From assembly GCF_916700565.1 (NCBI RefSeq), contig NZ_CAKAKO010000006.1, positions 558,001 to 622,000 of the forward strand: DNA of 64,000 nucleotides, written 5' to 3'. The first letter of the stretch is position 1, and the number at the start of each line of letters is the position of its first letter. The translations under genes and the position numbers were made by a program. The notes under the pieces are model-generated. The model ran no database searches and was not told the origin of the DNA. It worked only from the letters and a program-made list of their open reading frames with translations. Source of the stretch: Xenophilus sp. Marseille-Q4582 (GTDB lineage: Bacteria; Pseudomonadota; Gammaproteobacteria; Burkholderiales; Burkholderiaceae_C). This document shows positions 1 through 64,000 of the stretch, in pieces.

Positions 1-1193
1 AACTTGGCGATGCGCGTGATGGCCTCGCGCAGGTCGTCCTCGTGAGGCAGGAACACGATGCGGAAATGCTGGTGGTCGGGGTAGTTGAAGCCCGAGCCCT
101 GCACCAGCATCACCCGCGTTTCGCGCAGCACCTGCATGAAGAACTGGCGGTCGTCCTGGATCGGATACATCTTCGGATCCAGCCGCGGGAACATGTAGAG
201 CGCCGCCGAGGGCTTGACGCAAGTGACCCCGGGAATCGCCGTGATCAGCTCGTAGGCCAGGTCGCGCTGGCGGCGCAGGCGGCCGCCCTCCTTCACCAGA
301 TCGTGGATGCTCTGGTAGCCGCCCAGCGCCGTCTGGATCGCCCACTGGCCCGGCACATTGGAGCCGAGCTTGAGGTTGGCCAGCATGTTCAGGCCCTCGA
401 TGTAGTCGGTGGCCGCATGCTTGGGGCCCGACACCACCATCCAGCCCGCGCGGTAGCCGCAGGAGCGGTAGGCCTTCGAGAGCGAATTGAAGGTCAGCGT
501 GAGCACGTCCGTCGACAGGCTGCCCATGGCGGTGAACTTCACGCCGTCGTAGAGCACCTTGTCGTAGACCTCGTCCACCAGCAGCACGAGGCCGTGCTCG
601 CGCGCGATCTGCACAATGCCCTTGAGCATCGCATCCGGATAGATCACGCCGGTGGGGTTGTTGGGGTTGATGACCACGATGCCGCGCGTGCGCGGCGTGA
701 TCTTGGCGCGCATGTCCTCGAGGTCGGGCAGCCAGCCGTTGTCCTCGTCGCACTTGTAGTGCACCGGCGTGCCGCCCGACAGCGACGTGGCCGCCGTCCA
801 CAGCGGGTAGTCCGGCATCGGCACCAGCAGTTCGTCGCCTTCGTTGAGCAGCGCGTTGGTGGCCAGCACGATCAGCTCGCTCGCGCCGTTGCCCAGGTAG
901 ATGTCCTCCAGCGTCACGCCTTCGATGCCCAGCTGTTGGGTGTAGTGCATGACGGCCTTGCGCGCCGCGAAGATGCCCTTGCTGTCGGAATAGCCTGCCG
1001 AGTTCGGCAGGTTGCGGATCATGTCCTGCTGGATCTCTTCCGGGGCGTCGAAGCCGAACGGCGCCATGTTGCCGATGTTCAGCTTGATGATCTTCTGGCC
1101 CTCGTCCTCCATCTGCTTGGCGGCGTCGACGATCGGCCCGCGAACGTCATAGAGCACATTGGCCAGCTTGGCCGATTTCTGGATGGGTTTCAA
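1..1193 (-). CDS. alaT: Alanine-type PLP aminotransferase (AlaT-like), 3' end cut by window edge
   Basis: Class I/II fold-type I aminotransferase, probably glutamate-pyruvate transaminase, a cytosolic enzyme linking pyruvate, alanine and glutamate. About 397 residues are visible and the reading frame runs off base 1, so the C-terminus is missing. The translated N-terminus begins MKPIQKSAKLANVLYDVRGP, as in AlaT of related bacteria, and a PLP-lysine motif NSLSKAYRSCGYRAGW is present. The start chosen is TTG at 1193, because a GGAG Shine-Dalgarno lies about 7 bases upstream and the family begins with MKP at this point. It is divergent from the Mth938-like gene at 1287. The family is clear; the exact substrate is inferred from sequence resemblance. 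Confidence 0.85.
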   Translation of the reverse strand, partial: MKPIQKSAKLANVLYDVRGPIVDAAKQMEDEGQKIIKLNIGNMAPFGFDAPEEIQQDMIRNLPNSAGYSDSKGIFAARKAVMHYTQQLGIEGVTLEDIYLGNGASELIVLATNALLNEGDELLVPMPDYPLWTAATSLSGGTPVHYKCDEDNGWLPDLEDMRAKITPRTRGIVVINPNNPTGVIYPDAMLKGIVQIAREHGLVLLVDEVYDKVLYDGVKFTAMGSLSTDVLTLTFNSLSKAYRSCGYRAGWMVVSGPKHAATDYIEGLNMLANLKLGSNVPGQWAIQTALGGYQSIHDLVKEGGRLRRQRDLAYELITAIPGVTCVKPSAALYMFPRLDPKMYPIQDDRQFFMQVLRETRVMLVQGSGFNYPDHQHFRIVFLPHEDDLREAITRIAK

Positions 1194-1228
1194 GATGCCT
1201 CCGCGGGCGCTGCGCAAGGGGAAAAACG

Positions 1229-1234
1229 TAGAAT
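1229..1234 (+). promoter_or_regulatory. Candidate -10 box (TAGAAT) upstream of Mth938-like gene
   Basis: TAGAAT matches five of six positions of the sigma-70 -10 consensus and lies 53 bases before the ATG at 1287. No good -35 hexamer is visible at 17 bases. It sits in the short divergent spacer between the aminotransferase and the Mth938-like gene. Confidence 0.35.
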
Positions 1235-1286
1235 TTGACCACAGTTCCCGCCCACCGCGCCGCTTCGCGCACCACCTGGCCCCCTC

Positions 1287-1682
1287 ATGAAACTCCAGCC
1301 CGACAAAGCCGATGTGCAGACCCTGACCGCGCACGGGCCGGGCTGGGTGGCGATCAACGGCGAGCGCGTGGCGCACAGCGTGGTGGTGGGCTCGCGCGAC
1401 GAGCGCCAGCCCTGGCACTGCGAGCGCTTCGAGGAGCTGGGACCGGAGCATTTCGCCCTGCTGGCCGGAATGCGGCCCGAGGTGGTCATCTTCGGCAGCG
1501 GAGGGCGCATCCGCTTCCCGCGGCCGGCCTGGCTGGAGGCGCTGGTGCGCCAGGGCGTGGGCGTGGAAACCATGGACACCGCCGCCGCCTGCCGCACCTA
1601 CAACATCCTGGCGGGCGAAGGCCGCCACGTGGTGGCCGCGCTGCTCATCGAGCCTTGCGCGACGGCCGCGAGTGCCGGTTAA
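1287..1682 (+). CDS. Mth938-like domain protein (DUF498 family)
   Basis: A 131-residue soluble protein with the compact Mth938/NDUFAF3-like fold: an N-terminal beta-rich part with the phrase YNILAGEGR near the C-terminus (around residue 110) and the central VIFGSGGR segment (about residues 69-76), both typical of the family. Mitochondrial relatives help assemble respiratory complex I; the bacterial function is unknown. The ATG start fits the usual family N-terminus. The gene stops (TAA) within a short AT-rich patch preceding the peroxiredoxin leader. No signal peptide or membrane segment is visible. Confidence 0.75.
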   Translation: MKLQPDKADVQTLTAHGPGWVAINGERVAHSVVVGSRDERQPWHCERFEELGPEHFALLAGMRPEVVIFGSGGRIRFPRPAWLEALVRQGVGVETMDTAAACRTYNILAGEGRHVVAALLIEPCATAASAG

Positions 1683-1724
1683 CAATCCGGGTTAAAATAG
1701 CGGGTTGCAGACCGGACTGTGCAA

Positions 1725-1748
1725 GCTGCCCCCGTGTGGAGGGGCAGC
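1725..1748 (+). other. Perfect 8-bp stem-loop in the peroxiredoxin leader
   Basis: GCTGCCCC and GGGGCAGC form a perfect 8-bp stem around an 8-base loop. It lies about 125 bases before the peroxiredoxin ATG and just after an AT-rich TTAAAAT block at 1692-1698 that could be a -10 box. No T-tract follows, so it does not look like an intrinsic terminator. It may be an mRNA stability or leader structure; the role is unknown. Confidence 0.4.
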
Positions 1749-1873
1749 GGCCCGGCCAGACGATCGTTCTGCGGCTGCGTTCGCGCGTGGTCTTCGCAGT
1801 ATGGCATGTCGGGCCTCCAGGCATCGCGCATCCTGTTCTTACTCGGGAACCACCAGCGGAGAAAACAATTTTC

Positions 1874-2350
1874 ATGGCGATCGTTGTCAACAAACCCATT
1901 CCCGAATTCGATGCCAGTGCCACGGGCGGCATCAAGGTCTCGAACACCTCCCACCTCGGGCAGATCGTGGTGTTGTACTTCTATCCCAAGGACAACACCC
2001 CCGGCTGCACCACCGAAGCGATGCAGTTCCGCGACCACTACAAGGATTTCGTGAAGGCCGGCGCCACGGTGTTCGGCGTCTCGCGCGACAACATGAAGTC
2101 GCACGACGAGTTCAAGGCCAAGCTGGAACTGCCCTTCGAGCTGATCGCCGACACCGAGGAAAAGATGTGCCACATGTTCGGCGTGGTCAAGAACAAGATC
2201 ATGTACGGCAAGAAGGTCAAGGGCATCGAACGCAGCACCTTCCTCATCGGCCCGGACGGCGTGCTCAAGGCCGAGTGGCGCGGCCTGAAGGTGCCCGGCC
2301 ATGTGGACGAGGTGCTCAAGGAAGTCAAGGCCCTCAAGAAGGCCGCCTGA
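1874..2350 (+). CDS. bcp: Thiol peroxidase of the Bcp/PrxQ peroxiredoxin type
   Basis: A 158-residue thioredoxin-fold peroxidase that reduces hydroperoxides in the cytoplasm. The peroxidatic cysteine is C45 in the signature YFYPKDNTPGCTTEA. The resolving cysteine that E. coli Bcp carries five residues later is absent (Met at position 50); another Cys occurs in KMCHMFG near residue 97, so this may act as an atypical or 1-Cys enzyme. The ATG at 1874 is chosen because the family N-terminus aligns there and GGAG precedes it by about 10 bases. The frame is open for a long way upstream, but that part overlaps the previous gene and has no peroxiredoxin character. A terminator-like hairpin lies about 110 bases downstream. 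Confidence 0.9.
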   Translation: MAIVVNKPIPEFDASATGGIKVSNTSHLGQIVVLYFYPKDNTPGCTTEAMQFRDHYKDFVKAGATVFGVSRDNMKSHDEFKAKLELPFELIADTEEKMCHMFGVVKNKIMYGKKVKGIERSTFLIGPDGVLKAEWRGLKVPGHVDEVLKEVKALKKAA

Positions 2351-2410
2351 GCGCCCGCCTGGCGGGTGCGCGGCCCGGCCGCGGCCTGCTGGGGGCCCGG
2401 CGGGGCTGTG

Positions 2411-2416
2411 CATAAT
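2411..2416 (+). promoter_or_regulatory. Candidate -10 box (CATAAT) before phoH
   Basis: CATAAT matches five of six -10 positions and lies between the peroxiredoxin stop and the hairpin at 2461. Transcription from here would meet that hairpin after about 40-70 bases, before reaching the PhoH gene. No clear -35 is visible. Confidence 0.3.
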
Positions 2417-2460
2417 GGGCCCATGCCGTTGACTGCCGCGACCGCATCGCCCGACGAATC

Positions 2461-2490
2461 AAGCCGCCCTGGCCTCCAGGCGGCTTTTTC
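2461..2490 (+). terminator. Intrinsic terminator hairpin between bcp and phoH
   Basis: AAGCCGCC/CTGG pairs with CCAG/GCGGCTT, with one bulged C, a 3-base loop and a following T-rich run (TTTTTCTTTTT). It is well placed to end the peroxiredoxin transcript. Because a -10-like box lies between it and that gene, it could instead act as an attenuator in the phoH leader. Confidence 0.65.
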
Positions 2491-2555
2491 TTTTTCCAGC
2501 CACGGCCCTTTCTCTTCCCCGCTTCTTCCGCCTTCGCCCGCGAGCCCCCTCCTCC

Positions 2556-4304
2556 ATGCCCCTGCCTCCCGCCCCGACCCAGCGCGCCGCCCTTCTCTCG
2601 CCTGACGCGCTGGACGCTCCCGCGCGCGCGCGCCCCAAGACCGGCCGCCGCGCCGTCCCGGAACAGGGCCCGGAAGACGCCAGTGCCACCGGCAGAGGGC
2701 TCGAACTGCTCGACGAGCGTCCGGCCGCACTGCCCGGCGGCGCACCGGCACGCGCCAAGGCCCTGCCCGCACCCGCGCGCACCGCTGCCGCGCAGGCAAG
2801 GCCGGCGCCCGCCCCCGTCATGGCCGCCGAGCCGGCCAGCACGCCAGGGGCCCACACCCCCGCCGCGCGCGAGCGCAAGAAAAAACCGCGCGGCCCGGCC
2901 AAGCTCTTCGTGCTCGACACCAACGTGCTGCTGCACGACCCGATGTGCCTGTTCCGCTTCGAGGAGCACGACATCTACCTGCCGATGATCGTGCTGGAGG
3001 AACTGGACGGCCACAAGAAGGGCACGACCGAAGTCGCGCGCAACGGCCGGCAGACCAGCCGCACCCTCGATGCCCTGGCCGGCGCGCAGGGCGCCGACAT
3101 CGGCAAGGGCTTCAAGCTCGACTCCACCGGCCACAGCGCGGCCGGCGGCCGCCTGTTCTTCCAGACCGAGCCGCTGGACTACCGGCTGCCCACCAGCCTG
3201 CCGCAAGGCAAGGCCGACAACCAGATCCTGGGCGTGGTGCAGGCGCTGCGCGACCTGCATGCGCATCCCAAGGCCGGCGCCGAGGCGCGCGAGGTGGTGC
3301 TGGTGTCCAAGGACATCAACATGCGCGTCAAGGCGCGCGCGCTGGGCCTGGCGGCCGAGGACTACCAGAACGACAAGGCGCTGGAAGACGGCGACCTGCT
3401 CTATTCGGGCGCCTTGGCCCTGCCGGCCGACTTCTGGACGCGCCAGAGCAAATCGGTGGAAAGCTGGCAAAGCGGCAGCAGCACCTTCTACCGCATCAGC
3501 GGGCCGCTGGTGCCGCAGCTGCACATCAACCAGTTCGTCTACTTCGAAGCGCCGGGCGAGCCCAGCATGTATGCGCGCGTGACCGAGATCCGCGACAAGA
3601 CGGCCGTGCTCAGGACGCTCAAGGACTTCGGCTCGGGCAAGAACGCCGTCTGGGGCGTGAACACGCGCAACCGCGAGCAGAACTTCGCGATGAACCTGCT
3701 CATGGATCCGGACATCGATTTCGTGACGCTGACCGGCACGGCCGGCACCGGCAAGACGCTGATGGCACTGGCCTCGGGCCTGACGCAGGTGCTGGACGAC
3801 CGCCGCTATACCGAGATCATCATGACCCGCGCCACCGTGAGCGTGGGCGAGGACATCGGCTTCCTGCCCGGCACCGAGGAAGAGAAGATGGGCCCCTGGA
3901 TGGGCGCCCTGGACGACAACCTCGAGTTCCTGGCCAAGGGCGATGGCTCGGGCGCCGGCGAATGGGGCCGTGCCGCCACCCAGGAGCTGATCCGCGCCAA
4001 GATCAAGATCAAGAGCATGAACTTCATGCGCGGGCGCACCTTCCTGAACAAGTACGTGATCATCGACGAGGCGCAGAACCTGACGCCCAAGCAGATGAAG
4101 ACGCTGGTGACGCGCGCAGGCCCGGGCACCAAGATCATCTGCATGGGCAACCTGGCGCAGATCGACACGCCCTACCTGACCGAAGGCTCCTCGGGCCTGA
4201 CCTTCGCGGTGGACCGCTTCAAGGGCTGGCCGCACAGCGGCCACATCACGCTGGCGCGCGGCGAACGCTCGCGCCTGGCCGATTTCGCCAGCGAAGTGCT
4301 CTGA
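2556..4304 (+). CDS. PIN domain-PhoH ATPase fusion protein
   Basis: A 582-residue cytosolic protein in three parts. Residues 1-115 are rich in Ala, Pro and Arg and probably disordered. A PIN nuclease-like domain starts at LFVLDTNVLLHD (acidic residue D121) and runs to about 260. The PhoH ATPase occupies about 350-582, with Walker A GTAGTGKT at 394-401 and Walker B VIIDEAQ (D504, E505). PIN-PhoH proteins couple an ATP-driven RNA-unwinding module to a ribonuclease; the substrates here are not known. ATG 2556 is chosen since related proteins begin MPLPPAP. The gene is monocistronic, converging with the histidine kinase at 4357. It should not be read as phosphate-starvation-specific on the name alone. 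Confidence 0.88.
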   Translation: MPLPPAPTQRAALLSPDALDAPARARPKTGRRAVPEQGPEDASATGRGLELLDERPAALPGGAPARAKALPAPARTAAAQARPAPAPVMAAEPASTPGAHTPAARERKKKPRGPAKLFVLDTNVLLHDPMCLFRFEEHDIYLPMIVLEELDGHKKGTTEVARNGRQTSRTLDALAGAQGADIGKGFKLDSTGHSAAGGRLFFQTEPLDYRLPTSLPQGKADNQILGVVQALRDLHAHPKAGAEAREVVLVSKDINMRVKARALGLAAEDYQNDKALEDGDLLYSGALALPADFWTRQSKSVESWQSGSSTFYRISGPLVPQLHINQFVYFEAPGEPSMYARVTEIRDKTAVLRTLKDFGSGKNAVWGVNTRNREQNFAMNLLMDPDIDFVTLTGTAGTGKTLMALASGLTQVLDDRRYTEIIMTRATVSVGEDIGFLPGTEEEKMGPWMGALDDNLEFLAKGDGSGAGEWGRAATQELIRAKIKIKSMNFMRGRTFLNKYVIIDEAQNLTPKQMKTLVTRAGPGTKIICMGNLAQIDTPYLTEGSSGLTFAVDRFKGWPHSGHITLARGERSRLADFASEVL

Positions 4305-4356
4305 GCGCCCACGGTGCCGCCGGCTGCGCCCGGCGGCACCGGAGCGCCCGGCCCCG

Positions 4357-6504
4357 TCAGGCGGCGGGACGCAGCCAGTCCTGCAGCTCGGCGTCCACGC
4401 GCGCCAGCTCGGCCAGCAGCGGTGCCGCGGCATCTTCCGCGCCCGGCCAGTCGCCGGCCTGCACCCGCGCCTCCAGCGTGCGCGCCAGCTCGGCCGCCCA
4501 CGGCGCCTGCACCGCCGACAGCGCACCGCGCAGGGCATGCGCATCGGCGATCAGCGCCGGGCGATCCCGCGCCGGCAGCGCGCGCTGCAGGCACTGCAGG
4601 CGCAGCGCCAGGTCCTCGCGCATGGCCCGGGCGGCCTCCTGCAGCGCCGCACCGTTGCCGCCCAGCAGCGCCAGCAGGCCGGCGCGGTCCACGGCGGGCG
4701 CAGGGGCCTGCGCCATGGCGGGCGGCGGCACCGGCGCGGCGGGTGCCTGCACCCGGCCGGGCGCTTCGGCGGCCTCCGGCGCGCCCTCGGCCCACTCGTA
4801 GGCCGCGACGATGGCCTGCTCGATGGCCTGCACCAGCGTCGCGGGCGACACGGGCTTGGACGCGTAGGCGTCCATGCCGGCCGCGAGGCTTCGCTGGCGG
4901 TGGCTTTCCATCGCATGGGCCGTGAGCGCCACGATGGGCGTGTGGCCCAGCGCGGGCTCGGCCGCCTCGCGCGCACGGATCTGCACGGCGGCGTCGAAGC
5001 CGCTGAGCACCGGCATCTGCAGATCCATCAGCACCAGGTCGACATCGCCTTCGGCCCACAGGCGCACGGCCTCGGCGCCATCGCCGGCCACGCTCACGCG
5101 GCAGCCCATGGACTCCAGCAGCTTGCGCATCAGCAGCACGTTGACCGCATGGTCTTCGGCCAGCAGCACGTGCAGGCCGCGCAGCACCACGCTGGCCTGC
5201 GGCTGCGATTCGGGCAGCACGCTCGGGGCGCCCGCGGCGCGGCGCAGCACCGCGTCGAAGGCGAAGGTGCTGCCGCGGCCCGGCTCGCTGCGCAGGGTGA
5301 TCTGCCCGCCCATCAGGGCCACCAGGCGCGCGCAGATGGCCAGGCCCAGCCCCGTGCCACCGTGCGTGCGGGTGATGGACGAGTCGGCCTGCGTGAAGGC
5401 GTCGAAAACGGCGCCCTGCATCTCGGGCGCGATGCCGATGCCGGTGTCGCGCACCGAAAAGTGCACGCGCAGGGCGTCCGCCTCCAGGCCGGACTGGTCG
5501 GGTGCGCACGCCACGGTCACCTCGACCTCGCCCTGCGCGGTGAACTTGACGGCATTGGCGACCAGGTTGGAAATCACCTGCCGCAGCCGGCCCGGATCGC
5601 CCTCCAGCGCCTCGGGCAGGTCCTCGGCGATCGACAGGCGCAGCTGCAGGCCCTTGTCGCGCGCGCCCACGGCGTGAAGCTCCACTGCGTCGCGCACCCA
5701 CTGGCGCAGGTCGAAGCGCACCTGCTCGAACAGCAATCTGCCGGCTTCGACCTTGGAGAGGTCGAGCACGTCGTTGAGCAGCGCGAGCAGCGAGGTGGCG
5801 GCGCTGTCGATCAGCGCCACGTAGTGCCGCTGCTCGCTGTCCAGCGGCGACTGGTGCAGCAGGCGGGCCAGGCCCAGCACGGCATTGAGCGGCGTGCGCA
5901 CCTCGTGGCTCATGTTGGCCACGAATTCGCTCTTGGCACGGCTGCTGGCTTCGGCCTGGGCGCGGGCGCGCGCCATTTCCTCGTGCAGCTGGCGGCGCGG
6001 CGTGATGTCGATGTTGTAGCCGCTCATGTGCACCGGCCGCCCCTGCGCGTCGCGCGCCGTGACCAGGCCCACGCTCTCGATCCAGGCCCAGCCGTCGCGC
6101 GTGGCGACCCGGTGCTCGGCGAAATAGCGCGGCGCGGCGCCGCTGATGGCGGCGCGCGCCGCCTCCTTCAGCGCGGGCAGGTCATCGGGGTGCACGCGGG
6201 CGCGCAGCTCTTCCAGGTCCCAGGCGCGGCTGTGGGGCGCCTCGCCCACGATCTCGCCCCAGCGGCGGCTCAGGAGCACGCGGTCGGTGCGCAGGTCCCA
6301 TTCCCATTGCGCGGCGCGCGCGGCTTCGGCCACCAGTTGATGCCTGGCCGCGAGCGTGCGCAGGCGGCGCGCCTCGTCGAGCTGCAGCGCCTGCGCCTGC
6401 AACTGCGCCCGGGCGGCCGCCAGTTCGGCCTCCAGCGCCTGCAGGCGCGCCTGCAACGCGGGCGCGTCGTCGGCAAAAGGAGCTGGAAGTGCGGAGGAAG
6501 TCAT
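4357..6504 (-). CDS. PAS-domain hybrid histidine kinase with REC and Hpt domains
   Basis: A 715-residue phosphorelay sensor without membrane segments, so it is predicted to sense a cytoplasmic signal. Order: coiled coil (about 10-50), PAS/PAC domain (about 60-180), HisKA with phospho-acceptor H200 in [15 protein letters not shown], HATPase with N box [13 protein letters not shown] and G boxes DTGIGIAPE and GGTGLGLAI, a receiver domain with D494 in LVLMDLQMP, and a C-terminal Hpt domain with H656 in [11 protein letters not shown] 6504 is used since the coiled coil starts there; the open frame upstream has no domain. It is divergent from the REC-GGDEF cyclase, whose receiver domain is its obvious candidate target. 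A G-rich stretch on the coding strand lies 61 bases upstream of the start. Confidence 0.9.
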
Positions 6505-6523
6505 GGCGGGCGAGCCGGGCGGC

Positions 6524-6540
6524 CGCCCGATTGTCGGGCG
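6524..6540 (-). promoter_or_regulatory. Palindrome overlapping a candidate -10 box of the hybrid kinase gene
   Basis: CGCCCGA-TTG-TCGGGCG is a perfect 7-bp inverted repeat with a 3-base centre. On the minus strand it contains GACAAT (6535-6530), a -10-like hexamer 26 bases before the kinase ATG. A similar inverted repeat with the same hexamer precedes the EAL gene. Confidence 0.35.
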
Positions 6541-6564
6541 CCGCGGCTGGCCGGCGCCCCATTT

Positions 6565-6610
6565 CCCCCCCAACTTCCCCAAGCTTCCCCCAGGTCCCTC
6601 AGGTCCCCCC
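6565..6610 (-). other. G-quadruplex-capable tract (five G runs on the minus strand)
   Basis: Read on the minus strand there are five G runs of 6, 3, 5, 4 and 7 bases separated by spacers of 4 to 6 bases, fitting the usual G3+N1-7 quadruplex pattern. It lies in the 294-base divergent spacer between the hybrid kinase and the cyclase, on the kinase coding strand. The remainder of this spacer is GC-rich with a GACAAT box at 6722-6727 near the cyclase. Confidence 0.5.
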
Positions 6611-6798
6611 AGGCGCCCAGGGCGCGGCCTTCTCCGCGCGGCTGTCGGGAAAAAAGCCTCCCAGGGCGATCCCGCGCCCGGCCGACGGCCGGCGGCGCGC
6701 CGCTTCCCATCCTGGCGCTGAGACAATGCAGCGCATGCCGCCCGCCTGGCCCTTCGGCGACCGCCGACGGACGGGGCGGGTGCAGGCCGCACCAGAAC

Positions 6799-7812
6799 AT
6801 GTCCCAGGGCGTTCCCACCTTCACTCCGGACACCGCCGAGCCTTCGCAGCCGTCGGTGCGGGTGCTGCTGGTCGACGACCAGGCCATCGTGGGCGTGATC
6901 CTGCGCACCATCCTGGCCACCGACCCGGACATCGAGGTGCAGACCTGCCAGCAGGCCGGGGAGGCGGTGGCCCTGGCGCGGCAGCTGCAGCCCACGGTGA
7001 TCCTGCAGGACCTGCTCATGCCCGGCATGGACGGTCTGGACCTGGTGCGCGCCTACCGCGACACGCCCGAGACGCGCGACGTGCCCATCATCGTGCTCTC
7101 GGCCAACGACGACCCGCTGATGAAGCGCGCCTCCTTCTCGGCCGGCGCCAACGACTACCTGGTCAAGCTGCCCGAACCCATCGAGCTGACGGCCCGCATC
7201 CGCTACCACTCGCGCTCCTACCGCACGCTGCTGGAGCGCAACAGCGCCTACGAGGCCCTGCATGCCAGCCGCCAGGCCTTGCTTCAGCGCAACGACGAGC
7301 TGCGGCGGCTCACCCAGCTGGACGGGCTCACGGGCGTGTCGAACCGGCGCTACTTCGACGAGCGCTTCGCCCAGGAATGGACGCTGGCGGCGCTCGAAGG
7401 CACGGAGCTGGCGCTGCTGATGATCGACGTCGACTACTTCAAGGCCTACAACGACCACTTCGGCCACCTGGCCGGCGACGCGGCGCTGCAGGGCGTGGCG
7501 ACGGTGATCCGCCAGGTGGCGCGGGCGCACGAGGGCGTGGCGGCGCGCTTCGGCGGCGAGGAATTCGCGCTGGTGGCACCGCGCACCTCCTCGGCGCAGG
7601 CGCGCGCGCATGCGGAGGCGGTGCGAAGCGGGGTGCAGCAGCTGCGCATCGCGGCGGCGCCGGCCTCGCCGCACGCCGCCCTGAGCGTGAGCATCGGGGC
7701 CGGGGCGCTGCGCGCCGATGCCTTCACGCTTTCGCAGGATCTGATCCAGCTCGCGGACAGCCGGCTCTACGCGGCCAAGCGGCAGGGCCGCAACTGTGTG
7801 GTTGCTGACTGA
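6799..7812 (+). CDS. REC-GGDEF response regulator, diguanylate cyclase (WspR-like)
   Basis: A 337-residue soluble cyclase making c-di-GMP from two GTP. The receiver domain (about 18-140) has the acidic pair in LLVDDQ, phospho-acceptor D71 in ILQDLLMPGMDG and lysine in YLVKLPEP. After a short helical linker (about 145-170), the GGDEF domain begins at LDGLTGVSNRRYFDERF and has an intact active site GGEEF at 252-256. The product-inhibition RxxD motif expected just before it is replaced by AHEG, so feedback inhibition by c-di-GMP is probably absent. ATG 6799 is chosen by the receiver-domain boundary. It lies directly upstream of the cellulose genes and is divergent from the hybrid kinase, which may phosphorylate it. 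Confidence 0.92.
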   Translation: MSQGVPTFTPDTAEPSQPSVRVLLVDDQAIVGVILRTILATDPDIEVQTCQQAGEAVALARQLQPTVILQDLLMPGMDGLDLVRAYRDTPETRDVPIIVLSANDDPLMKRASFSAGANDYLVKLPEPIELTARIRYHSRSYRTLLERNSAYEALHASRQALLQRNDELRRLTQLDGLTGVSNRRYFDERFAQEWTLAALEGTELALLMIDVDYFKAYNDHFGHLAGDAALQGVATVIRQVARAHEGVAARFGGEEFALVAPRTSSAQARAHAEAVRSGVQQLRIAAAPASPHAALSVSIGAGALRADAFTLSQDLIQLADSRLYAAKRQGRNCVVAD

Positions 7813-7830
7813 CAAGATTTTCCGCCGACA

Positions 7831-7848
7831 TGTCGCAGCATTGCGACA
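7831..7848. promoter_or_regulatory. 18-bp palindrome upstream of the cellulose operon
   Basis: TGTCGCA-GCAT-TGCGACA is a perfect 7-bp inverted repeat, 95 bases before the bcsD start and just after the cyclase stop. Its size and position suit either an operator for a dimeric regulator or a hairpin; there is no following T-tract. Confidence 0.4.
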
Positions 7849-7863
7849 GAATGCGCGGCGCAT

Positions 7864-7892
7864 TTGGTTTCCAGGAAACATTGTTCGATAGT
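7864..7892 (+). promoter_or_regulatory. Candidate bcs operon promoter overlapped by a palindrome
   Basis: TTGGTT (7864-7869) and GATAGT (7887-7892) are spaced by 17 bases, each matching about four of six consensus positions. The perfect inverted repeat GTTTCC-A-GGAAAC (7867-7879) overlaps the -35 and spacer, an operator-like arrangement. It is 51 bases before the bcsD ATG in an unusually AT-rich patch. Confidence 0.4.
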
Positions 7893-7942
7893 TGTCTTTT
7901 TTCTGACAGCCCGGGCAGCCGCGCACACACGAAGCAAGGTAC

Positions 7943-8410
7943 ATGGATCTCACCGCGCCGCTCCTCCATTACAGCGAACAGGCCGCCACCCCGCAGTGGC
8001 TGCCTTTCCACCGGGCCCTGGCGAGCGAGCTGTCGGCGGGCCTTCCCGAAACCGAGATCCGGCGGCTCTTCCGGCGCATCGGCCAGCGCATGGCCGAGGC
8101 CCTGCCGGTGGCGCGCTGCGAAGACACCGGCCAGCTGCAGCAGGCTTTCAACGCCCATTGGGCCGCGCTGGGCTGGGGCGTGGTGGTGCTCGAGGAGCAG
8201 AGCGCGGCCCTGCGCATCGTGCATGCCTGCAGCCCCGTCGCCCGGCAGTTCGGGCCCGACGGCACGGCCTGGGCCGAAGGCCTGCTCGAAGGCGTCTATG
8301 GCCGCTGGTTCGAGTCGCAGGGCCTGCCCCCGACGCTGAGCGTGCGCGCCCTGCCCGCGCAGGCGCCGGCCGCCTGGATCGAATTGCGTCTGGCCCGGAA
8401 CGCCGCATGA
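7943..8410 (+). CDS. bcsD: Cellulose synthase operon protein D (BcsD)
   Basis: A 155-residue periplasmic-complex protein that in Komagataeibacter forms a barrel guiding several glucan chains as they leave the synthase and aligning the synthases in rows. Recognised from the shared phrases GWGVVVLEEQS, LRIVHACSP and VLEGVYGRW-like LLEGVYGRWFESQG in the last two thirds. There is no obvious signal peptide, as is usual for BcsD. Its presence makes this a type I cellulose locus. The ATGA overlap with the next gene (8407-8410) indicates translational coupling. Confidence 0.88.
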   Translation: MDLTAPLLHYSEQAATPQWLPFHRALASELSAGLPETEIRRLFRRIGQRMAEALPVARCEDTGQLQQAFNAHWAALGWGVVVLEEQSAALRIVHACSPVARQFGPDGTAWAEGLLEGVYGRWFESQGLPPTLSVRALPAQAPAAWIELRLARNAA

Positions 8411-8889
8411 ACGACAAGAGCCGCCACGCCGAAGACATCGCCAGCCTGTTCTCCGCCTTCGGCGGCGACGCCGGGCGCTACCAGGAATTCGAGCAGCCGC
8501 CGACATCGGGAGCCGCCCCGGACTGGCCGCTGCTCCAGACGCTGGGCGCGGGAGCGCAGGAAGCGGCTGCTGCGGCCCCGCTCGCGGCGCCCCTGGCGCA
8601 GGCCCTGGCTCCGGATCCGAGTGTCCGGAGCGATCCGATCTTCCAGCCCGCCCGGCCTCCGGCCGCGCCGGCGGCGGACCCGGCCCCTGCCCCCGCCCAC
8701 GCTGTGGCCACCCCGGCCGGCGCTGCACCATCGGCCGCAGCGGCCGCCCCGTCGGTACCCGCCCCCGCCCCGTCCGATGCAACGGCCGGCACACCCCTGG
8801 CCGTCCTCTTCGAGCGCCTGGCCGCCGCCCCGGCGGCCGACGGCCGCGCGCGCCATTCGCTGCTGGCCCACTGGCGCCCATCCCCCTGA
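8407..8889 (+). CDS. BcsR/BcsP-family cellulose biosynthesis protein
   Basis: A 160-residue protein. The first 35 residues carry the family motif EDIASLFSAFGGDAGRYQEF; BcsR in E. coli is a short regulator that binds BcsQ and stabilises the synthase assembly. Residues 40-140 are a low-complexity Ala/Pro tail, likely disordered, followed by a short conserved-looking end (PLAVLFERLA). Such N-terminal motif plus Pro-rich tail is what is described as BcsP in other proteobacteria. It overlaps bcsD by ATGA and is followed 87 bases later by bcsQ. The family assignment rests only on the N-terminus. Confidence 0.72.
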   Translation: MNDKSRHAEDIASLFSAFGGDAGRYQEFEQPPTSGAAPDWPLLQTLGAGAQEAAAAAPLAAPLAQALAPDPSVRSDPIFQPARPPAAPAADPAPAPAHAVATPAGAAPSAAAAAPSVPAPAPSDATAGTPLAVLFERLAAAPAADGRARHSLLAHWRPSP

Positions 8890-8976
8890 CATGGCGCGCT
8901 CTCTCCAGTGCCCGCGCCGCATCGCGCAGCCCCGCGCGGGCGCCTCCTTGCCCGCGGGCCCGCCCGCCGCACTGCC

Positions 8977-9792
8977 ATGCAGCTGATCCCCGTCGTTTCC
9001 GCCAAGGGCGGGGTCGGCAAGACCACCGTGGCCGCCAACCTGAGCACCACGCTGGCCGAAAGCGGCCGGCGCGTGCTTGCCATCGACCTGGATCCGCAGA
9101 GCGCGCTGCGCTTCCATCTGGCGCCGGACCCGGGCTGCGCCGACGGCGGCCTGGCCAGCGTGCTGCGCCGCCAGCGCAGCTGGCGCGACGCCATGGTGCC
9201 GGGCCGCCAGGGCGTGGTGCTGCTGCCCTTCGGCCAACTGGACGACGAGCCGCTGGTCGCGCTGGAACAGCACCTGGCCGCGCACCCGGGCTGGCTGGGC
9301 GAGCTGCTGGCCGGCTTCGCGCTGCCCAGCGACACGCTGGTCATCGTCGACACGCCGCCCGGCCCGTCCGTCTACCTGCAGCAGGTGCTGCGCCTGTCGC
9401 GGCTCAATGTCGTGGTCATGCTGGCGGACGCCGGGTCGGCGGCCGCGGCGCCCTTGCTGGAGCAGCGCATCGAGCGCTATTGCCGCCCGCGGCCGGACTT
9501 CGCCGGCAATGCCTACCTGCTGAACCAGACCGACCCCGGCCAGCGGCTCAACAACGACGTGCTGAACCTGCAGCGCCGGCGCCTGCAGGCCGAGTGGCTG
9601 GGCACGGTGCACCTGGACCCCGGCGTGAGCGAGGCGCTGGCCAGCGCGATGCCGGTGCGCCAGTACGCGCCGTGGAGCCAGGCCGCGCAGGATTTCGCCG
9701 CCTGTGCCGAGCGCCTGCTGCAGCGGCTGGCCGCGGCCGACGCGGCCGACGCGGGCGGCGCGCCGGCCGCCGCCTCGCCGGTGCACGGCTGA
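8977..9792 (+). CDS. bcsQ: Cellulose biosynthesis ParA/MinD-like ATPase BcsQ
   Basis: A 271-residue SIMIBI-class ATPase. The deviant Walker A is SAKGGVGKTT at residues 7-16, and further signatures are AIDLDPQSALRFHL and VIVDTPPGPS. In E. coli BcsQ helps localise the synthase at the pole and forms part of the cytosolic vestibule around BcsA. The start ATG 8977 gives the standard N-terminus MQLIPVVSAKGG; a longer open frame from 8908 adds 23 residues with no family resemblance. The stop codon overlaps the first base of a large palindromic element that separates it from bcsA. Confidence 0.88.
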   Translation: MQLIPVVSAKGGVGKTTVAANLSTTLAESGRRVLAIDLDPQSALRFHLAPDPGCADGGLASVLRRQRSWRDAMVPGRQGVVLLPFGQLDDEPLVALEQHLAAHPGWLGELLAGFALPSDTLVIVDTPPGPSVYLQQVLRLSRLNVVVMLADAGSAAAAPLLEQRIERYCRPRPDFAGNAYLLNQTDPGQRLNNDVLNLQRRRLQAEWLGTVHLDPGVSEALASAMPVRQYAPWSQAAQDFAACAERLLQRLAAADAADAGGAPAAASPVHG

Positions 9793-9952
9793 GAAGGTGT
9801 GAACGAACCCGACATGCCCGCTCATTCCGCCAAAACACACCCGCTCTGCGTTGCAAATGCTCGCCATAGCCCGAGCTATGGCTGCGCTTTGCGCCTTGAT
9901 CGGTCGCGTTTTCGCGGCCTGCTCGGCCACGCCGGATTCATTCACACCTTCT
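9792..9952. repeat. 161-bp near-palindromic element between bcsQ and bcsA
   Basis: The ends are perfect 12-bp inverted repeats (AGAAGGTGTGAA at 9792-9803 and its complement at 9941-9952). The exact centre is a perfect 8-bp hairpin (GCCATAGC, loop CCGA, GCTATGGC, 9863-9882). In between, the arms stay alignable, with roughly two thirds of positions complementary by eye. The bcsQ stop codon overlaps its first base, and bcsA begins 45 bases after its end. It resembles dispersed palindromic (REP/MITE-like) elements; copy number elsewhere cannot be judged from this window, where I see one copy. Confidence 0.75.
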
Positions 9953-9997
9953 GAGCCCTCCCATCCGTTGACCGGCAGCCCGCCTTTCGATTCCTCC

Positions 9998-12178
9998 ATG
10001 ACGACGACCTCCGAAGCCAGCCCCCCGCGCAGCATCCCGCTCCTGCAACGCGTGACGCCGCTGCGCCTGCTGGCCTGGGCCGTGACGCTCATCGTGCTGC
10101 CCGTGATCATCATGGCGCCGATGACGCTGGAGCAGCAGCTGGTGCTGTCCGTCGCGCTGTTCGCGGTCGCCTTCATCGTCAACCGCTTCAAGGGTCATTT
10201 CGCCAGCCTGGTGATGATGTTCCTGTCGGTGGTGGTGTCCGCGCGCTACATCTTCTGGCGCCTCACGGAGACGATGAACGACTTCGCGAACCCGCTCAAC
10301 CTGGTGCTGGGCGTGGGGCTGCTGATGGCGGAGCTGTATGCCTTCGTGGTGCTGGTGCTGGGCTATGTGCAGACCGCCTGGCCGCTGGAGCGCAAGCCGG
10401 TGCCGCTGCCGGCGGACGCGTCCACCTGGCCGACGGTGGACGTGTTCATCCCGACCTACAACGAGCCGCTGGCGGTGGTGCGCTCCACGGTGCTGGCCGC
10501 GCAGTCGATCGACTGGCCGCGCGACAAGCTGCGCATCTACGTGCTCGACGACGGCCGGCGCGAGGAATTCCGCGCCTTTTGCGAGCAGGCCGGCGTGACG
10601 CACGTCACCCGCGGCGACAACAAGCATGCCAAGGCCGGCAACATCAACGCGGCGCTCAAGAACACCGACGGCGAGTTCGTCGCCATCTTCGACTGCGACC
10701 ACATTCCCACGCGCTCCTTCCTGCAGATCGCCATGGGCTGGTTCGGCCGCGACCCGAAGCTCAGCATGGTGCAGCTGCCGCACTATTTCTTCTCGGCCGA
10801 CCCCTTCGAGCGCAACCTGGACACCTTCGGCACCGTGCCCAACGAAGGCGAGCTGTTCTATGGCCTGATCCAGGACGGCAACGACCTGTGGAACGCCACC
10901 TTCTTCTGCGGCTCCTGCGCGGTGCTGCGGCGCACGGCGCTCGACGACGTGGGCGGCGTGGCGGTGGAAACGGTGACGGAGGACGCGCACACGGCCCTCA
11001 AGATGCACCGCAAGGGCTACAACACGGCCTACCTCGCGCTGCCGCAGGCGGCCGGCCTGGCCACCGAGAGCCTGTCGGGCCACGTGGGCCAGCGCATCCG
11101 CTGGGCGCGCGGCATGACGCAGATCTTCCGCGTCGACAACCCGCTCCTGGGCAAGGGCCTCTCCTGGCCGCAGCGGCTGTGCTACATCAACGCGATGCTG
11201 CACTTCCTGTACGGGTTGCCGCGGCTGATCTACCTGACGGCGCCGCTGGCCTACCTGTTCTTCGGCGCCAGCATCATCCACGCCTCGGCGGCGATGATCT
11301 TCGCCTATGCGCTGCCGCACCTGCTGCAGGCCAACCTGACCAACTCGCGCATCCAGGGGCGCTTTCGCTACCTGCTGTGGAACGAGGTCTACGAGGCGGT
11401 GCTGGCCTGGTACATCTTCCGGCCCACGCTGGTGGCGCTGATCAATCCCAAGCTGGGCAGCTTCAACGTCACGGCCAAGGGCGGCCTGATCCGCGAGGAG
11501 TATTTCGACGCCCAGATCGCCAAGGCCAGCCTGTTCCTGCTGGCGCTCAACTTCCTGGGCGTGCTGGCAGGCCTGTGGCGCCTGACCTGGGTGGACCCGC
11601 AGAACATCGCCACCGTCTGGCTGAACCTGGCCTGGACCGCGTACAACCTGATGATGCTGGGCGCCTGCGTGGCCGCGGCCAACGAGTCGCGCCAGGTGCG
11701 CAACGCGCACCGCGTGACGCTGAACGTGCCGGCGACGCTGTACCGGCCTGGCGCGCCCTCGGTGCGCTGCCAGACCTTCGACTTTTCGTCGGGCGGCCTG
11801 GGCATCGACCTGCCGGCGAGCGTGGAAGCGGAGAAAGACTCGCCCCTCGAGGTGGCGCTGTACCGCGGCGAGGCCGAGTACCGCTTCCCCGCGCGTGTGC
11901 GTTTCAACGCCGGCCGGCGCATGGGGCTGCAGTTCGAGCCGCTGACGCTGGCGCAGGAGCGCGCGCTGGTGCAATGCACCACGGCGCGCGCCGACCTCTG
12001 GTCCATGCGCTGGGGCAACTACCCGCGCATGCCCATCCACCGCGTGCTGGGCCGCCTCATGCGCATCAGCCTGACCGGTTTCCGCGACATGTTCGCGCAT
12101 TACGCCCGCGCGGCCGCCAGCCGCCTGCGCCCCGCCGCCCGCAAGCCGGCCGGCTCCCTCGCTAAGGACCCCACGTGA
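9998..12178 (+). CDS. bcsA: Cellulose synthase catalytic subunit with PilZ domain (BcsA)
   Basis: A 726-residue inner-membrane GT2 enzyme that polymerises UDP-glucose into beta-1,4-glucan and passes it through its own channel. Visible: N-terminal membrane helices (about 20-125), catalytic DDG at 184-186, DCD at 232-234, TED at 327-329, QRIRW at 365-369, further membrane helices (about 385-545), then a PilZ domain with the c-di-GMP motif RxxxR (R568, R572) and DxSxxG (D595-G600). All catalytic and binding residues are intact. ATG 9998 is chosen because upstream codons lie inside the palindromic element; there is no strong Shine-Dalgarno, so a start further upstream is possible. The stop overlaps the bcsB GTG. 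Confidence 0.95.
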   Translation: MTTTSEASPPRSIPLLQRVTPLRLLAWAVTLIVLPVIIMAPMTLEQQLVLSVALFAVAFIVNRFKGHFASLVMMFLSVVVSARYIFWRLTETMNDFANPLNLVLGVGLLMAELYAFVVLVLGYVQTAWPLERKPVPLPADASTWPTVDVFIPTYNEPLAVVRSTVLAAQSIDWPRDKLRIYVLDDGRREEFRAFCEQAGVTHVTRGDNKHAKAGNINAALKNTDGEFVAIFDCDHIPTRSFLQIAMGWFGRDPKLSMVQLPHYFFSADPFERNLDTFGTVPNEGELFYGLIQDGNDLWNATFFCGSCAVLRRTALDDVGGVAVETVTEDAHTALKMHRKGYNTAYLALPQAAGLATESLSGHVGQRIRWARGMTQIFRVDNPLLGKGLSWPQRLCYINAMLHFLYGLPRLIYLTAPLAYLFFGASIIHASAAMIFAYALPHLLQANLTNSRIQGRFRYLLWNEVYEAVLAWYIFRPTLVALINPKLGSFNVTAKGGLIREEYFDAQIAKASLFLLALNFLGVLAGLWRLTWVDPQNIATVWLNLAWTAYNLMMLGACVAAANESRQVRNAHRVTLNVPATLYRPGAPSVRCQTFDFSSGGLGIDLPASVEAEKDSPLEVALYRGEAEYRFPARVRFNAGRRMGLQFEPLTLAQERALVQCTTARADLWSMRWGNYPRMPIHRVLGRLMRISLTGFRDMFAHYARAAASRLRPAARKPAGSLAKDPT

Positions 12179-14514
12179 AGATGTCCCCTTCGATGGCCCG
12201 CCGTGTGCTGGCGCACGGCCACAGCGCCCGCATCGGCCTGGCCTGCCTGGCCCTGGTCTGGAGCGCCGGCATGGCGCAGGACCGCGCCGCCACCACGGCA
12301 GGCGCGGCGCCTGCGCCGGGCGTGCCGCTGATCCCGCCGTCCGCCCTGCCCGGCGCGATGGCCTCCGCCGGCACGCAGGCCGACGGCACGCGCGAGTTCA
12401 ATCTCATGCAACTGGGCATCAACTACGCCGTGCAATTGCAGGGCGTGAGCGCCACCGTGGGCATTCCCTTCAGCATCCGCGCCGACGAGCTGGTCACGCA
12501 GGCCGCGCTGCGGCTGCACTACTCGTACTCGCCCTCGCTCATTCCGGAGCTGTCGCACCTCAAGGTCAGCGTGAACGACGTGCTCGTGGCCACGCTGCCG
12601 GCCGCGGCGGCCGATGCCGGCAAGCCGCTGGTGCGCGAGATTCCCATCGACCGGCGCCTGATCGCCGAATTCAACCGCATCAACGTGCAGCTGGTCGGCC
12701 ATTACACGCGCGACTGCGAGGACACGATGCACAGCAGCCTGTGGGCCAAGATCGACGCGGCCAGCACGCTGCGGCTGCACCTGCAGCCGCTCAGGCTGGG
12801 CAACGAGCTGGGCTCGCTGCCGCAGCCCTTCTTCGACGCGCGCGACATCCGCCGTGCGCGCATCCCCGTCGTGCTGGGCAACAGCAGCTCGGCGCTGCTG
12901 GAATCGGCGGGCATCGTCTCGTCCTGGCTGGGGGCGCAGGCCGACTACCGCGGCGCGCAGTTCCCGGTTTCGCTGGCCGCGTTGCCGGCCAGCGGGCATG
13001 CCGTCGTCTTCGCGCTGGCGGACACGCCCATCCAGGGCCTCACGCTGCCGCCCGTGCAGGGGCCCTCGCTCAGCATGGTCGACCACCCGGGCGACCCGAC
13101 CGCCAAGCTGTTGCTGGTGCAAGGCCGCAATGCCGATGAACTGCGCAGCGCCGCCAGTGCGCTGGCGCTCAATGCGCGCGCCTTCAGCGGGCCGACGGCG
13201 CGCGTCACCGAGTTCCAGCCGCCGGCCGCGCGCAAGCCTTACGACGCGCCGCGCTGGCTGCCCACCGACCGCCCCGTGCAGTTCGGGGAGCTGGGCCAGG
13301 CGGGCGATTTCACGGTCTCGGGCTACACGCCCGACGTGGTGCGCGTGAACTTCCAGCTGCCGCCCGATCTCTTCACCTGGCGCAAGGACGGCGTGCCGGT
13401 CGAGCTGCAGTACCGCTACACCCCGCGGCCGCGGCCGGACCAGTCGACGCTGAACGTCAACGTCAACGAGACCTTCGTGGGCGCCCTGCCCCTGCGCGCG
13501 GCCTACCCCGGCGGCGACGCCTGGTGGAACCCACTGGCCACGCCGCTGATGGCCGACGGCACCACGGTGTCGAAAAAGACCGTGACGCTGCCGCCGCTGG
13601 CGCTGAGCGCGCGCAATCAGTTGCGCCTGCACTACTACTTCGAGCCCAAGGCGCAGAAGTGCACGCAGCTGCTGGACAACGCCAGCGGCACCATCGACCC
13701 GCGTTCCACCATCGACCTGTCGGGCCTGCCGCACTACATCGCCATGCCCGAGCTGGCGGCCTTCGCCAACAGCGGCTTCCCCTTCACGCGCCTGGCCGAC
13801 CTGGCCGAGACCGCCGTCATCCTGCCGGACCAGCCCGCCGCCGCCGACCTGGAAACCTACCTGGGCCTGATGGGCGTGGTGGGCCGCGCCACGGGCTACC
13901 CGGCGCTGCGCATGAAGGTGGGCCGCGCGGGCGACGCGCCGCAGTGGGCCGACAAGGACCTGCTGGTGCTCGGCAGCCCGCAGCGCCAGCCGCTCCTGAA
14001 CCAGTGGGCGCCGCACATGCCCGTGCAGCAGCCTGGCGCCGGTACCACGCAATGGCAGCTGGCCGGCTGGCTGGACGATGCCGTGAAGCTGGTGATCGGC
14101 ACGCGCGCCCGCGGCGACCTGCCCACCGCGGCCCCGCCCATGTCGGTGGCCGACGACGGCCGGCGCGCCATGATCGCGGGCTTCGAATCGCCCCTGCGCC
14201 CCGGCCGCAGCGTGGTGGCCGTGATCACGCCCGAGGGCTCGCACGCGAGCCTGATGGACGCGCTGCTCACGCCCGAGCGGCTGGCCGACATCCAGGGCAG
14301 CCTGGCCATCGTGCGCGACACGCAGGTCCACAGCGTGCTGGGCAGCCAGGTCTACTACGTGGGCCGGCTGCCGCCCATCGCCTGGTTGCGCTGGCAGATG
14401 TCGCGCAGCCCGCTCGCCCTGTTCGCGATCACCCTGGCCGTGGCCGTGCTGGGCGCCGCGGCCGCCTATGCCAGCCTGCGCCTGCGCGCGCGGCGCCGCC
14501 TGCAGAACGCATGA
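12175..14514 (+). CDS. bcsB: Cellulose synthase periplasmic subunit BcsB
   Basis: A 779-residue periplasmic partner of BcsA, needed for translocation of the glucan. It has an N-terminal signal segment (about 15-36, GLACLALVWSAGMAQ), two repeats of carbohydrate-binding-like and flavodoxin-like domains, and a C-terminal anchor helix (LALFAITLAVAVLGAAAAY, about 741-760) followed by a basic tail. The GTG at 12175 overlaps the bcsA stop (GTGA) and has AAGGA about 7 bases upstream; the ATG at 12181 is an alternative. The stop codon overlaps the bcsZ ATG by ATGA. The length fits the family. Confidence 0.93.
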   Translation: MKMSPSMARRVLAHGHSARIGLACLALVWSAGMAQDRAATTAGAAPAPGVPLIPPSALPGAMASAGTQADGTREFNLMQLGINYAVQLQGVSATVGIPFSIRADELVTQAALRLHYSYSPSLIPELSHLKVSVNDVLVATLPAAAADAGKPLVREIPIDRRLIAEFNRINVQLVGHYTRDCEDTMHSSLWAKIDAASTLRLHLQPLRLGNELGSLPQPFFDARDIRRARIPVVLGNSSSALLESAGIVSSWLGAQADYRGAQFPVSLAALPASGHAVVFALADTPIQGLTLPPVQGPSLSMVDHPGDPTAKLLLVQGRNADELRSAASALALNARAFSGPTARVTEFQPPAARKPYDAPRWLPTDRPVQFGELGQAGDFTVSGYTPDVVRVNFQLPPDLFTWRKDGVPVELQYRYTPRPRPDQSTLNVNVNETFVGALPLRAAYPGGDAWWNPLATPLMADGTTVSKKTVTLPPLALSARNQLRLHYYFEPKAQKCTQLLDNASGTIDPRSTIDLSGLPHYIAMPELAAFANSGFPFTRLADLAETAVILPDQPAAADLETYLGLMGVVGRATGYPALRMKVGRAGDAPQWADKDLLVLGSPQRQPLLNQWAPHMPVQQPGAGTTQWQLAGWLDDAVKLVIGTRARGDLPTAAPPMSVADDGRRAMIAGFESPLRPGRSVVAVITPEGSHASLMDALLTPERLADIQGSLAIVRDTQVHSVLGSQVYYVGRLPPIAWLRWQMSRSPLALFAITLAVAVLGAAAAYASLRLRARRRLQNA

Positions 14515-15758
14515 GCCAGCACCGTCCCGTGACCCTTCAGCCCGATGAACCCGCAGCCCCTGGCCTGCGCCGCCGCCACCTGGCCGGGCTGACGCTCGCG
14601 ACCCTGCTGCCGGGCTGGGCCTGCGCCCAGTCACCGCGCGGCGCGGCGCGCCCGGCCGCCGGCTGCGGCGGCGGCCAGTCCGCCCTGCACTGGCAGGCCT
14701 TCGTGCAGCGGCACGTGCAGCCCGACGGCCGGGTGATCGACTTCGACACGCCGCAGCAGCATTCCACTTCCGAAGGGCAGTCCTACGCGCTGTTCTTCGC
14801 GCTGGTGCACAACGACCGGCCGCTGTTCGACCGCGTGCTGGCCTGGACGCAGGCCAACCTGAGCGGCGGCAGCCTGGCGCAGCGCCTGCCGGCCTGGCAA
14901 TGGGGCCGCCTGCCGGCCGGCGGCTGGGGCGTGCTCGATGCGAACGCCGCCTCGGACGCGGACCTGTGGATCGCCTATGCGCTGCTGGAAGCCGCGCGCC
15001 TGTGGTCGGTGCCGGCCTACCGCACGCTGGGCCGGCAGTTGCTGGCGCGCGTGGTGGCCGAGGAAGTGGCCGTGCTCGACGGCCTGGGCGCCATGCTGTT
15101 GCCCTGGCCGCGCGCCGTCGCCCAGGGCCCGAACTGGCGGCTCAACCCCAGCTACCTGCCGCTGCAGCAGCTGCGCCGCTTCGAGCAGGAAGACCCGAAC
15201 GGGCCCTGGAAGGCGATGGCCGAGAACACCGTGCGCATGTTCGTCGCCACCACACCGCGCGGCTGGGCACCCGACTGGTGCGCCTGGTCCAGCGACGAGC
15301 GGACCTTCGTCCCCGACCCGGACAAGGGCAGCATGGCGAGCTACGACGCCATCCGCGTCTACCTGTGGGCCGGCATGCTGCATGCGCAGGACCCGGCCCG
15401 CGCCACATTGCTGGCCAGCCTGGACGGCCCGCGCCGCGCGCTGGAAGCGACCGGCCAATTGCCCGAATACGTGGACACGCGCAGCGGCGCCGCCACCGGC
15501 ACCGCGCCGGCCGGCTTCTACGGCGCCTGCCTGCCCTATCTGCGTGCGCTGGGCCAGGATGCGGCCGTGGGCGCCGCCCTGGCGCGCATCGACACGCGCG
15601 GCGGCGTGAACCCGCCCGGCACGCAGCCGCTGCCCTATTACGAGCGCAACCTGATCCTGTTCGGCCTGGGCTGGCTCGAAGGCGACTATGCCTTCGACCG
15701 CCACGGCCAACTGCAACCCCACTGGAAACGAGCATGCCCTCCCGCACGAAGGCCCTGA
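14511..15758 (+). CDS. bcsZ: Periplasmic endo-1,4-beta-glucanase, glycoside hydrolase family 8 (BcsZ)
   Basis: A 415-residue GH8 endoglucanase that trims nascent cellulose and affects its export. The signal segment contains twin arginines (RRRHLAGLTLATLLPGWACA, about 21-40), suggesting Tat or Sec export. The general-acid glutamate is E88 in TSEGQSYALFFAL, and DANAASDADLWIAYALLEAA is the conserved second block with acidic residues. It is translationally coupled to bcsB by ATGA and overlaps bcsC by 25 bases. All family blocks look intact. Confidence 0.92.
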   Translation: MSQHRPVTLQPDEPAAPGLRRRHLAGLTLATLLPGWACAQSPRGAARPAAGCGGGQSALHWQAFVQRHVQPDGRVIDFDTPQQHSTSEGQSYALFFALVHNDRPLFDRVLAWTQANLSGGSLAQRLPAWQWGRLPAGGWGVLDANAASDADLWIAYALLEAARLWSVPAYRTLGRQLLARVVAEEVAVLDGLGAMLLPWPRAVAQGPNWRLNPSYLPLQQLRRFEQEDPNGPWKAMAENTVRMFVATTPRGWAPDWCAWSSDERTFVPDPDKGSMASYDAIRVYLWAGMLHAQDPARATLLASLDGPRRALEATGQLPEYVDTRSGAATGTAPAGFYGACLPYLRALGQDAAVGAALARIDTRGGVNPPGTQPLPYYERNLILFGLGWLEGDYAFDRHGQLQPHWKRACPPARRP

Positions 15759-18700
15759 CGCGAGCGCTCATCGCTCCTTTCGAGTCGCCGCCGCGCCCCG
15801 GCGCCGCCCACCGCCGGCTGGCCGCCGCGCTCACGGCCGGCGGGCTGCTGTGCGCCAGCGCCGCGCTGCAGGCCCAGGCGCAGGACGACGGCCGGGCCGC
15901 CCTGGCCGAGCAAGGGGCCTACTGGCAGAACATGGGCCGCATCGACCTGGCCGAGGAGAACTGGCGCAAGCTGCTGCGGCTGGACCCGAACGCCGCCGAC
16001 GCGCTCTACGGCATGGCCCAGGTCGAGCTCACGCGCGGGCGCGCCGACGCCGCGCAACCCTGGATCGACCGCCTGCGCGCCGCCCACCCGCGCGATGCGC
16101 GCCTGACACGCCTGCAGGCCGGCGGGCCGGCGATGAGCGATCTGCAGCGTGCGCGCGCCGCCGCGCAGGCCGGCCGCGTGGCCGAGGCCCTGCAGCTGTA
16201 CCGCACCGTGATCGGCAACCAGGCCCCGCCGCCCAACCTGGCGCGCGAGTACTACGAGCTGCTGGCCGGCAGCCCGCAGGGCTGGGAAGAAGGCCGCCGG
16301 GGCCTGGAAGAACTGCTGCGCCAGCAACCCGACAACGCCGAGCTCAAGCTGGCCGTGGCGCGCGCCCAGACCTACCGCGAATCGGCACGCCGCGACGGCA
16401 TCCGCACCCTGTCCGAGCTGGCCGCGGCGGGCGGCAGCGCGGCCGGGCCGGCGCGCGCCAGCTGGCGCCAGGCGCTGATTTGGCTGGACGCGCGCGAGCG
16501 CGACATTCCGCTGTACGAAGCCTTCCTGGCCTCGGGCCAGGACGAAGCCGTGGCCGCGCGCCTGCAGGCCATCCGCACGCCCGCGGTGGCGGAGGGCACG
16601 CTCGCCTCGCCGGCCGCGCAGCCTGTGGCTGAGGGCTTTCGCGCCATCGACCGCGGCGACCTCGCGGGCGCCGAGCAGCGCTTCCAGGACGCGCTGCGCC
16701 GCCAGCCCGGCTATGCCGAGGCCCAGGGCGGCCTGGGCATCGTGCGGCTGCGGCAGGACCGCTTCGCCGAGGCGCAGCAATTGCTGGAACAGGCCTCGCG
16801 CGGTGGTGGCAATCGCTTCGCCGCCGCCCTGCGCAGCGCCACGTACTGGAACCTCATGCGCCAGGGCGATGCCGCGCGCGAGCGCAACGACCTGACCAAC
16901 GCCCGCGCGCTGTACGAGCGCGCCGTGCGCGTGGACGAGCGCGAGCCCACCGGGCTCAACGCGCTGGCCGATCTGCAAGCCGCCGACGGCAATTACACCG
17001 AGGCCGAGCGCCACTACCGCCGCGTGCTCGAGGCCAAGGCCGACGACGCGCAGGCGCTGCGCGGGCTGATCGTGGTCTACACGCAGACCGGCCGCGCCGA
17101 TGAAGCACAGCAGCTGATGGCGCGCCTCACGCCCGAGCAGCTGCGCGAGGCCGGCGGCCTGCGCAACCTGCGCGCCACGCAGGCGCGCTCGCAGGCCCGC
17201 GCGCGGCTGGAAGCGGGCGACGTCGCCGGCTCGCAGCGCCTGCTCGAAGACGCCATGCTGCAGAACCCGGACGATCCGTGGCTGCGCCTGGACCTGGCGC
17301 AGATCTACCGCCGCGCGGGCCAGCTGCCGCAGGCGCGCAGCGTGATGGACGGGCTGCTGATGTCGCAGCCGAACATGCCCGACGTGCTGTTCGCCAGTGC
17401 GCTGCTGGCCGCCGATGCGGGCGACGGCGCGGCCGGGCTCGAATACCTGGAGCGCATTCCCGCCGCTTCGCGCACGCGCGAGATGCGCGATCTGCAGCGG
17501 CGCCTGTACGTGCAGACGCAGAGCCAGCGCGCCCTGGCGCTGGCGCGCCAGGGTCAGGCCGCAGCGGCGCGCGCCGTGCTGGCCGCGGCCGAGTCCGCGC
17601 TCGGGCGCGACATGACGTCCGACATCTGGGGCCCGCTGGCCGAGGCCTATGCCGAAGTCGGCGATGCGCCGCGCGCCCTGGCCATGAGCCGCCAGTTGCT
17701 GGCCCGCAGCCCCAACCCGGCCATCGGCGACCGACTGCTGTACGCCTCGGTGCTGGTCAAGACGCGGCAGGACGTGGAACTGGCCGCCCTGCTGCGCCAG
17801 CTGCAGGCCACGCCGATGACGCCCGCGCAGCGCGCGCAGTTCGACGGGCTGCGCACCGGCTACCTGCTGCGCCAGGCGGACGTGCTGCGCGAATCGGGCA
17901 ACCTCGAAGCAGCCTTCAACATGCTGTCGCCGCTGCTGGCCGCGCAGCCCGACGACCCCGGCGCGCTGGGCGCGCTGGCCCGCCTGTATTCCAGCGCACG
18001 CGACGAGGCCCAGGCGCTGGCCCTCTACCAGCGCATCCTGCAGCGCAACCCGACCGACCTGGACACGCTGCTGGCCGCCGCCGCCAGCGCCAGCGCAGCG
18101 CGCGCGCATGGCGACGCGCAGTCCTACGTGATGGCCGCGCTCAAGCAGGCGCCGGACCAGTCGCGCGTGCTGGCCGCCGCCGGCCGCGTCTTCCGCAACG
18201 CAGGCGACAACCGGCAGGCCGAACAATACCTGCAGGCGGCGATCCAGGCCGACCAGCGCCTGGCCCAGCCGTGGAGCGCAACGCGCCCCGGCGCACTGGG
18301 TGCCCCCGCCCTGGCGGCCGGCGCGGCCAACCCTTTCGCCGGCATGACGGGCCGCCAGGTGCCCGGCGCCCTGCCCATGCCCAATGCCGTGGCTGCGGGT
18401 GCCATGCTGCCAGCGCCCGTGATGCTGCCGACTTCCGGCGCCGGGTTGCCGGCCATGAACACGCCGCCGGCTTTCGCCGGGCCGAGCGGCGTGGCGCTGC
18501 CGCCTGCGCCGGCCTGGACCGGCCTTCCCGCAACAGCCCCGGCCGCCGCGGGCGCACCGATGGGGGGAGCCGCGCCCTGGCCCGAGAACCCGCCCGTGCG
18601 CGACGCGCCCGCGACAAGCGGCACCGGCCGCAGCGCCACCGGCACCAGCGGCGCGGCCCGCCGCAGCAGCGGCAGCAGCAGCACGAACGGCCGAGCCACG

Positions 18701-20275
18701 GCTGGGCAGGCACTGGCGGGCGCGCCCGCGAACCGGCCCGACGCGTCGGCCTACTTGGCGCCGCCGGCCGGCACCGGCGCGCCGGTCTACGCCAACACCC
18801 TGGCATACCCGGCAGCGCCTCTGCCCCAGTCGGGCCTGGGCGCGGCCGATGGCGGCATTCCCGCGCCGGTCCAGCCCGCGTATCCGGCGGCCCAGCTGCC
18901 ACTGCCAGTGCCGGCCGGGGCGCAGCCGCAGGCGCAACTCTGGCCCGCGCCCACTGCGGGCGGGCTGCCCTACCCGCTGCCCGTGCCGGGTGCCGCGGCG
19001 GACAGCGGCCTGTGGCCCATGCAGCGCAACACGTCTGCCGCCCCGGTGGATCCGCTGCGCGCCGAACTGGACCAGTTGCGCAGCGAGCGCAGCAGTTCGG
19101 TCAGCATGGGCATGGTTTACCGCAACCGCGAAGGCGAGGACGGCCTGAGCCGCCTCTCGGACATCCAGATCCCCATCGAAGGACGCATCGCCGTGGGCGA
19201 CGGCAAGATCGTGGTGGCGGCCACGCCGACCACGCTGGACGCGGGCACCGCGGCCTACGACTTCTCGACCGCCAGCCGCTTCGGCGCTGGGCCGGCGGCG
19301 GCGCTGGCGGCAGCCTACGGTGCGGCGACGCTGCCCAGCCCGCAGTCGGCCAGCGGCGTCGGCCTGAGCGTGGGCTACGAGAGCAAGAACTTCGATGCCG
19401 CCATCGGCACCACGCCGCTGGGCTTCAAGGAAAGCAACGTCATCGGCCATCTGCGCTACCGTGGCAGCTTCACCGATGCGCTGAGCTTCAAGGGCGAGCT
19501 GTCGCGCCGCCCGGTGACGGACAGCCTGCTGTCCTTCGCCGGCACCGAGGACACGCGCACCGGCGACCGCTGGGGCGGCGTGGTGGCCACCGGCGGGCGC
19601 GGCGACCTGACCTGGGATGCGGGCGATTTCGGCATCTACGGCTACGGCTCCTACCACGCGCTCACGGGCACCAACGTCGCGGACAACTTCCGCGTCGAGG
19701 GCGGCGGCGGCTTCTACGCGCACCTGCTGCGCAACGAGACGCACACGCTCACGGCCGGCATGAACGTGGGCCTGCTGCACTACGACAAGAACCTGAGCCA
19801 CTTCACCTACGGCCACGGCGGCTACTTCAGCCCGCAGCGCTACATCGGCCTGGACTTTCCCGTCACCTGGAGCGGCCGACAGAACCGGCTGGCCTGGCGC
19901 GTGAACGCGTCGCTGGGCGTGCAGTCCTTCACGCAGGACGAAGCGCCCTACTTCCCCACCGACTCGACCCGCCAGTCGCAGGTGCAGGCCGCGATGGCGC
20001 AGGCCACGCGGGTGGGGCTGAACAACACCATCTTCACGGGCTACTACCCCTCCAGCAGCCGCACGGGCCTGGCCTACAACCTGGGCGCCGCCCTGGAATA
20101 CCAGGTGGCGCCGCAGCTCTACCTGGGCGGCACGGTCGGCCTGAGCAACGCGCGCAACTACCGCCAGTTCACGGGCAACGTCTATCTGCGCTACATGCTG
20201 GGCACGCAGGGCACGTCCATCCTGGGCACGCCGCCGAGCCTGTCGCCGCTGACCTCGCCGTACACGCCGCTGTGA
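15734..20275 (+). CDS. bcsC: Cellulose export outer-membrane protein BcsC with long Pro/Ala linker
   Basis: A 1513-residue protein that carries cellulose across the periplasm and outer membrane. It has a signal segment (about 25-48, ending LQAQAQ), a TPR superhelix (about 50-845; repeats such as the one around LFASALLAADAGDGAAGLEYL), a low-complexity Ala/Pro/Gly linker of about 250 residues (849-1100), and the BCSC_C outer-membrane beta-barrel (about 1105-1513). The linker makes it longer than E. coli BcsC (about 1157 residues). ATG 15734 lies inside the end of bcsZ, so the two are translationally coupled. This is the last gene of the operon and converges with the EAL gene. Confidence 0.93.
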   Translation: MPSRTKALTRALIAPFESPPRPGAAHRRLAAALTAGGLLCASAALQAQAQDDGRAALAEQGAYWQNMGRIDLAEENWRKLLRLDPNAADALYGMAQVELTRGRADAAQPWIDRLRAAHPRDARLTRLQAGGPAMSDLQRARAAAQAGRVAEALQLYRTVIGNQAPPPNLAREYYELLAGSPQGWEEGRRGLEELLRQQPDNAELKLAVARAQTYRESARRDGIRTLSELAAAGGSAAGPARASWRQALIWLDARERDIPLYEAFLASGQDEAVAARLQAIRTPAVAEGTLASPAAQPVAEGFRAIDRGDLAGAEQRFQDALRRQPGYAEAQGGLGIVRLRQDRFAEAQQLLEQASRGGGNRFAAALRSATYWNLMRQGDAARERNDLTNARALYERAVRVDEREPTGLNALADLQAADGNYTEAERHYRRVLEAKADDAQALRGLIVVYTQTGRADEAQQLMARLTPEQLREAGGLRNLRATQARSQARARLEAGDVAGSQRLLEDAMLQNPDDPWLRLDLAQIYRRAGQLPQARSVMDGLLMSQPNMPDVLFASALLAADAGDGAAGLEYLERIPAASRTREMRDLQRRLYVQTQSQRALALARQGQAAAARAVLAAAESALGRDMTSDIWGPLAEAYAEVGDAPRALAMSRQLLARSPNPAIGDRLLYASVLVKTRQDVELAALLRQLQATPMTPAQRAQFDGLRTGYLLRQADVLRESGNLEAAFNMLSPLLAAQPDDPGALGALARLYSSARDEAQALALYQRILQRNPTDLDTLLAAAASASAARAHGDAQSYVMAALKQAPDQSRVLAAAGRVFRNAGDNRQAEQYLQAAIQADQRLAQPWSATRPGALGAPALAAGAANPFAGMTGRQVPGALPMPNAVAAGAMLPAPVMLPTSGAGLPAMNTPPAFAGPSGVALPPAPAWTGLPATAPAAAGAPMGGAAPWPENPPVRDAPATSGTGRSATGTSGAARRSSGSSSTNGRATAGQALAGAPANRPDASAYLAPPAGTGAPVYANTLAYPAAPLPQSGLGAADGGIPAPVQPAYPAAQLPLPVPAGAQPQAQLWPAPTAGGLPYPLPVPGAAADSGLWPMQRNTSAAPVDPLRAELDQLRSERSSSVSMGMVYRNREGEDGLSRLSDIQIPIEGRIAVGDGKIVVAATPTTLDAGTAAYDFSTASRFGAGPAAALAAAYGAATLPSPQSASGVGLSVGYESKNFDAAIGTTPLGFKESNVIGHLRYRGSFTDALSFKGELSRRPVTDSLLSFAGTEDTRTGDRWGGVVATGGRGDLTWDAGDFGIYGYGSYHALTGTNVADNFRVEGGGGFYAHLLRNETHTLTAGMNVGLLHYDKNLSHFTYGHGGYFSPQRYIGLDFPVTWSGRQNRLAWRVNASLGVQSFTQDEAPYFPTDSTRQSQVQAAMAQATRVGLNNTIFTGYYPSSSRTGLAYNLGAALEYQVAPQLYLGGTVGLSNARNYRQFTGNVYLRYMLGTQGTSILGTPPSLSPLTSPYTPL

Positions 20276-20279
20276 GAAG

Positions 20280-20296
20280 GCGCCGTGAGACGGCGC
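20280..20296. terminator. Short hairpin between the convergent bcsC and EAL genes
   Basis: GCGCCGT-GAG-ACGGCGC is a perfect 7-bp stem with a 3-base loop, directly after the bcsC stop. No T-run follows on either strand, so it would be a weak or factor-dependent terminator. Confidence 0.35.
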
Positions 20297-20323
20297 TGAC
20301 CGCCCTTTCGCCGCCGCGGAAAC

Positions 20324-21478
20324 TCAGCCGGGCGGCGGCGAAGAAGACCAGGGCGGCGGCGCCGCTTCGAAGGCGGCCACCCAACCCGGGAGGTCCTCGG
20401 CGCGCAGGGGCGGCGCGATGCCGAAACCCTGGCCGCGCGTGCAGCCCAGTTCCAGCAGCGCACGCGCATGCGCTGGCGTGGCCACGCCTTCGGCCACCAC
20501 CTCGCAATCGAAGCTGCGCGCCAGCGCCAGCAGGCTGCGCACGATGGCCCGGTCGCGCACGTCGTCCAGCAGGCCGCCGACGTAGGAGCGGTCCAGCTTG
20601 AGGCCCGACACCGGCAGGGTGCGCAGGTAGCTGAGCATCGCGTAGCCGGTGCCGAAGTCGTCCAGGGTCACCGGCACGCCCATGTCGCGGCAGGCGGTGA
20701 TGATTCGCGCGGCCTCGTCCAGGTCTTGCACCGCGGGCGTCTCCAGCAGTTCCAGCTCCAGCGGCACGGGGTTCGTCGCGTCGCCAGCCTCCAGGTGCCG
20801 GGTCAGGCGCTCGATGAAGTCCGCGCGCTCCAGGTGCCGCGGGCTGATGTTGACGGCGACCGGCATGCGCCGCCCCGGCGCCGTCCAGGCATGGGCCCAT
20901 CGCCGGCACTGCCGGGCCGCCTCCTGCAGCACCCAGTCGCCCACCGCCTCGATCAGCGTGTCGTCCTCGATGGAGGGCACGAAATGCCGTGGCTGCAGCC
21001 AGCCGTGCTCGGGGTGCTCCCAGCGCACGAGGGCCTCGGCGCCGATTACGCGGCCCTCTTGCAGGTCCACCTTGGGCTGGTAGACGAGCCGGAACTCGCC
21101 GGCCGCCAGGCCCTGGGCGATCTGCGCGCGCGAAAGCGCGGCGGGCCCGGCCTGCCCGGCCGCGGCTTCGCCGTGCGCCGGCAAAGCCGGCCAGCAGGTC
21201 CACAGCACGGTGCGGGCGTCCATGCGCTCGCCGTGCAGGCCAAGCAGGCGCAAGGCGCCCCCGGCGGTGCGCAAGGGCGCACGGGCGAAATCGACGTCGC
21301 ACGCGTGGCCGCGCGGCAGGTGGCCCAGCCAGGGCGAGCCTTCGCCCAGCAGCAGGTGCACGGGCCGGCCGATCAAGGTGCCGGGCTCATGGTCCAGCAA
21401 GGCATGCGCGCCCGCATCGGCCCAGCCGATCGTCTGGTCGCTGACGGTGAAGTGGCCGGGAAGAAGACGGTGCGGCAT
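20324..21478 (-). CDS. EAL-domain c-di-GMP phosphodiesterase
   Basis: A 384-residue soluble protein with an N-terminal PAS-like region (about 1-115) and an EAL domain (about 122-375). The catalytic set looks complete: E148-A-L in GAEALVRW, N in [10 protein letters not shown] in ELELLET, DDFGTGY, K in [10 protein letters not shown] in VAEGVAT and Q in GCTRGQGFG. It is therefore expected to hydrolyse c-di-GMP to pGpG. It converges on the cellulose operon, 49 bases from bcsC. Together with the GGDEF protein upstream it brackets the c-di-GMP-dependent synthase. The open frame continues upstream into dnaB territory, but the domain start fits ATG 21478. Confidence 0.9.
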
Positions 21479-21491
21479 GGAGGGCCTTGGG

Positions 21492-21513
21492 GCTCGCCCA
21501 TTGTCAGGCGAGC
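21492..21513 (-). promoter_or_regulatory. Inverted repeat with -10-like hexamer upstream of the EAL gene
   Basis: GCTCGCC and GGCGAGC form a perfect 7-bp inverted repeat around CATTGTCA; read on the minus strand the loop holds GACAAT, a -10-like hexamer about 25 bases before the ATG at 21478. The layout resembles the one upstream of the hybrid kinase gene. Confidence 0.35.
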
Positions 21514-21542
21514 GCGGGTGTGACGGTCCCATTCTGTGCCGC

Positions 21543-21565
21543 CGCCGACACACCGGGTGTCGGCG
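21543..21565 (-). terminator. Strong hairpin downstream of dnaB
   Basis: CGCCGACAC and GTGTCGGCG pair over 9 bp with a 5-base loop, 70 bases after the dnaB stop. There is no T-run, so it may only stabilise the 3' end of the transcript. Confidence 0.4.
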
Positions 21566-21633
21566 CGCAGCCCGCCCGGTGCCCGACGCCGGCCCCGCCG
21601 CGCCCATGGCGCGCAGCCGGCGCCTGGCGCCGC

Positions 21634-23040
21634 TCAATAGTCGTCGCCCATCCCCATCGCCAGGTTCTCGAACTTGGTCAGCGGTTTCAGGAAGGCCAGC
21701 TTCACGCTGCCGGTGGGGCCGTTGCGGTGCTTGGCAATGATGACCTCCGCCACGCCCGGCTCCTTGGAGTCCTTGTTGTAGTAGTCGTCGCGGTAGATGA
21801 ACATGATCAGGTCCGCGTCCTGCTCGATGGCGCCCGACTCGCGCAGGTCGCTCATCATGGGCCGCTTGTCGGTGCGCGACTCCACGCCGCGCGACAGCTG
21901 CGACAGCGCGATCACCGGGCACTTGAGTTCCTTGGCCAGCATCTTGAGGCCGCGCGAGATCTCGCCCACGGCCGTGGCGCGGTTCTCGTCGCTCATGCTG
22001 CTGGAGGTGCTCATCAGCTGCAGGTAGTCGACCACGATCAGCCCGAGCCGGCCGTACTGGCGCGCAAGGCGGCGCGCATTGGCCCGCAGCTCGCTCGACG
22101 TGAGGCCCGGCGTCTCGTCGATGTGCAGCGAGATGGTGCGCAGCTTCTCGATGGCCTCGGTCAGGCGCGGCCATTCCTCGTCGGTGAGCTTGCCGGTGCG
22201 CAGGTGCCCCTGGTCGATGCGGCCGATGGAGCCCACGATGCGCACCGCAAGCTGCGCGGCGCCCATTTCCATCGAGAACACGGCCACGGGCAGGCCCTCT
22301 TCCAGCGCCACGTGCTCGGCGATGTTGATGGCCAGCGAGGTCTTGCCCATCGAAGGGCGCGCCGCCAGCACGATCATGTCGCCCGGCTGCAGGCCCGAGG
22401 TCATCTTGTCGAACTCGTAGAAGCCGGTGCGAACCCCCGTGATGTCGTTCGGGTTGTCAGCCATCTCGGTCACGCGGTCCAGCAGCTCGACCACCAGGGA
22501 GTCCATGCTCTGGAAGCCCTGCTTCATCCGCGAGCCTTCCTCGCCGATGTTGAAGATCTTCTGCTCCGCCTCGTCGAGCAGCTTGTCCACGGCCTTGCCC
22601 TGCGGGTTGAAGGCGTTGGTGGCGATCTCGTCCGCGGCCGAGATCAGCTTGCGCAGGATCGAGCGCTCGCGCACGATCTCGCCGTAGCGGCGGATGTTGC
22701 TGGAGCTGGGCACGTACTGCGCCAGCGAATTGAGGTACTGCAGACCGCCGACCTCGTCGGCCTTGCCCATCGTCTGCAGCTGCTCGTGGACCGTGATCAC
22801 GTCGGCCGGCTTGTTGCCGTTGATCAGGCTGCCGATGGCCGCGTAGATCAGCTTGTGCTCATGGCGGTAGAAGTCGCCATCGACCAGCAGGTCGCCCACG
22901 CGGTCCCAGGCGCCGTTGTCCAGCAGCAGGCCGCCCAGCACGCTGGATTCCGCTTCGATGCTGTGCGGCGGCACGCGCAGCTGGGCGACCTGGCGGTCGT
23001 CCGAGGGATCGTTGTCGGCATAGGAAAAGACGGCGGACAT
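21634..23040 (-). CDS. dnaB: Replicative DNA helicase DnaB
   Basis: A 468-residue hexameric 5'-3' helicase of the replisome. The N-terminal primase-interacting domain begins [19 protein letters not shown], and the RecA-like motor has Walker [10 protein letters not shown] with K233, followed by LSQLSRGVE and the C-terminal [10 protein letters not shown] block. It lies at the end of the rpsF-priB-rpsR-rplI cluster, separated from rplI by an intrinsic terminator. This is the usual ribosomal protein-primosome linkage of betaproteobacteria. Confidence 0.96.
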
Positions 23041-23151
23041 GAGGCTCCTTGCAACCCGCCATGCTAGGCCGCCGCAGCGCTCCAGTCATGGGATAAGGCT
23101 GTGGAAAAGCGGTGCCTTTCCAGTGGGTGGCGCGGGACAACCCGGCGCACC

Positions 23152-23184
23152 AAAAACAAAGCCGCCCGAAGGGGCGGCTTTTCG
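23152..23184 (-). terminator. Intrinsic terminator between rplI and dnaB
   Basis: GCCGCCC and GGGCGGC form a 7-bp stem with a GAAG/CTTC tetraloop (23161-23178); on the minus strand it is followed by TTTGTTTTT. It ends the ribosomal-protein transcript before dnaB. The rest of the 187-base gap holds nothing I recognise except the dnaB leader. Confidence 0.8.
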
Positions 23185-23227
23185 AAGGACGAGGCTGCAG
23201 CGCAGCCCCGTTCCCGTGCGGGCGGAC

Positions 23228-23680
23228 TCAGGCGGTTTCGCCGTACACCGTCACCGTGATCTCGACCACCACGTCGGTGTGCAGCTGCACGGCCACGGTG
23301 GTGTCGCCCACGGTCTTGATCGGGCCGTTGGGCAGGCGCACCTGCGACTTGACGACGTCATAGCCCTGCTTCTTCAGCTCGTCGGCCACGTCGTGGTTGG
23401 TCACGGAGCCGAACAGGCGGCCGTCGACGCCGGCCTTCTGCGTCAGCTTGACGGTCGTGCCGCCCAGCTTCTCGCCCTGCTTCTGCGCTTCGGCCAGCTT
23501 GGCGGCAGCGGCCTTTTCCAGCTCGGCGCGCTTGGCTTCGAATTCAGCCTTGGCGGCTTCCGTCGCGCGGCGGGCACGGCCCGACGGGATCAGGAAGTTG
23601 CGGGCGTAGCCATCCTTGACCTTGACGATCTCGCCCAGGTTGCCGAGGTTGACGACCTTGTCCAGAAGAATGATCTGCAT
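23228..23680 (-). CDS. rplI: 50S ribosomal protein L9
   Basis: A 150-residue large-subunit protein with the N-terminal signature [32 protein letters not shown], the long connecting helix and the C-terminal rRNA-binding domain (around [16 protein letters not shown]). Full length. It is last in the rpsF operon, 10 bases after rpsR. Confidence 0.97.
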
Positions 23681-23690
23681 GCTCTTCTCC

Positions 23691-23972
23691 TCAGATGCGG
23701 TGCTGGTCGGTGTACGGCACCAGCGCGAGGAAGCGGGCGCGCTTGATGGCGGTGTTGAGCTGGCGCTGGTAGATCGCGCGCGTGCCGGTCAGGCGCGCGG
23801 GGATGATCTTGCCGTTCTCGCTGATGAAATCGCGCAGCACGTCGACATCCTTGTAGTCGATCTCTTCAACGCCGGCGACGGTGAAGCGGCAGAAGCGCTT
23901 GCGCTTGAACAGCAGCGACTGGGTATTGCGCTTCGGACGCTTGTCCTTGTTGAACTTCTTGAACGTGGCCAT
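23691..23972 (-). CDS. rpsR: 30S ribosomal protein S18
   Basis: A 93-residue small-subunit protein that pairs with S6 on the platform. Recognised by [31 protein letters not shown] and [20 protein letters not shown]. Lies between priB and rplI. Confidence 0.97.
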
Positions 23973-23990
23973 CTGGGACCCCTTGAAAAT

Positions 23991-24296
23991 TTAATCTTGC
24001 TGGAACTCAGTGATGTGGAGCACCGGGTGCTTGCCGTTGCGCGGGTTGGCCAGGAAGCCCTGGAAGCGCCATTGGCTGCCCAGGGGCTGCCGCGCCAGGC
24101 GCTCTGCCACCGAAGCGAAGGCCACTGCCTTCAAGGCCGCCTTCACCTGCCGGGACTGCCCTGCCTCCATGTGCGTGGACTCGTGTTCGAGTCGCACGTC
24201 CAGGGCGGGGATGCCTGCGGGGGTGAAACGCAAGGCGGCCAGTTCGGTGATGCAGGCACTCAGCAGCAGCTGGTTGACCGCACCCGACGGACCCAC
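23991..24296 (-). CDS. priB: Primosomal replication protein PriB
   Basis: A 101-residue single-stranded-DNA-binding OB-fold protein for replication restart, partner of PriA and PriC. It has the family phrases LLLSACITELAALRFTP and EHESTHMEAGQSRQV, and ends with WRFQGFLANPRN. The only start that fits the frame and keeps the N-terminus is GTG at 24296, one base after the rpsF stop, so translation is probably coupled. Confidence 0.9.
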   Translation of the reverse strand: MGPSGAVNQLLLSACITELAALRFTPAGIPALDVRLEHESTHMEAGQSRQVKAALKAVAFASVAERLARQPLGSQWRFQGFLANPRNGKHPVLHITEFQQD

Positions 24297-24297
24297 A

Positions 24298-24672
24298 TCA
24301 ACCGTTGTTGGCGGCGTACTCGGCCTGGGCGGCCTTGCGCGCTTCCTCGCGCTCGACGGTCTTCATCATCGCCGACGGGCCGGTCTCGGCCTTCTTCTTC
24401 TGCACCGTCAGGTGGCGCAGCACGGCGTCGTTGAACTTGAAGGCGTGCTCGAGCTCGGCCATCACGGCCTGGTCAGCCTCGATGTTCACGCACAGGTAGT
24501 GCGCCTTGTTCAGCTTGTTGATCTGGTAGGCCAGCTGGCGGCGGCCCCAGTCTTCGACACGATGCACCTTGCCGTTGCCGGCGGCGATCATGCCCTTGTA
24601 GCGCTCCAGCATGGCCGGAACCTGTTCGCTCTGATCCGGGTGGATCAGCAGGATGATTTCGTAGTGACGCAT
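24298..24672 (-). CDS. rpsF: 30S ribosomal protein S6
   Basis: A 124-residue S6 protein with [18 protein letters not shown] at the N-terminus and the conserved [19 protein letters not shown]. First gene of the rpsF-priB-rpsR-rplI operon. ATG 24672 has AAGGAG a few bases upstream. The open frame extends further upstream but lies in the leader. Confidence 0.97.
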
Positions 24673-24814
24673 GACACTCCTTGAGGATTGGCGCCCTGCC
24701 CGCAGCAGCCGCTTCGGGCTGTCTGGCTGGCGCCCCGAGGGCGCGCCATCTGCATAGGCTCGGGCCGGAAAAGCCACCCGCCGCGTCCAGGCGGTGTGGC
24801 AAGGAAAGCCCGCG

Positions 24815-24823
24815 AGTATAGCA
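24815..24823 (-). promoter_or_regulatory. Candidate extended -10 promoter of the rpsF operon
   Basis: The minus strand reads TGC-TATACT, an extended -10 element with five of six consensus positions, about 143 bases before the rpsF ATG and just after the stop of the upstream gene. The leader that follows is GC-rich and contains several potential stems, where S6:S18 autoregulation could act; I cannot assign a specific motif. Confidence 0.55.
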
Positions 24824-24833
24824 GCAAGCGCGC

Positions 24834-25301
24834 TCAGGGGGCCAGCGCGCGCTCGAGCGGCGCGGCCTTGTCGGCGCCCACGGCCGCCCGGATCTTGGGC
24901 ACCAGCGCGAGCAGTTCCTCGCAGGTGGTGGCCGCCTCCACCGCCAGGTTGAGGCGAAAGCCGCGCAGCCCCAGGCTGGCCGTGAGCTGCGTGGCGATGG
25001 GATAGGCGGCCTGGTAGCGCGCCTGCGCGGAGCGCTCACCGCCCGCGGTCGGGGCCGCCGCAGGGGCAGCCCCGGTCGCGGCGCCAGGCGACGGCGCCGC
25101 ATCATCGGCCGGCGGCCGCGCCAGCAGGCCCAAGCTGACCAAGTTGTCCACGTCGTCCTGCTGCGCCTGGCTGGCTTGCAGCACCTCGGCGACGCTGCGC
25201 TTGCCATCGAACAGGATGAAGGCCGAACGCTGCCGCGGCGTGAGCCGCACCGAGCGGTCCTTGAGCACCTGATGGCCCATTTCGGTTTTGACCAAGATCA
25301 T
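24834..25301 (-). CDS. Conserved hypothetical protein
   Basis: A 155-residue soluble protein I do not recognise by name. The N-terminal 70 residues ([20 protein letters not shown], then [14 protein letters not shown] and [11 protein letters not shown]) look like a small helical, possibly winged, domain. Residues 72-100 are an Ala/Pro linker, and the C-terminal 55 residues ([22 protein letters not shown]) are predicted helical. ATG 25301 is used because GGAG precedes it and the upstream frame is Arg-rich and unconserved-looking. It stops just before the rpsF promoter. Function unknown. Confidence 0.7.
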
Positions 25302-25383
25302 TGGCGAAGTCTCCAGGCCAGGGCGGGTGAAGCGGCGCGCCTGCCGCGTCCACGCGCCCATGTGAGTGCGCATCACGCAGAAG

Positions 25384-25398
25384 TGTCAAATTGTGACA
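25384..25398 (-). promoter_or_regulatory. Inverted repeat with -35-like TTGACA
   Basis: TGTCA-AATTG-TGACA is a 5-bp inverted repeat. On the minus strand it contains TTGACA, a perfect -35, about 80 bases before the hypothetical gene at 25301, in the only AT-rich patch of the 211-base gap after ppsA. No convincing -10 follows at 17 bases. Confidence 0.4.
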
Positions 25399-25512
25399 TT
25401 TCTTCTCACATCCGAAGCCTATGGCACACCCGGGGCGGGCAAACCCCGAGATGCGGGCGCCGGGCCACGGCCGCCCGAGCGCGGCTGCGGCCTGCCATCA
25501 TGCGGCGGGCGG

Positions 25513-27906
<2,394 letters not shown>

Positions 27907-28096
27907 GGGAAAGCTCCAGAGTTTAAAAACCGGGGGCGCGCATGCAGGCGGGCCGGCGGCACGATCGTTCTCGTTGCTCTGGGTGCGCGGCGGGGCTGCA
28001 TGGGAGAGAGGGGGCAGGACACGTCGGGGGTGCCGATAATGCACGGGATTGTAGGCGCGGCCTTTGCTTGCGCGTGCAGGACAGCGACCCACTCCC

Positions 28097-28918
28097 ATGC
28101 GCACCCGTTCCGTCTTCTACGTCTCCGATGGCACCGGCATCACCGCCGAAACCTTCGGCAATGCCGTGCTCGCCCAGTTCGAGTTCAAGCCGCGCCACGT
28201 GCGCCTGCCCTTCACCGACACGGTGGACAAGGCGCACCAGGCCGTGCGGCAGATCAACCACACGGCGGAAATCGAAGGCCTGCGGCCCATCGTGTTCACG
28301 ACGCTCGCGAACATGGAGGTGCTGGAGGTGATCGAGACCGGCTGCAAGGGCATGCTGCTGGACATGTTCGGCACCTTCGTGCGGCCGCTGGAGATCGAGC
28401 TGGCGATGAAGTCCAACCACCGCATCGGCCGCTTCTCCGACGTCAGCAAGAGCAAGGAATACAACGACCGCATCGCCGCCATCGACTTCAGCCTGCAGCA
28501 CGACGACGGCCAGAGCAACCGCGACCTGGAGGGCGCCGATGTCATCCTGGTGGGCGTGAGCCGCAGCGGCAAAACGCCGACCTCGCTCTACCTGGCCATG
28601 CAGCACGGCCTGAAGGCGGCCAACTACCCGCTGATTCCCGAGGATTTCGAGCGCCGTCAGCTGCCACCCGCGCTGGTGCCGCACCGCAAGAAGATCTTCG
28701 GCCTCACGATCCAGCCCGAGCGGCTTTCGGAGATCCGCAACGAGCGCCGGCCCAACTCGCGCTACGCCAGCCTCGAGAACTGCCGCCACGAGGTGAGCGA
28801 GGCCGAGGCCATGATGCGCCGCGCCGGCATCCGCTGGCTGTCGACCACCACCAAGTCCATCGAAGAGATCGCGACCACCATCCTGCAGGAGCTGCGGCCC
28901 GAGCGGCTGAGCTACTGA
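28097..28918 (+). CDS. ppsR: PEP synthase regulatory protein (bifunctional kinase/pyrophosphorylase)
   Basis: A 273-residue DUF299-family enzyme that inactivates PpsA by ADP-dependent phosphorylation of a threonine near its catalytic histidine and reactivates it by phosphorolysis. The N-terminus [15 protein letters not shown] and the P-loop [11 protein letters not shown] (K159) are intact. ATG 28097 gives the standard start; a longer frame from 28064 is not needed. The 190-base spacer to ppsA includes GATAAT at 28035-28040, a possible -10 for this gene. Confidence 0.95.
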
Positions 28919-28986
28919 ACAGGCGCTGAGAGAAGCTGCCCGCAGGCGGCGCCCTTGCGCCACCGCCTGCGACAAGCCCGCCCCGT

Positions 28987-30603
28987 TCAGGCCGCGACGG
29001 CTTCCTTCACCGCCGCAGGGGCAGCCGCCGCCGGCGCCGAGCTGCGGATCAGGTGGTCGAACGCGGACAGCGCGGCCTTGGCGCCCTCGCCCGCGGCGAT
29101 CACGATCTGCTTGTAGGGCGTGGTGGTCGCATCGCCGGCCGCGAACACGCCGGGCACCGAGGTCTGGCCCTTGGCGTCCACGACGATCTCGCCGTACCTG
29201 GACAGCTCCACCGTGCCCTTGAGCCATTCGGTGTTGGGCACCAGGCCGATCTGCACGAACACGCCTTCCAGCGCCACGAGATGCTCGGCACCGGTCGCGC
29301 GGTCCTTGTAGCGCAGGCCGTTGACCTTGCCGTCGGCCCCCGTGATCTCGGTGGTCTGGGCATTGGTGTGCACGGTCACGTTGGGCAGGCTCAGCAGCTT
29401 GCGCACCAGCACGGCATCGGCCTTGAGCTGCTCGGCGAACTCGATCAGCGTCACATGGCTCACGATGCCGGCCAGGTCGATCGCGGCCTCGACACCCGAG
29501 TTGCCGCCGCCGATGACCGACACGCGCTTGCCCTTGAACAGCGGGCCGTCGCAATGCGGGCAGTAGGCCACGCCCTTGTTGCGGTACTCGGCCTCGCCGG
29601 GCACGTTCACGTTGCGCCAGCGCGCCCCGGTGGACAGGATCACGGTCTTGCCCTTGAGCACGCCGCCATTGGCCAGGTGCACCTCGACCAGGCCGCCGGG
29701 CTCCGCGGCCGGCACCAGCTTCTCGGCGCGCTGCAGGTTCATGATGTCCACGTCGTAAGCGCGCGTGTGGGCTTCCAGCGCCGCGGCGAACTTGGGCCCG
29801 TCGGTCTCCAGCACCGAGATGTAGTTCTCGATCGCCAGCGTGTCGTTGACCTGGCCGCCGAAACGCTCGGCTGCCACGCCGGTGCGGATGCCCTTGCGGG
29901 CCGCATACACGGCCGCCGCGGCGCCGGCCGGGCCACCGCCCACGATCAGCACGTCGTAGGGGTCCTTGGCCGACAGCTTGGCGCCCTCCCGCGCGGCAGC
30001 GCCGGTGTCGAGCTTGGCGACGATCTCTTCCAGAGACATGCGACCCGCGCCGAACGCCTCGCCGTTCAGGAACACCATGGGCACGGCCATGATCTCGCGC
30101 TCGGTGACTTCCTTGTGGAAGGCATTGCCTTCGATGACGACGGTCTTCACGCGCGGGTTCAGCACGGCCATCAGCGACAGGGCCTGCACCACGTCGGGGC
30201 AGTTGTGGCAGTCCAGGCCCATGAAAACCTCGAACTGGTAGTCGCCATCCAGCGCCTTGACCTGGTCGATCACGTCCTGCTCGACCTTGGGCGGATGGCC
30301 GCCGGTCCACAGCAGCGCCAGCACCAGCGAGGTGAATTCGTGGCCCAGCGGCAGGCCGGCGAACCGCAGGTTCAGGTCTTGCGTGCCGGCGCCGGTGCGC
30401 TGCAGGCTGAACGAAGGCTTGCGCGCGTCGGCGCCGTCAAAGCGCAGCGTGATCTTGTCGCTGCGCAGGCCCTGGATCGTTTCCAGCAGGCTGCGCATGT
30501 CGCGCGCAGTCTCGCTGTCGTCCAGCGAAGCCACCAGTTCGAACGGCTGCGTCACGCGCTCCAGGTAGGCGCCGAGCTGGGCTTTAAGTTGGTCGTCGAG
30601 CAT
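28987..30603 (-). CDS. ahpF: Alkyl hydroperoxide reductase subunit F
   Basis: A 538-residue FAD-dependent disulfide reductase that passes electrons from NADH to AhpC. The N-terminal double-thioredoxin-fold domain has the CxxC site in [10 protein letters not shown] (around residues 127-133), the FAD domain starts [15 protein letters not shown], and the thioredoxin-reductase-like active site is AYCPHCDGP. The C-terminal block [21 protein letters not shown] is complete. It follows ahpC by 135 bases with an intrinsic terminator in between, so ahpF is probably expressed at a lower level by read-through. Confidence 0.96.
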
Positions 30604-30650
30604 GGTGGATTCCTTTCAGTGTCGAGTTCTAGATGGGGATCGAACGGGCG

Positions 30651-30699
30651 AAAAAAAGCCGGACGGCATGGCGCATGCGCGCCATGACGCTGTCCGGCT
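30651..30699 (-). terminator. Intrinsic terminator between ahpC and ahpF
   Basis: AGCCGGAC pairs with GTCCGGCT, and inside it ATGGCGC pairs with GCGCCAT; on the minus strand a run of seven T follows. It gives ahpC its own transcript end while allowing partial read-through to ahpF. Confidence 0.85.
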
Positions 30700-30738
30700 G
30701 CTGGGCGCTCGCAGCGCCCCGTCGTTGCCGGCTGCGGC

Positions 30739-31314
30739 TTAGATCTTGCCGACCAGGTCCAGCGAAGGCGTCAGCGTCTTGGCGCCTTCCTTCCACTTGG
30801 CCGGGCAGACCTGGCCCGGGTTGGCGGCGGTGAACTGGGCCGCCTTGAGCTTGCGCAGGGTTTCCGAGACGTCGCGGGCGATCTCGTTGGAGTGCACTTC
30901 CATGGTCTTGATCACGCCGTCGGGGTTGATCACGAAGGTGCCGCGCAGGGCCAGGCCTTCTTCGGGGATGTGCACGCCGAAGGCGTTGGTCAGCTGGTGC
31001 GTGGGGTCGCCGACCAGCGGGAACTTGGCCTTGCCGACGGCTTCGGAGGTCTCGTGCCAGATCTTGTGCGAGAAGTGCGTGTCGGTCGTCACGATGTAGA
31101 CCTCGGCGCCGGCCTTCTGGAACTCGGCGTAGTTCTCGGCGGCGTCCTCGATCTCGGTCGGGCAGTTGAAGGTAAAGGCCGCCGGCATGAAGATCAGGAC
31201 GGACCACTTGCCTTTCAGGTTCGCCTCGGTCACCTCGATGAACTCACCCTTGCCGTTGCGGTTCACGTAGGCGGTGGTCTTGAAGGGCTGGACTTGGGTA
31301 TTGATCAGGGACAT
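30739..31314 (-). CDS. ahpC: Alkyl hydroperoxide reductase subunit C (peroxiredoxin)
   Basis: A 191-residue typical 2-Cys peroxiredoxin. The peroxidatic cysteine is C51 in FTFNCPTEIED (an Asn replaces the common Val), and the resolving cysteine is in PGQVCPAKW near the C-terminus. It reduces H2O2 and organic hydroperoxides, and is regenerated by AhpF. ATG 31314 is chosen as the family start. A good promoter and an OxyR-like half operator lie just upstream. Confidence 0.96.
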   Translation of the reverse strand: MSLINTQVQPFKTTAYVNRNGKGEFIEVTEANLKGKWSVLIFMPAAFTFNCPTEIEDAAENYAEFQKAGAEVYIVTTDTHFSHKIWHETSEAVGKAKFPLVGDPTHQLTNAFGVHIPEEGLALRGTFVINPDGVIKTMEVHSNEIARDVSETLRKLKAAQFTAANPGQVCPAKWKEGAKTLTPSLDLVGKI

Positions 31315-31352
31315 TGCGCTTCCTTGTAGGTCAGTGAAACAAACGAGCACTC

Positions 31353-31380
31353 ATTATATGCATCGCACCACTCAATTCAA
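31353..31380 (-). promoter_or_regulatory. ahpC promoter (TTGAAT-16-TATAAT)
   Basis: On the minus strand the -35 TTGAAT (31380-31375) and a perfect -10 TATAAT (31358-31353) are 16 bases apart, with the -10 ending 38 bases before the ahpC ATG. This is the best-matching sigma-70 promoter I found in the window. Confidence 0.8.
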
Positions 31381-31394
31381 TAGAAATAAACTAT
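31380..31394 (-). promoter_or_regulatory. OxyR-like operator half (ATAG-N7-CTAT) at ahpC
   Basis: ATAG-N7-CTAT matches one dimer half of the OxyR consensus (ATAG-N7-CTAT-N7-ATAG-N7-CTAT). It abuts the ahpC -35 box, where OxyR normally activates. The second half, over the promoter, is poorly conserved. The rest of the 326-base ahpC-bfr spacer is GC-rich and I see only the bfr promoter in it. Confidence 0.6.
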
Positions 31395-31578
31395 TCACGA
31401 GGGGCGCGGTGACTATGGAGAAGCCGCGTGTCAGGCTCAAGACGCGGCCAGCAACCCGGGGGCTGCCAGCCGCGGCCGGGCAATCGCCATGCCCGCGCAC
31501 CGCCGCCCTGTGCGGCCACACGATTGCGAACCGCACTCACCATCAAACGCATGCAGACCGCCAGTGCGGGGGCTTGGC

Positions 31579-31607
31579 TTGAGCGTGCCACGGGGCGCCC
31601 GGACAAT
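31579..31607 (+). promoter_or_regulatory. Candidate bfr promoter (TTGAGC-17-GACAAT)
   Basis: TTGAGC (31579-31584) and GACAAT (31602-31607) are separated by exactly 17 bases and lie 34 bases before the bacterioferritin ATG. Confidence 0.55.
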
Positions 31608-31640
31608 GGCGCGCATCCGCCACGAACGAGAGAGAACACC

Positions 31641-32117
31641 ATGAAAGGCGACCCGCAAGTCATCGACCACCTGCAGGCGCAGCTCAAGAACGAGCTGACG
31701 GCCATCAACCAGTACTTCCTGCACTACCGCATGCTCAAGCACTGGGGCCTGGACAAGCTGGCGAAGAAGGAATACGAGGAATCCATCGGCGAGATGAAGC
31801 ATGCCGACAAGCTGATGGACCGCATCTTCATGCTGGACGGCCTGCCCAACCTGCAGGACCTGGCCAAGCTGCAGGTCGGCGAGGACGTGCCCGAGATCCT
31901 CGAATGCGACCTGCGCAGCGAGCTGGGCGCGCAGGCCACGATCAAGGCCGGCATCGCGCACTGCGAATCGGTGCGCGACTACGTCTCGCGCGATCTGCTG
32001 CAGGGCATCCTGGACGACACCGAGGAGCACATCGACTTCCTTGAAACGCAGATCGACCTGATCGGCAAGGTCGGCCTCCAGAACTACCTGCAATCCCAGA
32101 TGGGCGACGCCGACTGA
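31641..32117 (+). CDS. bfr: Bacterioferritin
   Basis: A 158-residue iron-storage protein forming a 24-mer shell. The first residues MKGDPQVIDHLQAQLKNEL match Bfr. Ferroxidase ligands E18, E51, H54, E94 and H130 and haem ligand M52 are visible. At position 127, where E. coli Bfr has a Glu ligand, the residue is Thr in DDTEEHID, with Glu at 128 and 129. A GAGAGA-type ribosome site precedes the ATG. It is divergent from ahpC, a common pairing of iron storage with peroxide defence. Confidence 0.94.
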   Translation: MKGDPQVIDHLQAQLKNELTAINQYFLHYRMLKHWGLDKLAKKEYEESIGEMKHADKLMDRIFMLDGLPNLQDLAKLQVGEDVPEILECDLRSELGAQATIKAGIAHCESVRDYVSRDLLQGILDDTEEHIDFLETQIDLIGKVGLQNYLQSQMGDAD

Positions 32118-32148
32118 TTCGTCGGCCGCGGCAGTGCGGCAGTCCAAC

Positions 32149-32188
32149 AAAAGCCCCGCCATCGGCGAACCGGTGGCGGGGCTTTTTT
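32149..32188 (+). terminator. Intrinsic terminator after bfr
   Basis: AAAAGCCCCGCCA pairs with TGGCGGGGCTTTT and is followed by T6. The A-run on the other side makes it bidirectional, so it may also end the metNIQ transcript. Confidence 0.88.
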
Positions 32189-32230
32189 GCGGGGCGGGGC
32201 CCGGGCCTGCCGGCCCTGGCGCTCTGCGAT

Positions 32231-33043
32231 TTACTGCAGGAAGCTGGGCTTGGCGTAGCCCTTGAACTTGCTGTCCACCACGGCCTTGAATTCGGGCGAG
32301 CGGTAAGCCTCGATGAGGTCCTTGGCCCAGGCGCTGTTCTTGTCGGCGGTTTTCACGGCCACCACATTCAGGTAGTGATCGGGGGTCTTTTCCAGCAGCA
32401 CGGCTTCGGTCAGTTTCAGGCCCGAAGAAATCGCGAAGTTGCCGTTGATGATGGCGTACTCGGTGTCACCCAGCGAGCGCGGCAGCTGGGCGGCCTCCAG
32501 CGGAATCAGCTTGAGCTTGCGCGGATTGGTGGCCAGGTCCTTCTCGCTCACGCGCAGCGGATCGATGCCTTCCTTGATGGTCACCAGGTTGTTCTGTTGC
32601 AGCAGCAGCAGCGCGCGCGCCAGGTTGCTCGGGTCGTTGGGCAGGGTCACGCGGTCGCCTTCCTTGGCTTCGGCCAGGGTCTTGCGCTTGTGGGAGTACA
32701 CGCCCATGGGTGCGATCGGGCCCTGCACCAGCTCGGTGATGTCCAGCTTCTGGTCGGCGGCGAACTTCTTCAGGTACACGAGGTGCTGGAAGAAGTTGGC
32801 GTCCAGCGAGCCCTGGGCCAGCGCCAGGTTGGGCTGCACGTAGTCGTTGAACTCGACCACGCGGACCTTGTAGCCCTTCTTTTCGAGGATCAGCACGATG
32901 CCCTGCTTGAGCTGGTCCACGTTGGAGCCGGCGGTGCCGCCGATGACCAGGTCCTTCTTGGCCGCCTGGGCCTGCGCATGCAGCGGCAGGCCGCCCAGGC
33001 TCAGGGCGGCGACGGACAGGGCGATGAGGGAACGACGAAGCAT
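32231..33043 (-). CDS. metQ: MetQ/NlpA-family ABC substrate-binding protein
   Basis: A 270-residue periplasmic binding protein of the D-methionine/NlpA family. The signal segment (about 4-27) ends LHAQAQA and has no cysteine, so it is exported as a soluble protein and not as the lipoprotein usual for MetQ. Family phrases: GYKVRVVEFNDYVQPNLALA, DANFFQHLVYL and LPNDPSNLARALLLL. It is the last gene of a metN-metI-metQ unit. Methionine is the likely ligand by family, but related proteins bind other small molecules. Confidence 0.87.
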   Translation of the reverse strand: MLRRSLIALSVAALSLGGLPLHAQAQAAKKDLVIGGTAGSNVDQLKQGIVLILEKKGYKVRVVEFNDYVQPNLALAQGSLDANFFQHLVYLKKFAADQKLDITELVQGPIAPMGVYSHKRKTLAEAKEGDRVTLPNDPSNLARALLLLQQNNLVTIKEGIDPLRVSEKDLATNPRKLKLIPLEAAQLPRSLGDTEYAIINGNFAISSGLKLTEAVLLEKTPDHYLNVVAVKTADKNSAWAKDLIEAYRSPEFKAVVDSKFKGYAKPSFLQ

Positions 33044-33122
33044 GGGAATTCCAGAGTGAAGAGAACGAAAAAAAGGAAGGCCGCGCGCTGGGCACACGCA
33101 CCGCGTGACGACGGCCAGAGAC

Positions 33123-33785
33123 TCAGCGCTTGTCCAGCCGCTGCGCGATGTGGTTGCCGACGAACTGGATGATCTGCACCAGCACCACCAGCAGTGCCAC
33201 GGTCAGCAGCATCACGTCGGTCTGGAAGCGGTAGTAGCCGTAGCGGATGGCCAGGTCGCCGATGCCGCCGCCGCCCACCACCCCGGCCACGGCCGAGTAG
33301 GACAGGAAGCTCACGGCCAGCACCGTCAGCGCCAGCACCAGGCCCGAGCGCGACTCGCGCACCAGCACGCGCCAGACGATCTGCAGCTCCGAGGCGCCCA
33401 TGGCATGCGCCGCCTCGATCACGCCGCGCGGCACCTCGCGGATGCACTGGTCGACCAGGCGCGCGAAGTACGGGATGGCCGCCACCGACAGCGGCACGGC
33501 CGCCGCCAGCGGGCCGATGGAGGTGCCCGCCACGATGCGCGTGAACGGCACCAGCGCCACCAGCAGGATGATGAAGGGGAAGGAACGCACCGTGTTCACG
33601 ATCCAGTTCAGCACCAGGTACAGCGGCCGGTTCTCCAGCGACTGGCCCGGGCCGAGCAGGAAGATCAGCACGCCCAGCGGGCCGCCGACGACCACGGCCG
33701 CCGACAGGCCGATGGCCAGCATCAGGAAGGTCTGGCCGGCCGCGAGCCACAGCTCGGGAAGGATGGCAATGATGTTCTCAGACAT
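33123..33785 (-). CDS. metI: MetI-family ABC transporter permease
   Basis: A 220-residue inner-membrane permease with about five hydrophobic helices, starting LAAGQTFLMLAIGLSAAVVVG. The coupling loop is IEAAHAMGASELQIVWRV (EAA motif) and the last conserved block is GGGGIGDLAIRYGYYRFQTDVM. ATG 33785 overlaps the end of metN by 8 bases, indicating translational coupling. Confidence 0.92.
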   Translation of the reverse strand: MSENIIAILPELWLAAGQTFLMLAIGLSAAVVVGGPLGVLIFLLGPGQSLENRPLYLVLNWIVNTVRSFPFIILLVALVPFTRIVAGTSIGPLAAAVPLSVAAIPYFARLVDQCIREVPRGVIEAAHAMGASELQIVWRVLVRESRSGLVLALTVLAVSFLSYSAVAGVVGGGGIGDLAIRYGYYRFQTDVMLLTVALLVVLVQIIQFVGNHIAQRLDKR

Positions 33786-34683
33786 GGGCGGCACCTCCGG
33801 CCACGCGCAGCGCGGCGGGCAGCTGGGCCGCCTCCTGCGCGAGCTCCAGATCCAGCGCGGCCTCGCGCACGCGGCGGCGCACCAGCGCATCGAGTTCGCG
33901 GCCGAGCACGGTCACCCGTTCGGCGCCGGCTTCGCGCACGGCGAACTGCTCCACCACCCGCCCCTGCTCCACCACGGCCACATGGCGGCACAGCGCTTCC
34001 ACCACCGACAGCTCGTGCGTGACGATCACGATGGTCACGCCGATCTTCTGGTTGATCTCGCGCAGCGTGTCCAGGATGGACTGCGTGGTCTCGCTGTCCA
34101 GCGCCGAGGTCGGCTCGTCGCACAGCAGCACCTGCGGCCGGGGCGCGAGGGCGCGCGCAATGGCCACGCGCTGCTTCTGGCCGCCCGACAGCTGCGCCGG
34201 GTAGCTGTGGATCTTCTCTTCCAGACCCACCAGCGCCAGGCATTCGCGCACGCGGGCATCGATCTCGGCCCGGGCATTGCGGCCGTGGATGCGCAGCGGG
34301 AAGGCCACGTTCTCGAACACCGTGGCGTTTTGCAGCAGGTTGAACTGCTGGAAGATCATGCCGATGTTCTGGCGCGTCTCGCGCAGCTCCTTGCGCGACA
34401 GGGCCGTGAGGTCGCGCCCGCCGACGAGCACCTGGCCCGCGTCGGGCCGCTCCAGCAGGTTGATCAGGCGCAGCAGCGTGGACTTGCCGGCGCCGCTCTT
34501 GCCGATCAGGCCAAACACGTCGCCGGGCGCGATGTCCAGCGAGACGGAACGCACGGCATCGAAGCGCTGGCCATCGGGCAGCTGGAAGGTCTTCTGGACC
34601 GCCTGCAGGCGGATGACCGGGTCGGATGCTGCGCCAGGGGCCTGGGCAGCGCCCGCCCGTAGAGGGACAGGATGAGCAGTCAT
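33778..34683 (-). CDS. metN: MetN-family ABC transporter ATP-binding protein, short C-terminus
   Basis: A 301-residue ATPase of the methionine-type importer. Walker A is GKSGAGKST, signature LSGGQKQRVAIARAL, Walker B VLLCDEPTSALD, and the switch His is in VTHEL. E. coli MetN is 343 residues, with an 80-residue C-terminal NIL domain that binds methionine and shuts the transporter. Here only about 55 residues follow the ATPase core and they do not resemble a full NIL domain. ATG 34683 is used; an upstream open extension crosses the promoter. Confidence 0.9.
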   Translation of the reverse strand: MTAHPVPLRAGAAQAPGAASDPVIRLQAVQKTFQLPDGQRFDAVRSVSLDIAPGDVFGLIGKSGAGKSTLLRLINLLERPDAGQVLVGGRDLTALSRKELRETRQNIGMIFQQFNLLQNATVFENVAFPLRIHGRNARAEIDARVRECLALVGLEEKIHSYPAQLSGGQKQRVAIARALAPRPQVLLCDEPTSALDSETTQSILDTLREINQKIGVTIVIVTHELSVVEALCRHVAVVEQGRVVEQFAVREAGAERVTVLGRELDALVRRRVREAALDLELAQEAAQLPAALRVAGGAAHV

Positions 34684-34748
34684 TCGGGGAGCAGCGCATG
34701 GACCCACATCCGGGCCAGAAAGCACGCGCCGCCAACTCAAAACGCCCG

Positions 34749-34777
34749 ATTGTCCGCGCTTCGCTTACACAAACGAA
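34749..34777 (-). promoter_or_regulatory. Candidate metN promoter (TTCGTT-17-GACAAT)
   Basis: On the minus strand TTCGTT (34777-34772) and GACAAT (34754-34749) are 17 bases apart, 66 bases before metN. The spacer contains an imperfect inverted repeat TTCGTTT..AAGCGAA that could bind a regulator. Confidence 0.45.
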
Positions 34778-34816
34778 CGAATCTTTGGTTAGCAGCTTAT
34801 TCCAGCCCTCGCGGAC

Positions 34817-35704
34817 TCAACCGGGCTTCTGGAACAGCTTGATGACGCTGGAGAAATCCAGCCCGCCATGGCCGGCCAGGCTGTGCGCCGCATACAGGTT
34901 GCGCGCCATGCCACCCAGCGGCGTGGCGGCCTTCACGGCCGCCGCGTTCTCCTGCGCCAGGCCCAGGTCCTTGAGCATCAGGTCGGTGCCGAAGCCGCCC
35001 GCATAACCCTTGGACGCGGGGGCGTTCTCCATCACGCCGGGCAGCGGGTTGTACTTCTCCAGCGCCCAGTTGCCGCCCGAGCTGCGGCGCATGATCTCCG
35101 AGAGCACCTTCGGGTCCAGTCCGTTGGCCACGCCGAGCGCGATGGCCTCGGAGGTGCCGATCATCAGGATGCCCAGGAGCATGTTGTTGCAGATCTTGGC
35201 CGTCTGTCCCGCGCCCGCGCCGCCGGCATGGAAGATGTTGGCGCCCATCTTTTCCAGCAAGGGCCGCGCGCGTTCCAGGTCGGCCTCGCTGCCGCCGACC
35301 ATGAAGGTCAGCGTGCCCGCGATCGCACCGCCGGTGCCGCCCGACACGGGCGCGTCGATCACCGCGATGCCGCGCGCCGCGCCGGCCTCGGCCAGCTTGC
35401 GCGAGGTGGCGGCCGCGATGGTGCTGCTGTCGATGACCAGCGCGCCAGGCGCGATCTTCGCGAGCAGGCCACCGTCGCCCAGGTACAGCGATTCCACATG
35501 CGCGCTGGCCGGCAGCATGCTGATGACGGCGTCGGCGCCCGCCACGGCGCCGGCGGCCGAATCGGCAATCGGCACCCCCTGCGCGCGCAGCGCGTCGCAC
35601 GCCGCGCTCGACAGGTCGAAGGCGCTCACGCTGTGGCCCGCCTTGTGCAGGTTCAGGGCCATCGGGCCGCCCATGTTGCCCAGGCCGATGAATGCGATCT
35701 TCAT
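34817..35704 (-). CDS. mmsB: 3-hydroxyisobutyrate dehydrogenase
   Basis: A 295-residue NAD-dependent enzyme oxidising 3-hydroxyisobutyrate to methylmalonate semialdehyde in valine breakdown. The Rossmann motif is IGLGNMGGPMALNL at the N-terminus, the substrate motif DAPVSGGTGGA lies around 120, and the catalytic lysine is in GQTAKICNNMLL around 170. Last gene of the mms operon. Confidence 0.95.
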   Translation of the reverse strand: MKIAFIGLGNMGGPMALNLHKAGHSVSAFDLSSAACDALRAQGVPIADSAAGAVAGADAVISMLPASAHVESLYLGDGGLLAKIAPGALVIDSSTIAAATSRKLAEAGAARGIAVIDAPVSGGTGGAIAGTLTFMVGGSEADLERARPLLEKMGANIFHAGGAGAGQTAKICNNMLLGILMIGTSEAIALGVANGLDPKVLSEIMRRSSGGNWALEKYNPLPGVMENAPASKGYAGGFGTDLMLKDLGLAQENAAAVKAATPLGGMARNLYAAHSLAGHGGLDFSSVIKLFQKPG

Positions 35705-35775
35705 GCTTCTTGTCTCCGTGCTTGTTCTGGAAAAAGGGGCGGCGCGAGGGCCGTGTCTGCAAGGCGATCAGGTGC

Positions 35776-36891
35776 TCAGCGCAGCGGCACCAGCTCCGGC
35801 GCCATCTCGCCGCGCGGCTTCAGGTGGTCGTCGACGAAGTCCTGCGTGACGTCCGCCAGGCGCGCGGGCTGCCATTTCGGATTGCGGTCCTTCTCGACCA
35901 GCACCGCACGGATGCCCTCGGCGAAGTCGTGGTGCGCGCAAAAGCCCAGCGCGGCCCAGTATTCGAGGCGGAAGACCTCCGCCAGCGACATGCGCGGCAC
36001 GCGCTGCCACAGCTCCCAGCTCAGCGCGATGGAGCTGGGCGCGCCCTTGGCGAAGGCCTGCACGGCGCCCTGCAGCCAGGCGTCCTCGCTCTGGAAGCGG
36101 GCGAAGCGCTCGGCGATGTCCGCCAGGCTCTCGCCGGCCATCAGCGCTTCGATGGTGTCGTAATGCGCACGGATCTTGGAGGCCGGGCGCTCCACGCCCT
36201 CGGCCGCCGTGGCCAGGATGCGCGAGAGCAGCGCGCGGTCGGCGCGGTCGGCGCCGCTCCAGGCCGTGGCGCCGATGGCTTCGAGCACCTGCGCCTTGCG
36301 CGCATGCGGCACCAGCACGTCGGCCAGGCCGCAGAAGATGGCGTCGCTGCCGTTGACCTGCGCCGCCGTGAAGGCCAGGAACAGGCCCGTGCGGCCCGGC
36401 GCGCGGCGCAGGAACCAGCTGCCGCCCACGTCGGGGAACAGGCCGATGTTGATCTCGGGCATGGCCACGCGGCTGCCTTCAGTGACCACGCGGTGCGAGG
36501 CGCCCACCATCAGGCCCACGCCGCCGCCCATCACGATGCCGTGGCCCCAACACAGGAAGGGCTTGGGGAAGGTGTGGATCAGGTGGTCGAGCTCGTACTC
36601 CTCACCGAAGAAGCGCTCGGCGTATTCGTTGCGGTTCGGGCCGCAATCGCGCAGCGTCTGGTAGAGCTGGCGCAGGTCGCCGCCGGCGCAGAAGGCCTTC
36701 TCGCCCGCGGCCTGCAGCAGCACGCCCACGATCTGCGGATCGGCGGCCCATGCGCGCAGCTGCGGCGTGAGCAGCCGCACCATCGCGACCGAGAGCGAAT
36801 TGAGGGAAGCCGGCGCATTGAGCGTGGCCACGCCGAAGCGCTTGCCGTTGGCCGTGGGGAGGGTGTCGAAGAGAACTACAGCGTCAGTCAT
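35776..36891 (-). CDS. 3-hydroxyisobutyryl-CoA hydrolase (enoyl-CoA hydratase family)
   Basis: A 371-residue crotonase-fold hydrolase that releases 3-hydroxyisobutyrate from its CoA ester. The oxyanion-hole motif is KAFCAGGDLRQLY and the catalytic region is GIVMGGGVGLM with MPEINIGLFPDVGGSW, which is diagnostic of the HIBCH group. ATG 36891 is 19 bases after the upstream stop; TTG at 36909 (one base after that stop) is an alternative start adding six residues. Its place between the dehydrogenase and mmsB supports the role. Confidence 0.92.
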   Translation of the reverse strand: MTDAVVLFDTLPTANGKRFGVATLNAPASLNSLSVAMVRLLTPQLRAWAADPQIVGVLLQAAGEKAFCAGGDLRQLYQTLRDCGPNRNEYAERFFGEEYELDHLIHTFPKPFLCWGHGIVMGGGVGLMVGASHRVVTEGSRVAMPEINIGLFPDVGGSWFLRRAPGRTGLFLAFTAAQVNGSDAIFCGLADVLVPHARKAQVLEAIGATAWSGADRADRALLSRILATAAEGVERPASKIRAHYDTIEALMAGESLADIAERFARFQSEDAWLQGAVQAFAKGAPSSIALSWELWQRVPRMSLAEVFRLEYWAALGFCAHHDFAEGIRAVLVEKDRNPKWQPARLADVTQDFVDDHLKPRGEMAPELVPLR

Positions 36892-36910
36892 GGGGGGATT
36901 GGACAGCAAG

Positions 36911-38065
36911 TCAGCGGATGTCGGCGTCGCCTTCGAGCAGCTTGCGCGAAACGATCACGCGCATGATCTCGTTGGTGCCTTCGAGGATCTGGTGCACGCG
37001 CGCATCGCGCAGCAGGCGCTCGAGCGGGAACTCGCCCAGGTAGCCATAGCCGCCGTGCAGCTGCAGCGCCTCGTTCACGACGTGGAAGCCGGCGTCGGTC
37101 GCGAAGCGCTTGGCCATCGCGCAATAGGTGCTGGCGTCGGGGTGCTGCGCGTCGAGCTTGCTCGCGGCCAGCCGCACCATCTGGCGCGCGGCCACCAGCT
37201 CGGTCGCCATGTCGGCCAGCTTGAACTGCAGCGCCTGGAAGCTGGCCAGCGGCTTGCCGAACTGCTGGCGCTCGTGCAGGTAGCGGCGCGCGGCATCGAG
37301 CGCGCCCTGCGCCGCGCCCACCGAGCAGGTCGCGATGTTGATGCGCCCGCCGTCCAGGCCCTTCATGGCGATGCGGAAACCCTCACCTTCCTTGCCGAGC
37401 AGATGGTCGGCCGGGATGCGCACGTGGTCGAAGCTGATGGTGCGCGTGGGCTGGCTGTTCCAGCCCATCTTGTGTTCCTTCTTGCCATAGCTGATGCCGG
37501 GCGCGTCGGCCGGCACGGCGAAGGCCGAGACGCCACTGGGCCCGCTGCCGCCCGTGCGCGCCATGAGCACCAGCACGTCGGTGGAACCAGCGCCCGAGAT
37601 GAAGGCCTTGCCGCCGTCGATGACGTACTCGCCGCCCTGCAGCTCGGCGCGTGTCTTGAGCGAGCCCGCATCCGAGCCCGCGCCCGGCTCCGTGAGGCAG
37701 TACGACGCCAGCTTGCGCCCGCTGGTGAGCTGGTCCCCCCATTTCGCGCACACGGCGTCCGTGCCCCAGGTGCCCAGCATCCAGGTCGCCATGTTGTGGA
37801 TGGTGATGAAGGCCGTGGTCGAGGGATCGACCGCCGCCATCTCCTCGAAGACCAGCGCCGCATCGAGGCGCGGCAGGCCCAGGCCGCCGATGCGCTCGGG
37901 CGCGTACAGGCCACAGAAGCCCAGCTCGCCGGCCTGCGCGATGGCCTCGCGCGGGAAGATCGCCCCGCGGTCCCATTCGGCCGCATGCGGCGCCAGCGCG
38001 TGGCGCGCGAACTCGCGCGCGCTATCGGCAAAGGCGCGCTGCTCTTCGCTCAGTTCAAAGTCCAT
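36911..38065 (-). CDS. Acyl-CoA dehydrogenase, probably isobutyryl-CoA dehydrogenase
   Basis: A 384-residue FAD enzyme of the ACAD family. Signature blocks: CLTEPGAGSDAGSL, the FAD segment RYLHERQQFGKPLASFQ and, near the C-terminus, LEGTNEIMRVIVSR with the probable catalytic Glu. Isobutyryl-CoA as substrate is inferred from the operon (mmsA, hydrolase, mmsB), since ACAD specificity is hard to read from sequence. ATG 38065 starts with MDFELSEEQ, the usual family start. Confidence 0.9.
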   Translation of the reverse strand: MDFELSEEQRAFADSAREFARHALAPHAAEWDRGAIFPREAIAQAGELGFCGLYAPERIGGLGLPRLDAALVFEEMAAVDPSTTAFITIHNMATWMLGTWGTDAVCAKWGDQLTSGRKLASYCLTEPGAGSDAGSLKTRAELQGGEYVIDGGKAFISGAGSTDVLVLMARTGGSGPSGVSAFAVPADAPGISYGKKEHKMGWNSQPTRTISFDHVRIPADHLLGKEGEGFRIAMKGLDGGRINIATCSVGAAQGALDAARRYLHERQQFGKPLASFQALQFKLADMATELVAARQMVRLAASKLDAQHPDASTYCAMAKRFATDAGFHVVNEALQLHGGYGYLGEFPLERLLRDARVHQILEGTNEIMRVIVSRKLLEGDADIR

Positions 38066-38132
38066 GGCGTTTTGCCTTCTCGCTTCGTGCGGCGGGGCCG
38101 GCCGCACCGACCTGCCCCCGCTGCTGCTGCAT

Positions 38133-38525
38133 TCATTCGTCCCTGGCCGGCGTGTCCAGGCTCAGCCAGCGCATCAGGCCGCGCCGGCGTTCCAGGGTCT
38201 TTTCGGTCAGGCATTCATGGTAGCGGCGCGGGCCTTCGGCCTGCTGCTCGAAAGCGCGCGTGGCCTGCTTGCAGCCGGCGTTGCGCTGCTGCATCCAGCC
38301 GGTGTGCTCGCGGCGCAGTTGCGGGCGCTCATGCGCGGCCAGCGCGCGCATCACGTCCGAATAGAGCATGCCGATCTGCGTGTCCGCGGCCTGGAAGTCG
38401 CGCAGCGCGCAGGCATTCACCTGCTCGGCCGTGCCGCCCGGCACGCAGGCGGCGCCGGCCTGGGCCCAGGCCGCCTGCAGCGGCGCCGCGGCCCAGGCCA
38501 GCAGCAGCCACGCCGCGCGCCTCAC
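38133..38525 (-). CDS. Small secreted LprI-like (DUF1311) protein
   Basis: A 130-residue protein with an N-terminal signal segment ([21 protein letters not shown], about 2-22) and four cysteines that could form two disulfides. The pattern [21 protein letters not shown] and [17 protein letters not shown] matches the LprI/DUF1311 lysozyme-inhibitor-like family. The GTG start at 38525 overlaps the mmsA stop (GTGA), so it is translationally coupled to a cytosolic dehydrogenase, which is odd for a periplasmic protein. The following gene is 67 bases downstream. Function in this operon is unknown. Confidence 0.72.
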
Positions 38526-40045
38526 TTGAGGCTGATGGTGGTGTTCACGCCGTGCGAGGTGGTGCTGTCGTCGAACCAGCGCGCCGTCACCGTCTTGGTC
38601 TGGGTGTAGAACAGGATCACCTGCTTGCCGTACGGCCCCAGGTCGCCCAGCTTGGACGCGCGCGAACCCGAGAAGGAAAAGAGCGGCACCGGCACCGGGA
38701 TCGGCACGTTGATGCCCACCTGGCCGACGTCGATCTCCTCCTGGAACTTGCGCGCCGCCGCACCCGACTGCGTGAAGATGGCGGTGCCGTTGCCGTTCGG
38801 ATTGCTGTTGATCAGGTCGATGGCCTCGTCCAGCGTCTCGGCGCCGGCCAGGCACAGCACGGGGCCGAAGATCTCCTGGTCGTAGATGGCCATTCCAGGC
38901 TTGACGCCCGAAAACACCGTCGGGCCCACGAAGTTGCCCTTCTCGTAGCCGGGCACCTCGGGGTTGCGGCCGTCCAGCTCCAGCGTGGCGCCGTCGGCCA
39001 CGCCGCGCTCGATCAGGCCCGTGACGCGGTCACGCGCCGCGCAGGAGACCAGCGGGCCCACGTCGGTGCCCTTCTCGGTGCCGGCGCTGACCTTCAGGGT
39101 CTTGGCCTTGGCCACCAGGTCGGGGATCCAGCTGCGCGCCTCGCCCACCAGCACGGCCACCGACACCGCCATGCAGCGCTGGCCCGCCGCGCCGAAGGCC
39201 GCGCCGGCCAGCGCGTTGAGCGTCTGCTCCTTGTTGGCGTCGGGCATCACGATGGCGTGGTTCTTCGCGCCCATCATGCATTGCACGCGCTTGCCGGCCA
39301 GGCTGGCGCGGTTGTAGACATGGGTGCCGACCTTGGTCGAGCCCACGAAGCTGATCGCCTTGATATCCTTGTGGTCGCAGATCGCGTTGACCACCTGCTC
39401 GCCGCCGTGCACCACGTTCAGCACGCCGGGCGGCACACCGGCTTCGAGCGCCAGTTCGGCGAGGCGCATGGTCACCATCGGGTCCTGCTCGGACGGCTTG
39501 AGCACGAAGGTGTTGCCCGTCGCAATGGCCATCGGGAACATCCACAGCGGAATCATGGCCGGGAAGTTGAAGGGCGTGATGCCCGCACACACACCCAGCG
39601 GCTGCAGCAGCGTGTAGGTGTCGACGCCGCCGGCCACGTTGTTGGCCAGCTCGCCCAGCTGCAGGTTGCCGATGCCGGCGGCATGCTCCACCACCTCCAG
39701 GCCGCGGAACACGTCGCCCTCGGCGTCGGGCAGGGTCTTGCCCTGCTCGGCCGTGAGGATGGCGGCCAGCTCGCCCATGTGCTCGCGGATCAGCTGCTGC
39801 AGTTTCAGGAAGATGCGCGCGCGCGCGCCGATGGGCGTCTTTTTCCAGGTCTTGAAGGCCTGCTGCGCGCTGGCCACCGCGGCATCCACTTCCGCCGGCG
39901 TGGCGAAGGGCACGCGCGCCAGCACCTCCTGCGTGGCCGGGTTGACGACGTCGCGCCATTCGGTGGTCTTCGATTCCACGAATTCGCCGCCGATCAGCAG
40001 CTTGACGGTGGCGACCTTCGTCGCGGTTCGGGTGGGGGCGTCCAT
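38522..40045 (-). CDS. mmsA: Methylmalonate-semialdehyde dehydrogenase (CoA-acylating)
   Basis: A 507-residue aldehyde dehydrogenase making propionyl-CoA from methylmalonate semialdehyde. NAD-binding [14 protein letters not shown], conserved [12 protein letters not shown] and the catalytic C291 in [14 protein letters not shown] are present, all MMSDH-type. First gene of the valine-degradation operon; ATG 40045 follows a clean spacer with the divergent LysR gene. Confidence 0.95.
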
Positions 40046-40115
40046 GCGCGTTTGTCTCCTGGATGGGTTCATGGCCCGCGTCGTCGGTGCGACGCGCGAT
40101 CCATGCATGCTAGCT

Positions 40116-40173
40116 TTGCAGATTTGCGATGGCAATGCCCAAGGGTGCGCGTCGGCTCTGCAAAAATGCAGAT
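40116..40173. promoter_or_regulatory. Repeated TGCAGA(T) sites between mmsA and its LysR regulator
   Basis: TGCAGAT occurs at 40116-40122 and 40167-40173, with the inverted form TCTGCA at 40157-40162. The last two form the palindrome CTGCA-AAAA-TGCAG. Three copies in a 160-base divergent spacer suggest a LysR-type operator. Confidence 0.55.
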
Positions 40174-40207
40174 CGCGCCGCGCCCTGCTGCGGCCGACGG
40201 AGACCGC

Positions 40208-41110
40208 ATGGACTGGGACAACCTGCGCTACTTCCTGGAACTGGCGCGCGCCGGCACGCTGGTGGCCGCCGCGCGCCGCCTGGGCGTGGACCACACCACG
40301 GTCGCGCGGCGCATCCAGGCGCTGGAAAAGTCGCTGGGCGCCCCGCTCTTCGCGCGCGAGGCCGGCGGCCACCGCCTGACCGAGAGCGGCCGCCGGCTGC
40401 AGCCGCAGGTGGAAGCGATGGAACGCGCCTTCCGCACCCTGGAGCAGAGTGCCGTGCCGCTGGCCGACGAGGACCTGGCCGGCCTGGTGCGCGTGGGCGC
40501 CACCGAAGGCTTCGGCACCGTCGTGCTGGCGCCTGCGCTGGCCAGCTTCGGCCGGCGGCACCCGCGGCTGGTGATCGACCTGCTGGCCCTGCCCCGCCAG
40601 GTGCACCTGTCGCGGCGCGAGGCGGACATCGTCATCGCCCTGGAGCGGCCGGCGCGCGGCCCGGTGCTGGGCGTGCGCCTGTGCGACTACAGCCTGCACC
40701 TGTACGCCGCGCGCAGCTACCTCGCGGCGCATGCGCCCATCCGCGCGCGCGAGGACCTGCGCGGCCACCGCTTCGTCAGCTATGTGGACGACCTGCTCTT
40801 TTCCAAGGAATTGCAGTTCCTGGGCGAGCTGTACGCGCCCGACGCCTTCGCGCTGCGCAGCACCAGCGTGCTGGCCCAGCACCGCGCCGTGCAGGCGGGC
40901 ACGGGCCTGGGCGTGCTGCCGGCCTTCGTGGCCGAGGCCGACCCGCTGCTCGCGCGCGTGCTGCCCGCGCAGGCGCGCTTCGTGCGCAGCTTCTGGATGT
41001 CGATGCCGGCCGAGGCCAAGTCCGTGGCGCGCATGAAGGCGGTGTGGGACTTCCTGCGCGAGGCGGTGCAGGCGCGGCAGGCGCAGTTGCTGCCGCCACC
41101 GCCGGATTGA
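40208..41110 (+). CDS. LysR-family transcriptional regulator
   Basis: A 300-residue regulator. The N-terminal winged helix-turn-helix reads [35 protein letters not shown] (residues 5-39, shown here only as its span and key phrases [10 protein letters not shown] and HTTVARRI), and the rest is a periplasmic-binding-like effector domain. It is divergent from mmsA and probably controls the valine operon; some relatives in this subgroup are activated by branched intermediates, which is an inference. ATG 40208 is the only good start at the domain boundary. Confidence 0.9.
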
Positions 41111-41153
41111 CGCCGGACCTTCCTGGCAGCGCCTCCAGCCCGCGCTTCCCGCT

Positions 41154-41936
41154 TCAGCGCCGCGCGGACTGCGCCCAGCGCTCGATCTCGGCCGACACGC
41201 CCTGCCACGGCGGCAGGGGCACGGCGGGCGGCGGCGGGCGCCCGGCGGCGGCCAGGGCCAGCGCCTCGCCCACGCCGGCATCCACACTGTCGATCAGCGG
41301 CAGCGAGACCTGCGGCTGCAGCCATGCGGCCATGCCCGCCAGCCCGGCCCCGCCGACGATCACGCTCTGCACACCGGGCAGCAGGGCCGCCTCCAGGCAG
41401 GCCCGGGACAGCACGGCCTGCGCCAGCGCCCGGTCGGCCGCCAGCGTGGCGCCTGTTTCCGCCACCGTCACGACGCCGGCCAGCAGCGGGCCGAAGCCGG
41501 TCGCCAGGGCATGGCGCTGCAGCAGCGGCGCCCAGGCCGCCCCGCCGGTCACGATGGCGAAGCGGCCGTGCCGCGAGGCCTGCCGGAACGCCGCCTCGGC
41601 CAGGCCGGTCACCGGCGCCGCACTGCATTCGCGCAGCGCGAACAGGCCCGGGTCGCCGAAGCAGCCGATCAGCACGGCATCGGGCTCCGAGGCTTGAATC
41701 GCATCGGCCTGGCCGGCCCCGACGGTCGCAGGAAGCGCATGCGTGGCGGCGGCCCAGGCGTCCAGCGCGGCATGGGCGGCAATGGCGAAGCTGCATTCGC
41801 TGGCGATGTAGGCCGCGCCCAAACGGGCCGTGACCACCTCGACCTCGGCACGCGCCACGCACAGGCCCTGCACCCGCGCGCGCAGCAGTTCGCTGACCGA
41901 CGCCGAGGTGTTGGGGTTGATGATCAGCAGGCGCAT
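41154..41936 (-). CDS. Asp/Glu/hydantoin racemase-family protein lacking the second catalytic Cys
   Basis: A 260-residue protein of the aspartate/glutamate/hydantoin racemase superfamily (N-terminus [18 protein letters not shown]). The first catalytic Cys is present at C92 in [16 protein letters not shown]. At the second site, where racemases have GCAGM, this protein reads [11 protein letters not shown], with Gly at 196 in place of Cys. Two-base racemisation is therefore unlikely, and a one-Cys reaction (isomerase, lyase or decarboxylase type) is possible. It is the last gene of the IclR-linked catabolic operon, 19 bases after the AllA-like gene. Confidence 0.82.
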
Positions 41937-41955
41937 CCGGGGCTCCACGCGGCGA

Positions 41956-42456
41956 TCAGCCCGGCGCCAGTGCCAGCAGCGCCGGCACGGCCAGCGCATG
42001 CAGGTCGCAGTCGACGGCGGCACCCGCGCGCTCGATGACCACGAAATCCCCCGCGTCCACCGCCAGCAGCGCGTGGTGCCAGGTGCCCGGCGCAAGCACC
42101 ACGCCCTGCAGGCCGTCGCTCAGGAAGGCGGCCAGGTCCCCGGCCCCGGGCGGATCGCCGGCAGGCGCCACCGCCAGCACGAATCGCCTGGCGCCCAGCG
42201 GCACGAAGCTCTGGCTGCCCAGCGCGTGGCGCTCCATCTCGCGCAGGGGCAGCGGAAAGCGGCGCGCCTGCGCGCGAAAGAGGGCCAGCGTGGCGCGTCC
42301 GCCTGCCGCGTGCAGCTGCAGGTCGTCCACGAGGTCGAAGCGCTCGGTCGTGCCGGCATTGATCGCGCGGCCCGATGCGCCCGCACGCGCCTGCACGACC
42401 TGGCCGTAGGGCGCGAAGGCCTCGGCCGTGAGCGCCTGGGGATGCAGCGTGCGCAC
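41956..42456 (-). CDS. Ureidoglycolate lyase-family protein (AllA-like)
   Basis: A 166-residue cupin-fold protein. It has the AllA phrases MERHALGSQSFVPLG, GLQGVVLAPGTWHHALL and DFVVIER; AllA converts ureidoglycolate to glyoxylate and urea in purine-ureide breakdown. The start is GTG at 42456, which aligns with family N-termini and follows the M20 hydrolase stop by 8 bases. No allantoinase or glyoxylate gene is nearby, so the true substrate may be another ureido compound. Confidence 0.82.
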   Translation of the reverse strand: MRTLHPQALTAEAFAPYGQVVQARAGASGRAINAGTTERFDLVDDLQLHAAGGRATLALFRAQARRFPLPLREMERHALGSQSFVPLGARRFVLAVAPAGDPPGAGDLAAFLSDGLQGVVLAPGTWHHALLAVDAGDFVVIERAGAAVDCDLHALAVPALLALAPG

Positions 42457-42464
42457 CGTCAGGC

Positions 42465-43751
42465 TCAGGCGGCGATGCCCGCCTGCTCCAGCATCGCGTG
42501 CAGCAGCACGTTGCAGCCGGCCGCGAGGTGTTCGGGCTTCGCGTCCTCGATCTCGTTGTGCGAGATGCCGTCCTTGCAGGGCACGAAGATCATGGCCGCG
42601 GGCGCGGTGCGCGCCACGTAGACCGCGTCATGCCCGGCGCCGCTCACGATGTCCAGGTGCGCCAGGCCCGCGCGCTCGGCCCCCTGGCGCACCGCGGCCA
42701 CCAGCTCGGGCGCGAAATGCGCGGGCGGGTAGTACACGGTCTGCACGAGGTCCACGGCGAAGCGGCCGTCGGCCTGCAGCGCGGCGCAGGCGGCGCGCAG
42801 GCGCGCGTCCATGCGCGACAGGCCCGCGTCGTCGCCGTGGCGCAGGTCCACGGTGAAGGTCACGCGGCCCGGGATCACGTTGCGCGAATTGGGATGCACC
42901 TGCACGTAGCCCACCGTGCCGCGCGCGTGCGGCTGCTCGGCCATCGCGATGGCGACCACCTCGTTCATCAGCCCGGTGGCCGCCTGCAGCGCATCGCGGC
43001 GCAGCCGCATGGGCGTGGGGCCGGCATGGGCCTCCTGGCCCGTCACCGTCACGTCGTACCAGCGCTGGCCCAGCGCGCCCGTGACCACGCCCAGCGGGAT
43101 GCCGGCGTCTTCCAGCACCGGGCCCTGCTCGATGTGCGCCTCGAAATAGGCGCCGAAGCGCGGCGCGCCGTCGGCCACCGCGGCCGGGGCGTCGCCGGCA
43201 AAACCGATGCGGCGCAGCGCGTCGGCCACCGACACGCCTTCGCGGTCGGTCGCGGCCAGGGCCGTCGCCAGCGAGAAGTCGCCTGCGTACACCCCCGAGC
43301 CCATCATCACGGGCACGAAGCGCGAGCCTTCCTCGTTGGTCCACACGCAGACTTCCAGCGGCGCCTGGGTGCGGATGCCCGCGTCGTTGAGCGTGCGCAG
43401 CACTTCCAGGCCCGCCAGCACGCCGTAGTTGCCGTCGAACTTGCCGCCCGTGGGCTGGGTGTCGATGTGGCTGCCGGTGGCAATGGGGGCGCGCGCGGGG
43501 TCGCTGCCTTCGCGGCGCGCGAAGAGGTTGCCGATGGCGTCCACGCGCACGCGGCAGCCGGCCTCCTGTGCCCAGCGCACGAAGAGTTCACGGCCCTGGC
43601 GGTCCAGGTCGGTGAGCGCCAAGCGGCAGACGCCGCCCTTGTCGGTGGCGCCAATGCGCGCCAGGGTCATCAGCGATGCCCAGAGACGGTCGCCATCGAT
43701 GGACAAAGTGGTGGAAGCAGCGGCAGGAGCGGAAAGCACGTAGGGGGTCAT
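42465..43751 (-). CDS. M20-family amidohydrolase (allantoate/N-carbamoyl-amino-acid hydrolase type)
   Basis: A 428-residue binuclear-metal hydrolase of the hydantoinase/carbamoylase family. Metal-site motifs: ATGSHIDTQPTGGKFDG (H and D), TNEEGSRF (Glu pair), AHIEQGPVLE and the late ISHNEIED (His). The dimerisation domain (about 220-335) contains GQEAHAGPTPM. Such enzymes split N-carbamoyl amino acids or allantoate, releasing ammonia and CO2 or ureidoglycolate-type products; sequence alone does not decide which. Lies between the amidase and the AllA-like gene. Confidence 0.87.
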   Translation of the reverse strand: MTPYVLSAPAAASTTLSIDGDRLWASLMTLARIGATDKGGVCRLALTDLDRQGRELFVRWAQEAGCRVRVDAIGNLFARREGSDPARAPIATGSHIDTQPTGGKFDGNYGVLAGLEVLRTLNDAGIRTQAPLEVCVWTNEEGSRFVPVMMGSGVYAGDFSLATALAATDREGVSVADALRRIGFAGDAPAAVADGAPRFGAYFEAHIEQGPVLEDAGIPLGVVTGALGQRWYDVTVTGQEAHAGPTPMRLRRDALQAATGLMNEVVAIAMAEQPHARGTVGYVQVHPNSRNVIPGRVTFTVDLRHGDDAGLSRMDARLRAACAALQADGRFAVDLVQTVYYPPAHFAPELVAAVRQGAERAGLAHLDIVSGAGHDAVYVARTAPAAMIFVPCKDGISHNEIEDAKPEHLAAGCNVLLHAMLEQAGIAA

Positions 43752-43767
43752 GTGGAACTCGCAAGCA

Positions 43768-44949
43768 TCAGGCATCCAGGCGCTGCGCCAGCGCCAGCAG
43801 GGAGCGGTCGCTGCCCGCGGGCCCCAGCAGCGACAGGCCGAGCGGCGCGCCCTCACGCGTGGCGAGCGGCAGGCTGATCTGCGGGAAGCCCGACAGGCCA
43901 GCCATGCACAGCATCTGGATCGCGCGGTTGCGGTAGTCCTCCAGCGCCGCCTCGCTCTCGCTGCGCAGCGGCGCGATGTCGGGCATGGTGGGCATCACCA
44001 GCACGCCGTCCGTGCCCAGCAGCGCGGCCAGGTGCGCGCGGAAGCGGCCGCGGAAGGCGCGGGCCGTCGCCACCTGCGCGTCGTTCACGGCCTGGGACCA
44101 GGCGAAGCGCTCGGCCACGCCCGGCCCCAGAGGGGGCGCGAAGCGCTCGATCAGCGGGCCGTCGGTGAGCCAGGCTTCGCGCGACTGGATGTAGCGGAAG
44201 TTCCAGTACATCGTCTCGAAGGACTCCAGCGCAGCGGCGGTGGGCTGCAGCTCGCTGTCCAGCACGGCGCTCACGCGCGCCAGCGCGGGCTGCAGCGCCT
44301 CGGCCGCGGCCGGCACGGCCAGCGCCCACACGTCGGTGGGCTGCAGCAGGCGCACGCGAGACGGCAAGGGCGCGCTGTCTTCGCCCAGCAGCACCTCGCC
44401 CACCTGCGCGAAAGTCAGCGCGTCGCGCGCGAACCAGCCGCAGGTGTCCAGGCTGGGCGCCAGGTCCAGCACGCCTTCGAGGAGGATGCGCCCATGCGTG
44501 GGCCGGATGCCGTACAGGCCGCAGTGGTTGGCCGGCGCACGCACCGAGCCGCCCGTGTCGCTGCCCAGCGCGAAGTCGCACAGGCCGGCCGACACGGCCG
44601 AGGCCGAGCCCGAGGAGGAGCCGCCCGTGATACGCTGCGGCGCCGCGCCGTTGATGGGCGCGCCGAAATGCGCGTTGTTGCCGTTCATCGAGAAGGCCAG
44701 CTCGTCGGTCACGGTCTTGCCGACGAAGCGCGCGCCGGCGTCCAGCAGCTTCTGCACGGCCGGCGCCGTGCCGGTCTTGATGCCCGACATCGCCAGCACG
44801 AGGGGGTTGCCGCCGCCCGTGGGGTAGCCGGCCACGTCGTAGAGGTCTTTCACGCCGAAGCTCAGCTCGGCCAGCGGGCCGGTCGCGGCACGGGGGACGG
44901 GCACGTCGGGATAGGGAACGAAGGCGTGGACGGGGTCGTGCAGGGGCAT
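43768..44949 (-). CDS. Amidase-signature hydrolase
   Basis: A 393-residue amidase. The Ser-cisSer-Lys triad is visible: K in SFGVKDLYDVAG, the cis-Ser in ITGGSSSGSASAVS and the nucleophile in LGSDTGGSVRAPAN. The N-terminus is short and the overall length is like that of indoleacetamide-hydrolase-type amidases, but the substrate cannot be read from sequence. ATG 44949 is used; the open frame upstream overlaps the ABC ATPase. It is cytosolic, encoded between the importer genes and the M20 hydrolase. Confidence 0.87.
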   Translation of the reverse strand: MPLHDPVHAFVPYPDVPVPRAATGPLAELSFGVKDLYDVAGYPTGGGNPLVLAMSGIKTGTAPAVQKLLDAGARFVGKTVTDELAFSMNGNNAHFGAPINGAAPQRITGGSSSGSASAVSAGLCDFALGSDTGGSVRAPANHCGLYGIRPTHGRILLEGVLDLAPSLDTCGWFARDALTFAQVGEVLLGEDSAPLPSRVRLLQPTDVWALAVPAAAEALQPALARVSAVLDSELQPTAAALESFETMYWNFRYIQSREAWLTDGPLIERFAPPLGPGVAERFAWSQAVNDAQVATARAFRGRFRAHLAALLGTDGVLVMPTMPDIAPLRSESEAALEDYRNRAIQMLCMAGLSGFPQISLPLATREGAPLGLSLLGPAGSDRSLLALAQRLDA

Positions 44950-44969
44950 GGCAGAGGACGGGCAAGGGC

Positions 44970-46004
44970 TCAGGCGGCGAGCAGGGTGGGCGCCGTGGCG
45001 CTCGCCTCGGCCGTGCGGATGCAGCGTGCCCGATGGCCGGGCTCGAATTCGACCGGCTGCGGCTGGGACGCGCGGCAGGCGTCCACCGCCAGCGCACAGC
45101 GATCGGCGAAGGAACAACCCGGCGGCAGGGCCGACAGGTCGGGCGGCGAACCGCCGATGGTTTCCAGCCGCGTGCCGCGCGCCAGGGCGCCATGGGCGCG
45201 GCTCTTGAGCAAGGCGATGGTGTAGGGGTGGCGCGGGCTGCGGATCAGCTCGCGCGCCGTGCCCTCCTCCACGATGCGGCCCGCGTACATCACGGCGATG
45301 CGGTCGGCCACCTCGACGGCGGCGCCGATGTCGTGCGTCACGAAGATCACCGACAGGCCCAGGTCGCGCTGCAGCTCGCGCAGCAGCAAGAGGATCTGGA
45401 TCTGCACCGTCGCGTCCAGCGCCGTGGTGGGCTCATCGGCCAGCAGCAGCTGCGGGTTGCAGGCCAGGGCCAGCGCGATCATGGCGCGCTGGCGCATGCC
45501 GCCCGACATCTCGTGCGGATAGGCCTGCAGGCGCCGCTCGGGGCTGGGAATGCGCACCCGTTCGAACAGGGCCAGCGCGCGCGCATGTGCCTGCTGCTTG
45601 CTCACGCCCGGCTCGTGGCGGCGGATCGATTCGACGATCTGCGCCCCCACCGGGTAGACCGGGTCCAGCGCCAGCAGCGGCTCCTGGAAGATCATGGACG
45701 CCACCTTGCCGCGGAAATCGGCCAGCTCGCGCCCGCCCATGGCCAGCAGGTTGCGGCCGGCCACACGCACCTCGCCTTCCATGCGGGTGCGCCGTTCGGG
45801 GTGCAGGCGCAGCAGCGTGCGCAGGGTCACGCTCTTGCCGGAGCCGGATTCGCCGATCAGCGCCACCACCTCGCCGCGCTGCACCGTCAGGCTCACGCCG
45901 CTGACGGCCTGCACGGGCTTGCGGCCGCCACTGAAGGTCACGCGCAGCTCACGCACCTGCACCATGGGCGGGTCGTTCTCGGTCACCGGGATGGGATTCG
46001 GCAT
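44970..46004 (-). CDS. Dpp/Opp-type ABC transporter ATP-binding protein (DppD-like)
   Basis: A 344-residue ATPase. Walker [11 protein letters not shown], signature [15 protein letters not shown], Walker [13 protein letters not shown] and the C-terminal oligopeptide-transporter segment with Cys-rich [19 protein letters not shown]. Pairs with the DppF-like subunit 30 bases upstream. Substrate is not determined by this subunit. Confidence 0.92.
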
Positions 46005-46034
46005 GGCGGTATCTCCTGGCCTGGGGGGGATTGA

Positions 46035-47092
<1,058 letters not shown>

Positions 47093-47096
<4 letters not shown>

Positions 47097-47989
47097 CCCT
47101 TGTTGTCCATGGCCGAGCGCAGGCCGTCCGAGAGCAGGTTGAAGGAGATCGAGGTGATGAAGATCATCAGCCCCGGCAGCGCGGCCACCCAGGGCTGCAC
47201 ATAGATGGCCGTGCGCAGCGTGTTGAGCATCAGGCCCCACTCGGGCTCGGGCGGCTTCACGCCCAGGCCCAGGAAGGACAGGCCCGAGGCCAGGATCATG
47301 GACACCGCCACCAGGCTGGTGGCGTACACGAAGATGGGCCCGAGCACATTGCCCAGCACGTGCACGCGCACGATGGTGAAGGGGCCGGCGCCCGAGGCGC
47401 GCGCCGCCTCCACGTAGTCGCGCCCGCGCACCTGCGTGGTCACGGCCTCGGCCACGCGCGCGATCTGCGGGATGAACACCACCGTCAGCGAGATCAGCGA
47501 GTTGAGGATGCCGGCCCCCAGCGTGCCCGACAGCGCGATGGCCAGCAGCACCGACGGGAAGGCGTAGAACACGTCGATGGTGCGCATGATCACGGTGTTG
47601 GTCACGCCGCCGGCGTAGCCGGCCACGATGCCGATGGCCGCGCCGATCACGAAGGCGCACAGCACCGGCGTGATGCCCATGAACAGCGACAGCCGCGCGC
47701 CCACGATCAGGCGCGAGAGCATGTCGCGCCCCAGCTCGTCGCTGCCCAGCGGATGGCCTTCGGTGCCGATAGCCTTGAGGCGGTGGAGCATGGAGGACTG
47801 GTAGGGATCGGCAGGCACGATCCACGGCCCGAAGATCGCCAGCAGCACCAGCAGCCCCACCACGCAGGCGGCTCCCACAGCCACCGGGTCGCGCCGGAAG
47901 CGCAGCAGCACCGAGGCCCAGTAGCCCCGTGAACGCTGGGCCGGCAGCGGCTCGACGGCCGCCGTGCTGGGAGAAAGGATGGCGGACAT
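47093..47989 (-). CDS. Dpp/Opp-type ABC transporter permease (DppC-like)
   Basis: A 298-residue inner-membrane permease with about six helices. [21 protein letters not shown] is the DppC-type N-terminal motif (given as a 21-residue span at about 80-100; core [13 protein letters not shown]), the EAA loop is [20 protein letters not shown], and the end is [15 protein letters not shown]. The start ATG 47989 is 11 bases after the DppB-like stop. Confidence 0.92.
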
Positions 47990-48000
47990 TGGGCTCTCCT

Positions 48001-48954
48001 TCAAGCGCGTGCGATGCGCGGATCGAGCAAGGTCTGCAGGACGTCGACCAGCAGGTTGAGCACGACGAAGAACAGCGCCAGCACGAGGATCGTGCCCTGC
48101 AGCAGCGGCAGGTCGCGCTGGAAGATGGCCGAGTTCAGCAGGAAGCCCGTGCCGGGCCACGAGAACACGGTCTCGATGAGGATGGAGCCGCCCAGCAGGT
48201 AGCCCAGCTGCAGGCCCATCACGGCCAGGGCCGTGGGCGCGGCGTTCTTCACCACGTGGCGGAACACGCCGACATGCGTGAGCCCCTTGGCGCGCAGGCC
48301 GGTGATGAATTCCTGCTCCAGCAGCTCGGCCACCAGCGCGCGCACGGTGCGCGCGATGATGCCCATGGGAATGACCGACATGGTGAGTGCCGGCAGCAGC
48401 ATGAACTGCACGTGCTCCCAGTCCCAGGCCCACTGGTCGGAGCCCCCAGGGCCGGCGCCCGTGGCGGGCAGCCACATCAGCAGCGACGAGAACACGATCA
48501 CCATCACCATGCCCAGCCAGTAGTGCGGCACGCTCACGCCCAGCACCGACAGCATGGAGGCCGCGCGGTCCATCCACGAGTTGCGGAAGTAGCCGGCCAC
48601 GAAACCGAACAGGCTGCCGAGCACGAAGCCGATGACGGTGGCGATCACCGCCAGCCGCAGCGTGTTGGACACGGCGGTCATCACTTCGGTGAGCACGGGC
48701 CGGCTGCTGGCGATGGAGGTGCCCAGGTCGCCCTGCAGCGCCCGCCAGATCCACAGGCCGAACTGCTCGGGCAGCGTGCGGTTGAAGCCGTACAGCTCGC
48801 GCAACTGTGCCTGCAGCTCCGCGGACGCATCCGGCGGCAGGATGGACACCAGGGGATCGCCCGGCGACAGGTGCACCAGGGCGAAGCACACGAGGGCCAC
48901 GCCGAACATGATCGGCACGGTGTAGAGGATGCGGCGCAGGAGGTAGGCGATCAT
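48001..48954 (-). CDS. Dpp/Opp-type ABC transporter permease (DppB-like)
   Basis: A 317-residue permease with six predicted helices. The N-terminus MIAYLLRRILYTVPIMFGVA and the motif LPEQFGLWIWRALQGDLGTS are typical DppB; the EAA loop is ITGLRAKGLTHVGVFRHVVK. It follows the aspartate-dehydrogenase-like gene by 55 bases in the same direction. Confidence 0.92.
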   Translation of the reverse strand: MIAYLLRRILYTVPIMFGVALVCFALVHLSPGDPLVSILPPDASAELQAQLRELYGFNRTLPEQFGLWIWRALQGDLGTSIASSRPVLTEVMTAVSNTLRLAVIATVIGFVLGSLFGFVAGYFRNSWMDRAASMLSVLGVSVPHYWLGMVMVIVFSSLLMWLPATGAGPGGSDQWAWDWEHVQFMLLPALTMSVIPMGIIARTVRALVAELLEQEFITGLRAKGLTHVGVFRHVVKNAAPTALAVMGLQLGYLLGGSILIETVFSWPGTGFLLNSAIFQRDLPLLQGTILVLALFFVVLNLLVDVLQTLLDPRIARA

Positions 48955-49009
48955 GGGTGGACGGGCGAAGGACGGGCGGGCGCAGACCAAGCAAGTGGCA
49001 CGCCACCGG

Positions 49010-49822
49010 TCATGAGAAAACGAGCAGTTGCGCCTGGTTGTCCAGCGCGGAAAGCACACTCAGGCCGGTGACGGCAGAGCTTTTGGGGTTGGCGCCTTCG
49101 CTGCGCCCCGACACCGTGACCCTCAAGGTCGAGACATCGCTCACCGCCTCAATGGACTGAACGTTCTCGGTGGAATGCGGATCTGCCGTCAGGACCACGC
49201 GCGTGCGGTCCAGCCCCATGCCGGCCAGGGCCACCGTGGCGGCCAGGTTCGCGTTCTTCGGGAACTTCAGCGCCGCTTCACGCGCCGAGCCGTCGAAGAC
49301 CACCGTGGCCTCGGTCAGCGCATCCAGCTCGAAGGCCCCGTCGGCAGGCGTTCCGCGCCACGAAGCAGGCGGCTTCGACGAGGCATACACCAGCTGCGTC
49401 AGGCCTGCCCGGCGCAGCGCCAGCAGGCCGTCGAGCCCTGCGATGGCGCCGACCGGAATCACCAGGCGGGCGTTCCCCGCCTGCGCGGCCGCCAGGAGTT
49501 CGTCGGCCACCGCGGCGTCGGCCAAGGCACCGACGGACATGATCATCAAGTCGGCCCCGCCCCGCAGCACGCGGCTGCCGAGCTCGCGCACCGCCGGCTG
49601 CCCTGCCACTTCGACCACCACGTCGAAGGCATGGGCGAGAAAGGTCTCGGGATCGGCCGTCACCTGAACGTCGTGCGGCAGTTCGCCACGCGCGGCCGGC
49701 AACTGATGGCTGCGCGCCAGCACACCGACGACCGCATGGCCGCGCACCGGCGCCGCCTGCCAGGCCTGAATGAGCGACTGGCCGATGGCGCCGTAGCCGA
49801 TCACGCCGACTCGTTTGATCAT
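49010..49822 (-). CDS. Aspartate dehydrogenase-family protein with an altered active site
   Basis: A 270-residue NAD(P)-dependent enzyme of the L-aspartate dehydrogenase (NadX) family. The Rossmann motif is VIGYGAIGQSL, and FDGSAREAALKFPKNANLAATVALAG is the conserved central block. In known aspartate dehydrogenases a NVH motif with the catalytic His follows; here the same place reads ENVQSIEA, with Gln at 222, and the next conserved GxFG stretch is replaced by SDVS. The NPKSSAVTGLSVL end is conserved. So the fold is clear but the reaction is doubtful. It lies inside the ABC importer operon, between the binding protein and the first permease. Confidence 0.82.
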   Translation of the reverse strand: MIKRVGVIGYGAIGQSLIQAWQAAPVRGHAVVGVLARSHQLPAARGELPHDVQVTADPETFLAHAFDVVVEVAGQPAVRELGSRVLRGGADLMIMSVGALADAAVADELLAAAQAGNARLVIPVGAIAGLDGLLALRRAGLTQLVYASSKPPASWRGTPADGAFELDALTEATVVFDGSAREAALKFPKNANLAATVALAGMGLDRTRVVLTADPHSTENVQSIEAVSDVSTLRVTVSGRSEGANPKSSAVTGLSVLSALDNQAQLLVFS

Positions 49823-49910
49823 GGGGGTTCTCTCTTCAACATGGCTGCAAGGCGGCCCGATGCGGTGAACACCGCAGGGCACGCCCGGCTGTGGGGCCGA
49901 AGGGACCAAG

Positions 49911-49943
49911 CGGTGCGGCGACCGCCCTTGCGGCACCGCACCG
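49911..49943. other. Hairpin between binding-protein gene and dehydrogenase-like gene
   Basis: CGGTGCGG and CCGCACCG pair over 8 bp, 88 bases before the dehydrogenase-like ATG, in a 172-base spacer inside the operon. Another small inverted repeat, TGCGGT-GAAC-ACCGCA, lies at 49861-49876. Hairpins after a binding-protein gene often protect its mRNA and lower downstream expression. Confidence 0.4.
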
Positions 49944-49994
49944 CGGAGTGGCCCGCGCGTTCATCGGGCAGTGCCGGTCCTGCGCGTCGCCCGC

Positions 49995-51656
49995 TCAGTC
50001 CATCGTCATCGTGGCGATGTCGATGAACCAGCTGCGCGGTTGCACCACGTTCTTGACCTTGGCCGACATGGCGCGCGGGCCCACGTCATGCGCGATCAGC
50101 ACGAAAGGTGCGTCTTCCACGATGTGCGCATGCAGCTTGGCCAGCGCCTCGTCGCGCGCCTTGTCCTCGAAGGCCGTTCGCGCGTCGGCGATCAGCTTGT
50201 CCACCTCGGCATTGCCGTAGTAGCCCCAGTTGTTGGAAACCGGCGGGACCGTCTTGGTGCTCACGAAGCGCACCATCGCGAAGAACGGATCCATGGCCGC
50301 GAAGCTGATGTTGACCGCGTTGGCGCCGTTGGCCGAGGGATCCTTCGCCCCCTTGCGCCAGTTGGTGAACAGCGTGTTCCATTCGATCACGTCGAACTGC
50401 ACGTCGAAGAAGCATGCTTTCAGCGACTGCTGCACGAACTCGTTCATGGGCAGCGGCTGCATCTGGCCGGAGCCCGAGGCCGAGATCTGCACCTTGACCT
50501 TGAGCGGCTTGGCCGCGCTGTGGCCGGCCTGCGTCATCAGCGCCTGGGCCGCCTTCACGTCGTACCTGATGTCGAACTTGGGGTTGCCCCACCACGGGTG
50601 GCCCGGGCCGACGATGCCCTTGGGCTCGGCCATCATGCCGCCCAGCAGCTGCTTCAGGCCGGCGCGGTCCACGCAGAGGTTGGCCGCCTGGCGCACGCGC
50701 TTGTCCAGCCAGGGCGAGCCTTCGGCGAAGGACAGCTGCCACGGCCACACGTGCGGCTGGGCATTGCTGTAGACCTTGAAGCCGCGCTGCGTGATCTGCG
50801 GCATGGCGTCGGGCGCGGGCGCCTCGATCCAGTCCACCTGGCCGCCCAGCAGCGCCGCCGTGCGCGCATTGGCTTCGGGCATGGGCAGCAGCACGACCTT
50901 GCCGATCTTGGGCGTGCGTTTCGCGTCCCAGTAACCGGTATTGGCGGCCAGCTCCAGCCGTTCGCGCGCCACGAAACGCGTGACCTTGAAGGGCCCCGAG
51001 CCCGACGGGTCGGACGCAAAGGCGGTCCAGGCCGCCTTGGACTTGTCGGCTGGCGAAGCACCCGCGGCCGCGTCGAACTTCTTCTGCCAGTGGGCCGGCG
51101 AGGCCATGAACAGGTTCGTGAGGTTGATGGGCAGGAAGGCGTCGGGCTCGCTGGTGCTCAGCTCCACCGTCAGGTCGTCGATCTTGCGCGCGCTCTTGAG
51201 CGTGGGCATGCGCGAGGCCGTGACGCCCACCTGGCTGGCGTCGAAATGCACGGCCTCCTTGTTGAGCACCTTGTCCACGTTCCAGACCACGGCATCGGCG
51301 TTGAAGGCCGAGCCGTCATGGAACTTGACGCCCGGGCGCAGCTTGAACACCCACTTGGTCTTGTCCTTCGCGTCCACCGTCCAGCTGGTGGCCAGGCCCG
51401 GGATCAGCACGCTGGGCGCATCGGACCGGGACAGGTCCCAGTGCGTGAGCGCGTCATAGATCGGGATGCCCGTGAAGCGGTTGCCCTCGAAGCCCTGGTC
51501 CGGCTGGCCCAGCGTGCGCGGGATGTCGGCCGCCGTCATGGCGATGCGCAGTGTCTTGTCCTGCGCCAGGGCGGCGCCGCCGGCCAGCAGCGAAAGGGCC
51601 GCCAGCGCGCCCGCACGCAGCAGGGCCGAGGGACGGGACAGGGAGTGAGGATGCAT
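49995..51656 (-). CDS. Dpp/Opp-type ABC transporter substrate-binding protein (SBP family 5)
   Basis: A 553-residue periplasmic binding protein with a signal segment ending GGAALAQ (about 27-32). It has the family phrases WVFKLRPGVKFHDGSAFNADAV, GSGPFKVTRF and QAANLCVDRAGLKQLL (the first is a 22-residue span at about 97-118). Homologues bind peptides, opines or other amino compounds; the ligand is not evident. First structural gene of the operon and preceded by two CGAT-containing palindromes. Confidence 0.92.
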   Translation of the reverse strand: MHPHSLSRPSALLRAGALAALSLLAGGAALAQDKTLRIAMTAADIPRTLGQPDQGFEGNRFTGIPIYDALTHWDLSRSDAPSVLIPGLATSWTVDAKDKTKWVFKLRPGVKFHDGSAFNADAVVWNVDKVLNKEAVHFDASQVGVTASRMPTLKSARKIDDLTVELSTSEPDAFLPINLTNLFMASPAHWQKKFDAAAGASPADKSKAAWTAFASDPSGSGPFKVTRFVARERLELAANTGYWDAKRTPKIGKVVLLPMPEANARTAALLGGQVDWIEAPAPDAMPQITQRGFKVYSNAQPHVWPWQLSFAEGSPWLDKRVRQAANLCVDRAGLKQLLGGMMAEPKGIVGPGHPWWGNPKFDIRYDVKAAQALMTQAGHSAAKPLKVKVQISASGSGQMQPLPMNEFVQQSLKACFFDVQFDVIEWNTLFTNWRKGAKDPSANGANAVNISFAAMDPFFAMVRFVSTKTVPPVSNNWGYYGNAEVDKLIADARTAFEDKARDEALAKLHAHIVEDAPFVLIAHDVGPRAMSAKVKNVVQPRSWFIDIATMTMD

Positions 51657-51732
51657 GGGCAAGGCTCCGGTTGAGGGGTGGGGCATCGAGAAGCTCGACG
51701 TGCCAGCCCTCATGCAAAGCCCGTGCCGGGCT

Positions 51733-51773
51733 CGATCTATCGTTTGAAGCTCTCTTTGTATCGATAACCGATA
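51733..51773 (-). promoter_or_regulatory. Two CGAT palindromes upstream of the binding-protein gene
   Basis: CGAT-CT-ATCG (51733-51742) and TATCG-ATAAC-CGATA (51759-51773) lie 77 to 117 bases before the binding-protein ATG, within the 203-base gap downstream of the IclR gene. They are the only AT-rich blocks there and are good operator candidates for the IclR protein. Confidence 0.5.
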
Positions 51774-51859
51774 TGTCCATGGATGACCCAGGACGCGCAC
51801 GCACCGGCCTGGCGCATGCGGGGTGATCGTGGTGCGCGCGAGGCCCTTGGGCCTGCCGC

Positions 51860-52693
51860 TCAGGGGGCCAGCGCGGCCGAGATGGCGCGTGCGCAGTCGA
51901 TCACCATCGGCGCCAGCGTCTTCTGCGCGGCCGCAGGCGTCCAGCGGCTGGTGGGCGGCGACACATGCACCGCGCCGCGCGGGCGGCCCGACTTGTCGAC
52001 GATGGGCGCGGCAATGCCCATGTCGCCGCGGAACAGCTCCTCGACGTTGTGCGCGTAGCCCACGCGCCGGCAGGCGGCGATGCGCGCCTCGATGGCGCGC
52101 AGGCTGGTGAGCGTGTGCGGCGTGCGCGCCGGGCGCGGCGCCGCCTGCAGGTGCATGCGCACCTCGTCGTCGCTCAGGCAGCTGAGCCAGGCCCGGCCCG
52201 AACTGGTGCAGTACATGGGAATGCGCATGCCCACGGGCGTGAGCACCGGGATGAACTGGCTGGTCATGCGCTGCGCGAGGTAGAGCATGTCGGTGCCGGC
52301 CGCCTCGGTCAGGTGCGCCGTCTCGCCGCTGGTGTTGGCCAGCTGGGCCAGGTAGGGGCTGGCCGTCTGCACCAGCGGGTGGCCGGCGAGGTAGTTGAAG
52401 CCGATGTCCATGGTCGCGGGCAGCAGCCGGAAGCGGCGCGTGGCCGCGTCCTTGCCCACGTAGCCGAGCACCGAGAGCGTGTGCACGGTGCGCTGTGCCG
52501 AGGCACGGCTCATGCCTGTGCGCTCGGCGATCTCGCCCAGCGTCATGGTGCGGTGCGCGGCGTCGAAGGCGCGCAGCACCTCCAGCCCCTTGGCCAGCGA
52601 CAGGTTGAACAGGGGGTCGGCCTGCCTGCCGGTGCCCTCGCTCACGGAAGGTGCGGGGGCATCGGCTGCTTTTCTCTGACGGGCCATCGGCAT
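51860..52693 (-). CDS. IclR-family transcriptional regulator
   Basis: A 277-residue regulator. A winged helix-turn-helix (about 40-100) reads MTLGEIAERTGMSRASAQRT, and the effector-binding domain (about 115-275) includes GRAWLSCLSDDE and RGAVHVSPPTSRWT. ATG 52693 (MPMARQRK) and ATG 52687 are equally possible. It is transcribed in the same direction as the catabolic operon that begins 204 bases downstream, which it probably controls. Confidence 0.9.
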   Translation of the reverse strand: MPMARQRKAADAPAPSVSEGTGRQADPLFNLSLAKGLEVLRAFDAAHRTMTLGEIAERTGMSRASAQRTVHTLSVLGYVGKDAATRRFRLLPATMDIGFNYLAGHPLVQTASPYLAQLANTSGETAHLTEAAGTDMLYLAQRMTSQFIPVLTPVGMRIPMYCTSSGRAWLSCLSDDEVRMHLQAAPRPARTPHTLTSLRAIEARIAACRRVGYAHNVEELFRGDMGIAAPIVDKSGRPRGAVHVSPPTSRWTPAAAQKTLAPMVIDCARAISAALAP

Positions 52694-52821
52694 GCTGCGG
52701 GTTCGGCGGCCGATTCTAGGAACAAGGCCGGGCCGCTGCAGGCGCAAGCCGCCCACCGCTGCCGCGCGGGTGACCGCCGCGACCGGCATCGGACGATCCG
52801 CCCGAGCGGCGCCGGCCGCCC

Positions 52822-53019
52822 TCAGCGCTTGCCCTGCTCCCGGCGCTCGCGCGCGCGGCGCTGCTGGCGCGTCTCGCTGGCCAGCAGCCGGGCGCGCTCT
52901 TTTTCCTGCCGCTTGGCCAGGCGCTTGAGGCGCAGCTTGCGCCCGATCCAGAAGCTGAAGATGCCGCCCACCATGCCGATGAGCAGGCCGATGGCGCTGA
53001 CGTCGAGGCCGCCCATCAT
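52822..53019 (-). CDS. 65-residue membrane protein coupled to parC
   Basis: A small protein with one predicted transmembrane helix ([20 protein letters not shown], about 7-26) followed by a strongly basic, probably helical tail rich in Arg, Lys, Glu and Gln. Its ATG at 53019 overlaps the parC stop (ATGA), so translation is likely coupled. I do not recognise a family. The basic tail could bind nucleic acid, but this is a guess. Confidence 0.6.
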
Positions 53020-55382
53020 TCCACCCGCGTCACGGTGTCGGGCGTGAAGGTGAAGGCCCCGCCCTTGCCCTTGCGCCCGCGCGCGGCACGCGCGTTGTTC
53101 AACGAACGGATGTCCAGCTGCTCCTCGCGGCGCTTGCCGCGGAAGTCGCCCTCGATGCGCACACTGCGCGTGTACGCCGCGGCGCCGGCCAGGCTGGCCT
53201 TGGGCGCCAGGTCCATGAGCGTGAGGCCGCGCCCGCCCTTGGGCAACAGCTTGAGTTCGGACAGCTCGAAGCTCAGGATCTGCCGGTCGGTCGCGACGCA
53301 GCACACATGCGTGGCCGCCGGCACCGGCTGCGCGCCGCCGGCGCCGCCCACCAGCGAGGGCCGCGTGAGCTGCTCGCCCTCGCCCACGCCGATGAAGGCC
53401 TTGCCGCCCTTCTGGCGCGAAACCATGTGCTCGACGTTCGCCAGGAAGCCGTAGCCGCCGGTGCTGGCCAGCAGCAGCTGGGCCGATGGCGGGCCGGCGA
53501 AGAAATGCGCCACCTGGGTGCCGGCTTCCAGCTCGATCATGGTCGTGACCGGCTGGCCATCGCCGCGCGCACCGGGCAGGCTCGCCACGGGCACGGTGTA
53601 GACGCGCACCGACTTGTCCTTGGCGGTGCCGAAGACCAGCAGCGTGTCCACGGTGCGGCATTCGAAGGTCCCATACAGCGCATCGCCGGCCTTGAAGGCG
53701 TACTCGGCCTTCTCGGGGTTCCAGCCCTTCTGTGCCCGCACCCAGCCCTTCTGGGAGACGATCACGGTGACCGGCTCGTCGACCACCTTCACCTCGGCCA
53801 CGGCGCGCTTGTCGGCCTGGATCAGCGTGCGGCGCGGGTCCTCGAAGGTCTTGGCGTCCGATTCGATTTCCTTGACCAGCAGGCGGCGCAGCGCGGCCGG
53901 GTTGCCCAGGATCTCCTCGAGCTTCTTCTTCTCGTCGCGCAGCTTGGCCAGCTCCTGCTCGATCTTGATCGCTTCCAGCCGTGCCAGCTGGCGCAGCCGG
54001 ATCTCGAGGATGTCCTCGGCCTGCCGGTCGCTGAGGTTGAAGCGCGCGATCAGCGCCGCCTTCGGGTCTTCGGCGGCGCGGATGATGGCGATCACCTCGT
54101 CGATGTTCAGCAGCACCAGCTGCCGGCCTTCGAGGATGTGGATGCGGTCGTCGACCTTGTCCAGGCGGTGCTGCGAGCGGCGCTGCACCGTCTGCTCGCG
54201 GAAGGCGATCCATTCCAGCAGCATCTGGCGCAGCGACTTCTGCACCGGCTTGCCGTCGATGCCCACCATCGTCAGGTTGATGGGCGCGGAAGTCTCCAGC
54301 GAGGTCTGCGACAGCAGCGTGGCGATGAATTCGTCCTGCGGGATGCGCGAGGTCTTGGGCTCGAACACGAGGCGCACCGGCGCATCCTTGCTCGACTCGT
54401 CGCGCACGCCGTCCAGCACCGCCAGCAGCGCGGCCTTGACCTGCTGCTGTTCGGTGGTCAGGGCCTTCTTGCCGGCCTTGACCTTGGGGTTGGTCAGCTC
54501 CTCGATCTCTTCGAGCACCTTCTGGCTGCTCACGCCCGGCGGCAGCTCGTTGACCACGATCTGCCACTGGCCGCGCGCCAGCTCTTCCACCTTCCAGCGC
54601 GCGCGCACCTTCAGCGAGCCGCGGCCCGTGCGGTAGGCCTCGGCGATGTCGTTCGGGCTGCTGATGATCTGCGCGCCGCCCGGGTAGTCGGGGCCGGGCA
54701 CCAGCGCGAACAGCTCTTCGTCGCTGAGCTTGCCGTTGCTCTTGATGAGCGACACACAGGCATCCGCGATCTCGCGCAGGTTGTGGCTCGGGATCTCGGT
54801 CGCCAGGCCCACGGCGATGCCGCTCGCACCGTTGAGCAGCACGAAAGGCAGGCGCGCGGGCAGCTGGCGCGGCTCGTCGGTGGAGCCGTCGTAGTTGGGC
54901 ACGAAATCCACCGTGCCCTCGTCGATCTCCGACAGCAGCAGCTGCGTGATGCGCGCCAGCCGCGCCTCGGTGTAGCGCATGGCAGCAGCGCCGTCGCCGT
55001 CGCGGCTGCCAAAGTTGCCCTGGCCGTCGATCAGCGGATAGCGCTGCGAGAAGTCCTGCGCCATGCGCACCAGCGCGTCGTACGCGGCCTGGTCGCCGTG
55101 CGGATGGAAGCGGCCCAGCACATCGCCGACTACGCGCGCGCTCTTCACCGGCTTGGCGCCCACGGTGCCGTTGGCGCCGCCGTAGCCCAGGCCCATGCGC
55201 TCCATCGAGTAGAGGATGCGGCGCTGCACCGGCTTCTGGCCGTCGCACACGTCGGGCAGCGCGCGGCCCTTGACCACGGAGAGCGCGTACTCGAGGTAGG
55301 CGGTCTGCGCGTAGTCGGCCAGCGTCAGCGCGTTCGGGTCTTCGGGTTCCTGCAGGTCCAGGGTCGGTTGAATGTCGTCCAT
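53016..55382 (-). CDS. parC: DNA topoisomerase IV subunit A
   Basis: A 788-residue type IIA topoisomerase subunit that breaks and rejoins DNA to separate daughter chromosomes. Typical blocks: [20 protein letters not shown] near the start, the catalytic Tyr in [25 protein letters not shown], and a C-terminal wrapping domain of beta-pinwheel repeats (about 500-780). Quinolone-region residues are in [15 protein letters not shown]. It follows the lytic transglycosylase in a parE-mlt-parC series. Confidence 0.95.
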
Positions 55383-55444
55383 GAGGCTTCGGGGTTCGGT
55401 TCGTCGGCGCGGCAGGTACGCGCCGGTTTCTTCTTCTGGGGGCT

Positions 55445-56275
55445 TCAGTCGGCCGGCGGCGCGTCGGCATCCACGCGCGCGGCGGGCAGTTCCATGCGCA
55501 CGCGCGAGGGCATTCGCCCGCCGCCGCTCACCGGGGCGGCGCCACGCGGCGCGCCGGCGGCCTGGGCCACCCGCGTGCCCGCGGCGGGCTTGAGGTGCGC
55601 ATACAGCGCCAGCACGGTCTTCACGTAGTTCTGCGTTTCCCGGTAATTGGGGATGCGGTTGCCCGCGCGCTGCACGGCGCCTTCGCCCGCGTTGTAGGCG
55701 GCCAGCGCCAGCTCCAGGCTGCCGTCGAACATCGCGATCAGGTCGCGCAGGTAGCGGCTGCCGGCGGCGATGTTGATCTGCGGGTCGTGCAGCTTGGCCT
55801 GCACCGTCCGCCTGGCGTCGCCGCGCACGCCATAGCGTTCGGCGGTGGCCGGCATCAGCTGCATGAGGCCGATGGCGCCCTTGGGTGAAATGGCCTGCGT
55901 GTTGAAGCCCGATTCGGCCGCCACCAGCGCCTGCAGCAGCTCGACGTCGAGGTCGTGCCGCGCGGCCGCGGATTTCAGCGCCGGGCTGGCCGTGCGCCAG
56001 CTGGGCGCCTTCTCGAACAGCGCGATCAGCGATGCCGCGCGTGCGCCCGGCTCGCCCAGCGCGGGCGCGCGGCCCAGGCCCTCGGCGGTGTCGAAGCGCT
56101 GTCCTTCCTTGAAGAAGAGCTGGTAGCGCGCGTCCAGCTTCTCGGCCGCGAAATGCGCCGTGCCGCGCTCGTCCACGTAACCGTAGATGTCGGCATGCGC
56201 CCAGCCGCCCGCAGCAAGCAGCAACGGCAGGCAGAACGAACGCAACAGGCGGGCGGCGGATCGGGCCAGGGTCAT
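55445..56275 (-). CDS. Lytic transglycosylase with N-terminal DUF4124 domain
   Basis: A 276-residue exported muramidase that cleaves peptidoglycan glycan strands. Signal segment [19 protein letters not shown] (about 10-28), a DUF4124-like domain [14 protein letters not shown], and an SLT domain with catalytic E121 in [20 protein letters not shown] and the [20 protein letters not shown] block. The C-terminal 45 residues are Ala/Pro-rich. It lies between parE and parC on the same strand. Confidence 0.9.
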
Positions 56276-56293
56276 GTCTCGAGGGGGGCGGGT

Positions 56294-56319
56294 GCCCGGG
56301 CGCGCGTGCGCGCCCGGGC
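56294..56319 (-). terminator. Perfect 12-bp GC hairpin between parE and the transglycosylase gene
   Basis: GCCCGGGCGCGC and GCGCGCCCGGGC are perfectly complementary over 12 bp with only a 2-base centre (GT). It starts 2 bases after the parE stop. Very stable, but with no T-run, so it may be a pause or mRNA-processing structure and not a true terminator. Confidence 0.5.
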
Positions 56320-56321
56320 GG

Positions 56322-58298
<1,977 letters not shown>

Positions 58299-58465
58299 GG
58301 CGGCGGATTGTAGTCACGGCGCCCGGCAATCACTGGATGTGCATACAGCCTCTTTGCGCCCCTCGCCCATGCGGCCGCGGCATCAAAGGCACGCGGGAAT
58401 GTCATCAATCACGGTCCCCGCGGCGCCAGCGCGGTCCCGCGCTTGTGGCTACATTTCCCGCTGCC

Positions 58466-59680
58466 ATGCCCCACACGCCCACCCCCCTTTCCATGCGCCA
58501 GGTCCTGATCTGCGGCGCCCTCGTCGTCACGCTGTCCATGGGCATCCGCCACGGCTTCGGCCTGTGGCTGCAGCCCATCACCCAGGCCCAGGGCTGGACC
58601 CGCGAAACCTTCTCCTTCGCGATCGCGATCCAGAACCTCTCCTGGGGCATCTTCGGCGTGTTCGCGGGCATGCTGGCCGACCGGCTGGGCGCCTTCCGCG
58701 TGCTGCTGATCGGCGCCGCCTGCTACGCGCTGGGGCTGGCGGGCATGGCGATGTCGCCCACGCCGCTGCTGTTCACGCTCACCGCCGGCGTGCTGATCGG
58801 CGCCGCCCAGGCCGGCACCACCTACGCGGTGGTCTATGGCGTGATCGGGCGCCAGTTGCCGGCCGACAAGCGCTCCTGGGCCATGGGCGTGACGGCCGCG
58901 GCCGGCTCCTTCGGCCAGTTCTTCATGGTGCCGGTGGAAGGCCAGCTCATCCTGCACATGGGCTGGCAGACCGCCCTGCTGGTGCTGGCGGTGATGGCCC
59001 TGGTCATCGTGCCGCTGGCCTTCGGGCTGCGCGAGCCCGCCCACACCACGGGCGCCGTGCGGCGCGAGCAGACCATCGGCCAGGCCGTGGCCGAGGCCTT
59101 CCGCTACCCCAGCTTCCGGCTGCTGATGGCGGGCTACTTCGTGTGCGGCTTCCAGGTGGTGTTCATCGGCGTGCACATGCCCAGCTACCTCAAGGACAAG
59201 GGCCTGTCGCCCGAGGTGGCCAGCTACGCGCTGGCGCTGATCGGCCTGTTCAACGTGGTCGGCACCTACATCGCCGGCACGCTGGGCCAGCGCATCGCCA
59301 AGCGCAAGATCCTGGCCTTCATCTACCTCGGGCGCGCGGTGGCCATCACGGCCTTCCTGATCGCGCCGCTGTCGCCGCTGTCGGTGTACCTGTTCGCGGC
59401 CGTGATCGGCGCGCTGTGGCTGTCCACCGTGCCGCCCACCAACGCCGTCATCGCCCAGATCTTCGGCGTGGCCCATTTGTCGATGCTGGGTGGCTTCGTG
59501 TTCCTGAGCCACCAGGTGGGCTCCTTCCTGGGCGTGTGGCTGGGCGGCTTCCTGTACGACCGCACGGGCAGCTACGACATCGTCTGGTACATCGCCATCG
59601 CGCTGGGCGTCTTCGCGGCGCTGGTCAACCTGCCCGTCAAGGAAGGGGCGATCGCGCGCGGCAGCGCGCAGCCGGCCTGA
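58466..59680 (+). CDS. MFS transporter
   Basis: A 404-residue major-facilitator protein with about 12 hydrophobic helices, beginning VLICGALVVTLSMGIRHGFGLWLQP. The loop FGVFAGMLADRLGAFRVLL is the MFS motif A. It resembles the oxalate/formate-type and monocarboxylate-type subgroup, but the substrate is not evident. ATG 58466 is used; the frame is open upstream across the divergent spacer to parE. Confidence 0.88.
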   Translation: MPHTPTPLSMRQVLICGALVVTLSMGIRHGFGLWLQPITQAQGWTRETFSFAIAIQNLSWGIFGVFAGMLADRLGAFRVLLIGAACYALGLAGMAMSPTPLLFTLTAGVLIGAAQAGTTYAVVYGVIGRQLPADKRSWAMGVTAAAGSFGQFFMVPVEGQLILHMGWQTALLVLAVMALVIVPLAFGLREPAHTTGAVRREQTIGQAVAEAFRYPSFRLLMAGYFVCGFQVVFIGVHMPSYLKDKGLSPEVASYALALIGLFNVVGTYIAGTLGQRIAKRKILAFIYLGRAVAITAFLIAPLSPLSVYLFAAVIGALWLSTVPPTNAVIAQIFGVAHLSMLGGFVFLSHQVGSFLGVWLGGFLYDRTGSYDIVWYIAIALGVFAALVNLPVKEGAIARGSAQPA

Positions 59681-59694
59681 GTGCGGCACGGCAC

Positions 59695-59700
59695 GACAAT
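59695..59700 (+). promoter_or_regulatory. -10-like GACAAT just before the 57-residue protein gene
   Basis: GACAAT ends 10 bases before the ATG at 59711, so a transcript from here would start almost at the start codon (near-leaderless). No -35 is visible at 17 bases. Confidence 0.35.
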
Positions 59701-59710
59701 CAGGCCGACC

Positions 59711-59884
59711 ATGACGACGCCCACCCCGCCTGCGCCCGCCGCCCCCGCGGCCTGGAAGCCGGCCGCTTGGCGCCTGGCCGGCTGGGCCGGCGCCGCGGCG
59801 GTGCTGCTGGGCGTGCTGGCGCTGTACCTGCAGCCCGGCTTCCTGGTCATGCTCAGCGACATGATCTGGGCCTGCTTCGGATGA
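59711..59884 (+). CDS. 57-residue membrane protein
   Basis: A small protein with a Pro/Ala-rich N-terminus (about 1-18) and one hydrophobic helix (WAGAAAVLLGVLALYLQPGFLV, span about 25-46) followed by [11 protein letters not shown]. Its stop overlaps the methyltransferase ATG (ATGA), indicating coupling. I do not recognise a family; it is too short for confident homology. Confidence 0.6.
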   Translation: MTTPTPPAPAAPAAWKPAAWRLAGWAGAAAVLLGVLALYLQPGFLVMLSDMIWACFG

Positions 59885-60492
59885 GCGCCCTCCTGCCGCA
59901 CGCCCGGCCGCCGCACCCCCTGCACCCGCCTTCCGACTGGCTGCTGCGCTGGGCGCACCTGATTCCGGCGGGCGGCCGGGTGCTGGACGTGGCCTGCGGC
60001 CCGGGCCGCCACCTGCACTGGCTGCATGCGCAGGGTTTTGCGCCGACCGGCGTGGACCGCGACCCGGCCGCGCTGGCCAGCCTCGCGCCGCTGGCCCAGG
60101 CCGGCGCCGAGATCGTGGAAGCCGACATCGAGGACGGCCCCTGGCCCTTCGCGGGCCGCGCCTTCGACGCCGTGCTGGTCACGAACTACCTCTGGCGCCC
60201 CCGCCTGCCCGACATCGCCGCCGCCGTGGCGCCCGGCGGCCTGCTGATCTACGAAACCTTCGCCCAGGGGCAGGAAAGCGTGGGCCGGCCGGCGCGCGCC
60301 GAGTTCCTGCTGGCCCCCGGGGAACTGCTGCGCCTGGCCGCCGGCGAAGGGCTGCGCGTGCTGGCCTACGAAGACGGCTTCCTCGAGGCACCCGCCCCGC
60401 GCTTCGTGCAGCGGCTGGTCGCCGCACGCGGCGCCGCCGCCCCGGGAACACCCCTGCGCCACCTGCTGCGGCCGCCCGGGCCCAGTCGGTAG
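59881..60492 (+). CDS. Class I SAM-dependent methyltransferase
   Basis: A 203-residue methyltransferase. Motif I is [16 protein letters not shown] (about 38-53), followed by the acidic loop GVDRDPAAL and motif IV-like [10 protein letters not shown]. The target is unknown. The ATG at 59881 overlaps the preceding small-protein gene. It ends only 2 bases before an upstream ATG of dapA, so the dapA -10 box lies within its last codons. Confidence 0.85.
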
Positions 60493-60495
60493 AAT
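60490..60495 (+). promoter_or_regulatory. Candidate -10 box (TAGAAT) of dapA
   Basis: TAGAAT matches five of six -10 positions and lies 35 bases before the TTG start chosen for dapA. The ATG at 60494 falls inside this hexamer, which argues against it as the translation start. Confidence 0.5.
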
Positions 60496-60529
60496 GCCCG
60501 CTTCATCTTTTCAGCCAAAGAGACCCTCC

Positions 60530-61420
60530 TTGGAGCAACTGACTGGCAGCATCGTCGCGCTCGTCACGCCGATGCACGAAGACGGCAGCGTCGACTACCC
60601 CGCCCTGCGCAAGCTCATCGACTGGCACATCGCCGAAGGCACGGACTGCCTGGGCGTGGTCGGCACCACGGGCGAATCGCCCACGGTCAACGTCGAGGAG
60701 CACTGCGAGATCATCCGCGTCAGCGTCGAGCAGGCCGCCGGCCGCGTGCCCGTCATGGCCGGCTGCGGCGCCAATTCCACGGCCGAGGCCATCGAGCTGG
60801 CCCGCTATGCCAAGGGCGTGGGCGCCAGTTCGCAGCTGCAGGTGGTGCCCTACTACAACAAGCCCACGCAGGAAGGCCAGTACCGGCATTTCAAGGCCAT
60901 CGCCGAGGCGGTGGGCGACCTGCCGATGGTGCTGTACAACGTGCCCGGCCGCACCGTGGCCGACATGGCGCACGACACCGTGCTGCGCCTGGCCCAGGTG
61001 CCCGGCATCGTGGGCATCAAGGAAGCGACGGGCAACATCGAGCGCGCGCAGTGGCTGATCCGCGACGTGCCCCAGGGCTTCGCGATCTACTCGGGCGACG
61101 ACCCGACGGCCGTCGCCCTCATGCTGTGCGGCGGCCAGGGCAACATCAGCGTCACGGCCAACGTGGCCCCGCGCCTCATGCACGAGCTGTGCGTGGCCGC
61201 GCTGGCCGGCGATGCGCGCCGCGCGATGCAGATCCAGTTCCAGCTGATGCCGCTGCATCGCCAGCTTTTCGTCGAGCCCAATCCCATTCCGGTCAAGTGG
61301 GCGCTCTCGCGCATGGGCCGCGCCGGTGGCACGCTGCGCCTGCCGCTCACGCCGTTGTCCGAATCCCTGCAGGCCGGCGTGGAAGCCGCGCTGCGCAGCA
61401 GCGGCGTGCTGCAGGGCTGA
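60530..61420 (+). CDS. dapA: 4-hydroxy-tetrahydrodipicolinate synthase
   Basis: A 296-residue TIM-barrel aldolase that condenses aspartate semialdehyde and pyruvate, the first step of lysine and meso-DAP synthesis. [27 protein letters not shown] (Tyr of the active site), the Schiff-base lysine K164 in [11 protein letters not shown] and YSGDD are present. TTG 60530 is chosen over ATG 60494 because it gives the standard [15 protein letters not shown] start and the ATG lies in a -10-like box. A weak AAAGAGA site precedes it. It is followed by bamC, the classical dapA-bamC pairing. Confidence 0.93.
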
Positions 61421-61538
61421 CCCGGCGCGAGCGCCCCGGCAGGCCCCGCTGAAAACTTTTGTGCGCCGGACGACTCCATTGATCCCGGGCGCTGCGGCGC
61501 CCGACCGGCCAGCCCGGCCCTCCTCCCAACATCCAAGG

Positions 61539-62651
61539 ATGACTCGCTTGAATCCCACCTGTGTGCGCATCGCGGCCCTGGCGCTGGTCACCGGCCTGGC
61601 CGGCTGCTCGGTGCTCGAGACCGACAAGATCGACTACAAGAGCGCCGGCAAAGCCCCCACGCTGGAGGTGCCGCCGGACCTGACGCAGCTCTCGCGCGAG
61701 AACCGCTACGCGATCCCGGGCGGCGCCGTGTCGGCCAACGCCTATGAAGCCGGCCGCGCCAACGCGCCCAGCCTGCCCACCGCCGTCTCCCAGCTGGGCG
61801 ACGTGCGCATGGAGCGCGCGGGCAACGAACGCTGGGTGGTGGTCAACCGCCCGCCGGACCAGGTGTGGGACGCCGTGCGCGACTTCTGGCTCGAGAACGG
61901 CTTCCTGCTCACCTCCGAGCAGCGCAACCTCGGCATCATGGAAACCGACTGGGCCGAGAACCGCGCCAAGCTGCCGCAGGACATCATCCGCAACACGCTG
62001 GGCAAGCTCATCGATTCCGTCTACTCCACGGGCGAGCTGGACCGCTTCCGCACGCGCCTGGAGCGCTCGGCCAACGGCAACAGCACCGAGATCTACATCA
62101 GCCACCGCGGCATGATCGAGGTCTACACCAGCCAGCGCCAGGACAACACGACCTGGCAGCCGCGCCCGGTCGACCCAGAACTGGAGACCGAGTTCCTGCG
62201 TCGCCTGATGGTCAAGCTCGGCGTGTCGCAGGAGCAGGCCAAGCAGGCCGCCGCCACCGCGGCCGCCGCGCCGCAGCGCACCTCCTCCGTCGCCCAGGTC
62301 GGTGGCCAGCCGGTGGTGCAGATCAACGAAGGCTTCGACCGCGCCTGGCGCCGCGTCGGCCTGGCGCTGGACCGCACCGGCTTCACCGTGGAAGACCGCG
62401 ACCGCAGCGCGGGGCTGTACTACGTGCGCTACGTGGCGCCCAACCCGGACCGCGAAACGGGCAAGCCCGGCGTCTTCGGCCGCCTCTTCGGCGGCTCGAA
62501 GAAGGAAGACGCCAGCCCGCAGAAGTACCGCGTGCAGGTGCGCAGCCAGGGCGAGAACACCACGGTCTCCGTGCTCAGCGACACCGGTGCCCCGGTGCCG
62601 GCCGCCACGGCCCAGCGCATCGTGCAGGTGATCGCCGACGATCTGCGCTGA
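61539..62651 (+). CDS. bamC: Outer-membrane assembly lipoprotein BamC
   Basis: A 370-residue lipoprotein of the BAM complex. Signal peptide with lipobox LAGC, lipidated C23; a long unstructured segment (about 25-75, including LEVPPDLTQLSRENRYAIPG) that binds BamD; then two helix-grip domains (about 90-225 and 255-370). Synteny with dapA is conserved in proteobacteria. ATG 61539 has AAGGA a few bases upstream. Confidence 0.93.
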   Translation: MTRLNPTCVRIAALALVTGLAGCSVLETDKIDYKSAGKAPTLEVPPDLTQLSRENRYAIPGGAVSANAYEAGRANAPSLPTAVSQLGDVRMERAGNERWVVVNRPPDQVWDAVRDFWLENGFLLTSEQRNLGIMETDWAENRAKLPQDIIRNTLGKLIDSVYSTGELDRFRTRLERSANGNSTEIYISHRGMIEVYTSQRQDNTTWQPRPVDPELETEFLRRLMVKLGVSQEQAKQAAATAAAAPQRTSSVAQVGGQPVVQINEGFDRAWRRVGLALDRTGFTVEDRDRSAGLYYVRYVAPNPDRETGKPGVFGRLFGGSKKEDASPQKYRVQVRSQGENTTVSVLSDTGAPVPAATAQRIVQVIADDLR

Positions 62652-62686
62652 GGCGCCGGCCGGCCGCGGGCCGCCCAGCCCTCCCG

Positions 62687-62716
62687 GATGCCGGCCCGCG
62701 TGCCGGCATCTTCGTT
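62687..62716 (+). terminator. Hairpin after bamC
   Basis: GATGCCGGC and GCCGGCATC pair over 9 bp with a 6-base loop, then TTCGTTT follows. A plausible weak intrinsic terminator ahead of the hydrolase gene. Confidence 0.55.
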
Positions 62717-62742
62717 TCAAGCCCTCTTCCGATCCTCTTTTC

Positions 62743-63519
62743 ATGTTGCGCTTTCGCAGCCTGGGCAGTGGCAGCACCGGCAACGGCACGCTGGTCGAAG
62801 CCCGCGACGGCACCCGCACCACGCGCCTGCTGGTCGATTGCGGCTTCAACCTGCGCAAGCTGGACCAGCGCCTGGCCCGGCTGGACCTGTGCGCCGCCGA
62901 CCTGGACGCCGTCTTCATCACGCACGAGCATGGCGACCACATCGGCTGCGCCCATGCCCTGTCGCAGCGCGACGGCACGGCCGTGTGGATGAGCGAAGGC
63001 ACCTGGCTGGCCACGGGCGCGCCCGACTACGCCGGCAGGCTCCATTTCGCACGCGACGGCCAGACGATCGATGTGGGCGCGATGCAGCTGCTGCCCTTCA
63101 CGGTGCCGCACGACGCCCGCGAGCCGCTGCAACTGCGCTGCACCGACGGCGACCGGCAACTGGGCGTGCTGACGGACCTGGGCCATGCGAGCGCGCACGT
63201 GATGGACCACCTGAGGGGTCTGCACGCCCTCCTGCTCGAATGCAACCACGACCCGGCGCTGCTGGCCGCGTCGCGCTACCCGCCCTTTCTCAAGCACCGC
63301 GTCAGCGGGCGGCACGGCCACCTGTCCAACGGCGCGGCCGCAGAGATCGCTCGGGCCATCCACCACGCCGGCCTACGCCATGTGCTGGCGGCCCACCTGA
63401 GCCAGCAGAACAACCGGCCGGAACTGGCGCGCGCCGCGCTGGCGCTGGGCCTGGGCGCGCAGGAGGCCGACATGCTGACGGCCGATGCGGTCGAGGGCAG
63501 CGACTGGCTGCAGGTCTGA
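62743..63519 (+). CDS. Metallo-beta-lactamase-fold hydrolase (YycJ/WalJ-like)
   Basis: A 258-residue soluble protein with the N-terminal SLGSGSTGNGTLVEA signature, the metal motif THEHGDHI (HxHxDH) at about 61-68, VPHDAREP, the Asp/His block LTDLGHASAHVMDHL and the late HLSQQNNRPE. Relatives such as YycJ are DNA-processing or repair-linked nucleases, a function that is an inference here. The preceding ATG is after the bamC hairpin. Confidence 0.85.
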   Translation: MLRFRSLGSGSTGNGTLVEARDGTRTTRLLVDCGFNLRKLDQRLARLDLCAADLDAVFITHEHGDHIGCAHALSQRDGTAVWMSEGTWLATGAPDYAGRLHFARDGQTIDVGAMQLLPFTVPHDAREPLQLRCTDGDRQLGVLTDLGHASAHVMDHLRGLHALLLECNHDPALLAASRYPPFLKHRVSGRHGHLSNGAAAEIARAIHHAGLRHVLAAHLSQQNNRPELARAALALGLGAQEADMLTADAVEGSDWLQV

Positions 63520-63598
63520 GGATGCACCGTCCGGCCCCCTGGCGGGCGCCGAGGCCGCCCCCAGGCGCCGGTTGTGGGGCGCGCCCCGTGCCCCCCGA

Positions 63599-63916
63599 TC
63601 AGGGCTTCTTCTCTTCGGCGGGCGGCGTGGCCGCGGTCGCGCCTTCGCCATCGCCTGGGGTGGGCGCGGGCGTGGCCGCCCCCGATTGCGGCGTGCCGCT
63701 CTGGGCGTCGGTGCCCGGCGCGGTGGTGGCGCCCGGCGCCGGCGTCATGCCTGGTGCCGGCGATGCGGGCGCCGGATCCGGCGTGGGCACGGCCGCGGGA
63801 GAGCTCGGCGATGGGGTGGGCGTGGGCGAGACCGGTGCATCGCTGCGCTCACCGCAGGCCACGAGGGCGGATGCGCCCAGCAGGGCGATGCAGAGAGCGG
63901 AAGTGGTGCTGCGCAT
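63599..63916 (-). CDS. Small proline-rich lipoprotein
   Basis: A 105-residue predicted lipoprotein. Signal peptide LCIALLGASALVAC with lipidation at C21, then GERSDAPV and a low-complexity Pro/Ser/Thr/Ala stretch to the end (EEKKP). A strong AAGGAG lies about 8 bases before the ATG, which supports a real gene. The frame upstream to 63958 is not needed. Function unknown; the tail looks like a disordered linker. The remaining 84 bases of the window after it hold no feature I can support. Confidence 0.7.
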   Translation of the reverse strand: MRSTTSALCIALLGASALVACGERSDAPVSPTPTPSPSSPAAVPTPDPAPASPAPGMTPAPGATTAPGTDAQSGTPQSGAATPAPTPGDGEGATAATPPAEEKKP

Positions 63917-64000
63917 GTCGAGACTCCTTGATGAAAACGCAAAGAATATGCGCTTCATCTTGGCCGCGGGGGGCGCTGCGGTCCACCCATGCAGCAGCCT

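Follow-up and report, generated by a model that had tools for sequence, protein, structure and literature searches.

A putative ureide operon of Xenophilus sp. Marseille-Q4582 encodes a racemase-like protein with Gly at the second Cys site and an aspartate dehydrogenase-like protein without the catalytic His

In L-aspartate dehydrogenase (AspDH) the His of the N-x-H motif is catalytic. For OpaE, residual activities of 4.8% for variant C90S and at most 0.3% for variant C199S are reported (PMC12661438). Relocation of the Cys of arylmalonate decarboxylase (AMDase) from position 188 to position 74 turns the product into the (S)-enantiomer, and none of 58 putative AMDases carries Cys74, according to PMC4996985; PMC12576825 treats variants of the G74C/C188G kind.

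The window, i.e., the whole stretch of 64,000 nucleotides that was analyzed, contains ten co-directional genes on the minus strand (51656-41154), all of them open reading frames with gaps of -4 to 172 bp between them, and an IclR gene in front. A preliminary description had counted nine genes in a row; the contiguous row stands, whereas its own list already gives ten. The features are:

51860..52687, minus strand: regulator of the IclR type (PF01614 and PF09339, both above cut-off), lying 203 bp upstream of the gene for the binding protein
49995..51656, minus strand: periplasmic binding protein, SBP_bac_5 (PF00496)
49010..49822, minus strand: AspDH-like dehydrogenase, 270 aa, ATG at 49822 (PF03447, PF01958)
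49157..49159, minus strand: Gln222 codon of the AspDH-like gene, at the His place (alignment column)
48001..48954, minus strand: ABC permease 1, Opp/Dpp type (profile matches)
47093..47989, minus strand: ABC permease 2 (profile matches)
46035..47096, minus strand: ABC ATPase 1, DppF-like (profile matches)
44970..46004, minus strand: ABC ATPase 2, DppD-like (profile matches)
43768..44949, minus strand: amidase-signature enzyme (NF006169, PRK08310; 565 bits, cut-off 391)
42465..43751, minus strand: M20 amidohydrolase of the allantoate amidohydrolase/carbamoylase group (NF006769; 649.8 bits, cut-off 452)
41956..42456, minus strand: AllA-like protein (PF04115)
41154..41936, minus strand: Asp/Glu/hydantoin racemase-like protein, 260 aa, ATG at 41936 (PF01177)
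41661..41663, minus strand: Cys92 codon of the racemase-like gene, retained first Cys (alignment column)
41349..41351, minus strand: Gly196 codon of the racemase-like gene, at the second-Cys place (alignment column)

Five of these genes constitute a dipeptide-type ABC importer. The AllA-like protein reaches 152.9 bits with PF04115 (cut-off 23) and 148.9 bits with its best NCBIfam model, NF009932 (cut-off 160). The M20 group described by NF006769 spans several carbamoyl compounds, a breadth that counts against the ureide reading. A promoter or terminator between the binding-protein and the AspDH-like gene was considered and rejected, as none of the predicted sites lies inside this gap; the whole stretch has no promoter-like site (0.3 in shuffled sequences) and two terminator-like sites (2.3 in shuffled sequences). 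The gap itself (172 nt) has a folding z of -2.33, which we leave uninterpreted.

The racemase-like protein matches PF01177 with 117 bits (cut-off 31) and keeps the first Cys, Cys92 in IGCFGDPGL. The column of the second Cys is occupied by Gly196, part of a stretch ([10 protein letters not shown]) that aligns with VLGCGGM in 3qvj (KpAllR), so that the substitution read from the sequence initially was confirmed. The same Cys/Gly state was found in all 29 of the nearest relatives fetched, and the residues around the lost Cys are conserved within the Cys/Gly group. All 31 main-group Cys/Gly sequences have Gly at position 131, where all seven Cys/Cys sequences have Thr, and thirteen further positions differ in concert between the two groups; as the Cys/Gly group was picked by its Cys state (the distant Cys/Gly sequences L224, L229, L230, and L239 left out, one V/G and the G/G sequences placed in neither group), only these other positions count as evidence. 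In the tree, a quick one with SH-aLRT values only, the branch that separates the Cys/Gly proteins has a support of 0, and long branches meet. By its alignments, the racemase-like protein belongs to a subfamily that retains the first Cys only. We found no description of such a subfamily in the open-access literature; plasmid records name relatives of this kind "aspartate/glutamate racemase family protein".

Genes for Cys/Gly relatives were found together with AllA, dihydropyrimidinase, and cyanuric acid hydrolase genes. Cys/Gly relatives also sit within a urate/allantoin cluster and, at L081, adjoin puuE, uraH, and uraD; matches to puuE, uraH, or uraD with at least 38% identity occur in only two of 20 Cys/Gly regions (L076 and L081). 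The AllA-like gene of the operon is the only PF04115 match of the genome. Another contig carries a urate-allantoin cluster with PuuE and a fusion of OHCU decarboxylase and M20 enzyme, and the 32 kb read around this cluster contain no AllA match. The importer, amidase, M20, and AllA-like genes support the earlier proposal that the operon takes up and degrades an amide or ureido compound. Since some Cys/Gly relatives have allantoin genes around them and the sole AllA-family gene of the genome is part of the operon, ureide catabolism appears to be the best reading.

In the AspDH-like protein, both PF03447 (NAD-binding) and PF01958 (Asp_DH_C) score over cut-off. Gln222 in ENVQSIE occupies the place of the His in ENIHEI of 2dc1 and HNIHIV of 1j5p, as had been noted in the preliminary description; its second point, SDVS in place of GxFG, is true of the sequence but carries little weight, for this stretch is also variable in His-bearing relatives. 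Scores for the equivalog models remain below cut-off (TIGR03855, 162.5 vs. 206.55; NF009827, 214.1 vs. 226), and the subfamily model NF009828 is passed (249.3 vs. 177). Five tested relatives lacking the His are also over the NF009828 cut-off, and two of these, L150 and L155, pass NF009827 (237 and 229 vs. 226). Among the matches listed, 105 AspDH-family sequences have 40 Ser, 39 His, 25 Gly, and one Gln (the window) in the His column, numbers which are not frequencies, since near-duplicates were kept and the scan pattern favored the His-less branch. This pattern, which lies behind many of the sequences, includes Leu193; in sequences found without it, Leu is present in all four that lack the His and Val in all 20 that bear it. 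A single branch of the tree parts 34 His-less sequences (Gly, Ser, and the Gln of the window) from 30 with His, so that the loss is placed as one change (SH-aLRT 91; a quick tree, with SH-aLRT only). The residues around the lost His are conserved within the His-less group. The genome encodes another AspDH-family protein, which bears the His (G000:C3:234558-235343). A plasmid search with the AspDH-like protein returned 83 records, none with at least 60% identity, and a described His-less AspDH subfamily was not found in the open-access literature. Some His-less genes neighbor asparaginase-like, amidase, M20, or amino-acid ABC genes; asparaginase, amidase, or M20 neighbors occur at four of 15 fully flanked Gly loci vs. 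none of 39 His and none of 22 Ser loci, in a count seeded from the Gly loci themselves and with L038 and L179 being the same place.

Within the family, matches to the binding protein were detected in 49 of 399 genomes (E <= 1e-90). The core of importer and amidase is kept in many genomes of the family; in 36 of 40 operon regions, the importer genes are followed by an amidase of at least 60% identity. M20, AllA-like, and IclR genes are near this core in part of the genomes, the IclR match in 14 of the 40 regions as fetched. In region L123, one of the 36, a 2.6-kb gap separates the amidase from the importer genes. A racemase-family gene is an optional partner, present beside this importer in 18 of 75 further regions that contain the binding protein or a homolog, and its Cys states are C/C, C/G, A/G, and G/G. 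An AspDH match was found in none of the 75 regions, of which L103-L142 were searched with the AspDH-like query of the window alone and eight contain a paralog of the binding protein that is not followed by the first permease. The GC3 of the AspDH-like gene (0.845) is the lowest of the operon, the nine other genes ranging from 0.898 to 0.956. Based on this outlier and the missing matches, the AspDH-like gene was probably recruited late into the operon, in this lineage only.

Decay in this one strain, which had been named as an outcome that would speak against a meaningful change, is rejected, for relatives share both altered states. One conserved pathway uniting both altered enzymes is likewise rejected by the 75 regions. 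The suggestion that the two changed active sites mark one shared pathway was thus not supported: 17 of 20 racemase-like relatives read with their flanks adjoin a Pot-type ABC transporter instead, and the two proteins represent two unrelated subfamilies with separate distributions.

We consider it nearly an even chance that the locus is a ureide uptake and hydrolysis operon with a non-racemizing protein of the first-Cys-only subfamily and a late-recruited His-less dehydrogenase. The importer would bring in a ureide (allantoin- or allantoate-like, or an N-carbamoyl amide compound), the amidase and the M20 enzyme would liberate ammonia or carbamate, and breakdown would be completed by the AllA-like lyase. 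Two-base racemization is unlikely for a protein that has lost one of its two catalytic thiols; the racemase-like protein would most likely catalyze a one-face proton transfer on the ureide, such as stereospecific protonation, tautomerization, or decarboxylation. The AspDH-like branch has retained the NAD site and, the His apart, the majority of conserved residues, and its most likely role would be that of an NAD(P)-dependent dehydrogenase for an aspartate-like or N-substituted dicarboxylic substrate, the imine step of which would proceed without the His. A wider proposal is more tentative: the importer lineage may have been paired repeatedly with Cys-depleted racemase-fold proteins that act as non-racemizing ureide enzymes, with a chemistry undescribed for the superfamily, and the substrate of the His-less AspDH branch may be a related product, dicarboxylic or N-substituted.

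It is rather unlikely that both proteins retain the named reactions, as hydantoin/allantoin racemase and L-aspartate dehydrogenase, by means of another residue. A nearby residue taking over had been foreseen in the preliminary description, and Cys180, located 16 residues before Gly196, is a possible candidate for such a substitute: this Cys is shared by all 29 nearest relatives and by 31 of 35 Cys/Gly sequences vs. one of seven Cys/Cys sequences, although 3qvj also has Cys there. Retained folds and most conserved residues, the NF009828 and NF009827 scores of the His-less proteins, and Cys/Cys racemases beside the same importer point in the same direction. However, Cys180 lies 16 residues ahead of the lost site, position 131 and the thirteen others shift in concert, OpaE is reported to lose nearly all activity upon mutation of its Cys residues, and the group-specific positions of the His-less AspDH sequences include no common new His.

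We regard it as improbable that the racemase-like protein acts on a malonate-like ureide as a natural cofactor-free decarboxylase of (S) type, in mirror image to AMDase. A decarboxylation step as suggested in the preliminary description is conceivable, with the Cys at the opposite site from that of natural AMDases. A first-site Cys combined with a second-site Gly would suit such an enzyme, as would the (S)-product of the relocated Cys and the lack of Cys74 among putative AMDases; but around the first site the protein has the hydantoin-racemase motif CFGDPG, nothing suggests that the substrate has a leaving carboxylate, related proteins without either Cys (A/G and G/G) adjoin the same importer, and AMDase G74C/C188S is reported to be 20,000-fold slower than the wild type. 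It is still less probable that the two proteins are passengers without catalytic activity or have a non-enzymatic role in binding or regulation. The loss of residues taken as catalytic and the presence of the AspDH-like gene in this operon copy only would allow this, but open frames across many genera and the conservation around the lost residues in both groups, which decay would not keep, speak against it.

As both enzymes lack a key residue and fall into wider groups sharing this lack, database names may mislead. If a different chemistry holds true, the name "aspartate dehydrogenase" (assigned via NF009828) and the racemase-family names would be wrong in many genomes. The series of Cys states beside one importer represents a natural experiment in reshaping a two-base racemase fold; one of its states is the natural equivalent of the Cys74/Gly188 arrangement that was engineered in AMDase.

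Compared with known systems, the racemase-like protein shares the fold family, the NPN motif, and the CFGDPG first-Cys motif with allantoin/hydantoin racemase (HpxA/KpAllR, 3qvj; PF01177), and some of its relatives are linked to allantoin genes; it differs in Gly196 for the second Cys, in Gly131 at Thr119 of KpAllR, and in the thirteen positions set apart from the seven Cys/Cys sequences. With AMDase of the Bordetella prototype it shares the superfamily and a Gly at one of the two Cys sites, but AMDase has Gly74/Cys188 and the window protein the reverse, Cys92/Gly196, with a racemase-type first-site motif. NadX (2dc1 of A. fulgidus, TM1643 of T. maritima) and the AspDH-like protein have in common the NAD-binding and Asp_DH_C domains and the PKNANxA and NPK stretches, whereas the latter has Gln222 for His (the rest of its branch has Gly or Ser), Leu193 in place of Val, and also Arg119 and Leu136. 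Like the allantoate/ureidoglycolate pathway (AllC-type M20, AllA), the operon combines M20 and AllA-like genes; unlike it, the operon has no allantoinase but includes an amidase and a peptide-type importer, and its AllA-like protein scores under the curated cut-offs.

The ten genes of the operon lie head to tail with intergenic gaps of -4 to 172 bp and were assigned to gene families by Pfam and NCBIfam.

51860-52687, IclR gene preceding the operon
51656-41154, minus strand, operon: binding protein, AspDH-like, two permeases, two ATPases, amidase, M20 hydrolase, AllA-like, racemase-like

The residue positions of the preliminary description are correct: in the alignments Gly196 of the racemase-like protein occupies the second-Cys column, the first Cys (Cys92) being retained, and Gln222 of the AspDH-like protein occupies the column of the His of the NxH motif.

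Among the 399 genomes of the family, 49 matched the binding protein at E <= 1e-90; about 70% identity or more was reached in 43, the window genome counted. Forty operon regions were fetched, 39 from these 43 genomes (G000, the window genome, G175, G209 and G171 were left out) and one from G216 at 51%. In all 40, the next gene after that for the binding protein encodes the first permease, and the remaining importer genes come behind it up to the limit of each stretch. An amidase of at least 60% identity lies downstream in 36; importer and amidase recur as a gene neighborhood. Within the stretch, 20 regions also have an M20 hydrolase at 60% or more, 18 an AllA-like match and 14 an IclR match, a part of them on the other strand. 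With 35 further regions (five plasmid records and 30 genome regions; binding proteins 42 to 77% identical), the binding protein directly adjoins the first permease in 67 of 75. Eight regions of family f48 (L272-L279) carry two divergent adjacent binding-protein copies, 67-69% and 46-48% identical to that of the window, and an amidase-like match of 30-42% between the two ATPases.

Uptake and degradation of an amide or ureido compound had been proposed for the operon. Its AllA-like gene is the sole PF04115 match in the window genome, which on contig C1 holds a purine cluster with the following fusion gene:

L303:10878-12656 (contig C1), fusion of an OHCU decarboxylase domain and an M20 allantoate amidohydrolase-like domain, adjoining the allantoinase gene puuE

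No AllA match was found within the 32 kb read around this cluster. Between the operon M20 protein and the M20 portion of the fusion, identity is 33%. A ureide role is therefore the best reading of these sequences. It is possible that the operon handles N-carbamoyl amino acids or other amides instead.

The racemase-like protein had a match at E <= 1e-12 in 144 of the 399 genomes. Cys at the first site is combined with Gly at the second in all 29 nearest fetched relatives (L042-L070, 58-64% identical); the arrangement is therefore not private to the strain. Among 59 sequences the states are Cys/Gly (35), Ala/Gly (14), Cys/Cys (7), Gly/Gly (2, a single gene fetched twice) and Val/Gly (1). In a tree of 56 rows, built with the two Cys columns left out, one change suffices for each larger state, with support of 100 for Ala/Gly and 100 for Cys/Cys. 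As the branch setting Cys/Gly apart has support 0 and long branches meet, a single origin of this state is possible. Between the 31 main-group Cys/Gly rows, window included, and the seven Cys/Cys rows fourteen more conserved positions differ, including 14, 43, 101, 131, 152, 162, 199 and 217. Position 131, Gly in 31/31 versus Thr in 7/7, is aligned with Thr119 of the allantoin racemase KpAllR (residue number derived from our alignment), described as hydrogen-bonding the substrate (PMC12661438). Owing to these differences, the Cys/Gly proteins look like a settled subfamily and not like decay. Cys180 is a candidate for a nearby Cys that takes over: it is Cys in all 29 nearest relatives, in 31/35 Cys/Gly, 1/7 Cys/Cys and 7/14 Ala/Gly rows, and by alignment also in KpAllR (3qvj). 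This conservation would count against simple loss of the second Cys. The Ala/Gly racemase-fold proteins (L223, L225-L228, L231-L235, L237, L238, L269:16536-17213, L270:16549-17226), with neither catalytic Cys, read AFGDPG at the first site and GAPLAG or GGGPLG at the second; they occur in the family and adjoin the same importer on rhizobial plasmids.

Twenty Cys/Gly relatives were read with their flanks, and 17 of them adjoin one Pot-type ABC transporter, while three do not. Its binding protein is 84-90% identical (best piece) to the corresponding one of Polaromonas plasmid pE10SP1 and had no match in the window genome in a search without positive control. Matches to puuE, uraH and uraD were found in L081 and to uraD in L076, and none of these types in the remaining 18 regions. 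On a Methylobacterium oryzae plasmid the Cys/Gly gene lies in a run with puuE, NCS1 symporter, uraH, uraD and xanthine dehydrogenase genes, and on pE10SP1 it is accompanied by dihydropyrimidinase, an AllA-like gene and cyanuric acid hydrolase. Within the 75 operon regions a racemase-family gene was present in 18; as 57 showed no match, it is an optional partner of the importer.

Racemase-family genes beside the importer (first/second site)
Cys/Gly: seven regions, L108, L115-L119, L126
Cys/Cys: five regions, L120, L122, L128, L129, L267
Ala/Gly: four regions, L269, L270, L280, L282
Gly/Gly: one region, L141
Unscorable: L124, match stops before the second site

The second Cys is thus absent in 12 of 17 scorable cases. 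Some of the 18 genes lie on the other strand or, e.g., in L108, past another gene; on Rhizobium, Agrobacterium and Dinoroseobacter plasmids the gene immediately follows the second ATPase. In the tree the genes of L115-L119 and L126, which adjoin the binding protein, form a clade (support 97) with the window gene outside, whose nearest rows are not operon-linked. It is therefore probable that racemase-family genes became associated with this importer on several occasions, an argument for a task in common.

An AspDH match in the operon was found in none of the 75 other regions with this binding protein or homologs, and the GC3 of the AspDH-like gene is 0.845 versus 0.898-0.956 for the nine other genes. 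For both reasons the gene seems to have been inserted late, and in this lineage specifically, between those for the binding protein and the first permease. Close relatives (53-100%) of the AspDH-like protein occur in five genomes, four of which (G000, G356, G347, G011) also carry the operon, the latter three having the AspDH-like gene on another contig; this co-occurrence is no more than a hint, since G356 and G011 belong to one genus. A GTDB genome scan, for which five of these proteins were aligned as the query, gave at least 131 loci, of which 80 were kept. Among the matches listed, His-less relatives come from records named Alpha- and Betaproteobacteria, two actinobacterial MAGs and one Flavobacteriales MAG, and the His column usually holds Gly, Ser in the Reyranella group and Gln in the window only; the His loss is thus common to relatives, the Gln itself is not. 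In a tree built without columns 193 and 222, with many rows from the 80 loci kept of at least 131, one branch (SH-aLRT 91) splits 34 His-less rows, window included, from 30 His rows; L211 and L182 are long branches. Residue 193 tracks the His column: where the search had used no pattern for this position, it is Leu in 4/4 His-less rows and Val in 20/20 His rows. Lys150, Trp155, Asn190, Asn192, Asp214, Asn220 and Asn245-Pro-Lys are conserved at >90% in all three row groups. As the His is gone while most other residues are kept, the sequence suggests altered imine chemistry or a larger substrate. The subfamily model NF009828 (PRK13303.1-3) names the window protein and 5/5 tested relatives aspartate dehydrogenase, two of the five His-less relatives also passing equivalog NF009827; since His-less proteins exceed the NF009828 cut-off, they too receive this name.

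Two His-less genes have a type II asparaginase-like gene nearby, both of these scoring under the curated cut-offs: in a Sphingomonas MAG (L182) it adjoins the AspDH-like gene, and in the Hydrogenophaga MAG L143 it stands at the end of a neighboring amino-acid ABC cluster. Other neighbors are amidases (L145, L150), an M20 hydrolase (L147) and, across a LysR gene, L-aspartate oxidase (L036). Asparaginase, amidase or M20 genes lie within 5 kb in 4/15 Gly, 0/22 Ser and 0/39 His fully flanked loci, the seeds coming from Gly loci. These neighbors are compatible with a substrate that resembles aspartate or derives from an amide, but they do not prove it. Marine His-less genes (L159 and clusters shared by L153-L156, L158 and L170) have genes resembling those for dioxygenase, CoA-transferase and enoyl-CoA hydratase nearby (names assigned by eye), a setting unlike the window's.

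What we infer about mechanism starts from the gene content, residue states and distribution observed. Two-base racemization by the racemase-like protein is unlikely, unless Cys180 substitutes, because for OpaE a remaining activity of 4.8% is given for C90S and of at most 0.3% for C199S (PMC12661438). Arylmalonate decarboxylases (AMDases) engineered with Cys at position 74 are described as yielding (S)-products (PMC4996985, PMC12576825), and Cys74 is reported from none of 58 putative AMDases (PMC4996985). The racemase-like protein was not assigned to the AMDases, because its first-site motif is of the hydantoin racemase type, although its Cys/Gly arrangement resembles that of the engineered AMDase with the Cys moved to 74.
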